39,850 nucleotides of DNA. Origin: an uncultured Verrucomicrobiales bacterium. Its GTDB lineage: Bacteria; Verrucomicrobiota; Verrucomicrobiia; Verrucomicrobiales; Akkermansiaceae. A program made the position numbers and the translations under genes. The notes beneath the pieces were generated by a model. The model ran no database searches. It saw only the letters and a list, made by a program, of their open reading frames with translations, and had not been told where the DNA came from. Numbering within the stretch: the stretch's first letter is position 1; every line of letters starts with the position of its first letter. This document shows positions 1-39,850 of the stretch, piece after piece. The stretch spans positions 1-39,850 of the forward strand of contig CALGZA010000049.1 of NCBI GenBank assembly GCA_937934595.1. Direction: 5' to 3'.

Positions 1-137
1 GCGTATAGTGCACTATACAACTGACGAATAACGAAGCTAATCTTGATATATTGTTGTGCACTTCAAAAAATCAGCTCTGCTGCTGTTCCCAAATGTATTA
101 AAACTACTATCAAACCAGAATAACTGTGAAAATGGTA
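1..137 (+). repeat. Truncated copy 1 of a ~207-bp foldback repeat
   Basis: The right-hand two thirds of a dispersed element that recurs at 30357-30563 and 39366-39571. The window edge cuts off its left end. It starts at the central hairpin (GTATAGT at 3-9, GC, ACTATAC at 12-18), continues through the shared block around the TCTTGATATATTG core and ends with the terminal inverted repeat AAATGGTAT at 129-137. Compared with copy 2 the central stem carries paired changes in both arms (see findings). No open reading frame is visible inside, so it is probably non-autonomous. Confidence 0.85.
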
Positions 138-161
138 TAAAGTGTAACAAACTAGAATAAG

Positions 162-192
162 AAAAACCTCGAAACAGCATACTGTTTCAAGG
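162..192 (-). terminator. Rho-independent terminator-like hairpin with no obvious gene
   Basis: Read on the minus strand, an 11-bp stem with one mismatch (CCTTGAAACAG / CTGTTTCGAGG, loop TATG) is followed by TTTTTCTTATT. It would stop leftward transcription, but no minus-strand gene lies in 193-424. It may be a relic, end an unannotated small transcript, or block read-through toward whatever lies left of the window. Confidence 0.45.
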
Positions 193-328
193 AATCATAG
201 ATATTCAACGTTCCTAAAATAACTAAATCCCTACTATAAGAATAATCAAAAAAACATTCACCCCAGATTACACCCCAAATCACCGCCCCAAATCATAGCC
301 CCCTAATAATCAACGCATAATTATACAC

Positions 329-358
329 TTGACTTGGTTTAGCATTTATCGATACATT
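329..358 (+). promoter_or_regulatory. Candidate sigma-70 promoter for the giant protein gene
   Basis: TTGACT at 329-334 and TACATT at 353-358 are separated by 18 bases, about 66 bases upstream of the ATG at 425. The rest of 138-424 is AT-rich and holds no gene that I can support. Confidence 0.35.
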
Positions 359-424
359 ACACAATGTATATACATTTCATGGTTTCATAAGACCTGTATT
401 TTATAAAAACTAAACCCATTCAGC

Positions 425-3400
425 ATGAAAGATCAAAGAGCACCGCTCAAACCTAACTCATCAAAGCAGAAATCTAAAAAAGGCTTTGCTCTTGTCTCTA
501 CAGTTTCTATTGCTGCCTTGCTCTTAATGATCTCATTTGGAATGATGAACTTGAGCTCCATTCAAGTTAAATCCAGCCAGAGCGACAAAGCATTAATGGA
601 AGCAAGAGCCAATGCTCGCGTAGCACTGCAAATCGCCATCGGAAAGCTACAGCTATCCTTAGGACCTGACCAGAGAATTTCAGCAAACGGCGCCATTCTA
701 TCTGAACCAGACAGTAGCGCATCCGCAGTTATGCACCCTCACTGGACAGGAGTCTGGCACTCATGGCAAGCCGGTTCATCAGACACATCAACCTCACCCG
801 ATACACCAAGCGAACACAGCACCATTGATGGTGCCAAAAACATCGGCATGCACCCCACATACACAAGTAAACGTGATGACCACTTTCACTCCTGGTTGGT
901 ATCACTTAAACCAGACGAAGCAATCAAGATAGATTCCCCTCTAAACCTTAACCTCACCGCAACTAAACTACCAAAAAAAGACTCTACAGCAGTTGAACTC
1001 GTTGGAAAGGGATCTCTTGGCAGTGGCAATAGCGCCAATCATGTGGCAGCACGCCTTTTAAGTCTTAAGAACGGACGCTACGCATGGTGGGTCGGTGATG
1101 AAAGCCAAAAAGCACGTATCATGGACGACTCCTACATACTCCCACCATCCACTCTCACCCTCGCAGAACAGCTACACCGCCATCAAGCACCTGACTCGAT
1201 GGGAACAACATCAATTAAAGGCCTGGAAAACATCGATGACGAACAACAAAAACAACTCTCTACCCTTGCTACCCACCAAACCCTTAACCTAGTAGACGGC
1301 GTCACAGGAAAACCAGCACATAACCTCCATAACACCACACCGCACTCATACACTATATTATCAGATGTCCGCGAAGGTGGACTAAAACGCGACTTAACAA
1401 CCCTCTTAGAAAGACCACTCAGTCGTGATGATATGTACCAAAGCTTATCCAAATCTACCACATCAAATGCAGATGACTTCGTTTTATATAAATTCTTAAC
1501 TAAAGACAAATGGGCTAAAGAAGAACAACACGAAGAAATGGTCCCCATCCACGACCTAGCCGCATACTACCAGCTATATGATAATAATAGAACCAGCAAA
1601 GAACACACTTATGAAATCAAACCTAACGGAACTTCATACTCATCTAACATAGTCAATAACAGCATCCAAATAAAAAGCCCAGACTTCGGCACCACTGCAA
1701 ATAGCCAAAATCAGTTTTTAAGAAATTACACGAGCCTATACAGCAACCCTATTCCAATAAGAGTTCAAATTCAAATGAGCTACTCAGCATCACCCCTTAA
1801 GGATGCACCTGATGAAGATGGTAATACGCACTCTCTAGAATTAGGATTCACTCCATCTGTTACATTCTGGAACCCAACAAACCTACCCTTAGTACTAAAT
1901 TTTGGTAACCCAGAATTAAATTCTTACATGATTCGGGTTATGAATATGGCTCTAACCATACAATGTATAAAAAACGGTGTTGTAGATGACAATAAAGGAA
2001 AAATGGACCTGAGAGGAGCAGCTGAAGGAGGCAGCCTCGCTGGCGGCACTGGTAAAGAAAATATTTTCAGCATGTTTATATCAGGAAAAAAAGAAGTCAT
2101 TTTTGAACCAGGTGAAACCAAAGTGTTCTCATTCCCAAATATCGCTAATTTCTCATACAATAAACGCCGTGACCAATTTAAAGATCACCATGAAGCTGAG
2201 CCAGGATGGGACGCCTCAGTCTTCAGAACGAATAGCCGCACTAATGAAAAAATTGGCATATCATTCAAAAAAGATGATGAAATTTCAGTAAAAATAAAAG
2301 CTGATGCTAAACCGTATAATGGCGCAGCCTTCCAAATTTTCATGATCCAAAAAAGCCGTCAAAATCGCTGGCCAGTCACCAGCGCTTGGGACTACAGGCA
2401 TTACACAGTGAAAAGTCGTTTCGGTAACCACACCTCTAATATCTCATTCAATAAACCACTTCTAACAAAAGGCTTTCCAGAAGAAAAAGAAGAATTCACC
2501 ACCGCGCCAAAGAAAGGAAGCAACATTATTAATGCCTCTAAATTGGAACCAAAACAAGGTGTTGCATTCCTTTACGTAGCCATGATGGCGGCAGCCGAAA
2601 CAAATGAAGCAAACAACACTGGATCATTCTCTGGCCGTAAATTTGCTAGCCGCCCATTCCTCCACTCCACCGCCATCACACCGCAGTTCATTGACGGAAA
2701 CACAAAAGACTCATTCTATAACCACGGCTGGAACTGGTGGGTAGATGAAGTTAACTCAGCATTTGAAACGCCCGTCCAAGTTAGCCCAGATAACAAAGGA
2801 TTCTACGGTGGTGGCTATGGAGTGGACTCAGGAAGCACTAATGTAGTACAACAAGAAATCCCTCTCGTCCCACCAATGTCAATAGCAGCCTTCAGTCACG
2901 CTCACCTGGGAGGATACAGCCTTGCCTACGCACCCCCATGTGATGGATACTTCGGAGTACTTCAACCTGAAAATGACATCCATCAAAGCTACCAACGCCT
3001 CTCAGCCACCGGAACAGGTGGACTATTCCCACACGTTTTACAAGCCATTGGAAACTCCTACGCCCACCCATACATCCCAGCAGGAAAAGCATTTAAAACA
3101 ACTACAAGACAATTCACCGAATCCGGTGGAGGTAGAAACTTAATATTAGCTGACCACTCATACTTAGCGAATAAAGCACTATGGGACGAATTTTACTTTT
3201 CTTCAATATCACCAGGTCCATCGAACGTCAAAATATATAACGAATCAAGCATCACCGCAAAAGAACGTGCAAATCAATTCTTCTTTAACTCTGCTGCCCT
3301 CCCTAACAGAAGAATGAAACCATACACATTTAACCTAAGCCAATACAAGCTAGATAACCTCACTGATCAGGCCGAGACATACACAGACGGCATGGCAGAC

Positions 3401-4222
3401 AAAATAGCTGCCCACATGCTCGTAGAAGGCGGCTTCAATGTTAACAGCACCTCCGAAGAAGCGTGGAAAGCCCTCTTCTCAAGCCTGAAAGCAAAAGAAG
3501 TTTCACACCTTAGTAGAAGCGCATCAAATAATATATCACTGAGCAAAGCAGTCCCAGAAGGAGTCCCAGTATCATCATTTTCACTGCCAAATGGAAAACC
3601 TTACACAGGGAGCAGCTCTGACCCCTCAGATCAAGAACAATGGTACAGCTGGAGAGACCTGACTGACAAAGAAATCAATGAACTAGCTAAGGCCATGGTA
3701 AAGCAAGTTAAAATAAGAGGCCCATTCCTATCACTGTCAGAATTCGTCAACCGTAGACTCCAAAATGAAAAAGAAGAACTCTCTCTCAAAGGCGCACTAC
3801 AAGCAGCACTAGACGACGAAAATGTATCCATTAACGAAGGATTTCGTAATAAAAATAGGACCTTTAAAGGGGAAGACACTTCTGACATGAACCCAGAATT
3901 CCCACTAGCTCTCCAAGGACCCATAGCCTACGGGAGCTCTGCTTATATAGACCAAGCAGACATACTACGTAACTTCGCATCACAACTCACCCCTCGTGGT
4001 GATACATTCATCGTCCGCGCTTACGGTGACTCACTTGATAAAAATGGCAAAGTAACAGCACGCGCATGGTGTGAAGCCGTCGTACAAAGAACGCCAGAAT
4101 ACATTTCTGCAAAAGACCCAGACCACACTAAACAATCAAAACTAACATCCAGAGAAAATAAATTATTCGGCAGAAAAATGCAGATCATTAGCTTCAGGTG
4201 GCTTAATCAAGATGAAGTCTAA
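425..4222 (+). CDS. Giant prepilin-like protein, Verru_Chthon cassette protein A type
   Basis: A 1265-residue protein. The N-terminus has a lysine-rich stretch, then GFALVSTVSIAALLLMISFG, a class III/type IV pilin-like signal and membrane helix at about residues 20-45. It is followed by an alanine/arginine-rich helical stretch ending in IAIGKLQ and GPDQRISA at about residues 75-88. That start, the size and the PilX-like layout match what I recall of Verru_Chthon cassette protein A (TIGR02600), a family of unknown function nearly confined to Verrucomicrobia. The remainder is a large, aromatic- and Asn-rich surface-type region without a recognised catalytic motif. It is expected to be membrane-anchored or surface-exposed after prepilin processing. 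The small secreted gene at 4267 follows after 44 bases. The usual cassette partners (B, C, D) are not beside it, so it is a solitary paralogue. No Shine-Dalgarno sequence precedes the ATG. Confidence 0.75.
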   Translation: MKDQRAPLKPNSSKQKSKKGFALVSTVSIAALLLMISFGMMNLSSIQVKSSQSDKALMEARANARVALQIAIGKLQLSLGPDQRISANGAILSEPDSSASAVMHPHWTGVWHSWQAGSSDTSTSPDTPSEHSTIDGAKNIGMHPTYTSKRDDHFHSWLVSLKPDEAIKIDSPLNLNLTATKLPKKDSTAVELVGKGSLGSGNSANHVAARLLSLKNGRYAWWVGDESQKARIMDDSYILPPSTLTLAEQLHRHQAPDSMGTTSIKGLENIDDEQQKQLSTLATHQTLNLVDGVTGKPAHNLHNTTPHSYTILSDVREGGLKRDLTTLLERPLSRDDMYQSLSKSTTSNADDFVLYKFLTKDKWAKEEQHEEMVPIHDLAAYYQLYDNNRTSKEHTYEIKPNGTSYSSNIVNNSIQIKSPDFGTTANSQNQFLRNYTSLYSNPIPIRVQIQMSYSASPLKDAPDEDGNTHSLELGFTPSVTFWNPTNLPLVLNFGNPELNSYMIRVMNMALTIQCIKNGVVDDNKGKMDLRGAAEGGSLAGGTGKENIFSMFISGKKEVIFEPGETKVFSFPNIANFSYNKRRDQFKDHHEAEPGWDASVFRTNSRTNEKIGISFKKDDEISVKIKADAKPYNGAAFQIFMIQKSRQNRWPVTSAWDYRHYTVKSRFGNHTSNISFNKPLLTKGFPEEKEEFTTAPKKGSNIINASKLEPKQGVAFLYVAMMAAAETNEANNTGSFSGRKFASRPFLHSTAITPQFIDGNTKDSFYNHGWNWWVDEVNSAFETPVQVSPDNKGFYGGGYGVDSGSTNVVQQEIPLVPPMSIAAFSHAHLGGYSLAYAPPCDGYFGVLQPENDIHQSYQRLSATGTGGLFPHVLQAIGNSYAHPYIPAGKAFKTTTRQFTESGGGRNLILADHSYLANKALWDEFYFSSISPGPSNVKIYNESSITAKERANQFFFNSAALPNRRMKPYTFNLSQYKLDNLTDQAETYTDGMADKIAAHMLVEGGFNVNSTSEEAWKALFSSLKAKEVSHLSRSASNNISLSKAVPEGVPVSSFSLPNGKPYTGSSSDPSDQEQWYSWRDLTDKEINELAKAMVKQVKIRGPFLSLSEFVNRRLQNEKEELSLKGALQAALDDENVSINEGFRNKNRTFKGEDTSDMNPEFPLALQGPIAYGSSAYIDQADILRNFASQLTPRGDTFIVRAYGDSLDKNGKVTARAWCEAVVQRTPEYISAKDPDHTKQSKLTSRENKLFGRKMQIISFRWLNQDEV

Positions 4223-4266
4223 TCAACATCCATTTAAAAAAATAGAACCCTAGCAGTAACATAAAC

Positions 4267-4944
4267 ATGATATTAAATAAGATAAAATACCTCATAGCTT
4301 TAATGAGCATCACAGCTTCTTACCTCACAGCATCAACGAACAAAGAACTCACATTCATTGTTTTGCCAAAGTCTAATGCACCAGTTTCAATAGAAATGTT
4401 TAACGACAAAGCTAAGCCAATAGAAATTGAAGCTACCAGCAACGACATCTCCAAAACCTACAAGGCAAAATCACAACCAACATGGATCTTCGGAAAACAA
4501 GTAAAAGACGAAAATGGTAAAAATACATTCAAAATCTACGGTAAAACCAAAGCATTAAGCTCCAAAAAGCAGTTAATTATTCTAGTAAAAAAAGGTACCA
4601 ATAACTCTGATGGATTTGAGGTATTCACTGTAAACAACGAAAACAAATCCTTCGGAGGGGGAAAATTTCTTTTTGTAAATACTGCAAACACTAAAATTTA
4701 CGGAATAATAGGCACAAAAAAAGTCATTTTAAAACCTAACAAACTTACTATCATTGAACCAATACCTGAAAAAGCTAACAAAAGAGTTTGTTACGTTAAA
4801 CTTTTTCATGCTGTAAATAATAAAGCCAAACCATTCCTATCCACTAAGTGGCCTGTCAATATAGCCACCAGAGGACTCATATTCTTCTACAATGACCCAA
4901 AATCAAAACGTATACGTTACCACTCAATCAGAGACTTTTTATAA
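4267..4944 (+). CDS. Small secreted protein of unknown function, partner of the upstream giant protein
   Basis: A 225-residue protein with an N-terminal signal peptide (KIKYLIALMSITASYLTAS, cleavage near residue 23). The mature part is lysine-rich and probably all-beta, with segments such as FLFVNTANTKIYGIIG and a preceding GGGKF. I do not recognise a family by name, though the beta-rich pattern with a central FxFVN motif is one I associate with small secreted proteins in this phylum. It starts 44 bases after the giant prepilin-like gene on the same strand, so the two are probably co-transcribed and may act together in the periplasm or at the cell surface. The function is inferred only from context. 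Confidence 0.65.
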   Translation: MILNKIKYLIALMSITASYLTASTNKELTFIVLPKSNAPVSIEMFNDKAKPIEIEATSNDISKTYKAKSQPTWIFGKQVKDENGKNTFKIYGKTKALSSKKQLIILVKKGTNNSDGFEVFTVNNENKSFGGGKFLFVNTANTKIYGIIGTKKVILKPNKLTIIEPIPEKANKRVCYVKLFHAVNNKAKPFLSTKWPVNIATRGLIFFYNDPKSKRIRYHSIRDFL

Positions 4945-5058
4945 GCCACACAACAGCGATTAATCAGCACCATACGCACTCAATAGCATCAAAAAAATTA
5001 TTAATCTACCTTATGCCCATACCTCTAATAAAAATACCCATAGCATTAATAGCTTTTC

Positions 5059-5277
5059 ATGTCACTCTTTGGGGCAACATTAAAAAAACAAGTATCCTCA
5101 AGTAATCCTGATAAAATCTATGAGTTTGTCCCAGATGGGGTAGGCTTCCATCATGAGCAAGGTAGGGATAATGAATCCTTAATTCCATCAAATATTAGAA
5201 TTTTAGTATCCCCTCCCTAACATCCTGAATTAGATACTCAAAAATCTTGGGATGTTGTAAAAGGCACAATATGTTAA
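5059..5277 (+). pseudogene. Possible decayed gene fragment in the 437-bp spacer 4945-5381
   Basis: An ATG at 5059 opens 53 codons (starting MSLFGATLKKQV, including DGVGFHHEQGRD) ending at TAA 5218-5220. The same frame continues for 18 sense codons to another TAA at 5275-5277. A further open stretch (MLKITRSTRRADHYNF, from 5280) lies in a different frame. The peptide looks coding-like, but base use lacks the strong C bias of the genes on both sides. I cannot name a family. It could be a remnant of a transferred gene, or a genuine 53-residue peptide. The rest of the spacer shows nothing else. Confidence 0.3.
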
Positions 5278-5381
5278 ATATGTTAAAAATTACTCGATCA
5301 ACTAGAAGAGCAGATCACTACAACTTTGAAAGTATTAGGTAGAGATCAGATGGCTATTTATCGCTATTTAATACCTAAATA

Positions 5382-6191
5382 TCATATAGCAACAATAGTA
5401 ACTCCCTTATCATCACATAACTTAGAAACATCATCCCTACCCAAAATAAGCGTCCTTCCTGCCTCACAGGCAATAACCTTCACCCCAGCCTCATAGCATG
5501 CATCAACTGTCAAAGCACCTAACACAGGCACATCAAACCTGAAATCCTGATTAGGCTTACTAACCTTAGCCAAAGTGCAACTTTTACCCCTCCCCAACAT
5601 ACCTCCTCGCTTAATACACTCATTAGTACCCTCAAAAGCCTCAACAGCCAAAACCGTCCCATGCCTCACAACCACACTCTGCCCTACATCTAATCGACTA
5701 CTCTCCTTCGCTATCTCAAAACCATACTCAGCATCCTCCCACTGCCTTTTCTTTAACTTAGGCCCGCATACATGCCCCGCATCAGGCAACAAATCATCTA
5801 AATAAGTAACCGCACTTATTAACTCTATGCCGTCCTTAGCCAGCTCATCAGCTATAGCCCCAAAAAGACTCTCAGCATTACGTTTCTTAACCCTAGCCAA
5901 TATCATCAAAATACGCATATCAGGACGCAAATTAAATAAATTCTTAGGCGCTATCTGCCCCACCATTATAGCCCTCTTCACCCCCTCCCGCTTAAAATAT
6001 TTAATAATCTTACTAAGCTGACCAACCCTAAACCACTCTATCGCATCCACCCTACCTCCAAGATCCTCTCTCGTCTCCCCATTAAACGCCGCTACCACCA
6101 ACTTACAACCAGGCTCCTCTCTCCTAGCTGCCTCAGCAAATGTCTCTGGGTAAATACCATTCCCTGCTATGATCCCTATTGTCTCGCTCAT
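5382..6191 (-). CDS. lpxI: UDP-2,3-diacylglucosamine pyrophosphatase LpxI (DUF1009)
   Basis: A 269-residue cytoplasmic enzyme that hydrolyses UDP-2,3-diacylglucosamine to lipid X and UMP in lipid A synthesis; LpxI replaces LpxH in many non-enterobacterial Gram-negatives. The N-terminal domain opens with IGIIAGNGIYPETFA, contains the MVGQIAPKNLFNLRPD segment (about residues 76-91) and the family's C-terminal part FDVPVLGALTVDA. Asp220 in FDVP probably corresponds to the metal-linked catalytic Asp225 of Caulobacter LpxI (from memory). Length is normal. It is divergent from ruvB with 97 bases between the start codons. Other lipid A genes are not in the window. The call implies that the organism makes lipid A. 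Confidence 0.9.
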   Translation of the reverse strand: MSETIGIIAGNGIYPETFAEAARREEPGCKLVVAAFNGETREDLGGRVDAIEWFRVGQLSKIIKYFKREGVKRAIMVGQIAPKNLFNLRPDMRILMILARVKKRNAESLFGAIADELAKDGIELISAVTYLDDLLPDAGHVCGPKLKKRQWEDAEYGFEIAKESSRLDVGQSVVVRHGTVLAVEAFEGTNECIKRGGMLGRGKSCTLAKVSKPNQDFRFDVPVLGALTVDACYEAGVKVIACEAGRTLILGRDDVSKLCDDKGVTIVAI

Positions 6192-6251
6192 CTAAAAATC
6201 ATATAACGCACCATAACACTCACCTGCAACTAAGAAATACACACCCCACAC

Positions 6252-6280
6252 TTGTAAAACACATAGCTCTCAATTAAAAC
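6252..6280 (+). promoter_or_regulatory. Weak candidate promoter for ruvB
   Basis: TTGTAA at 6252-6257 and TAAAAC at 6275-6280 lie 17 bases apart. If real, transcription would begin within a few bases of the ATG at 6289, giving a nearly leaderless mRNA, which fits the absence of a Shine-Dalgarno sequence. Confidence 0.25.
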
Positions 6281-6288
6281 GCATAGCA

Positions 6289-7305
6289 ATGGACGATTCC
6301 TTCTACGATAAAACCTCGCAAACCCTAGACCAAAACCACGAGCAATCACTGCGCCCGCCCGCATTCAGTGAATTCCACGGGCAAGAAAAAATCAAAGAAC
6401 GCCTCACCCTTATGGTAGAAGCTGCTCAGCACCGTGACGACGTCCTAGAACACATCCTCCTGTCTGGCCCCCCAGGCCTCGGTAAAACAACACTTGCAAA
6501 CATCATATCAGGCGCTGCAGGCACACAACTTCACACCACTTCTGGCCCCCAAATCGAAAAAGCAGGTGACCTAGCCGGTATCCTCACAAACGTCCAAAAG
6601 GGTGACATCCTATTCATAGACGAAATCCACAGACTACACCCAGCTATCGAAGAATACCTCTACCCCGCCATGGAAGACTTCAGGCTAGATATCATCATAG
6701 ACTCAGGACCATCAGCACGCTCCATCCAGCTAAACCTTCCTAAATTCACCCTCGTAGGAGCTACCACACGCGCAGGTATGCTCACCGCTCCACTTCGCTC
6801 TAGATTCGGACTCAATAACAGACTAGACTATTACTCAAAAGATGAACTAGCCGTCATCATAAAACGCTCAGCTGGACTCCTCGAAATAGAAATCACGACA
6901 GATGGTGCTATCGAAGTAGCCGCAAGATCTAGAGGAACACCCAGAATCGCTAACAACCTACTAAGATGGGTCAGAGACTTCGCTCAAGTAAGAGCAGACG
7001 GCATCATCAGCGCAGAAATCGCTAACAAAGCACTCGCTATGATCGAAATAGATGAAGACGGCCTAGATGAAATGGACAAACGCATCCTAGAAGCCATCAT
7101 CTATAAATTCACAGGTGGCCCAGTTGGTCTCTCCTCAGTAGCTGTCGCAGTAGGTGAAGACGCATCCACTCTAGAAGAAGTACACGAACCCTTCCTCATA
7201 ATGCAAGGATTCCTAAAACGCACCCAAAGAGGAAGAGTAGCACTACCCTCCGCATACTCAAAAATTGGCGCCACACCACCAAAAAACTCAGACGAACTAT
7301 TCTAA
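6289..7305 (+). CDS. ruvB: Holliday junction branch migration helicase RuvB
   Basis: A 338-residue AAA+ ATPase that drives branch migration of Holliday junctions with RuvA and hands them to RuvC. Visible motifs: Walker [10 protein letters not shown] at residues 60-68 (Lys66), Walker B with DEIHR, sensor I GATTRAG, arginine-finger region RSRF, and the C-terminal winged-helix part ending in [13 protein letters not shown]. Length is standard. It stands alone, without ruvA or ruvC, which is common outside the enterobacteria. The 3' end is convergent with the VF530-type gene, 19 bases away, with no clear terminator between them. Confidence 0.97.
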
Positions 7306-7324
7306 TACCCCCTAAACTAAAACC

Positions 7325-7576
7325 CTACTTACCCTTCCCTCCTTTTATCTTACCCTCTCCAATTGGCGCTAAACCCAAATGCATCCTATACATATCCTCA
7401 ACCTTAGCACGCGCCCAGAACGTCTTCCTTAAAAACTTCAAACTAGACTTAACACTAGGATCTCGGCTGAAGCAATTAATACGTATCCGGAAAGCCAAAT
7501 CCTCCCAACCATACTCATCCACCAACTCATTTAGCATTCGCTCCAATGTTATTCCGTGAAGAGGATCATTACTCAT
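7325..7576 (-). CDS. VF530-family (DUF2132) small DNA-binding protein
   Basis: An 83-residue protein containing the compact family signature: [14 protein letters not shown], then [15 protein letters not shown], then [17 protein letters not shown]. The Vibrio fischeri VF530 structure established this fold and suggested nucleic-acid binding; the cellular role is unknown. The C-terminus is Gly/Lys-rich (GKIKGGKGK), which could aid nucleic-acid binding. It is one of the few genes here with a good Shine-Dalgarno sequence. It ends tail-to-tail with ruvB. Confidence 0.85.
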
Positions 7577-7581
7577 AGAAA

Positions 7582-7587
7582 TCCTCT
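7582..7587 (-). promoter_or_regulatory. Shine-Dalgarno site of the VF530-type gene
   Basis: AGAGGA on the minus strand lies 5 bases before the ATG (7576-7574). It is notable because most starts in this window have no such sequence, and it supports the chosen start. Confidence 0.55.
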
Positions 7588-7664
7588 TTTAGACACCTCA
7601 ATACAAAAAGCCACTAAAATAAAAACCTAATACCCCAATAAACACCATCACCTCAAAAAATCAT

Positions 7665-8603
7665 CTATCCAGCCAACTTTATCTTATCAATACGCCTCTT
7701 CACCCACGCAGCCTCATCATCCATCTTATACTTCACATAAAACTTATACAACTCCTCATACCTACCCAATGCATCAAACTTAACTGCACCTTGCATCTTC
7801 CTTAAACACACTGGACACAAATGCAAAGGTGCCTGATCCACCTCACCCAAATGATTTGCACCATTCATATTACACTCATAAAATATACAGTGCTTAATCC
7901 CAAACATATGACCAATTTCATGAGTCAAAACCTTAGCTGACCTCCTCAAAACAGTTAAACTATCCTCAGATCGGTATCGTGAAAAACTAAAAACCCCCAC
8001 CCTATTCCGTAACGACGCCATACCAAAAACAAAATTCCACTTCGGATCCGGGTAAAGATCAGTCATCGTTACCGCTATCATCGCATACGCATCCTTACCC
8101 AGATCATCACTCATCCAGCGTAATACATCCGGCGCTAACCACTGCTTCACCCCACCATTCAGCCTACTTTTAGCCCTCACCTTTTCATCAGACACAACCT
8201 TCTTCATCACCACCTTCATAGGATAGTAATACGCCCTAGTATACTCCAACAGCACCTTCAAATCAGGCGCTACCCCCTTATCAAAATCACCCACAGGCAA
8301 CACATAGATCACATTACGCCGCTTATCCGGCAAATTCGGCTTAGAAGCCAGATACTGACCATATGTCTGACCAGGCTCCTTATGCTGCGCTAACCAATCA
8401 GCGCCCCCAGGCTTCCTTTTCGCCATAAAATCCCCATCTCCTGTATCAAGATACACAACCTTATCCCTAGCTCCTAAATCCTCACCTCCCACCACAGCAC
8501 CCAGCCTATCAGCATCATTCAGATGCCTAAACAACGCTCCAGCCATAGCAACCATACTAAACAACAAAAACACAATCAAAACATTAGCCCTTAAAAAATT
8601 CAT
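7665..8603 (-). CDS. Archaemetzincin-like zinc metalloprotease, membrane-anchored
   Basis: A 312-residue protein. The zinc site HEIGHMFGIKHC starts at His228 (His228, His232, His238 ligands, Glu229 catalytic). It is followed by CIFYECNM and a distal CPVC, matching the archaemetzincin signature HExxHxxGxxHCx4CxM...CxxC, whose cysteines bind a second zinc. The N-terminus (residues 5-26, ANVLIVFLLFSMVAMAGALF) is a membrane anchor or uncleaved signal, so the enzyme probably works outside the cytoplasm. Archaemetzincins are usually soluble proteins of about 180-250 residues, so the extra N-terminal part is unusual. Its substrate is unknown. It is divergent from the phosphoesterase gene at 8803. 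Confidence 0.85.
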   Translation of the reverse strand: MNFLRANVLIVFLLFSMVAMAGALFRHLNDADRLGAVVGGEDLGARDKVVYLDTGDGDFMAKRKPGGADWLAQHKEPGQTYGQYLASKPNLPDKRRNVIYVLPVGDFDKGVAPDLKVLLEYTRAYYYPMKVVMKKVVSDEKVRAKSRLNGGVKQWLAPDVLRWMSDDLGKDAYAMIAVTMTDLYPDPKWNFVFGMASLRNRVGVFSFSRYRSEDSLTVLRRSAKVLTHEIGHMFGIKHCIFYECNMNGANHLGEVDQAPLHLCPVCLRKMQGAVKFDALGRYEELYKFYVKYKMDDEAAWVKRRIDKIKLAG

Positions 8604-8726
8604 AATACACTAACGTATACAAAAAATAATTTCTTAGAAACAACCATAATCAACACAAAAAAACTCCTGAAATCCAAACTCACAGCATAAAAAAGAACCT
8701 TTTAACCCATTACAACAAATTATGAT

Positions 8727-8754
8727 TGCCACAAATCACCCCATCTATAAAATA
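8727..8754 (+). promoter_or_regulatory. Candidate sigma-70 promoter for the metallophosphoesterase
   Basis: TTGCCA at 8727-8732 and TAAAAT at 8749-8754, spacing 16, each five of six to consensus. The start codon lies 48 bases after the -10 box. It is one of the best promoter matches in the window. Confidence 0.45.
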
Positions 8755-8802
8755 ATACCATCCACATGAGTACAACTCAACACAAGCCATAATCCTCTTT
8801 CA

Positions 8803-9588
8803 ATGAAATACGCTATCATTTCCGATATACACGCCAACCTCGAAGCTCTAAATAGCGTCATTAAAGACGCTCAAGACAATGGCGTAGCTCGTTTCATCTG
8901 CCTAGGTGACATCGTAGGCTACAACGCAAATCCATCTGAATGTATCGACATAATCAGAAATCTCGGCTGCCAAGTCGTCATGGGAAATCATGACTCATAC
9001 ACCACATCCCCAGAAATCCCTACCGAAGTCAACGGAAGAGCCAGAGAATCACTCGAATGGACTCGTGCCCAAATCTCAGAAAAACAGCACCAATGGCTCG
9101 CCGCACTCCCCATGCACAGAAAAGTAGGCACATTTGAAATCATTCACGCCAGCCTTCACGAACAAGACGCATGGAACTACGTCACAGATGCATACGAAGC
9201 CATTCTGCACCTCCAATTACAACAATGCCAAGTCTGCTTCTACGGCCACACTCACAGGCCCATGTACTTCACCACAAAAGCCAGAAAAACATTCAAAGAC
9301 TTCGATACCATCGAACTCGAAGACAACCACAAATACTACATCAACGTAGGCTCAGTAGGACAGCCCCGCGGTGAAGATAATAGAGCCCAATATGTCATTT
9401 ACGATACTACAAAAAAAACAATCACACTTCACAGAGCTGAATACGATATCCAGCTAACTTGCAAAAAAATCCGCGAAGCCGGACTCCCAGAGCACAACGC
9501 CCTACGTCTAGAAAAACCAGAAGCAGAAGCTTCGGCCGCACTAAAAACGGATCAATCAGCACTAGATATAATCCAAAAACTCAAATAA
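8803..9588 (+). CDS. Calcineurin-like metallophosphoesterase (YfcE/PrpE-like)
   Basis: A 261-residue cytoplasmic enzyme with all motifs of the dimetal phosphoesterase fold: DIH (Asp8, His10), GDIVGYNANP (Asp36), GNHD (Asn62, His63), and GHTH near residue 147 followed by RPMYF. NVGSVGQPR near the C-terminus is typical of the YfcE/diadenosine tetraphosphatase-like branch. The substrate cannot be read from the sequence; phosphodiesters or nucleotides are likely. Two small genes follow on the same strand (5 and then 56 bases of spacing), suggesting one transcript. There is no Shine-Dalgarno before the ATG. Confidence 0.9.
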   Translation: MKYAIISDIHANLEALNSVIKDAQDNGVARFICLGDIVGYNANPSECIDIIRNLGCQVVMGNHDSYTTSPEIPTEVNGRARESLEWTRAQISEKQHQWLAALPMHRKVGTFEIIHASLHEQDAWNYVTDAYEAILHLQLQQCQVCFYGHTHRPMYFTTKARKTFKDFDTIELEDNHKYYINVGSVGQPRGEDNRAQYVIYDTTKKTITLHRAEYDIQLTCKKIREAGLPEHNALRLEKPEAEASAALKTDQSALDIIQKLK

Positions 9589-9593
9589 AAACA

Positions 9594-9845
9594 ATGAGCG
9601 ACTCATCCGAAAACCAAATAGAACGCGATTTCGTATCCAACAACGCAGAATTTTTCGCTCAAGCATTCATGTCCCTCAGTGGAACATTCCACTCTGCTGG
9701 CGCCATGAAAATCGTCAGCGAAGAAACCAAAAGAACGCTCGTCACAGGAGTATCCAGCGCATTCAGTGACGGATCGCGTGACATTAACTGCATACTACTT
9801 AAACCATCCCAAGAAAGCCTAAGAAACTGCTTAAAAACTCTCTAA
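9594..9845 (+). CDS. Small conserved-looking protein of unknown function
   Basis: An 83-residue protein starting MSDSSENQIERDF at the ATG at 9594, five bases after the phosphoesterase stop. The same frame opens further upstream, but that extension overlaps the phosphoesterase and reads as Arg/Thr/Pro-rich shadow sequence, so I choose the internal ATG. It has an acidic N-terminus, then FAQAFMSLSGTFHSAGAMKIV and a helix-rich C-terminus. No signal peptide or membrane segment is seen. Not recognised. Tight spacing suggests coupling with the phosphoesterase. Confidence 0.6.
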   Translation: MSDSSENQIERDFVSNNAEFFAQAFMSLSGTFHSAGAMKIVSEETKRTLVTGVSSAFSDGSRDINCILLKPSQESLRNCLKTL

Positions 9846-9901
9846 AATAGAGAATAAATACCCAACTCAAGCAGACTACTACAGCAAATCACAAACAGAC
9901 C

Positions 9902-10210
9902 ATGGATCAGTTACAAAAAGCACTAAAACCACTCTACGAAACCGGAGACCTCCTCGGCTTCTCAGTCTGTAATGAACAAGGAGCCATCATCCATAACGAG
10001 TCATTCCTAAGTGACGAATACGCATGGAAAGCCACACTACCCTTCGTAAGCGTCACCAACAAGCTCGTAAGAGCAAAACGCGATGTACTCCGCCTCACTG
10101 TCGAACTTGATAAATACATACTCATCTACGGTCAACTAGAACTAGGCCACGCCCTATTCACACTCAGTAAAGACTGTGACCTAGATTCAGTAGCAGAGCT
10201 ACTATCATAA
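9902..10210 (+). CDS. Small protein with roadblock/LC7-like layout
   Basis: A 102-residue protein. The order of predicted elements, helix (LQKALKPLYETGDL), strand (GFSVCNEQGAIIHNE), long helix (ATLPFVSVTNKLVRAKRD), strands (LRLTVELDKYILIYGQL) and a final helix, resembles the Roadblock/LC7 fold used by MglB-type regulators of small GTPases. This is a pattern-level inference; no diagnostic motif exists for that fold. It is the third gene in the phosphoesterase transcript, 56 bases after the previous stop, and its 3' end faces the minus-strand operon at 10226. Probably cytoplasmic. Confidence 0.6.
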   Translation: MDQLQKALKPLYETGDLLGFSVCNEQGAIIHNESFLSDEYAWKATLPFVSVTNKLVRAKRDVLRLTVELDKYILIYGQLELGHALFTLSKDCDLDSVAELLS

Positions 10211-10225
10211 TAGCACTCTCACCAT

Positions 10226-10492
10226 TTACACATGATCTGGATCGTCCTCCCATGGCGTATCTATCACATCATGCCTCCCCCTCACCCGCCCCTCCATGAT
10301 ATCGCGCCGCATACGGTCACCCACATAATCAAACACCACCGCCAAAGCCAAACACATAGGCGCACTTACAACAAGTAACAGCATCCCATATATAAAATCA
10401 CTCTTGGCCAAAAAAATCACCCCCATGATAAGAGACATAACCACTCCAAGAAAACTAAAAATCGCCCCTAAATTTAATGCCAAATGTCTCAT
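10226..10492 (-). CDS. Small two-helix membrane protein
   Basis: An 88-residue protein, start chosen as the ATG at 10492-10490, which overlaps the upstream glycosyltransferase stop (ATGA overlap). A GTG nine codons earlier would lie inside that gene. Two hydrophobic segments (about residues 7-29 and 33-54) are followed by a charged, Arg/Asp-rich cytoplasmic or periplasmic tail (YVGDRMRRDIMEGRVRGRHD, ending in EDDPDHV). No family recognised. The translational overlap means it is made with the glycosyltransferase. Confidence 0.65.
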   Translation of the reverse strand: MRHLALNLGAIFSFLGVVMSLIMGVIFLAKSDFIYGMLLLVVSAPMCLALAVVFDYVGDRMRRDIMEGRVRGRHDVIDTPWEDDPDHV

Positions 10493-11472
10493 AATATATT
10501 CTCTAATAATTGCATCCACCCTAGCTTCTCACGCTCAGGCCTTAACAAACCTGCCCGCACTCCCACCTGCTCTCTTAGCCTACTCAAAAAAACAGCATCT
10601 ACCAGCACTCGTTTCATAAGAGCAGCCAACTCGCCAACATCTCCTACTCCAAAATAACCCTCATAATCCTCCCCTAACATCCCCACATTACCCTCCACAC
10701 GTGTAGCAAGAACAGGCACCCCTAAGACAATCGACTCCCCCACAGAATTAGCCCCACCCTCCGCCAAGCTACTATTCACAGTAACCAAAGATCGTCGCAC
10801 CCACCTAAGAGCATCAACATGCTCCACTCCCCTGAACCACCGGAACCGAGACTCTCGCCTACACCACTCCTCACCAATCTCTAACATCTCAGCATCTACA
10901 ACATTCCCTAACAAAACCAGCTCAACCTCACACTCCTCATTTAGAACACTCAAAGCCTCCACAGCTAAAAAAGGCTGCTTAACAGCACGCAAATGCCCCA
11001 CCACAGAAATAAGCCCCACCTCTAAAGCCTCATCACCATCATCCACTAACTCCAGATCACTCACAAACCCCTCTGGTAAATCTATACTCTTATGAACCAC
11101 CACAACCTTTGACTTAAAAGCATCAGGAACAGAAGCCATAGAAGCACCCTGTGAAATCACTATAACATCAGCTAATTCTAGGCTACTTAAACAAACCTCA
11201 CAACCACCCCGTATATCAGAATATAAATCAGTCCCAGTCAAATACACCACAACCCTCCCCCCAGCGTTCAATAATAAAAAATCATCAATAAAATGCCTAC
11301 TCTTGCGGGCATGAAGAGCCACCAAAACATCCCCAGCACCAACCCTATCACCCAGATACAATACAGAAGCATCCACACCAGAATCCAAGAAAAAAGACAC
11401 CAACCTCTCTGCCGTTATACAATTCCCCTGCACCGAACCTCTCTCATAAGGAGCACTTATAAAAACCTTCAT
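10489..11472 (-). CDS. Glycosyltransferase resembling selenosugar synthase SenB (TIGR04348)
   Basis: A 327-residue GT-B-type glycosyltransferase. Segments that fit the SenB/TIGR04348 family as I know it: NCITAERL near the N-terminus, LVALHARKS (about residues 50-58), VVYLTGTDLYSDI, and the C-terminal donor-binding stretch SLAEGGANSVGESIVLGVPV followed by TRVEGNVGMLGEDYEGYF. SenB joins selenophosphate to a UDP-sugar to make a selenosugar for selenoneine synthesis. SenA and SenC are absent from this window, so the acceptor may differ, for example a thiosugar. It sits 39 bases downstream of metX in an apparent efp-metX-GT operon and overlaps the following 88-residue gene by four bases. Valine- and glycine-rich, reflecting the strand's G/T bias. 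Confidence 0.7.
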   Translation of the reverse strand: MKVFISAPYERGSVQGNCITAERLVSFFLDSGVDASVLYLGDRVGAGDVLVALHARKSRHFIDDFLLLNAGGRVVVYLTGTDLYSDIRGGCEVCLSSLELADVIVISQGASMASVPDAFKSKVVVVHKSIDLPEGFVSDLELVDDGDEALEVGLISVVGHLRAVKQPFLAVEALSVLNEECEVELVLLGNVVDAEMLEIGEEWCRRESRFRWFRGVEHVDALRWVRRSLVTVNSSLAEGGANSVGESIVLGVPVLATRVEGNVGMLGEDYEGYFGVGDVGELAALMKRVLVDAVFLSRLREQVGVRAGLLRPEREKLGWMQLLENIL

Positions 11473-11511
11473 AAAACAGAATCAACTAACCAAACCCTCA
11501 TTTCAAACAAA

Positions 11512-12690
11512 TCAAGAATCCTCACCATTCAACAAAAAACGAATATGCGGAGAATACAAATTAGGCTCTAACAAGAAAGAGTCATGACCCTTATCGGAAT
11601 GCACCGTAATATACATATTCTCAACCCCAGCACCCTCCAAGGCATTCACCAAAACAGCCTGCTCCTCAGGGTAAAAACAAAAATCAGAATCAATACTAAA
11701 CACCAGATACTTCTGCCCCTTAGACTTAGCTCCTGCAAAAAGCTCCTGCGCATCTCCCGCATCCGCCTCACGAACAGCATCATAACGTGACCACATATCA
11801 ATAATCCGTAAATACGTATTCGCATCAAATCGCTTCACAAACTTCTTCCCCTGATAAAGCATATAACTCTGAAAAGGATCCTTCACCTCATACCACTTCA
11901 ACGTCTCCTTATCCTGATGAACCTCAGTCCTAGCTCGCCTCTCAAACGCATCCAAATGCACAAAAGTCTTATGGGATATCATCCTAGCTAAAGCCAATCC
12001 ATAATCAGGATGATCGCCATCATAATAATCACCACCATTGAAATGCTGATCATTCTCTATCGCCAAAATCTGCTCAAACAAAATCAACCGGTTCAAGACA
12101 GTCGTCTTAAAACCACTCGCCATAGAAACCACATTCCGAACATAACTAGAATACCGCGTCGCAAAAGTAAGAGCCACTAAACCACCAACAGATGCTCCCA
12201 CCACAGCATGTAACTCAGAAATCCCAAAAGACTTCACAAGCTCAAGCTGAATATCAGCCTGATCAGCCACATAAATATTCGGAAATGATGAACCATAGGC
12301 CTCACCACTTAACGGATTAATAGAACTAGGCCCAGTAGACCCATAGCAACCACCTAAATAATTAGGACAAATCACAAAAAACGCATTCGTATCTATCGCC
12401 TTACCCGGACCCACCAGCCCCTCCCACCAGCCATGATGAAGTTCCTCCTGCCAGAGATCCCCTGCCTCGGGCAAAGATGGGTTATAACCAGCCACATGAT
12501 GTGATCCAGATAGAGCATGATTCACAAGTATCGCATTGGAGCAATCCTCATTTAACTCTCCCCAGCACTCATAAGCTATTCGCACACTAGCCAAAGAAGC
12601 CCCACAGCGAAGCTTCACCGGTGCATCTAAACTCCCATACTCAAAAAATTGAGTGGCTACCTGTTCACTACTAGCAGACAAAATAATCAA
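11512..12690 (-). CDS. metX: Homoserine O-acetyltransferase (MetX, alpha/beta hydrolase)
   Basis: A 392-residue enzyme that acylates homoserine in methionine synthesis. It shows the alpha/beta-hydrolase oxyanion segment NHALSGSHHVAGY, NYLGGCYGSTGPSSINP, the nucleophile elbow GASVGG with Ser167, Asp336 in SDFCFYP and His369 in GHDSFLLE. Family members usually have GGSMGG or similar at the elbow; here Ala replaces the second Gly and Val the Met. Whether acetyl- or succinyl-CoA is used cannot be decided by eye. The start is TTG at 12690-12688: a TGA lies directly upstream in frame and no ATG is close, with a TTG at codon 4 as alternative. It begins 7 bases after efp. Confidence 0.9.
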   Translation of the reverse strand: MIILSASSEQVATQFFEYGSLDAPVKLRCGASLASVRIAYECWGELNEDCSNAILVNHALSGSHHVAGYNPSLPEAGDLWQEELHHGWWEGLVGPGKAIDTNAFFVICPNYLGGCYGSTGPSSINPLSGEAYGSSFPNIYVADQADIQLELVKSFGISELHAVVGASVGGLVALTFATRYSSYVRNVVSMASGFKTTVLNRLILFEQILAIENDQHFNGGDYYDGDHPDYGLALARMISHKTFVHLDAFERRARTEVHQDKETLKWYEVKDPFQSYMLYQGKKFVKRFDANTYLRIIDMWSRYDAVREADAGDAQELFAGAKSKGQKYLVFSIDSDFCFYPEEQAVLVNALEGAGVENMYITVHSDKGHDSFLLEPNLYSPHIRFLLNGEDS

Positions 12691-12697
12691 TCAAATG

Positions 12698-13258
12698 CTA
12701 AGCACGCCCCAAATAGGAACCATCCTGTGTATTGATTTTAAGCTCGTCTCCAGGCTTCACAAAAAGAGGAACATTCACCACCAAGCCAGTCTCCAACGTA
12801 GCAGGCTTAGTCGCATTATTTGCTGTATCTCCCTTCACACCATCTGATGACTCAGCCACTACAAGCACAACCGTCGCAGGCAAATCAACACTGACAGCAC
12901 TTCCCTCTATAAACAAAATCTCCACCTCCTGCCCCTCCTTAATAAAATCCGTTGACCCCTCTAATAAAGCAGACTCAATAGTAATCGTCTCATACGTATT
13001 CAAATCCATAAAATGATAACCTGATGGATCACTGTAAGAAAACTCCAACTTCTGCCTATCTGCGTCTATCACATCCACCTTATCAGATGAAGCAAAACGT
13101 ATTGACTTCGTCTTACCAGATTGAAATGAACGGATCGTCGCAGCAATAAGCGCATTCCCCTTACCAGGAGTACGATGATCCAAGTTCAATATTACCCCAG
13201 TATCACCATCATGCTTGATGCACTGCCCTCTCTTTAAATTTGTCGCTACTATTGCCAT
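12698..13258 (-). CDS. efp: Translation elongation factor P
   Basis: A 186-residue three-domain factor that rescues ribosomes stalled on polyproline. The modification loop is TPGKGNA with Lys33 at the tip, the residue that would receive beta-lysine or another modification in the EpmA-type systems; the modifying enzyme is not in this window. Length and domain order are standard, ending in KINTQDGSYLGRA. It is the first gene of the apparent minus-strand operon with metX and the SenB-like gene. The ATG has no Shine-Dalgarno sequence. Confidence 0.97.
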   Translation of the reverse strand: MAIVATNLKRGQCIKHDGDTGVILNLDHRTPGKGNALIAATIRSFQSGKTKSIRFASSDKVDVIDADRQKLEFSYSDPSGYHFMDLNTYETITIESALLEGSTDFIKEGQEVEILFIEGSAVSVDLPATVVLVVAESSDGVKGDTANNATKPATLETGLVVNVPLFVKPGDELKINTQDGSYLGRA

Positions 13259-13286
13259 ATCTAGTTTATTTAAGTTCTGGAAGAAC

Positions 13287-13314
13287 GTTTAACTTGCATT
13301 AACATCATGGTCAA
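13287..13314 (-). promoter_or_regulatory. Candidate promoter for the efp-metX operon
   Basis: On the minus strand TTGACC (13314-13309) and TTAAAC (13292-13287) are 16 bases apart, with the -10 box about 28 bases before the efp ATG. The -35 is strong, the -10 weak. The remaining efp-lyase spacer (to 13538) holds no gene. Confidence 0.3.
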
Positions 13315-13538
13315 CAGCTTAGTTCATAATACCATCTACTAAAACCATCCAGTCACGCCCCCAAGAGACCACTCCATTTTAACTCAAATCACCAACGCCA
13401 TCAAATGATCTTCATGACTAAGGAAAAACAAACAAAGAAAGAAAAACCGCCCCCACCCTCCCACACATCCTGCTCACCATCAAAACAACAATGAGCAAGA
13501 GAGAAGAAAAATAGCCTCAAACAAATTGAAAAACTCAA

Positions 13539-16500
13539 TTACGGAGCCTCTACTACCTTTACCCTGTAAAAGCGCTCATCCGTCTCAGTCTGTGCAGCAA
13601 CAGTAACCATCCTAGGCTGCCCCTGGTCAGTTATAGTGTATCCACCAGTGAGTGGGGTAAATACAGCAGCACCCACGGATTGATAAATATCAGTCCATGT
13701 AACCAAATCAGTTGATGTCTGCACTGTCGCTAATATACCAGCTCTATTACCTGCAAACATAAACTGAAACTCACTCGGACTAGCATTTGTCATCCCTAAT
13801 GCCTGCGGCACATTCACCGTCTGCGTAGGATCACTTCCAGCCGCAAACTCAAAAAGATTAGGCAAACCATCTCCATCAGGATCAGCATCCCTCATCCCTA
13901 TACCGTTAGCTACTTCAGCCTGAGTGAAAAAGCCTCCAGCCCAGCTTTCATAGTTGCTGTTAGAGAGTAATAACTCCTCCGGCATACCCTTTTCAAGGTT
14001 CACGGTAAGGCGAGTATCTACACCACCATTTACAAAAGAAGACTGAACCTGCCCACTCGCTGACATAACATCCCACTTACCTCTCAAATCTAAACTCACA
14101 GTCGATGACAATGCTGGGCTGTAAGTCCTAGGAGCATTTAACCCCAAATCAGGATCAGTTACTGATAACAAAACATTACCACTTGCTAGTTCCTCATACA
14201 TTACCAAAGCAGGCTTATCATTACGGCTAATCATGCTGGAAGCCGGAAATGTCGTGGATGGCTCAAACAACACGAGCCCCCATACCTTATTCTGAGTATC
14301 CTGGCAGCATACGATGTGCTGATTGCTATTCTTCGCTAACACTACATAAGGCCTCTGAGCCTGCGCACCTCCCAGTCTTGAAGAAAAACTCGATACATCA
14401 GATGATGTCGTATTCGGTAATACAGCATATTCATATCCCTTACTCGTTGGAGCAGATCCATGATCAATATATGCCTTAACAAATTCCCCAGACTGGTATT
14501 GACTCAAATCACTTGGATTAGTCAATGACTGCGGAGGTGTATTCTGTATACCCCAGTCAAGCCTTATGCTATCAGTGCCTTGAGGAACTACATAGCCAGT
14601 TCCATAAGGATCCACCATCCAACGATTAGCTCCTGAACTTAGAGTCCTATTACCCTGAGTAGTATAGTTTCCAGAACTAGATCGCACCTCTGAATTAGCC
14701 TGAGCCATCTTCTGAAAAAGCGTAGTAGCAGTTATGTTATTCCCATCATTGTTGGAAATATCAGAACCCAGAGACACTATCAGCCCATTAGAAAAAGTAA
14801 ACGTAGACTTCTTGAATCGAAACGTCCCATTGTGTGTGTTAGGACCAAAAACCGTGCTGAAGCCCTGGTTTTCTTTCTCGTTAAACTCCATCCCAAATAT
14901 ACCATGTGAACCATAGGTATCACTCAAAATCTCAGAACCCTTGTTAGATAGTGTACTAGCACCAACAAAACTTTCATTCTGATACTCATCAATCCTAGAC
15001 TTCTCACCATGCAGCATAGTAAAAGGCAGCACTATTGTAGTGGCACCATCAGGATAGTTCCAGTCCCATCCATTTCTATCTATACCATTAGCCAAAGCTC
15101 CACCTTTGTTTAGAATCTCTAATGTGCCATAATTCTGGTAACGCCCATAACGGTTTTGCACCGGATAAAGCTCGGCACCCCAAAAATAATCATTAAAACC
15201 CCTTATCACCGCAGTCCAGTCCTGACCACGATGAGTCAGTGTGCTTGAATAGTTATACTGGAATGCACCCTCAAAACCATCCACACTCGTAGTGCCTAAA
15301 CTAGGGTCAAAGCCATAAATATAATTATATAATCCAGCTAAATCAGGATCCGAAGCGCCATTATTAAGCACCTTACCTCCCACAAGCGCTAAGCTCTTAA
15401 GAGCACTCTGACTCACACTAATGCCTAAGCTTTGTGGTGACCTTCCAGTAAGCGACAGTGGCTTTATTCCGTCCCTAGATCGTATAAACTGAGAAATGAA
15501 AGCATCTCGGAAATTCTCATACTTATCTATACTCACCTGCAAACTGGTATCACCCAAGCTGCTTAAAACAGTAACAAATGTATCATAAGCATACATATAA
15601 GAGGAGTAGTCAGTCCAATGATGAAAACCAGAACCATCTGCCTTAATACCATCAGAAGTTCCCGGTCCAGGTGTACAAAACCTATCGCAATACCTGCTAA
15701 ACCCTCTCGCCCAGCGCTGAGCTTGGACGTCTGATGACTGAAACCCTAAAGAATAAATCATTAGGGAATCTACCTTGTTGTATACATCGTCAGTATTGAT
15801 AGTCGGCAGAGTAAGATTAAATGGATAATTAGGAGACCATATATAAACAAACTCCTTAAAATTAACGTCAAATATGTAGTCTAAGTATTCAAGGGACGTC
15901 TGATTCAAGTGATTTTTCAGTAACATCGCGTCTCGGTAGAAATGCCTTATAACGTAACCATTGTAATCATCAGAAATTTGTCCAATAAACAGCGCTTCAC
16001 CCATAGCCTGTATACAGACATTCGCACGGTTTATAATATCTTGATTAGTTGGGTTGTGATGAAGCTCCTTTGCAAACACATCTAGAAAACTAACACTACT
16101 CCATGAACTTATAGTTCCAGTCTGAACGCCTCCTGTATTAGAAATACCTAGTGCATTATATTGAGCAATAGCTGCATTCAACTCAGCTTGAGTCGGTGCC
16201 GTAGGCATGTTTGATTGATACCAATTATCTAATATTTGATTTATCTCACTTTGTAAAACAACATCGTTGGGTAACTCAGGTAAATCCGGCGTCCTTCTAT
16301 TAGGGCTTGCTCCAGGAAAATACCACCCATCCATAACCGCATTATCTATGACAAAATCTCGAGCCGTATTTCCATCATCTGTTCTAATGTAACGAAGTAC
16401 TAATGAATCACCAACATCACTTCCTCCTGCTGTTGCACTGAGGTTTACTAAAATATCGTTACTGTTGGCCACAAGCGTGACATTCTGAGAAGCCAGAACC

Positions 16501-16895
16501 CTATTGTCAGTCTCATTATAAAGTTCAACCCTGCACAAGCAGTATGAAGAATTTACATTATATAACGTCGTGCTTACATTAATAGACTCGTTATTTTCTA
16601 GTTTGCCATGAAATCTATATTGAATTCCTTGACCAGTAACAGCACTTTGACCATTAACTAAAATAGAACCATCATTCACCCCGTCTCCATTATCCCCTCC
16701 CTGCAGTAGGTCGCTTACCGTCACATTTCCCACCGGACTCCATGAGTCATTCAATGGCCATACCTTTGCAGATAAAGTAGCAACGTTAAATGTGAAAAAA
16801 AACAACATCACAAAGAATGTTATGAGAGGCCTGAAGCATACAAAATAATATTTAAGTGAAACTTCAGCGGATAAGGAGGTAGTGTTTGATTTCAT
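13539..16895 (-). CDS. Secreted polysaccharide lyase family 8, chondroitin/hyaluronan lyase type
   Basis: A 1118-residue secreted enzyme expected to cleave glycosaminoglycan-like uronic acid polysaccharides by beta-elimination. Order: signal/anchor (about residues 22-44), N-terminal carbohydrate-binding-like beta domain (to about 200), alpha/alpha toroid (about 215-600), beta-sandwich domains with NGWDWNYPDGATTIVLP and FSNGLIVSLGSDISN. Candidate catalytic residues are His426, Tyr433 and Arg485; their spacing (7 and 59) equals that of His501, Tyr508 and Arg560 in Proteus chondroitinase ABC I as I recall it. Glu575 or Glu593 near NRYGRYQNYG would supply the acidic residue. The C-terminus holds a Ca-binding DADPDGDGL repeat and a VQTSTDLVTW...RFYRV module common in this phylum. 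Composition is Asn/Ser/Thr-rich, unlike other minus-strand genes here. Confidence 0.85.
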   Translation of the reverse strand: MKSNTTSLSAEVSLKYYFVCFRPLITFFVMLFFFTFNVATLSAKVWPLNDSWSPVGNVTVSDLLQGGDNGDGVNDGSILVNGQSAVTGQGIQYRFHGKLENNESINVSTTLYNVNSSYCLCRVELYNETDNRVLASQNVTLVANSNDILVNLSATAGGSDVGDSLVLRYIRTDDGNTARDFVIDNAVMDGWYFPGASPNRRTPDLPELPNDVVLQSEINQILDNWYQSNMPTAPTQAELNAAIAQYNALGISNTGGVQTGTISSWSSVSFLDVFAKELHHNPTNQDIINRANVCIQAMGEALFIGQISDDYNGYVIRHFYRDAMLLKNHLNQTSLEYLDYIFDVNFKEFVYIWSPNYPFNLTLPTINTDDVYNKVDSLMIYSLGFQSSDVQAQRWARGFSRYCDRFCTPGPGTSDGIKADGSGFHHWTDYSSYMYAYDTFVTVLSSLGDTSLQVSIDKYENFRDAFISQFIRSRDGIKPLSLTGRSPQSLGISVSQSALKSLALVGGKVLNNGASDPDLAGLYNYIYGFDPSLGTTSVDGFEGAFQYNYSSTLTHRGQDWTAVIRGFNDYFWGAELYPVQNRYGRYQNYGTLEILNKGGALANGIDRNGWDWNYPDGATTIVLPFTMLHGEKSRIDEYQNESFVGASTLSNKGSEILSDTYGSHGIFGMEFNEKENQGFSTVFGPNTHNGTFRFKKSTFTFSNGLIVSLGSDISNNDGNNITATTLFQKMAQANSEVRSSSGNYTTQGNRTLSSGANRWMVDPYGTGYVVPQGTDSIRLDWGIQNTPPQSLTNPSDLSQYQSGEFVKAYIDHGSAPTSKGYEYAVLPNTTSSDVSSFSSRLGGAQAQRPYVVLAKNSNQHIVCCQDTQNKVWGLVLFEPSTTFPASSMISRNDKPALVMYEELASGNVLLSVTDPDLGLNAPRTYSPALSSTVSLDLRGKWDVMSASGQVQSSFVNGGVDTRLTVNLEKGMPEELLLSNSNYESWAGGFFTQAEVANGIGMRDADPDGDGLPNLFEFAAGSDPTQTVNVPQALGMTNASPSEFQFMFAGNRAGILATVQTSTDLVTWTDIYQSVGAAVFTPLTGGYTITDQGQPRMVTVAAQTETDERFYRVKVVEAP

Positions 16896-16909
16896 AATGT
16901 TAGTTGTTC

Positions 16910-16937
16910 ATGCTAGTCTGGTTTGAATGTATGTCAA
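16910..16937 (-). promoter_or_regulatory. Candidate promoter for the PL8 lyase
   Basis: Minus-strand TTGACA (16937-16932, perfect) and TAGCAT (16915-16910), spacing 16. The -10 box ends only 14 bases from the annotated ATG, implying a very short leader or a later start. The -35 box is also one arm of a small inverted repeat (GTCAA/TTGAC, 16933-16948), a possible operator. Confidence 0.4.
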
Positions 16938-17014
16938 ATAGAGTTGACTATATTTATTAGTATTCTTAGTTAAATTGTACTGATTCTATATTACTGAATC
17001 ATAAATAGTGAATG

Positions 17015-17032
17015 AAATGAGAACTCTCATTT
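17015..17032 (-). terminator. Hairpin just after the first PEP-CTERM gene
   Basis: A perfect 8-bp palindrome (AAATGAGA, AC, TCTCATTT) starts 8 bases after the stop codon of the gene at 17041-17844. No strong T-run follows, so termination is uncertain; it may instead protect the 3' end. A related palindrome follows the paralogous gene. Confidence 0.35.
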
Positions 17033-17040
17033 GCTTTGAT

Positions 17041-17844
17041 CTAGTTACAGCTACGCTTACGGCGTAGAGCTAATGCGAATAATCCCAATGAACTAAGGAC
17101 TACGGATGTTGGTTCAGGCACGCTAATAAGCGTCCTATCTCCCGTGATAGTTATCAAATCCCCTTCTGAAGAAGGATCAATGTTAGTCAAAGTCAAACTC
17201 CTTAACATTGAACCTGTTTGCGATGAAAACAGAATATCTGGACCTGATCCGTCTACCTGGACTGAGGTCAATGTTGCTGAAAACACACCTGGTGTGGTAG
17301 TGTTAGCAAAATCGAAAGTACCTTCTCTTACGTCAAAATTAAAATCAGATACATCACTAGCCGCGGAGCCATCCAAAAAGTTAGCACTAAAGTTAAAAAA
17401 GTATTCCTCATCTAAAATAGTGTCTGAAGTCGAACTAGTGTCTATATCTATCAAACCAATCCTAGAAGATATAACTGAATGATTAACCAAGTTAGTAAAA
17501 GCTAGCTCACTCCCCAAATCTAAAGTAGCGCTTGAAGGAAAATCGCTATCTCCTGAATCCCAAAAAGTACCACGTATGGCAGAATTTCCTAGTGTATCAA
17601 TGACGGAACGCATATTCTCAACAGATGCCAGTCCAAGACTCCCAGTGTTAGGATCAGAAGATGCAAAGAACGTCCTATCATCAGCACTAACTGCTGTCGA
17701 AGTAGTAATATTGAACTGACCAGGTAATCCATTAGTAAATGGATCCCCCGCATTAAAAATCTCTAGCACAGACTGTGAATGTGAAATACTAGTTACCGAT
17801 AGAAAAACCAAAATAGTTTTATTTAAATAATTTATTTTTTTCAT
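17041..17844 (-). CDS. PEP-CTERM sorted secreted protein, copy A
   Basis: A 267-residue secreted protein: signal peptide (residues 1-23, ending in ISHSQ), a beta-rich Asp/Ser/Thr-rich body, and a C-terminal sorting signal VPEPTSVV followed by a hydrophobic helix and RRKRS. This tail is recognised by exosortases (EpsH/XrtA family), which cut at the PEP motif and anchor or release the protein; no exosortase gene is in the window. It is clearly paralogous to the gene at 18082 (same length, shared GLPGQF, SADDRTFFASSDP, NHSVISS and TPGVFSATLTS). The function of the body is unknown. No Shine-Dalgarno sequence precedes the ATG. Confidence 0.85.
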   Translation of the reverse strand: MKKINYLNKTILVFLSVTSISHSQSVLEIFNAGDPFTNGLPGQFNITTSTAVSADDRTFFASSDPNTGSLGLASVENMRSVIDTLGNSAIRGTFWDSGDSDFPSSATLDLGSELAFTNLVNHSVISSRIGLIDIDTSSTSDTILDEEYFFNFSANFLDGSAASDVSDFNFDVREGTFDFANTTTPGVFSATLTSVQVDGSGPDILFSSQTGSMLRSLTLTNIDPSSEGDLITITGDRTLISVPEPTSVVLSSLGLFALALRRKRSCN

Positions 17845-17871
17845 AATAGTTAACTATATTTGTATGATATT

Positions 17872-17901
17872 TGTCACAGCGTGCAACAAAAAACTGTGAC
17901 A
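17872..17901 (-). promoter_or_regulatory. Inverted repeat upstream of PEP-CTERM gene A
   Basis: Perfect 8-bp arms TGTCACAG (17872-17879) and CTGTGACA (17894-17901) with 14 bases between them, 28 to 57 bases before the ATG. It could be a repressor or activator operator, or a leader hairpin. The neighbouring paralogue has a different inverted repeat at nearly the same distance. Confidence 0.4.
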
Positions 17902-18001
17902 TAAATACAAGTATAATCCTAGCACAGAAAGATGAGGCCAGCGCTATACCTCCGCTAAAATTAACAACCCATCGATTAAGTCAAAATCAAAAACTTATGA
18001 T

Positions 18002-18069
18002 TACTCATTCAAATGAGTAGAAAGAACATCAGACTGAAGGTTTCTAACATAAAATACCCTCAGCCTGAT
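18002..18069 (-). terminator. Double hairpin terminator region after PEP-CTERM gene B
   Basis: The minus-strand stem 18069-18057 / 18040-18028 pairs over 13 positions (11 Watson-Crick, 2 G-U) around a 16-base loop, starting 12 bases past the stop codon, and is followed by the T-rich TGTTCTTTCT. A second perfect palindrome (TACTCATT, CA, AATGAGTA at 18002-18019) lies directly beyond. Together they look like an intrinsic terminator. The ATGAG core of the second palindrome is shared with the hairpin after gene A. Confidence 0.5.
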
Positions 18070-18081
18070 AAAATACAATCA

Positions 18082-18885
18082 TTAACCTCTCTTACGTCTA
18101 ACAGTCAACGCAAATAAACCTAGTGAACCAAGTATAACTGATGATGGCTCCGGAATAGGCGCTAGTGTCCTATCAGCAACAATCGCTACCAGATCACCAC
18201 CTCCAGAAGGGTTTATATCTGTAAACTCCATACTTCTTAATAAAGAACCTGTACTAGATTCAAATGAAATACGAACACCATCAACCCCAGTAGATGACGT
18301 TAGCGTAGCTGAGAACACTCCCGGAGTGGCAGTATTAACAATATCAAAAGTGCCGTCGATAAATGAAATGTTAAAATCACTAACATCTGTGGCAGATGAT
18401 CCGTCAGCGAACGCACCACTAAAGTTAAAGAAATACTCATTTTCGTTTATTAAACCCTCTGTAACACTCGTATCTATATCAACGAAACTAATACTGGATG
18501 ATATCACGCTATGATTAGCCAAGTTAGTAAAAGCTATCTCACTACCCATATCCAGTGAGAAACTTGATGTACCACTCACGTTAGGCTCTCCTGGATTAAG
18601 GAATGTAGCCCTCATGGTGCTACCTGCATTTGAACTGGTGAGACTACGCAAATCAGTAGATGACAAAGAGCCCAAACTCCCTGTTGTAGGATCAGAAGAA
18701 GCGAAGAAAGTCCTATCATCAGCACTACCTACAGTAGTAGGTGATACAACAAATTGCCCTGGAAGACCAGTCTGGAATGGCTCACCCGCGTCAAAAACTT
18801 CTACGATGTTCTGTGCGTTTGCTAACTGTATAGAAGCTGCCGCAGCTATTACAGTGTTAATTAAGTGTGTGTTTTTATTTTTCAT
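18082..18885 (-). CDS. PEP-CTERM sorted secreted protein, copy B
   Basis: A 267-residue tandem paralogue of the gene at 17041, same domain plan: signal peptide to about residue 24 (ending in QLANAQ), beta-rich body beginning EVFDAGEPFQTGLPGQF, and C-terminal IPEPSSVI, hydrophobic helix, RRKRG. Duplication followed by divergence is evident because substitutions are spread along the whole length. It presumably needs an exosortase encoded elsewhere. A role at the outer surface or in an extracellular matrix is typical of the sorting class, but the body has no assigned activity. Confidence 0.85.
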   Translation of the reverse strand: MKNKNTHLINTVIAAAASIQLANAQNIVEVFDAGEPFQTGLPGQFVVSPTTVGSADDRTFFASSDPTTGSLGSLSSTDLRSLTSSNAGSTMRATFLNPGEPNVSGTSSFSLDMGSEIAFTNLANHSVISSSISFVDIDTSVTEGLINENEYFFNFSGAFADGSSATDVSDFNISFIDGTFDIVNTATPGVFSATLTSSTGVDGVRISFESSTGSLLRSMEFTDINPSGGGDLVAIVADRTLAPIPEPSSVILGSLGLFALTVRRKRG

Positions 18886-18910
18886 ATCAAAAAGAGATTC
18901 TTACTATTTT

Positions 18911-18938
18911 TTTCTATTTGGCAACCCGAAAATAGAAA
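18911..18938 (-). promoter_or_regulatory. Inverted repeat upstream of PEP-CTERM gene B
   Basis: Perfect 9-bp arms TTTCTATTT (18911-18919) and AAATAGAAA (18930-18938), 10-base loop, 26 to 53 bases before the ATG. The arms differ in sequence from the element before gene A but the placement matches. Read on the minus strand it is followed by A-rich, not T-rich, sequence, so it is not a terminator of incoming transcription. Confidence 0.4.
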
Positions 18939-19247
18939 CTTAATAGATTACATAATACAAAAATAGATTTATAAACCGTATAACATTTATTACAAATTAC
19001 TTACATCACACCAAATAAAATACAGAAAAAATAAAAATTCACACTAATCATCACTCCTAAATAAGCCCCGTAAGCCCCCCCTTGAGATAAAATCGACTTT
19101 CTCGTGCTAAAATAGCTAAGCATTTGATTTTTTTTCGACACATCGCCTTAACTCCTCAAACAGGGATTTAGATCACAATAGAATAAAATAATTAATGCAT
19201 TTTGCTTTAAAAAAAGATATCCATAGTAAAAATTAAGTTACTCTCCG

Positions 19248-19253
19248 TATAAA
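19248..19253 (+). promoter_or_regulatory. Possible -10 box of the esterase gene, in spacer 18886-19260
   Basis: TATAAA at 19248-19253 lies 8 bases before the first in-frame ATG (19261) and 38 before the second (19291). No good -35 is seen. If used, it favours the ATG at 19291 as start. The rest of the 375-bp spacer is AT-rich and contains only the inverted repeat at 18911-18938; I see no gene in it. Confidence 0.25.
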
Positions 19254-19290
19254 ATCAAAAATGATAACATTCACTACCCAACACAGAAAA

Positions 19291-20427
19291 ATGAAGTTAA
19301 TAAGTTTCGCCCTAACATATTTAGCAATAAGCATTTTACCTATCAAAGCTAAGCCGCTTAAAGTATTCATCCTTGCTGGTCAGTCAAATATGCAAGGCTC
19401 AGCTCACATAAACACATTCGCCGCAATAGGAGATGACCCAAAAACAGCCCACCTTCTTAAAGAGGTGTGGGATAGAAACAAAAAACCCATCACATGCAAA
19501 AATGCTTGGATCACATACAAAACTCAACAAAACGGCACAGACACCATCCTTAATAGTAAAGTCAAAGTAGGATTCGGATTTGATTCTAACCGCATCGGCC
19601 CAGAATACAGTTTTGCCATCACCATGGATAAAGCACTCAAGGAACCTATCTTAATTATCAAAACGGCATGGGGAGGTAAATCTCTCGCAGTAGACTTCCG
19701 CCCACCAAGCGCAGGACCATATAAAGCCACAAATCAAGCAAACTCACCGACAGCATCCGAGACCGGACACTATTACCGTCAAATGATCAAATTCATCAAA
19801 GAAACCCTTAAGGATACAAAATCAATTAAAAAAGTAGCCCCTAAATACAGAGCGTCATCCGGCTTCGAAATCAGCGGCTTTGTCTGGTTCCAAGGATGGA
19901 ACGATATGTGTAACCACAATTACACTCAAGAATACTCCCAGAACCTAATCCACCTCGTAAACGATGTCCGAAAAGACCTTAATAAACCCAACCTCCCATT
20001 CATCGTAGGCATCATGGGCGTCTACGGCACCGAACCAGAAAAAAGAAAATTCGATAAAGGACTCAGAACAACAGTATTCAGAAACGCACAGTTCGCAGCT
20101 GTCAAACACTTCAAGAACAAAACTACTAACAATGTAATAGCGGTCGACAGCGGCCCATTCTACGAACACAAAATTAGCGATATCTACTGGAAACGCAGAT
20201 TAACCAGCCATTGGAAACAGCAAGTTAAACAAGGAGCCATGTCACAGCAACAATTGAACAAAGAATTAGCCAAGCACAACTTCGGCAACGCAGACCTCAC
20301 TAAACAAGAACAACAACTGTGGGACAGAGGTGCATCAAACGCAGAATACCACTACCTAGGCAGCGGTAAAACATTCATTCGTATCGGAAAAGCTTTCGCA
20401 GAAGCCATCTTAAAATCAGCCAAGTAA
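19291..20427 (+). CDS. Secreted SASA/SGNH-type carbohydrate esterase
   Basis: 378 residues from the preferred ATG at 19291; an ATG at 19261 would add ten residues (MITFTTQHRK) in front of a good signal peptide (MKLISFALTYLAISILPIKA). The mature protein starts with FILAGQSNMQG, the serine block of the sialate O-acetylesterase/CE6-like SGNH family. GFVWFQGWND is the Gly/Asn-type block, and YHYLGSGKTFIRIG near the C-terminus should carry the catalytic His. It probably removes acetyl groups from a polysaccharide in the periplasm or outside the cell. The glycoside hydrolase starts 6 bases after its stop, so the pair acts as one unit. Strand and composition match the flanking genome better than the lyase block. 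Confidence 0.85.
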   Translation: MKLISFALTYLAISILPIKAKPLKVFILAGQSNMQGSAHINTFAAIGDDPKTAHLLKEVWDRNKKPITCKNAWITYKTQQNGTDTILNSKVKVGFGFDSNRIGPEYSFAITMDKALKEPILIIKTAWGGKSLAVDFRPPSAGPYKATNQANSPTASETGHYYRQMIKFIKETLKDTKSIKKVAPKYRASSGFEISGFVWFQGWNDMCNHNYTQEYSQNLIHLVNDVRKDLNKPNLPFIVGIMGVYGTEPEKRKFDKGLRTTVFRNAQFAAVKHFKNKTTNNVIAVDSGPFYEHKISDIYWKRRLTSHWKQQVKQGAMSQQQLNKELAKHNFGNADLTKQEQQLWDRGASNAEYHYLGSGKTFIRIGKAFAEAILKSAK

Positions 20428-20433
20428 CTACGC

Positions 20434-22062
20434 ATGAAACTCATCCAGCTCAAATGCACCCTAATTGGATCTGCTCTAACACTATCTAACCTCTCAAACG
20501 CACAGCATCATCCCGCAGCCATCTTAAATGATGAAAAAATTCGCAGCTACACACAAACATTCAACCATAACGACCACACTCATTTCGGCCAAGCCATATC
20601 TAACAAAGCTACCGCAGACTGGCTAAGCAAAAACATCCCACGCCTCGATTGCCCTGACAAAGATATTGAAGAAATCTACCATTTCCGCTGGTGGACATTT
20701 CGTAAACATATCAAACACACTCCTGACGGATTCGTCATCACTGAATTCCTTCCCAAAGTCAGCTGGAGCGGAAAGCATAATACCATCAGCTGTCCTGCCA
20801 GCCACCACTTCCGCGAAGGACGTTGGCTGCATAACCAAAAATACTTAGACGATTACGCCATCTTCTGGTTCCGAAAAGGCGGTGATCCACGCAGATACAG
20901 CTTCTGGGCCGCAGACGCCATCTATCACCATGCTCTGACATCAAACGACTTCTCCAGAGCAGTCAACCTGCTCCCAGATCTCATATCCAACTACCTCGCA
21001 TGGGAAAAAACCAGACTCGAACCAGACGGCCTCTTCTGGCAAATCGATGACAGAGACGGAATGGAACTCTCCATAGGCGGTAAACAACACCGCGGCCAAG
21101 GTAAGCGCGCCACCATTAACTCATACATGTACGGCGACGCAATAGCCATCGCCGCTATCGCTAAACAAGCATCCAAGCACAAAATCTCAGAAACATTCAA
21201 CAATAAAGCCCAGAAACTAAAAACCCTCATACTCAACAAACTCTGGGACCCAAAAGCCAAATTCTTCAAAGTCCTCCCACGCGGAGAAAATAAAACACTC
21301 GTAAACGTACGCGAGCTCCACGGCTTCACACCCTGGTACTTTAACCTACCACCCAAAAATAAAGGATTCGAAGCCGCATGGAAACAGCTCACAGACCCAC
21401 AAGGATTCAGCGCACCCTTCGGCCCCACAGTAGCCGAGCAAAGACACCCAGACTTCTCATTATCATACTCAGGCCATGAATGCCAATGGAACGGCCCCAG
21501 CTGGCCATTCGCCACATCTGTCACTCTCACAGCACTAGCTAATGTCCTCAACAACTACCCCCAAGAAACCATATCGAAGTCCGACTACTTCCATGCACTT
21601 AAAACATATACCAAATCTCATCGATTAACAAAAAAAGACGGAACCACCATCCCCTGGATAGACGAAAACATAAACCCACTGACAGGAGACTGGATCTCTC
21701 GTACCAGACTCAAATCATGGAAAAACGGAACCTGGGATAAATCAAAAGGAGGCATAGAACGAGGCAAAGACTACAACCACTCCACATACTGCGACCTAAT
21801 CATTACCGGCCTCATAGGCCTTCGACCAAGAGCTGATAACACCGTCGAAATAAACCCTCTAATACCAGACAATAAATGGAAATACTTCTGCCTAGATGCT
21901 ATCCCATATCACGGATACTCACTCACCATCATATATGACAAAACTGGTAAAAAATACGGCCTAGGCTCAGGACTTCGCATTCTAGCTAACGGTAAAGTAA
22001 TCGCCTCAGCGCAAACAATCCAACGCCTAACAGGAACCCTTCCACAAAAGAAAAAACCCTAA
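20434..22062 (+). CDS. Secreted (alpha/alpha)6 glycoside hydrolase, MGH1/GH63-like
   Basis: A 542-residue secreted enzyme with a signal peptide ending near SNAQ (residue 23). FRWWTFRKHI, an Asp-rich segment QIDDRDGMELSIGG, INSYMYGDAIAIAAIAKQ, GPSWPFATSVTLTALANVL and ITGLIGLRPRADNTVEINPL are the pattern of the mannosylglycerate hydrolase-like/glucosidase (alpha/alpha)6-barrel group, ending in a small beta domain. Acidic catalytic residues cannot be assigned by eye. It is coupled to the esterase (6-base gap), suggesting that deacetylation and glycosidic cleavage happen on the same substrate. The 3' end is convergent with the ABC permease 13 bases away. Confidence 0.8.
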   Translation: MKLIQLKCTLIGSALTLSNLSNAQHHPAAILNDEKIRSYTQTFNHNDHTHFGQAISNKATADWLSKNIPRLDCPDKDIEEIYHFRWWTFRKHIKHTPDGFVITEFLPKVSWSGKHNTISCPASHHFREGRWLHNQKYLDDYAIFWFRKGGDPRRYSFWAADAIYHHALTSNDFSRAVNLLPDLISNYLAWEKTRLEPDGLFWQIDDRDGMELSIGGKQHRGQGKRATINSYMYGDAIAIAAIAKQASKHKISETFNNKAQKLKTLILNKLWDPKAKFFKVLPRGENKTLVNVRELHGFTPWYFNLPPKNKGFEAAWKQLTDPQGFSAPFGPTVAEQRHPDFSLSYSGHECQWNGPSWPFATSVTLTALANVLNNYPQETISKSDYFHALKTYTKSHRLTKKDGTTIPWIDENINPLTGDWISRTRLKSWKNGTWDKSKGGIERGKDYNHSTYCDLIITGLIGLRPRADNTVEINPLIPDNKWKYFCLDAIPYHGYSLTIIYDKTGKKYGLGSGLRILANGKVIASAQTIQRLTGTLPQKKKP

Positions 22063-22075
22063 CCCCCTCATAAAA

Positions 22076-23764
22076 CTACAACCTAAACACCCCTCCACCT
22101 TTCCTCCCAAGAAGCACATAAGCACCTATAATAGCCACAGCCAAAAACGCCATCGCCCACACCCCTAAAGCTGCTGCCACCTCATGCCCATTACCCAGCA
22201 TACTCAGCAAACTATAGATAGCCTTCGTTATTGGAAAATGCTCAGCTTGTTGCGCTAATATCAAACTATCAGATACCTCCAACATTGCAAAAGCAAAAGC
22301 CAATATAGCTCCCGCAGCTAAACTAGAACCTATCAAAGGCAAACCTATCCGCATAAACGTCCTCCTCGGACTCGCACCTAAAGTCATCGCCGCCTCCTCT
22401 AAAACAGGATCACTCTGCTCCAATCCAGCCACCGCAGCCCTCACCACAAAAGGCAGCCTCCGCATCGCATAAGCAAGGATTAACAAAAATATAGGATCCC
22501 CAGCTGAATTCACCAGCCAACTAAAACTCCCCTCACTAAGCGCCCTATACCCAAAAGCCAAAACCAACCCAGGAACCGCCAAAGGAAGCATCATCAACCC
22601 ATCAATCAATGTTCTACCCCTTATCGTACTCCTTACTATCACCCACGCTATCGCTAAACCTAAAACAACATTCAAAAACGTAGCCCCCAATGAATAGATC
22701 AAACTATTCTTAATACTCCCAACAACAACAGGATGACCTAAACCATCCCCATAATGCGATAATGTCATATCATCAGGCAATATCGTCCCATACCAATCAC
22801 CAGAAACAGACAAAAAGATCACCCCAAAATGAGGAACAGCCGCTATCAAAAACACCAATAAAAAAATCCCCGAAATCAACCAGCCCTTAAAACCAATCAA
22901 CGTCTTCTGCATATACCTCGCCTTAGGCCGAGTAGATGAACCCAAATTATTCTCCCCCAAAAGCAACTTGCTCACCGCAAATACCAATAACGAAATTATC
23001 AACATCACAGACACCAACGCATAGGGAGTAGGATTATCAGACAAATCCTTTATACCATTATAGATCTGAACAGGCGCCACCACTGTATAATCAAATACCA
23101 ATGGAACGCCTAACTCAGTAAACGACCATATAAAAACTATCGCAGCTCCCGCAAATATCCCAGGCATGCACAAAGGCACAGTGATCTTCCTAAACCGCTT
23201 CCATGGCGAAGCCCCCAGATTCTGCGCAGCCTGCTCCATAGCAGGATCCAACTTATTCAGAGCAGCTATCACATTCATAAATAATATAGGATACAAATGC
23301 AGCGCATTCATCATCACCACCCCCCAAAACTTATTCTTCCCTAACCAGTCAGTCGGTGAAGTCTCACTCATTATACCAAAATCAATCAAAAACGCATTCA
23401 ACGCACCTTGAACACCCAATATATGCTTAACACCCACAGCGCCAACAAAAGGCGGTAAAACCAAAGGCGCTAATATCAATACAGACAACCACACCTTCCC
23501 AGGAAACACCCACCTATAAGAGGCCAAAGCCAATGGCAACGCTATCAAAAACGTCACCAACGTACTTACTATACCCAAAGTAAACGCATTCCATAACCCC
23601 TCCAGATAATTAGGATTCCCAAAAACCGTAAAAAAATAATCCCACGTAAAGCCATCATCACCACTAAAAGCCACCTTCAAGATACCAAAAACAGGATACA
23701 AAAAGAATACCCCAAAAAAAAGAGTCACCAGAACCGTTATTATCGTTGCTCGCCTATTATTCAT
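22076..23764 (-). CDS. ABC transporter permease, fused double domain (FbpB-like)
   Basis: A 562-residue inner-membrane protein with about twelve transmembrane helices and two binding-protein-dependent transport domains in one chain. Each half carries an EAA loop: AAQNLGASPWKRF in the first and AAMTLGASPRRTF in the second, which contact the ATPase. The fused layout is typical of Fe(III) (FbpB/SfuB) and some 2-aminoethylphosphonate importers. It is last in the minus-strand operon, 11 bases after the binding-protein gene. Confidence 0.9.
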   Translation of the reverse strand: MNNRRATIITVLVTLFFGVFFLYPVFGILKVAFSGDDGFTWDYFFTVFGNPNYLEGLWNAFTLGIVSTLVTFLIALPLALASYRWVFPGKVWLSVLILAPLVLPPFVGAVGVKHILGVQGALNAFLIDFGIMSETSPTDWLGKNKFWGVVMMNALHLYPILFMNVIAALNKLDPAMEQAAQNLGASPWKRFRKITVPLCMPGIFAGAAIVFIWSFTELGVPLVFDYTVVAPVQIYNGIKDLSDNPTPYALVSVMLIISLLVFAVSKLLLGENNLGSSTRPKARYMQKTLIGFKGWLISGIFLLVFLIAAVPHFGVIFLSVSGDWYGTILPDDMTLSHYGDGLGHPVVVGSIKNSLIYSLGATFLNVVLGLAIAWVIVRSTIRGRTLIDGLMMLPLAVPGLVLAFGYRALSEGSFSWLVNSAGDPIFLLILAYAMRRLPFVVRAAVAGLEQSDPVLEEAAMTLGASPRRTFMRIGLPLIGSSLAAGAILAFAFAMLEVSDSLILAQQAEHFPITKAIYSLLSMLGNGHEVAAALGVWAMAFLAVAIIGAYVLLGRKGGGVFRL

Positions 23765-23775
23765 CTCTCAAATCC

Positions 23776-25311
23776 TTAATCTATTCTCTGCTTAGCAAGC
23801 TTCTGCGAATCCTCATATGTCCTGCGGAAGTTAGCAGCCAACTTATCCAGCTTATTCACCACCCACAACTTCTCCTTCTTATTACGCCTCTTATTTAACG
23901 TCTTCTTTAACTCAAAAATCTTATTGTAGGCAAAAAATCGAACCTCACTAAAATAGCGCAACGCACTACTCGGCATATTACCATCCCCATCAGAATAATC
24001 AATCAGCGTCTCCCAAGCCGCAGTCAACTCAACATGAGTATCTACACACATCACCTTGATCGCATGACGCATCGCATTAAATAACGGCGCTGTTAACTCA
24101 GGGTTATAAACAAAATCAGGATCCCCAGAATAAGGCATAACATCAGGATCCGTAAAATGCTCCAGACGTTCAGGCGTATAAAAATCAGGCCTTATCGGTA
24201 ACCTCCTTATCGCATGATACTTAGGACCATTCGGACTACCAGGTCGATTATTCCATATCAACTGCCCCCTCTCAGATAACAAAAAATCAACAAACGCCTG
24301 AGCCAACTCACCATTCTCTGCTCCCCTTAAAACCGCAACAGGATCCACACTCGTACTCGTCCCTCCCTCAGGACGCACCCACTGTAACCTACTACTCCCA
24401 TCTTCACGCTTTAACTTCTCATTATAAGTCCTACCATAAAAATCCACACACATACCCACAACAGCATCTCCCTGAGCCACATCATACGGAATCTTACTCG
24501 CACTATCAGTGAAATAACGCGTATTAGCCGCTATCTTCTGTATCAATTGTAAACCCTTCTTCCACCCCTGTCGCTTAGCACGCTCTATCATATGAACTCG
24601 GCTCTCTCCCGGATCTCGCTTCACCATCGCAAGCTCCCTATTCATCTTCTGCTGAATCAATACCTCAAAAGCCTTAGCAGCACTCCCACTCTTAGTAGGA
24701 TCCGCCAAAGCTATATGTCCAAAATACTTAGGATCACTCAGATCATCCCAGCTCCTCGGCGGATCTAAACCTAACCGCCTAACACCATCCTCATTATAAC
24801 ATATCCCAAAACTAGACAAACACACTCCCACCCAGTCTCTACCCGCACCATAACAATCCTCCCCCGTAAATGAAGCCCTTATACCCTTTTCTCCACTAAA
24901 CAATGACGCCCTCTTCTTAAATACATCCAGCTTCTCAAGCCTCCCCATTGAAGCCATCTGCTTAAAAAAATAATCCCCACCACCAAATAAAACATCAACC
25001 CCTATCCCGTCATCACCACGCGCGTCAGCCCTAGTAAAGTCTCCATCCAGAACCATACGTATCTCACTCGTCCCTCCAGGGGTACGCCAGTCAATATAAA
25101 CAACCTCTCCAGTCTTCTCCTTCCAAAAATCAGCAAAAGCCTCACCAAATTCACGACGTATCGTCTCGTTATGTGGAGTCATGATCACCAGCTTCACATC
25201 CGCACTACTAGGATCAAAAGGCTCACCCTTCTGCAGCGCCAATGGCAATATAGCTACAAACAATAAGCCCAAAATAGCATAAACCTCTTTTCTTAATAAC
25301 GTATTAATCAT
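23776..25311 (-). CDS. ABC transporter substrate-binding protein, Fe(III)-type, with C-terminal extension
   Basis: A 511-residue periplasmic binding protein with an N-terminal hydrophobic signal/anchor (AILGLLFVAILPLAL). The type II binding fold is indicated by IMTPHNETIRREFGEAF, DVLFGGGDYFF, WDDLSDPKYFGHIALADPTKSGS, SKIPYDVAQGDAVVGMCVDFYG and the FLLSERGQLIWN hinge helix. Iron-binding relatives are about 330-350 residues; here a long C-terminal part, rich in Lys/Arg from about residue 455 (KKTLNKRRNKKEK), is added. The start overlaps the ATPase stop (ATGA). Substrate is inferred from operon type only. Confidence 0.85.
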   Translation of the reverse strand: MINTLLRKEVYAILGLLFVAILPLALQKGEPFDPSSADVKLVIMTPHNETIRREFGEAFADFWKEKTGEVVYIDWRTPGGTSEIRMVLDGDFTRADARGDDGIGVDVLFGGGDYFFKQMASMGRLEKLDVFKKRASLFSGEKGIRASFTGEDCYGAGRDWVGVCLSSFGICYNEDGVRRLGLDPPRSWDDLSDPKYFGHIALADPTKSGSAAKAFEVLIQQKMNRELAMVKRDPGESRVHMIERAKRQGWKKGLQLIQKIAANTRYFTDSASKIPYDVAQGDAVVGMCVDFYGRTYNEKLKREDGSSRLQWVRPEGGTSTSVDPVAVLRGAENGELAQAFVDFLLSERGQLIWNNRPGSPNGPKYHAIRRLPIRPDFYTPERLEHFTDPDVMPYSGDPDFVYNPELTAPLFNAMRHAIKVMCVDTHVELTAAWETLIDYSDGDGNMPSSALRYFSEVRFFAYNKIFELKKTLNKRRNKKEKLWVVNKLDKLAANFRRTYEDSQKLAKQRID

Positions 25312-26399
25312 GGCCTCAAAATCACTACATCCTGTTGCTTCGCTATCACTGTCACCTTATCCCCAGCCTTCCTTAACTTACCAGGATTCATCACCGCAAC
25401 CTGTAAATAAATCCCATCCTCACTCTTCATCAGGTACTGAATCGTCGCACCCTGATATACGTGCTGAATAATCTCACCCTGAATCTGATTTATCACATCA
25501 CCACTCTCATCAAAACGAACCACCTCAGGTCGCAAAGCCGCAACCACGGACTCACCAACCTGCGGCTTCCAGCCCAACTCAGTTACCTTACCCTCCATTA
25601 TCTCACCCGCATTCGTGATCACCCTTACCACATAACCCTCATCAGTCTCCTTCACCACCCATGCAACCTTACCAGACAAAAAATTAACCTCACCCATAAA
25701 TGAAGCTACATAACGGCTCTGTGGCTCACGGTATATCTCCTCTGGAGTCCCCACCTGAGCCACTCGCCCTTTATTAATTACAGCTATCTTATCTGCCACA
25801 GACAAAGCCTCCTCCTGATCATGTGTCACATAAACAGCAGTCAGACCATTCTCCTTTACTATACGCCGTATCTCCTCACGCATCTCCACACGTAACTGAG
25901 CATCTAAGTTCGATAACGGCTCATCAAGTAACAAACACTTCGGCCTCACCACCAAAGCCCTAGCCAAAGCAACGCGCTGCTGCTGCCCCCCGGATAACTG
26001 ATCTATCTTTCTATCCTCATAACCTTCCAGCCTCACTCCCTTCAGCGCCTCCAATGTCCTATCAACCAACTCATCTCCATCTACTCCTCGCTCCTCAAGA
26101 CCAAACGCCACATTCTCACCCACTGTCATATGCGGCCACAATGCATATGACTGAAACATCATAGCAGCCTCCCTCTTATGCGTCGGAACATCCGTAACAT
26201 TCCTATCTCCAAAATAAACACTCCCACTATCAGGCTTATCCAAACCAGCTATAGTCCTTAACAACGTTGTCTTCCCACAGCCACTTGCCCCAAGTAAAAA
26301 AAACAACTCCCCCTCACCCACACTCAAGGTCACATTCTTAAGAGCCACAGCATCCTTGCCGTAACTTTTTCTTAACCTATCAACTCTTATTGCGTCCAT
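25308..26399 (-). CDS. ABC transporter ATP-binding protein (FbpC/PotA-like)
   Basis: A 363-residue ATPase powering the importer. Walker A GASGCGKTT (residues 37-45), Q-loop near MFQSYALWPHMT, signature LSGGQQQRVALARAL, Walker B CLLLDEPLSNLD, switch His in VTHDQEEAL. The C-terminal TOBE-type beta domain (from about residue 240) contains ALRPEVVRF. First gene of the operon; the ABC genes run ATPase, binding protein, permease. The ATG is preceded by GGGTGA, a weak Shine-Dalgarno. Confidence 0.93.
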   Translation of the reverse strand: MDAIRVDRLRKSYGKDAVALKNVTLSVGEGELFFLLGASGCGKTTLLRTIAGLDKPDSGSVYFGDRNVTDVPTHKREAAMMFQSYALWPHMTVGENVAFGLEERGVDGDELVDRTLEALKGVRLEGYEDRKIDQLSGGQQQRVALARALVVRPKCLLLDEPLSNLDAQLRVEMREEIRRIVKENGLTAVYVTHDQEEALSVADKIAVINKGRVAQVGTPEEIYREPQSRYVASFMGEVNFLSGKVAWVVKETDEGYVVRVITNAGEIMEGKVTELGWKPQVGESVVAALRPEVVRFDESGDVINQIQGEIIQHVYQGATIQYLMKSEDGIYLQVAVMNPGKLRKAGDKVTVIAKQQDVVILRP

Positions 26400-26487
26400 T
26401 GCGTCACCCTATGCACACTCAATAAAACAATCAACCCCACATACCAAGAATCTATAAAAAATGGACATAAATCAGATCTATTAAAAA

Positions 26488-26568
26488 TACCGGCGGCGGG
26501 AATCGAACCCGCACTCCATAGGAATTCGATTTTGAATCGAACGCGTCTACCAATTCCGCCACACCGGC
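26488..26568 (-). tRNA. tRNA-Leu (CAA anticodon)
   Basis: Reads 5' GCCGGTGTGGCGGAATTGG on the minus strand. The anticodon stem TTCGA/TCGAA closes loop TTCAAAA, giving anticodon CAA (decodes UUG). A long variable arm, the T arm GCGGG-TTCGATT-CCCGC and A73 support a class II leucine tRNA. The acceptor has a G1-U72 pair; CCA is not encoded. It lies upstream of the ABC operon on the same strand. Confidence 0.93.
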
Positions 26569-26595
26569 TCTTAAGTAGATCTTACCTTAGTCCGC

Positions 26596-26626
26596 GGCAT
26601 ACTGATCATTTCCCACTAAATGTCAA
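26596..26626 (-). promoter_or_regulatory. Candidate promoter for tRNA-Leu(CAA)
   Basis: Minus-strand TTGACA (26626-26621, perfect) and TATGCC (26601-26596) with 19 bases between them, followed by a GC-rich CGCGG discriminator of the kind seen at stringently controlled stable-RNA promoters. The -10 box is poor and the spacing long. Confidence 0.3.
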
Positions 26627-26931
26627 AACTTAGATTAAAAAAAATCACATTTCAATCATCCAAGCCAATAAACAACCTACCTCCCGCCTCAATGGTCTAA
26701 AACTAAAAAACACATCCCAGTATTTCAAAAATAAAATCTGATAAACAAAACATTAATCATTAAATTTTAAAAATTAATCAGTCAAGAAACTAATAAAGAT
26801 AAAAAAATGAAAGAAAACACCATTATTTTATAGACATCGAGTCATCAGCAATATATATCTGTTAATTAATATATTACAACTAGTATCAATTTAGTGCCTT
26901 CCCTTAATAATCAACCATTTGGCAAATCATC
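26627..26931. other. AT-rich intergenic spacer without genes
   Basis: About 300 bases between the tRNA promoter and the ATG at 26932, rich in A/T with ATTAAT-type runs. No ORF, tRNA or strong promoter is visible. It presumably holds the promoter of the 26932-29717 gene pair. Confidence 0.4.
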
Positions 26932-27921
26932 ATGAAGACAGAAATTAGTATACTAATAGACACAAAGAAGTTCAAACCACTCAGATCCCATAGCTTCTCA
27001 CCCAAAGGAAACAACATTGACTACACTCACCCCGATGTCCAAAAAATACTCATAGAAAACTTCGGTATCATATTCCCAAAAATCGCCTTCACTACCGCAG
27101 GCCCCGCCTACCAAGTCCTCTCATACCACAACCGTAAAAAAGAATTAAATTTCGTCTCAGCTAAAAGTATCGATGACATCCCTAGTCATGACCTACACAC
27201 CCTACTAGAAGGCTGGATTCGAATTCGCCGCATCATACAAGACCCAGCTATAGACAAAAACGTAAAATCCATAATCCTCAATCTCAGGCTTCCTGATCCC
27301 GAAAAATCTATCCAGCAATACATTGTCGCAGAATGCGAGGGAGACTCAGGGCTCATCGTCTCATGGGGCTACGAAAGCGAAAAAGTCCCCTCTTGCCCCA
27401 TTGACGAAGCTCTCTCCAAGCTCCTTAACGTCCCTAAAAACGAACTCCAAAAACTACTCCTCACCGCATCCGCTCCAGAGACAAGCACAGACAGCATAAA
27501 CGTTAACACAGACACCATCCAGGCTCTATCCTCAAATCAGGACAACCCTGATAACCAAGAAGCCCCATCAGAGAAAAATACATACCGAAACACATCCATC
27601 ATATTAGCTGCTCTCCTCTCATGCACAATCATAGCCGGCTCCATAGCCATGAAGTTCGTGCTACAGAAAAATAAAGACGCAGAACTCATTACTACCACTA
27701 CAGCAACCTACGATAGCTTTAAAAACAACATACAACCTTACCAAAACAAAAGAACTGCTTCACTTGAAGAAACCAACAACTTTGATCTTGTAACTAACAG
27801 AACTCCAGATCAAACTAGCATCGCCAGCTCATCTAACAATCATACTACCATTGACATAAATAACATGTTAACGGAGTTCACCGATGAAATCACTGATGAC
27901 CTACTTGAAACAGACGAATAA
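26932..27921 (+). CDS. Single-pass membrane protein of unknown function
   Basis: A 329-residue protein. Residues 1-180 form a soluble domain (starting KTEISILIDTKKF, with LEGWIRIRRIIQDP and IILNLRLPDP), probably cytoplasmic. A Ser/Asn/Asp-rich linker (about 181-218) leads to one transmembrane helix (about 222-243, SIILAALLSCTIIAGSIAMK). The C-terminal 85 residues are low-complexity, Thr/Asn/Asp-rich and acidic. There is no signal peptide, so the topology is probably N-in, C-out. I do not recognise a family. The PstS-OmpA fusion starts 56 bases downstream, so this may be its inner-membrane partner. N-terminal start has no Shine-Dalgarno. Confidence 0.6.
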   Translation: MKTEISILIDTKKFKPLRSHSFSPKGNNIDYTHPDVQKILIENFGIIFPKIAFTTAGPAYQVLSYHNRKKELNFVSAKSIDDIPSHDLHTLLEGWIRIRRIIQDPAIDKNVKSIILNLRLPDPEKSIQQYIVAECEGDSGLIVSWGYESEKVPSCPIDEALSKLLNVPKNELQKLLLTASAPETSTDSINVNTDTIQALSSNQDNPDNQEAPSEKNTYRNTSIILAALLSCTIIAGSIAMKFVLQKNKDAELITTTTATYDSFKNNIQPYQNKRTASLEETNNFDLVTNRTPDQTSIASSSNNHTTIDINNMLTEFTDEITDDLLETDE

Positions 27922-27977
27922 ACATCTATTTAATAAGCACCCGTCTCGTCAACAGTCTTAATAGTTAATTCAAGCAC

Positions 27978-29717
27978 ATGAAAGCCTACTTCATTACACT
28001 TCAGCTCATCGCCCTAATCACCACATCTATAATATCGCAAGCCACACCAGCTAAAGAATTCAGCAAAATCAACAAACAGCGAAATGCCAGAATGCAGACC
28101 ATTAATCTCATCAAAGCAGAGAAACTCGCCTCAGAAGGCCCAGAAGGCACACTGGAAATATCCTCAAAATGCTCCCCTAAAACAGCAAAAATAGTCTATG
28201 CAGAAAACGAAGATCGTAAAAATCAATTCCTCATCATCTCCAAAGCAAACGGATCCTCCTACGATAGCGTAGCTGCCAAATTTGCCGCTAAAATGGGCGC
28301 AGACAAAGCCCACCGTAACACCACTAAACTACTCACCATCCACGGATCAAACACCGTAGGAGCCACCCTAGCTCCCAAACTCGTCACCGCTTACCTAAAG
28401 ACCCTAGGACATAAAGATATAAACACCCTTCGCACAGCCACCAGCAGCAGAATCACCTTCAATATGGATGGCAAAAAATCTCGCGGACTCATAGAAATTA
28501 AAGCACACGGATCCAGCACCGCATTTAGAGAAAGTAACTACACCAGAAAAGTAGGACTCGCAGGTAATTACTGCGATATCGGAATGACATCACGCCCCAT
28601 CAAAGAAAAAGAACTAAAGCTACTCCAAAAAAAAGGCCTAGGAAAACTAAACACACCATCTTGCGAGCACCCCATTGCTCTTGACGGAGTCGCCGTCATC
28701 ATCAACAGATCAAACCCAATCAAAGCACTCACAGTAAAACAAATCGCATCCATTTTCTCAGGAGAAACCAAAAACTGGAAACAACTCGGCGGCTCAGACC
28801 TACCCATCTCACTCTTCTCGAGAGACACCCAGTCAGGAACATGGGACACCTTTAAATCAAAGGTAATGCAACCATTAAGCTCTAACCTCGCCACCAGAAA
28901 CATTTCCCGCCTCGAAGACAGCGCCGAACTCGTCAGAAACGTAGGATCCAAACCAGGCGCCATCGGCTTCTGCGGACTATCCCATATAGACTCAACAGTT
29001 AAAGGAATAGCCATTTCTGACATCAAAGACCTCACCGCATTCCAACCCACCAGACTTACCATCAAAACTCAAAACTATCCACTCTCACGCCTACTCTACT
29101 TTTACCTACCTTCAAACGCCAAACCATTCGCACGTGATTTCATCAAATTCACCATGTCTAATGAAGGCCAGCAAATCGTAGACAAAGCAGGTCTCGTAGG
29201 CCAAGGACACTCAAACGAAGAAGACCTCTCAAACGCAGAAGAAGAAAAATTAAACAACCTCAACAACCCTGACATCCCAGAAGAATACAAAAAACTCATC
29301 AAAAACTACAACCGTGATCACTCACAATCCAATATCCTTTTTGACCCAAAATCCATGGAGCCAGACACAAACTCCAGCAACAACCTCGACAGACTCGCCA
29401 GCTTCCTCGCCGAAAACGGCAACGAAAACAAAAAAGTCTTACTCATCGGATTCAGTGACAACCTCGGAAATGAATCAAGTAACATCACCTTATCGCTCAG
29501 GCGCGTTGATCAAATAGCAACCATACTAAAATCAAAAGGAATTAACAACATCCGCGCCGAAGGCCTTGGCCAAATCATGCCCGTAGCAGACAATAAAACA
29601 TACACAGGAAGAATCAAAAACCGTAGAGTAGAAATCTGGCTATCAAATAATCAACCCAAAAAACAAACTACAACTATCACCATTAAGCCAAAAACGACCA
29701 ACGCATCGACCAACTAA
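27978..29717 (+). CDS. PstS-like phosphate-binding protein fused to OmpA peptidoglycan-binding domain
   Basis: A 579-residue exported protein: signal peptide (about residues 1-24), a linker region, a PstS-like type II binding fold (about 110-400) and a C-terminal OmpA/MotB domain (about 450-560). The binding part shows ITIHGSNT-like LLTIHGSNTVG, CDIGMTSRPI, ALDGVAVIINRSNPI, LTVKQIASIFSGETKNW and SRDTQSGTW, as in periplasmic phosphate-binding proteins. The OmpA part shows SNILFDPKS and a C-terminal GRIKNRRVEIWL, with GFSDNLGN in the usual TDxxG-type position. No PstABC permease, PhoU or PhoR is nearby. It may sense or scavenge phosphate while fixed to peptidoglycan. Fusions of this type occur in other Gram-negatives, usually of unclear function. 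Confidence 0.88.
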   Translation: MKAYFITLQLIALITTSIISQATPAKEFSKINKQRNARMQTINLIKAEKLASEGPEGTLEISSKCSPKTAKIVYAENEDRKNQFLIISKANGSSYDSVAAKFAAKMGADKAHRNTTKLLTIHGSNTVGATLAPKLVTAYLKTLGHKDINTLRTATSSRITFNMDGKKSRGLIEIKAHGSSTAFRESNYTRKVGLAGNYCDIGMTSRPIKEKELKLLQKKGLGKLNTPSCEHPIALDGVAVIINRSNPIKALTVKQIASIFSGETKNWKQLGGSDLPISLFSRDTQSGTWDTFKSKVMQPLSSNLATRNISRLEDSAELVRNVGSKPGAIGFCGLSHIDSTVKGIAISDIKDLTAFQPTRLTIKTQNYPLSRLLYFYLPSNAKPFARDFIKFTMSNEGQQIVDKAGLVGQGHSNEEDLSNAEEEKLNNLNNPDIPEEYKKLIKNYNRDHSQSNILFDPKSMEPDTNSSNNLDRLASFLAENGNENKKVLLIGFSDNLGNESSNITLSLRRVDQIATILKSKGINNIRAEGLGQIMPVADNKTYTGRIKNRRVEIWLSNNQPKKQTTTITIKPKTTNASTN

Positions 29718-29738
29718 TAACACCCGAGACCTCCCCCC

Positions 29739-30284
29739 CTAACCAATAGTCTTATCCTTAGGTAACATACCTAAAAACTTATCTGCATACTTAATAGCAG
29801 GACCATACTTCAGCCTACTGATAGTCTCACCCACAGCACTTGCAAATACAGCAAAATCCTGTAACTCATTCATCTGCTCATGAAACGCCTTCCCCTCAGC
29901 ACTCTTCACATGCTTGCTCCTCTCAGCACAACCCTTTAACAACTCCACAGCAGGATCAATCTCCCTCCGCTTTCGCTCACGCAAAACAATAGTAAATATC
30001 TTCCATACATCCTTCTCCGCCTCAAAAAACTCCTTCCGCTCACCCTTCTTAACCACTATCCTCACCAAACCCCAACCCACCAACTCCTTCAAATTAGTAT
30101 GCGCATTCCCACGGCTAATCTGCAACTCCTCCATACACTGATCAGTACTAATTGACTCAGGACTTATCATCAATAAAGCATGCACCTGCGCCATCGTTCT
30201 ACTTATCCCCCAGCTCGTACCTAATGCCCCCCACTGCGATATAAAATCATCCTTCGCCGCTATAAAATCATCTGTCGCACTCAT
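29739..30284 (-). CDS. GbsR/MarR-family transcriptional regulator
   Basis: A 181-residue winged-helix protein. The DNA-binding part is EELQISRGNAHTNLKELVGWGLVRIVVKKGERKEFFEA (helix-turn-helix about residues 44-75 and wing), as in GbsR-like repressors. The C-terminal helical region likely dimerises. GbsR of Bacillus responds to choline, but no choline genes are here, so the target is unknown. It is convergent with the PstS-OmpA gene and divergent from the DUF2721 gene, with a foldback repeat (30357-30563) in the divergent gap. No Shine-Dalgarno sequence. Confidence 0.85.
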   Translation of the reverse strand: MSATDDFIAAKDDFISQWGALGTSWGISRTMAQVHALLMISPESISTDQCMEELQISRGNAHTNLKELVGWGLVRIVVKKGERKEFFEAEKDVWKIFTIVLRERKRREIDPAVELLKGCAERSKHVKSAEGKAFHEQMNELQDFAVFASAVGETISRLKYGPAIKYADKFLGMLPKDKTIG

Positions 30285-30356
30285 GTTTCAAAAATTACTG
30301 AAAGTATCCTAAAAACACAAGTAAAATAACAACACCACAAGCGAATAGAACAACTC

Positions 30357-30563
30357 ATACCATTTGAACTGTTAGAATGGATTGATAGCACAACAAGATA
30401 GCAAGAGTAGCAAGGCAAGAGGAAAGCGCATAGTAGACTATGCAACTGACGAATAACGAAGCTAATCTTGATATATTGTTTTGCACTTTAATAAATCAGC
30501 TCCGCTGCTCTTTCCAAATAGATTGAAACTACTATCAACCCCGAATAACTATGAAAATGGTAT
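30357..30563 (+). repeat. Full copy 2 of the 207-bp foldback repeat
   Basis: Complete element in the 333-bp divergent spacer 30285-30617. Ends ATACCATTT / AAATGGTAT are perfect 9-bp inverted repeats inside a longer imperfect one (32 positions, 23 matching by hand count). Inside are two further complementary arms (30389-30411 and 30461-30483, 19 of 23 matching) and a perfect central hairpin (GCATAGT, AG, ACTATGC at 30428-30443). No coding capacity. It is roughly 90 percent identical to copy 3. Resembles a MITE or other non-autonomous foldback element; flanking direct repeats are not evident. Confidence 0.9.
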
Positions 30564-30617
30564 CAAAACCACAAAACCACTATTGGCGAAACATCACCCA
30601 CCTGCTAAAACCCGCAC

Positions 30618-31013
30618 ATGGACATCACCATCAGCACACCAGCACTCCTCTTCCCCGCAGTAAGCTTACTATTCCTCAGCTACACCAATAGATTCCTCGC
30701 TCTATCATCGCTAGTCAGAAAACTACACCATCAGTCACTTAACAAAAATAAAGATGAAATCATAACCGCCCAAATCCAAAACCTTAGCAAACGCCTCACT
30801 CTCATCAGACTCATGCAAATGAGCGGCGCACTCAGCCTCCTACTCTCAGTCACATCCATGCTCGCACTCTTTTTTAACCTAATACACCTTGGTAAAGCTT
30901 CGTTCAGCATAGCACTCATCGTCATGATCATCAGCCTCATTGCTCTCGTCATAGAAAGCGCAGTCAGTGGTGGAGCACTCAGAATAATGCTTGATCAAGC
31001 TAATAAAAGATAA
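30618..31013 (+). CDS. DUF2721 membrane protein
   Basis: A 131-residue integral membrane protein. The N-terminal STPALLFPAVSLLFLSYTNRF and following conserved LIRLMQMSGALSLLLSVTSMLALFF fit DUF2721, a small family of three-helix inner-membrane proteins with no known role. The helices are at about residues 7-30, 68-90 and 95-120, with a basic, coiled-coil-like stretch between the first two. It starts 54 bases after the foldback repeat, which therefore may affect its transcription. Confidence 0.85.
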   Translation: MDITISTPALLFPAVSLLFLSYTNRFLALSSLVRKLHHQSLNKNKDEIITAQIQNLSKRLTLIRLMQMSGALSLLLSVTSMLALFFNLIHLGKASFSIALIVMIISLIALVIESAVSGGALRIMLDQANKR

Positions 31014-31049
31014 GCAAAAAACACCTGCTAAAAAACACTGAAGAAAAAA

Positions 31050-31131
31050 TACCGAGAACAGGAATCGAACCTGCACGTCCTAAGACACCTGAACCTAAAT
31101 CAGGCGCGTCTACCAATTCCGCCATCTCGGC
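31050..31131 (-). tRNA. tRNA-Leu (UAG anticodon)
   Basis: Minus strand, 5' GCCGAGATGGCGGAATTGG. The anticodon stem CCTGA/TCAGG closes loop TTTAGGT, anticodon TAG (decodes CUA and possibly other CUN codons). A variable arm, T arm GCAGG-TTCGATT-CCTGT and G1-U72 are present, with no encoded CCA. It shares about 20 bases of its D-arm region with the other tRNA-Leu at 26488. A T-rich downstream stretch (below 31050) may act as a terminator. Confidence 0.93.
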
Positions 31132-31226
31132 TTTTTCTTCGACGGCAGAAAACTAACCAGTAACGAAAAGTTTGCAACACTTTTCTCATACTAAATCACC
31201 TTTTTATCTCTACCCAACTACAAAAA

Positions 31227-32297
31227 TTAAGCAAAAGCTTTTATAAAACAAACCTCTAAAGCAAGAGCCTCACTCACATTCGTCTCGAACAAAGACCTCA
31301 ACTCCTCCATCGCCTCCATCCGCCGCAGCAAAGACTCCAAACTCTCCACCTTAGCAACATTTACCATCTCAGAACCCATTCCCGCAAAATCCAATCGCTC
31401 AGAACCAGACTTCATCCTCACCAAATCCCCCAGCCACAAAATTAACAAATCAATAAAACGCGACCGCTCAAATAAATAATCACTATGAGTCATCTCCTCA
31501 TAATAACGCTCCCTACCCTTAAGCCACTCACCATCCGTCCTGTTTTTATAATGCTCTAATTCCTCCTTCAGAGCCAGCTCATACCCCCTACCTATTGCCA
31601 ACTTCCTCCTACTCAAAACACCAGAAAACACAGACTTAACCCCCAAAGCTCCCGCCACAGAACCAAATCCCCTCTTCGCTATCCGCATCAATGCACTTAA
31701 AACCTCACCCTCACCATCCAGCTCCTCCCTCTCTCCACCCTCCTCCATCAAAGGAACACATACACAACGCGACAAAATCGTAGCCAGCAAACGCTCAGGA
31801 CGCGCAGTCAATAAAAACAAAATAGACCCATTCGGTGGCTCCTCCAGCGTCTTCAAAAAAGCATTAGCAGCCTCAGTCCGCATCCGGTCAGCATCCACAA
31901 CCACTCCAACCTTATACTTACCCTTCGCCACAGACCTATACATCGAGCGCTCCAGCTCACGCATCGTATCCACTGATATAATCCTTGTCTTCATCTGCGG
32001 CCTCACCACCCGCACCAAATCACCCTCCAGCTCAGCCAGACTCAACACACCAGCATCTTCCACCACCTCAGCCTCAGGAACAACCTCAACCTCACCAAAA
32101 AGATCAAACATATCATCACCACCAGAACCACCACCCACAGCAGAAGAATCATCCCTATTAATCATCTCTATCACCCTCGCAGTCAATGACTCCAAACTAG
32201 ATCGCCTATCACCAGAAATCACAAAAGCATGCCCCAACCTCCCACTCTCATGAGCAGAACTTAACAACTCGAACGCCTTATCTTCTCTATACGCCAT
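31227..32297 (-). CDS. holB: DNA polymerase III subunit delta-prime (HolB-like)
   Basis: A 356-residue clamp-loader subunit. GHAFVISGDRRSSLE occupies the place of Walker A without a Gly-Lys-Thr/Ser, as expected for the non-hydrolysing delta-prime. RTEAANAFLKTLEEPPNGSILFLLT and LLATILSRCVCVPL are the strongly conserved clamp-loader SRC region. An acidic/valine-rich insert at about 50-95 and lack of a clear zinc module are individual traits. It is divergent from mreB with a 271-base spacer, and starts at an ATG without a Shine-Dalgarno. Confidence 0.88.
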   Translation of the reverse strand: MAYREDKAFELLSSAHESGRLGHAFVISGDRRSSLESLTARVIEMINRDDSSAVGGGSGGDDMFDLFGEVEVVPEAEVVEDAGVLSLAELEGDLVRVVRPQMKTRIISVDTMRELERSMYRSVAKGKYKVGVVVDADRMRTEAANAFLKTLEEPPNGSILFLLTARPERLLATILSRCVCVPLMEEGGEREELDGEGEVLSALMRIAKRGFGSVAGALGVKSVFSGVLSRRKLAIGRGYELALKEELEHYKNRTDGEWLKGRERYYEEMTHSDYLFERSRFIDLLILWLGDLVRMKSGSERLDFAGMGSEMVNVAKVESLESLLRRMEAMEELRSLFETNVSEALALEVCFIKAFA

Positions 32298-32393
32298 CGC
32301 ATTAACAATCCATCACAACTCATCATAACTAGCAAGCGCCATCACCCAATAATTCAACAAACACCATCATTTACCAGAACAAACAAATCCAGC

Positions 32394-32422
32394 TTGACCT
32401 TTGCCCCCCTCAAGTAGATAGT
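32394..32422 (+). promoter_or_regulatory. Candidate promoter of the mreBCD cluster
   Basis: TTGACC at 32394-32399 and GATAGT at 32417-32422, spacing 17. The mRNA leader to mreB would be about 140 bases, C- and A-rich, with no evident riboswitch. Confidence 0.4.
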
Positions 32423-32568
32423 CACACTCACATCACAGCAAGGCAAAAACATCAAAGAACACATCACCAATAAATATTTCCACAGAAAGCTAAAAAAAGC
32501 TAAAAAACAAACGCCCTGCATTTTCCTCATTCCCTCAACCCTAAAATATTTCTAAACATCATCCATCC

Positions 32569-33594
32569 ATGTTATCTAAACTCTTCGGACGCTGGTTCGC
32601 CAACGACATCGGTATCGACCTCGGCACCGCCAACACACTAGTCATCGTAAAAGACCAAGGTATAGTTCTACGCGAACCATCAGTAGTCGCAGTCAAAGCA
32701 GGAACCAACATCGTCTTAGCCGTTGGTGATGACGCCAAACGAATGCTCGGCAGAACCCCAGGTGATATCGTTGCCATTCGCCCACTCAAAGACGGCGTCA
32801 TTGCTGACTTCGAAGTCACAGAAGCCATGCTCAGACACTTCATCAAAAAAGCAAACGCCAACAAACGGTCAAACCCACGTGTCGTCATCGCCATCCCATC
32901 AGGCATCACAGAAGTCGAACGACGCGCCGTCAGAGAAAGCGCAGAACAAGCAGGCTCACGCGAAGTCTTCCTTATCGAAGAACCAATGGCAGCAGCCATC
33001 GGAGTCGGACTTCCAGTTCAAGAAGCTTCAGGATGTATGATCGTCGACATCGGCGGTGGAACCACAGAAGTAGCGCTCATCTCACTAGCAGGTATCGTAT
33101 ACAGCCGCTCAGTCCGCACTGCGGGAGATGAACTTGATGAAGCCATCATCTCATACATGAAACGCGCATACAACCTCATGATTGGTGAAAGAACAGCTGA
33201 AGAAATCAAAATACGTCTCGGATCAGCCATCGAACTCCCCAAAGAACTCACCATGGACGTCAAAGGAAGAGACCTCGTCGCAGGCCTACCTAAAACAATG
33301 AAAATCTCATCTGAAGAAATCCGCGAAGCCATCGCAGACCCACTATCATCCATCATCGATGCAGTTCGCACCACTCTCGAACGATGCCCGCCAGAACTCG
33401 CAGCAGACCTCGTCGACCGTGGACTCACACTCGCAGGCGGTGGAGCACTACTCAAAGGACTAGACAAACGCCTAAAACTAGAAACCGGCCTCCCTGTCCA
33501 CGTCGCTGATGACCCACTTAGCGCCGTAGCAGAAGGAACAGGTAAAGCCCTACAGGAAATAAACTTCCTGCGCCGTGTCACAAACATGGAATAA
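32569..33594 (+). CDS. mreB: Rod shape-determining actin MreB
   Basis: A 341-residue bacterial actin forming membrane-bound filaments that guide cell-wall elongation. Phosphate loop 1 is [11 protein letters not shown] (about residues 15-25), phosphate loop 2 [13 protein letters not shown], adenosine motif [13 protein letters not shown]. The N-terminal [10 protein letters not shown] is the amphipathic membrane-binding helix. Length is standard. First of the shape cluster with mreC, mreD and mrdA following in order. Confidence 0.98.
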
Positions 33595-33627
33595 GACGTC
33601 TAACCAATGTCAATCAGACACTAGCCA

Positions 33628-34425
33628 ATGAAACCGCTAAATCTCGTCACTCTTCTCATTTTCCTCGCAGCTTCCGCATGGGCGCTGACCAGGAGCGAGA
33701 CCAGCGTGCGCAAGATCCAAAAAGGCTACTACTCCATCATCAGCCCATTCGTCTCCAGCGGATCGCCCATTGAAGACAAAATTAGCGCATTCAATCAAGA
33801 AATAGAACACTCACAAATCCTCTCCAAAAAACTCGAGATCGCAGAAGCAGAACTCGTCATAATGAACACCAAAATCAAACAGCTCCAAACACTAGAAAAA
33901 GAAAATATCCAGCTAAGAGCCGCTCTTGATTTTAAAAAAAGAACCCCTTTCAGCGTAACAGCTGCAAAAATCATACGCCGCAAACCCTCGAACTGGTGGG
34001 AAACCGCACACATAGATCGAGGAGAAAATCACGGAATAAGCCCCATGCTTGCCGTGATCGCTGCTGAAGGACTCGTTGGCAAGGTAGACCGACCCAACAA
34101 CGAGACCTCAACTGTGATTCTGCTAACTGATGAAGCATGCCAAGTATCCGCACAGGTAGTTGGCACTCATGAGTTCGGCATCCTCAGCGGACAGAGAGCT
34201 CAAAATGGGAATAATCCCATGCTGCGCCTACGTTATCTGTCCAGAGACTCAAATGTAAAAATTGGACAAACCGTCATTACCACTGGTAAAGGCGAGCTAT
34301 TCCACAAAGGCATTAACCTCGGAACCATCGTAGATGTTTCCAGAGGAGCTCTCTACACTGAAGCACAGGTGAAACCAGCAGTGAACTTTGCGGACTTAGA
34401 AACCGTCTTCGTTCTCATAAAGTGA
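33628..34425 (+). CDS. mreC: Rod shape-determining protein MreC
   Basis: A 265-residue bitopic protein, membrane helix at about residues 4-20, periplasmic coiled coil about residues 52-95 (EIEHSQILSKKLEIAEAELV...), then the two beta-barrel domains with DRGENHGI, GLVGKV and VKIGQTVITTGKG. It scaffolds PBP2 and RodA. The last codon overlaps the start of mreD (GTGA), so both are coupled. Confidence 0.93.
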   Translation: MKPLNLVTLLIFLAASAWALTRSETSVRKIQKGYYSIISPFVSSGSPIEDKISAFNQEIEHSQILSKKLEIAEAELVIMNTKIKQLQTLEKENIQLRAALDFKKRTPFSVTAAKIIRRKPSNWWETAHIDRGENHGISPMLAVIAAEGLVGKVDRPNNETSTVILLTDEACQVSAQVVGTHEFGILSGQRAQNGNNPMLRLRYLSRDSNVKIGQTVITTGKGELFHKGINLGTIVDVSRGALYTEAQVKPAVNFADLETVFVLIK

Positions 34426-35033
34426 TCCGTTACCACATCAGCATAATAACACTCGTCCTAACGGCCTGCATCCTTCAGCAGTTCTCGCCGGCATTCACAA
34501 GCCTGCACGGCGCGCGCATTCACATACTACCTCTCACCTTCCTATGCTGCGCTGTCACAGTAGGCTTCTCACCCATGCTCCTCCTCGCATTCCTCTGCGG
34601 ATTCATCTGGGACGCACAAAATACCCTCGGAAGCCCAGGAGGCGACCCCTCCATATACACAACTCCAGCTGACCAGATTCGCTTCGGTTACTCCATACTA
34701 CTCTACTTCGCCATGGGATTCATCATGCAAGGATTCCAACCACTCTTCCGTAAAGGAGTCTGGCAACTATCCGCTATCGTCACAGGAATCGCAACCTTCG
34801 CATACCTTATCTCAGAATACCTACTCATCAACATCGTCCGCGGCGAATTCTACTTCCCCGCTCGCGTTTTTTACCAAATCTGGATTTCAGCAGCCCTCAC
34901 CATGATCTGCTCACCTCTTCTATTCCTTTTACTATTCAAACTCGCCAAACTATTCGACCACACCATACGCTATGACGGTCTAAAAAAACGATACTTCCGC
35001 TTCAACAGAAACGAAGAAGAAGAAACATCATAA
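34422..35033 (+). CDS. mreD: Rod shape-determining protein MreD
   Basis: A 203-residue polytopic inner-membrane protein with about five or six hydrophobic helices and a charged C-terminal tail (RFNRNEEEETS). The start is GTG at 34422, overlapping the mreC stop. Sequence conservation of MreD is low; position between mreC and mrdA supports the call. The loop DAQNTLGSPGGDPSIY is long for the family. Confidence 0.85.
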   Translation: MIRYHISIITLVLTACILQQFSPAFTSLHGARIHILPLTFLCCAVTVGFSPMLLLAFLCGFIWDAQNTLGSPGGDPSIYTTPADQIRFGYSILLYFAMGFIMQGFQPLFRKGVWQLSAIVTGIATFAYLISEYLLINIVRGEFYFPARVFYQIWISAALTMICSPLLFLLLFKLAKLFDHTIRYDGLKKRYFRFNRNEEEETS

Positions 35034-35045
35034 AGAAACACCAAT

Positions 35046-37232
35046 ATGGCAGCCCCAAGATTCAGATACAGACTCTACATCCTCACCCTACTCATCCTAG
35101 TAGGCACAGGTGTCCTGTTGACGCGCCTCTATGACTTCCAAATAACAAACAGAGATCACTTCAGAGAAAAAGTCCCATCTAACAAAACAGTAGAAGTCCG
35201 CGAGCCAGGAACACGCGGTGACATCAAAGACCGCAACGGACTCACCCTAGCAAAAAATAAACAATCATACATCGTCTACTTCAACCTCGCAGAAATCCAT
35301 AAAGCCTACCTAAACACCACAGACAAAGACGGAAATAAAAGAAAAACACTCAAAAGAACCATCCTAGTCAACAGAAACGGATCAAAAGCCAAAATCAAAC
35401 GCACAGACATCGCTGGCATGGTCAATGAACTCATCAGACCACAACTTGCCGCACACAACCTAGACGCAGACTACAGCGCAAAAGCCATGGAGTCACACTA
35501 CAACACTCACGGCGGTCTCGTCCCATTCGTATACCGTAAAAACCTAACCTACGATGAATTCGCCAAATACGCAGAACAAAACCTCCAGCTCCCCGGCGTA
35601 TACATCAGCGTCGCTCCTGCCAGAGAATACCCACTAGGCGCCCACGCATCACACGTTCTAGGCTTCATCAAACCATGGAAAAAAGGAGATCTCCCCAACG
35701 GCTACCTCCACTACATCGGTGACCCATACGGTGAAGACGGTATAGAAAAATCAATGAACTCCGAGCTCACCGGCAGAGAAGGAATCAAAACCATCCTCAA
35801 AAATGACAAAGGTAAAACCATCGGAATCGTTGACTACCAAAGACCAGCAAAAGGATCAGACATCTACCTAACCCTAGACGCCAGAGTCCAACAAATCACC
35901 GAAACCATACTCCAAGAATACGGAGTAGGCAAAGGCGCAGCCCTAGTCATGGACCCAAACACAGGAGAAGTCATAGCCATGGCATCAGTACCTAACTACA
36001 ACCCTAATGACTTCATTCCTAGCATCACCCAAAAAAAATACGACGTCTACAGAAACAACAAAGCAGTCCCCCTCATCAACCGTGCCATCTCTAACTTCGC
36101 TCCAGGATCAACATTCAAACTACCCGCAGCCATAGCAGGTTGTAAAAACAACATGCACCGCTCAAAATGCAACTGCTCAGGATACACCCACTACGGAAAC
36201 ATCGCCATCGGATGCTGGAAAACCACAGGACACGGAACACTCGGACTCGCAGAATCCATCCAGCGCTCATGTAACCCATACTTCATGAACATAGCCAACA
36301 AAATAGGCTACAGAAAAATGGTCAAAACATACCAAATGCTCGGCCTAGGTAAACAATCAGGCATCAGACTCCCAAGAGAAAACTCAGGAGTCGTCCCAGG
36401 AAGTAACCGATGGAAAAAAAGATACCCCAACGAAAAAATGACTGACGCATATACCGGTATGATGAGCATAGGACAAGGATACAGCCAAGCTACCCCACTC
36501 CAAGTCGCATCATTCCTCTCAACCATTGTCAACGGAGGTAAATACTACCAACCTAGAATCATTCACAAAACAAAAAACGAACTCACAAAAAAAGAAACAC
36601 TATACTCACAAAAACACCAAATCAACCTCCTCCAAGAAGGCATATCCAAACAACACCTAGAAACCATCAAATACGGCATGAGACTCGCCGCTAACGCACC
36701 AGGAGGAACAGCAGGCAGAGCCAAACCAAACACTCCAGGAATAATAATCGGCGCCAAAACAGGAACAGCTCAAACTTCTGACAGAGGAATAAAAACACAC
36801 GTCGCATGGACAGCAGCATTCGCACCCTACAATAAACCAAAATACGTTGTCGTTGTCGCAGTCAAACGCGGCGGAAGCGGAGGAAAAGTCGCAGCACCTC
36901 TCGTCAAACTCATTCTAGAATCCATCTTCGAAATAGAAAAAGGTAAAAAAGTAACCCTAAAGAAAACCCAGCCATACGAAGGCCACATGAACCTCATCGA
37001 AGAAACCATCATACCAGAAAACTCTAACATATCATCACTATTCTCTGACGGAGAAACAGGCAATGAAGCCAGTGCCGTCAGAATCATCAAACCAAAGATT
37101 AACCCAAACGCAGGAACCATTCCTAAAAAACCAGAACCATCAATTACCCCAGAGGTAGACCCCAGAGGCTCATCAACAACACGGCAAAGACCAAACATCA
37201 TCAAACCACGCCGCAACCCAAATTCAAATTAA
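35046..37232 (+). CDS. mrdA: Penicillin-binding protein 2, elongation transpeptidase
   Basis: A 728-residue class B PBP. Transmembrane anchor at about residues 9-28, then the dimerisation domain. The transpeptidase has STFK at 355-358, SCN at 408-410 and KTG at 571-573, all three active-site motifs. It cross-links peptidoglycan in the MreBCD elongasome with RodA, which is absent here. Compared with usual PBP2 (about 630 residues) it has a Pro/Lys/Asn-rich C-terminal tail of about 100 residues and extra cysteines between residues 366 and 390, discussed below. Confidence 0.95.
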   Translation: MAAPRFRYRLYILTLLILVGTGVLLTRLYDFQITNRDHFREKVPSNKTVEVREPGTRGDIKDRNGLTLAKNKQSYIVYFNLAEIHKAYLNTTDKDGNKRKTLKRTILVNRNGSKAKIKRTDIAGMVNELIRPQLAAHNLDADYSAKAMESHYNTHGGLVPFVYRKNLTYDEFAKYAEQNLQLPGVYISVAPAREYPLGAHASHVLGFIKPWKKGDLPNGYLHYIGDPYGEDGIEKSMNSELTGREGIKTILKNDKGKTIGIVDYQRPAKGSDIYLTLDARVQQITETILQEYGVGKGAALVMDPNTGEVIAMASVPNYNPNDFIPSITQKKYDVYRNNKAVPLINRAISNFAPGSTFKLPAAIAGCKNNMHRSKCNCSGYTHYGNIAIGCWKTTGHGTLGLAESIQRSCNPYFMNIANKIGYRKMVKTYQMLGLGKQSGIRLPRENSGVVPGSNRWKKRYPNEKMTDAYTGMMSIGQGYSQATPLQVASFLSTIVNGGKYYQPRIIHKTKNELTKKETLYSQKHQINLLQEGISKQHLETIKYGMRLAANAPGGTAGRAKPNTPGIIIGAKTGTAQTSDRGIKTHVAWTAAFAPYNKPKYVVVVAVKRGGSGGKVAAPLVKLILESIFEIEKGKKVTLKKTQPYEGHMNLIEETIIPENSNISSLFSDGETGNEASAVRIIKPKINPNAGTIPKKPEPSITPEVDPRGSSTTRQRPNIIKPRRNPNSN

Positions 37233-37265
37233 ACAAAAAACTTAAACCAAACAAAAACATTTATC

Positions 37266-38858
37266 ATGATCACTAAAATTAAACAAGCATTCGGATTCAG
37301 CGCCAGCGACCCAGACCCAAAAAAAGGAGTCACTCTCGTTATCAACTCAGAAAAACTTGAACGCAGAGTCGCTCTTCTAGAAAACAACAGCCTCGAAGAA
37401 TACGAAGTAGAACGCGAAGGCGAAGCCAACATCGTCGGCGGTATATTCAAAGGAACAGTCAAAAACATCGAACAAGGACTCAAAGCTATGTTCGTTGACA
37501 TCGGCATGGAAAAAAATGCATTCCTACACTTCTGGGATGCCATCCCAGCTGCCCTAGACGGAGGACTAGAAGAAATCCAGCGTGAAGGAAGACCCAAGAA
37601 AAAACAAAAGAAAATCACCTCTAAGGACATCCCTAGCATCTACCCAATAGGATCAGAAATCCTTATCCAAGTCTCCAAAGGCCCCATCGGTAACAAAGGC
37701 CCTCGTGTCACCACCAACGTCTCACTCGCTGGCCGCTACCTCGTCCTCATGCCATTCTCAGAACAGTTCGGTATATCAAGAAAAATTGACGAGCCTAAAG
37801 AACGCCAAAGACTGCGCAGAATCATGCAGAAACTCCAAGTCCCAGAAGGCATGGGCATCATCATGAGAACCGTATCCATCGGACAACGAGCCAGACACTT
37901 CGTCAGAGACCTCGCCATGCTACTAGAACAATGGAACGAAATCGAAGCAAAACGAGATGCAAAAAAAGCCCCAGTCATCGCATTCCAAGAACCAGGACTC
38001 ATCGAAAGAACAGCCAGAGACTTCCTCACTGACGAAGTAGACCAAGTCATCTGTGACGACCTCGAAACCACAGAATTCATGCGCGAAATCGCAGGCAAAG
38101 TCTCCAGAAGAGCAAAAAGACGCATCATCCACTACCCAGCTAGACAATCCATCTTCGAAAAAATCGGTATCCAAAGACAAATAGACGAAGCCTTCCACCG
38201 CCAAGTCTGGCTCCCATGCGGTGGATACCTCGTCATCGACGAGACAGAAGCTCTCATCGCCATCGATGTCAACACAGGCAGAAACAAAGGATCTAAAGAC
38301 ATCGAGAAAATGATCACAGAAACCAACCTCGAAGCCGCTGAAGAAGTTGCACGCCAACTACGCCTGCGCAACATCGGAGGCCTCGTCGTTGTTGACTTCA
38401 TCGACATGCGCCACAGAAAAGACCAACAAGCCGTCTACCGTGTCATGAAAGAACGCCTCAAGCGTGATAAAGCAAAAACACAAGTCATGCAAATCTCCGC
38501 CATCGGCCTCATGGAAATGACACGCCAGAGATTAAACGAATCACTCCGTGACTCCATGTACGAGCCATGCAACTACTGCCAAGGAAAAGGCAGGGTAAAA
38601 ACCACCATGACCATGTCCGTCGAAATACAACGCCGCCTAAACACCGTCATCCAGAGAAATGAAGACAAATACGGTGACCTCATCGTCCTCGTAAACCCAG
38701 AAGTGCTCAACAGATTCAAAAAAGAAGACTCTAAAATCCTCATGGAACTAGAAAGAAGCCATAACGGCAGACTCATCTTCAGAACAGACGCATCCCTCCA
38801 CAGAGAAAAATTCGCCATCATAGACGCCGCCACTGAAAAAACTATTGTCCAAGTCTAA
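37266..38858 (+). CDS. rng: Ribonuclease G/E family endoribonuclease
   Basis: A 530-residue RNase G-like enzyme. S1-type RNA-binding domain at about residues 40-135, RNase H-like/5' sensor central part, catalytic metal site with Asp334 (AIDVNTGRN) and Asp377 (VVDFIDM), and a CNYC zinc-link with Cys435 and Cys438 that joins subunits in RNase E/G. No long C-terminal scaffold, so it is closer to RNase G than to RNase E. Known roles are 5'-end-dependent mRNA decay and rRNA maturation. Position after mrdA is like the mre-rng (cafA) layout of other bacteria. Confidence 0.95.
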   Translation: MITKIKQAFGFSASDPDPKKGVTLVINSEKLERRVALLENNSLEEYEVEREGEANIVGGIFKGTVKNIEQGLKAMFVDIGMEKNAFLHFWDAIPAALDGGLEEIQREGRPKKKQKKITSKDIPSIYPIGSEILIQVSKGPIGNKGPRVTTNVSLAGRYLVLMPFSEQFGISRKIDEPKERQRLRRIMQKLQVPEGMGIIMRTVSIGQRARHFVRDLAMLLEQWNEIEAKRDAKKAPVIAFQEPGLIERTARDFLTDEVDQVICDDLETTEFMREIAGKVSRRAKRRIIHYPARQSIFEKIGIQRQIDEAFHRQVWLPCGGYLVIDETEALIAIDVNTGRNKGSKDIEKMITETNLEAAEEVARQLRLRNIGGLVVVDFIDMRHRKDQQAVYRVMKERLKRDKAKTQVMQISAIGLMEMTRQRLNESLRDSMYEPCNYCQGKGRVKTTMTMSVEIQRRLNTVIQRNEDKYGDLIVLVNPEVLNRFKKEDSKILMELERSHNGRLIFRTDASLHREKFAIIDAATEKTIVQV

Positions 38859-38889
38859 ATCACCACCAAATCCATTCACAGACAGCACA

Positions 38890-39327
38890 ATGTCAAAAAA
38901 GAACACACAAGCCATCGAGGCAGACGTAGAAGTCGTCTCATCAAAAAAAAGTAACAAGAAAAAACAACCAAAGACACACTCAGAAAAAAAACAACCAAAC
39001 AACCCATTCCCAGGAATGGCAAACATAGGCGGCGCTGAAGGCATGCCTGACCTTTCCGCTTTCTTCGGAAAAGATGGTATGCCTGACCTCTCTAAAATCC
39101 CAGGCCTATCACTTCGTCAAAGACTAACCTTCAAAGTAGTAGGCCTACTATCAAACCCCAAGCTAAGGTTCTTAAAAAGCAAATGGAGTATCCCCATCTG
39201 GGGTATCTTTGCCATATTCATCATCGCACTTGTCATCTGCGCGGCTATAGCATTCCTTATCTACAAACTAATAAGAGCCATAATTAATCCATACATTAAC
39301 ATATTCAGAAGAAAAAAAGCACTCTAA
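38890..39327 (+). CDS. Small Lys-rich single-pass membrane protein
   Basis: 145 residues from the ATG at 38890; a longer frame starting at 38845 would overlap the end of rng and begins with unlikely sequence. A Lys/Ser/Asn-rich N-terminus (KKSNKKKQPKTHSEKKQP) precedes a short repeat (GMPDLSAFFGKD, GMPDLSKIPG) and one transmembrane helix near residues 103-125 (IWGIFAIFIIALVICAAIAF). No family recognised. It is co-oriented with rng, 31 bases apart, so it may belong to the mre transcript. A basic cytoplasmic segment could bind nucleic acid or the membrane, but this is speculation. Confidence 0.65.
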   Translation: MSKKNTQAIEADVEVVSSKKSNKKKQPKTHSEKKQPNNPFPGMANIGGAEGMPDLSAFFGKDGMPDLSKIPGLSLRQRLTFKVVGLLSNPKLRFLKSKWSIPIWGIFAIFIIALVICAAIAFLIYKLIRAIINPYINIFRRKKAL

Positions 39328-39365
39328 CAGAGCCTACCCTCCCAACCTAATAGATCACTAAAATA

Positions 39366-39571
39366 ATACCATTTGAACCGTTAGAATGGATTGATAGCAC
39401 AACAAGATAGCAAGAGTAGCAAGGCAAGAGGAAATCGAATAGTGGACTATGCAACTGACGAATAACGAAGCTAATCTTGATATATTGTTTTGCACTTCAA
39501 AAAATCAGCTCTGCTACTGTTCCAAATATATTGAAACTACTATCAACCCAAAATAACTGTCAAAATGGTAT
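39366..39571 (+). repeat. Full copy 3 of the ~207-bp foldback repeat
   Basis: Same architecture as copy 2: ATACCATTT at the left end, AAATGGTAT at the right. Its central stem has a mismatch (GAATAGT against ACTATGC, 39437-39452) and it is one base shorter. It lies between the convergent ends of the small membrane protein and the DUF1980-type gene; its last base is also the last base of that gene's TAA stop (39573-39571), so insertion may have set the end of that gene. Confidence 0.9.
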
Positions 39572-39850
39572 TACTTAGACAGCCCCTCACTCCACTCACC
39601 CTCTGGAACTGATATCTCCTCCACCCGCTTCACCTTCAAAAGAGGATAAACCACCCCATTCTCACGCTCATAACTCATAATACCAGCAACCCTTACCCAA
39701 CTATTATGTCCAATGTCAGGCGTCTCCCCATCAAACTCTATCGTCATCGGAACAGCCTGAGCATCCGCCGCACAACACGTCATCATCAGCCTAAACAACC
39801 GCATCCGCCTCCCATTCACATTCCGCTTAGGCTCATTCCTTAACTTCGCC
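39571..39850 (-). CDS. C-terminus of a DUF1980/TIGR03943-type protein, cut by the window edge
   Basis: The reading frame is open from the window end to the stop at 39571; a GTG at 39819 is not needed as start. The visible part has MTCCAADAQAVPMTIEFDG, SWVRVAGIMSY and YPLLKVKRVEEISVPEGEW. A CCAADA motif followed by WV.V.G is the signature of the soluble C-terminal domain of the YcgQ/TIGR03943 family, usually paired with a permease-like partner, possibly in metal handling. The upstream part and partner are outside the window. Confidence 0.75.
   Translation of the reverse strand, partial: AKLRNEPKRNVNGRRMRLFRLMMTCCAADAQAVPMTIEFDGETPDIGHNSWVRVAGIMSYERENGVVYPLLKVKRVEEISVPEGEWSEGLSK

Follow-up and report, generated by a model that had tools for sequence, protein, structure and literature searches.

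A family of small non-autonomous transposons with a covarying predicted fold in Verrucomicrobiales, and its orientation lock in two genomes

The repeat studied here, found three times in a stretch of 39,850 nucleotides from an uncultured bacterium of the Verrucomicrobiales (below called the window), is a non-autonomous transposon (MITE): a 205-bp unit without any open reading frame (ORF) of 80 amino acids or more, having inverted ends and a target duplication and residing at many unrelated sites. We consider it rather probable that it represents an order-wide family of folded elements moved in trans by a transposase of the IS630 group, with the fold being selected during propagation and with an orientation lock that may be driven mainly by loss of copies. 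This explanation rests on no expression or mobility data.

Results

The element and its copies in the window

The repeat had originally been delimited as 207 bp at positions 30357–30563, with two further copies at 1–137 and 39366–39571. All three copies were recovered, each on the + strand, with copy 1, which is truncated by the beginning of the contig and covers model positions 70–207, now extending over 1–138. Copy 3 (39366–39571) is 206 bp long with flanks TAA and TTA, thus differing in the middle base. For copy 2, the sequence, its ends and the target duplications refined the earlier boundaries to a mobile unit of 205 bp that runs from TACC (from 30358) to GGTA (to 30562), with target duplications TCA on the left (30355–30357) and TCA on the right (30563–30565), as supported by the same-N statistics of 66 copies given below. 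The repeat had also been described as free of ORFs, which holds for 30357–30563, where no ORF of at least 80 amino acids overlaps; copy 3 shares one base with an ORF at 39571–39819.

The predicted folds reproduced the features named in the original prediction, with ATACCATTT/AAATGGTAT ends, an imperfect stem at the termini, another pair of arms further in and a hairpin at the centre. Based on the fold predicted with the genus alignment, the terminal imperfect stem has its left arm (helices 1 and 2) at 30357–30388 and its right arm at 30532–30563, while the inner covarying stem (helix 3) joins 30391–30411 with 30461–30481, with 17 of its 19 pairs having changes on both sides. The 48-nt core (AAGGC..GAGGA..hairpin..GACGA..AACGA), which has order-wide relatives, occupies 30412–30459 and has tandem G.A motifs flanking a covarying base pair, and a side hairpin, CAGCTCCGCTG, is predicted at 30497–30507, all of these parts being given for the + strand. 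Folding of both strands, proposed earlier as a check, gave z-scores for the window copy at 30357–30563 of −3.4 (+) and −3.75 (−) as RNA, and of −3.8 (+) and −2.6 (−) as DNA.

Two separate observations were made in the same window. Its GC skew was about −0.15 to −0.43 per 4 kb despite ORFs on both strands, and two adjacent ORFs of 267 amino acids on the − strand (17041–17844 and 18082–18885), about 65–80% alike in DNA blocks, are a tandem gene duplication.

Copy number, ends and target duplication in the source genome

The source genome (G000), a 3.15-Mb draft in 123 contigs, belongs to the same genus as Rubritalea profundi of the Verrucomicrobiales, placed at NCBI in the Rubritaleaceae. A DNA search of this genome gave at least 42 matches (40 of 115 candidates scored), and pattern searches on both strands found 42 places with exact TACCATTT...AAATGGTA ends and 75 places with the central 34-nt stretch at no more than three mismatches, with zero matches in either control. 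Profile searching of the fetched stretches yielded 110 hits, a set that leaves out one (E 0.058) of the 15 hits of one search, and merging of these left 103 copies or fragments, spread over 55 contigs, in agreement with the earlier inference of many copies genome-wide. Both model ends were reached by 75 of the 103, comprising 71 copies of 180–235 bp, one of 249 bp and three internally deleted copies of 66, 106 and 126 bp; the copy on C42 is a remnant of 27 bp. The flanks differed from copy to copy for most copies, with those of C103 and C112 being identical over 91 bases and a left flank being common to C2, C52 and C119, and some of the 103 may be counted twice at contig ends. Either an absence of further copies or their confinement to one segmental duplication would have refuted the original prediction, and with 55 contigs and mostly individual flanks neither was the case.

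Among the full-length copies of the first set, a T was found at −2 in 64 of 66 and an A at +2 in 65 of 66, and in 55 of these 66 copies the left and right flanks agreed in the middle base N of the resulting TNA, compared to 28.4 expected (0 of 20,000 permutations). Equal flanks included TCA/TCA three times and TGA/TGA once, and the middle bases were unequal in 11 copies. The T/A frame and the equal N together define an element of 205 bp, TACC...GGTA, that is flanked by a duplicated 3-bp TNA. The suspicion of a MITE-like element was supported by the terminal inverted repeats, the TNA duplications and the 103 copies or fragments, together with an IS630-family element in a relative that has matching outermost bases and with the lack of any Rfam match other than tRNAs.

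Determining the gene context of 96 hits, we found 30 in the +− arrangement, 20 in ++, 15 in −− and 7 in −+; for the other 24 a gene was seen on just one side. That +− is more frequent than −+ means that insertions are commoner between converging genes. With regard to ++ and −−, the element runs with or against its neighbouring genes about equally.

Covariation of the fold and conservation of the core

The genus alignment of 24 sequences had 25 of 49 pairs that change on both sides while staying paired in at least one sequence, with 174 double-changed paired cells compared to 65 after shuffling (0 of 500). Using 37 order-wide sequences, 50 of 51 pairs were found to covary, at a covariation score of 0.711 as compared to 0.220 for shuffled (0 of 500) and 0.11–0.18, at most 0.178, for slid alignments. 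These order-wide sequences had been selected with a model in which the + strand fold raises the score, so that pairing, covariation and the excess of G-T pairs are inflated; independent support for the family comes from the copy number, the ends and the duplications, which are in part external to the model. Cells with G-T pairs exceeded those with A-C pairs in the A3 set (154 versus 31; shuffled 234 and 136) as well as in the A1 genus set (86 versus 14; shuffled 107 and 49), and the + strand is therefore probably the folded strand, with folding in the cell being inferred.

The core has GANGA opposite GANGA, with the middle pair being possible in 35 of 37 sequences; the inner tandem G.A could form in 30, the outer in 20 and both in 13 of the 37. 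The distance between AAGGC and AACGC was exactly 43 nt in 30 of 62 copies, and the relaxed forms NAGGC and AACGN were found at the core spacing in 44 of the 62, in 19 of 24 genomes. Loop sequences were also conserved between families of the order. Rfam 15 at its gathering threshold gave only two tRNAs in the window and no match to the element, nor was there any Rfam match at E ≤ 1 for nine loci with order-wide copies.

Distribution across the order

A covariance model built from the 24 genus sequences, with eight candidates scored per genome, gave hits in 58 genomes (the source genome included) out of 288 from the order, representing 24 of 50 genera and six families, and most listed matches ran end to end. 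The termini of 62 copies from 24 genomes, after six loci fetched twice (L193/L217 and similar) had been counted once, were exactly ATACC..GGTAT in 30 and AGAC..GTCT in 17, with the others varying. Copies with AGAC..GTCT mostly had adjoining flanks of TA or of CTAG/TTAA, and order-wide copies with the T..A frame had the same N in 31 of 41. The fold thus occurs also with other termini and is not tied to one transposase.

Two further types of core-bearing elements were noted. Ends of GAGACTG..CAGTCTC were found at L249–L254 and L256 (G092) and at L248 (G262), mostly with CTAG or TTAA on both sides, which suggests that a related core is served by a different transposase group in this type; R. profundi carries a further subtype at L160 4488–4535 (−), having ends TACCACTTAG..CTAAGTGGTA, that the genus profile search had not reported.

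An exact core pattern, which misses many copies including those of the source genome, was found in five genomes of a phylum-wide draw of 387, all within the order, with zero matches for the reversed control. Among named genomes an exact core pattern was seen only in Rubritalea profundi SAORIC-165 (G005) and an uncultured Rubritalea metagenome-assembled genome (G002), both placed in the own genus. As a separate observation, one 8.6-Mb genome (G052) had 28 exact matches to the pattern used for the phylum-wide draw. Plasmid and phage DNA searched with the element gave no match. A plasmid search with the core had only E values of 0.9 or above among the best 30 of 54 records, which were taken as chance. 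Viral contigs gave zero matches to the first core pattern, and the two matches to a looser pattern were the same DNA stretch twice, without the fold, and were rejected.

Constraint after insertion

Comparing 66 copies of the source genome, we found changes at 4.3% of paired and 4.9% of unpaired sites, and 291 of 332 one-sided changes broke the pair. Cells changed on both sides numbered 13 against 7.7 expected, with four of the 13 still pairing, and the core held 163 changes compared to 149 expected from the rest of the element. By region, changes amounted to 3.2% and 3.8% in the inner-stem arms, 4.0% and 4.4% in the terminal arms and 5.7% in the right part. The stem and core of inserted copies thus show little constraint, if any, although a weak one on the stem cannot be ruled out. 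Substitutions were strand-asymmetric, with G>A at 4.7% and C>T at 1.5% per site, an excess as expected for copies long resident in their current orientation.

A fold that is conserved throughout the order and yet decays almost freely in place points to selection during propagation. Selection on the fold therefore seems to act on the mobile lineage and not on inserted copies, which was found for the source genome and is a generalisation by inference elsewhere. A role as a regulatory or nucleoid-structuring repeat, raised as an alternative in the original prediction, gained no support, with paired and unpaired sites changing at about the same rate, the core not being spared and gene orientation being about equal.

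Orientation lock in the source genome

Read in the orientation of the element, the mean GC skew in the source genome was −0.32, a very strong strand asymmetry, and the skew over up to 4 kb of flank on each side was negative for 102 of the 103 copies. When only one side was used, it was negative for all 88 left flanks and for 91 of 95 right flanks. Only one of the 27 contigs with two or more copies carried copies on both strands, namely C2, which crosses a skew switch, and the single exception sits on that switch. Four core-less deletion derivatives (C14, C42, C52 and C71) keep the orientation.

Neighbouring genes do not account for this lock. Target preference was tried as its cause and rejected, since a weight matrix of the target sites puts only 63% in the orientation that was observed. 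Other repeats in the examined DNA broke the orientation rule in 20 of 71 informative pairs; of the 51 pairs that fit, many were tandem or coding duplicates.

The + strand of locked copies lies on the C/A-rich strand. If the G-rich strand is the leading strand, it is the − strand, which folds more weakly, that is found on the lagging-strand template (DNA z-scores of −2.6 versus −3.8 for the window copy). That assignment rests on convention and one ribosomal-protein operon, with rpsL/rpsG being on the G-rich strand; small-subunit rRNA was absent from the source draft, and tRNA strands gave no answer as to the leading strand. It was also noted that the skew flips sign at or next to the copies at C2:15325–15540 and C36:28104–28308, as if marking an origin or terminus, a rearrangement or an assembly joint.

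Orientation and age of copies in other genomes

Genome G040, a single contig of 3.5 Mb from another family of the order, had 25 distinct copies by the fold model after four of 29 matches had been dropped as reverse-strand shadows, as palindromic elements match both strands. These copies formed two blocks, on the − strand from 0.55 to 1.91 Mb and on the + strand from 2.34 Mb round to 0.43 Mb, fitting the skew map in 23 of 25 cases with two exceptions. The T..A frame was found for 20 of the 25, with the same N in 16 of those 20.

Three genomes from the genus of the source (G001, G002 and G004) had five of seven copies with negative skew. R. profundi (G005) had no overall lock, with 12 of 21 copies negative by local skew and an 11:10 distribution by replichore; its window-like subfamily was negative in eight of nine locally and in six of nine by replichore, and its subfamily B in one of five. 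Ratios of negative to positive copies in the other genomes were 6:4 (G238), 2:4 (G043), 3:3 (G262), 4:2 (G149) and 5:3 (G092). Of 86 matches, 18 were dropped from these counts as shadows, all below 40 bits, and for G238 orientation was measured for 10 of 77 matches, shadows being included in the 77.

The mean divergence from the consensus was 1.0% for eight young copies in G238, which were oriented 5:3, and 4.6% and 8.6% in G000 and G040, respectively, which were both locked. The two youngest copies of the window-like subfamily in R. profundi had values of −0.02 and +0.06, and four older full-length copies were all negative. Young sets being open and old sets locked fits a loss of one orientation; numbers are, however, small outside G000 and G040, and lineage differences would look alike.

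A possible transposase partner

An intact insertion sequence (IS) in the relative G016 has ends TACCATTTGATTAAT and flanks TAA/TAA, and its protein of 357 amino acids matched the IS630-family entry NF033545 at 179 bits (cut-off 100) as well as DDE_3. G004 has a full-length IS630-type ORF of 358 amino acids between TACC ends (flanks TTA/TAA) and G031 a two-frame one (flanks TAA/TAA). Likeness of the MITE to these three elements was limited to the outer bases. The source genome holds a decayed transposase remnant on C53, the start of which resembles the element end at about 23 of 30 bases by eye and thus more closely than do the ends of the IS630-type elements in G016, G004 and G031; one of its three pieces matched HTH_32/HTH_29 and the other two matched nothing. 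With one 61-aa piece of this remnant as the query, the source genome gave the remnant itself and two weaker IS630-like pieces but no intact matching element, and a plasmid protein search with one piece of the IS remnant gave no match. For an autonomous element with the same ends, to be looked for according to the original prediction, the candidates are an intact IS sharing the outermost bases in a relative and a decayed remnant in the source genome.

The rule for the IS630 family is a 2-bp TA target duplication. This was not met here, as the element duplicates 3 bp TNA, and the TNA duplication is thus a departure from IS630. Three IS630-type elements with TACC ends (L173 1276–2419, which carries the ORF matching NF033545, L180 and L181) had equal flanks in two cases, and their duplications seem to be 3 bp TNA and not TA.

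Discussion

In the explanation that we propose, a transposase of the IS630 group would act in trans on the TACC/GGTA ends and insert the element, with mobilisation being inferred from the shared outermost bases, and every insertion would duplicate 3 bp TNA, a duplication that is itself observed. The + strand would form one long stem capped by the conserved 48-nt core with its tandem G.A motifs, on the presumption that folding takes place in the cell. Such a fold may serve propagation and be kept by selection on the propagating lineage, with inserted copies presumably decaying under little or no constraint. Copies placing the strongly folding + strand on the lagging-strand template might then be lost by deletion or trouble the fork, leaving older sets one-sided. 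That the lock comes mainly from this loss of wrong-way copies is an inference that we hold with slightly less than even confidence, the cause of the lock being unproven. For G000 it would require that no wrong-way copy survived, which is asking much, subfamily B of R. profundi leans the opposite way (four of five), and young exceptions are predicted, yet the two exceptions in G040 diverge by 6.4% and 10.9% and are not its youngest copies.

Other causes of the lock must be weighed against such loss. With a draft in 123 contigs, several of which have a boundary within a copy or beside one, it could be suspected that the lock is an artefact, produced by assembly or by detection that is biased by composition. 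We find this hardly credible when all 88 left flanks and 91 of 95 right flanks agree if taken by themselves, when G040 shows two blocks within a single 3.5-Mb contig, when other repeats break the rule in 20 of 71 pairs and when the pattern searches, run on both strands, gave no control match. Segregation motifs show replichore-wide polarity, and the similar polarity in G000 and G040 could be taken to reflect a polar host function, such as a fork barrier, a segregation signal or a terminator, with wrong-way copies being selected against. Stem and core nevertheless decay with few if any signs of constraint, the core-less derivatives on C14, C42, C52 and C71 keep their orientation, an overall lock is lacking in R. 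profundi and G238 and neighbouring genes lie with or against the element about equally, all of which makes a host function improbable. Strand-specific insertion, in which the transposase complex would tell the left from the right end and be guided by the replication fork, for example through the sliding clamp, remains a tentative possibility. It would agree with the near-complete lock in G000 (102 of 103) and G040 (23 of 25) and with the left and right ends being different, and the 63% predicted by the target matrix makes the lock no by-product of target composition; Tn7 with TnsE and clamp-interacting transposases with an orientation bias are known, as far as the available part of that source goes (PMC5371812). 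In G238, however, elements whose ends are of the same kind and which also have TNA duplications are unlocked (eight young copies, 5:3).

The fold itself could also be regarded differently. An ordinary IS630-derived MITE might have had its arms kept complementary not by selection but by template switching from arm to arm at replication, i.e. quasipalindrome correction, with the core merely inherited. This correction is a known process, described in yeast in the part available of PMC3820800, and 13 pair cells changed on both sides compared to 7.7 expected; still, only four of the 13 pair, pairing is lost in 291 of the 332 one-sided changes, loops are conserved across families of the order and G-T pairs are far above A-C pairs, and we judge the idea unlikely. 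It is also conceivable, though doubtful at present, that the tandem-G.A core and the covarying stem make up a long-lived selfish module swapped among several kinds of transposon ends within the Verrucomicrobiales, which as folded RNA or single-stranded DNA would act at or near the fork, promote its own spread and cause the orientation lock.

Returning to the family of propagation-selected, IS630-mobilised elements that we propose, its closest counterparts are MITEs derived from IS630/Tc1-mariner, such as RUP and Correia. Those are likewise short, without ORF found, mostly intergenic, provided with inverted ends and a target duplication, and share outermost bases with an IS630 transposon, but they duplicate TA instead of a 3-bp TNA, whereas we here find an internal fold and core order-wide, also with other termini, and a replichore lock in two genomes. 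IS200/IS605 elements lack both inverted ends and target duplication, which are signs of DDE-type insertion; as the present element has both, membership of the IS200/IS605 type was rejected. The resemblance to those single-strand transposons lies in the foldback sequence and in an orientation following replication, the latter also being shared with Tn7 via TnsE and with clamp-interacting transposons, and the accessible part of PMC5371812 describes replication-tied orientation bias for Tn7 and IS200/IS605 and reports it for several IS families. Tn7, however, brings its own targeting protein, while here young G238 copies are unlocked and the lock may arise by loss. REP/BIME sequences with RAYT transposases also form many intergenic palindromic copies, but judging from the portion of PMC2817692 at hand REPs are much shorter than the present 205 bp with target duplication. 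The terms 'orientation' and 'replication' were both absent from the main text of a 2024 review of prokaryotic MITEs (PMC10969869). Among the titles and abstract beginnings listed from the open-access literature, nothing fitted this repeat or a MITE having a folded, covarying core.

The usual view of MITEs is that of short-lived relics whose identity lies in their ends. Here it is the inside of a MITE that lasts, with a fold and conserved loops found order-wide and with several termini, under little visible constraint once inserted, which suggests that a small transposon is capable of evolving its own functional fold. Moreover, a nearly absolute lock that is present in two genomes from different families and absent from a young burst provides a direct way to ask whether replication decides where such elements land or which of them survive.
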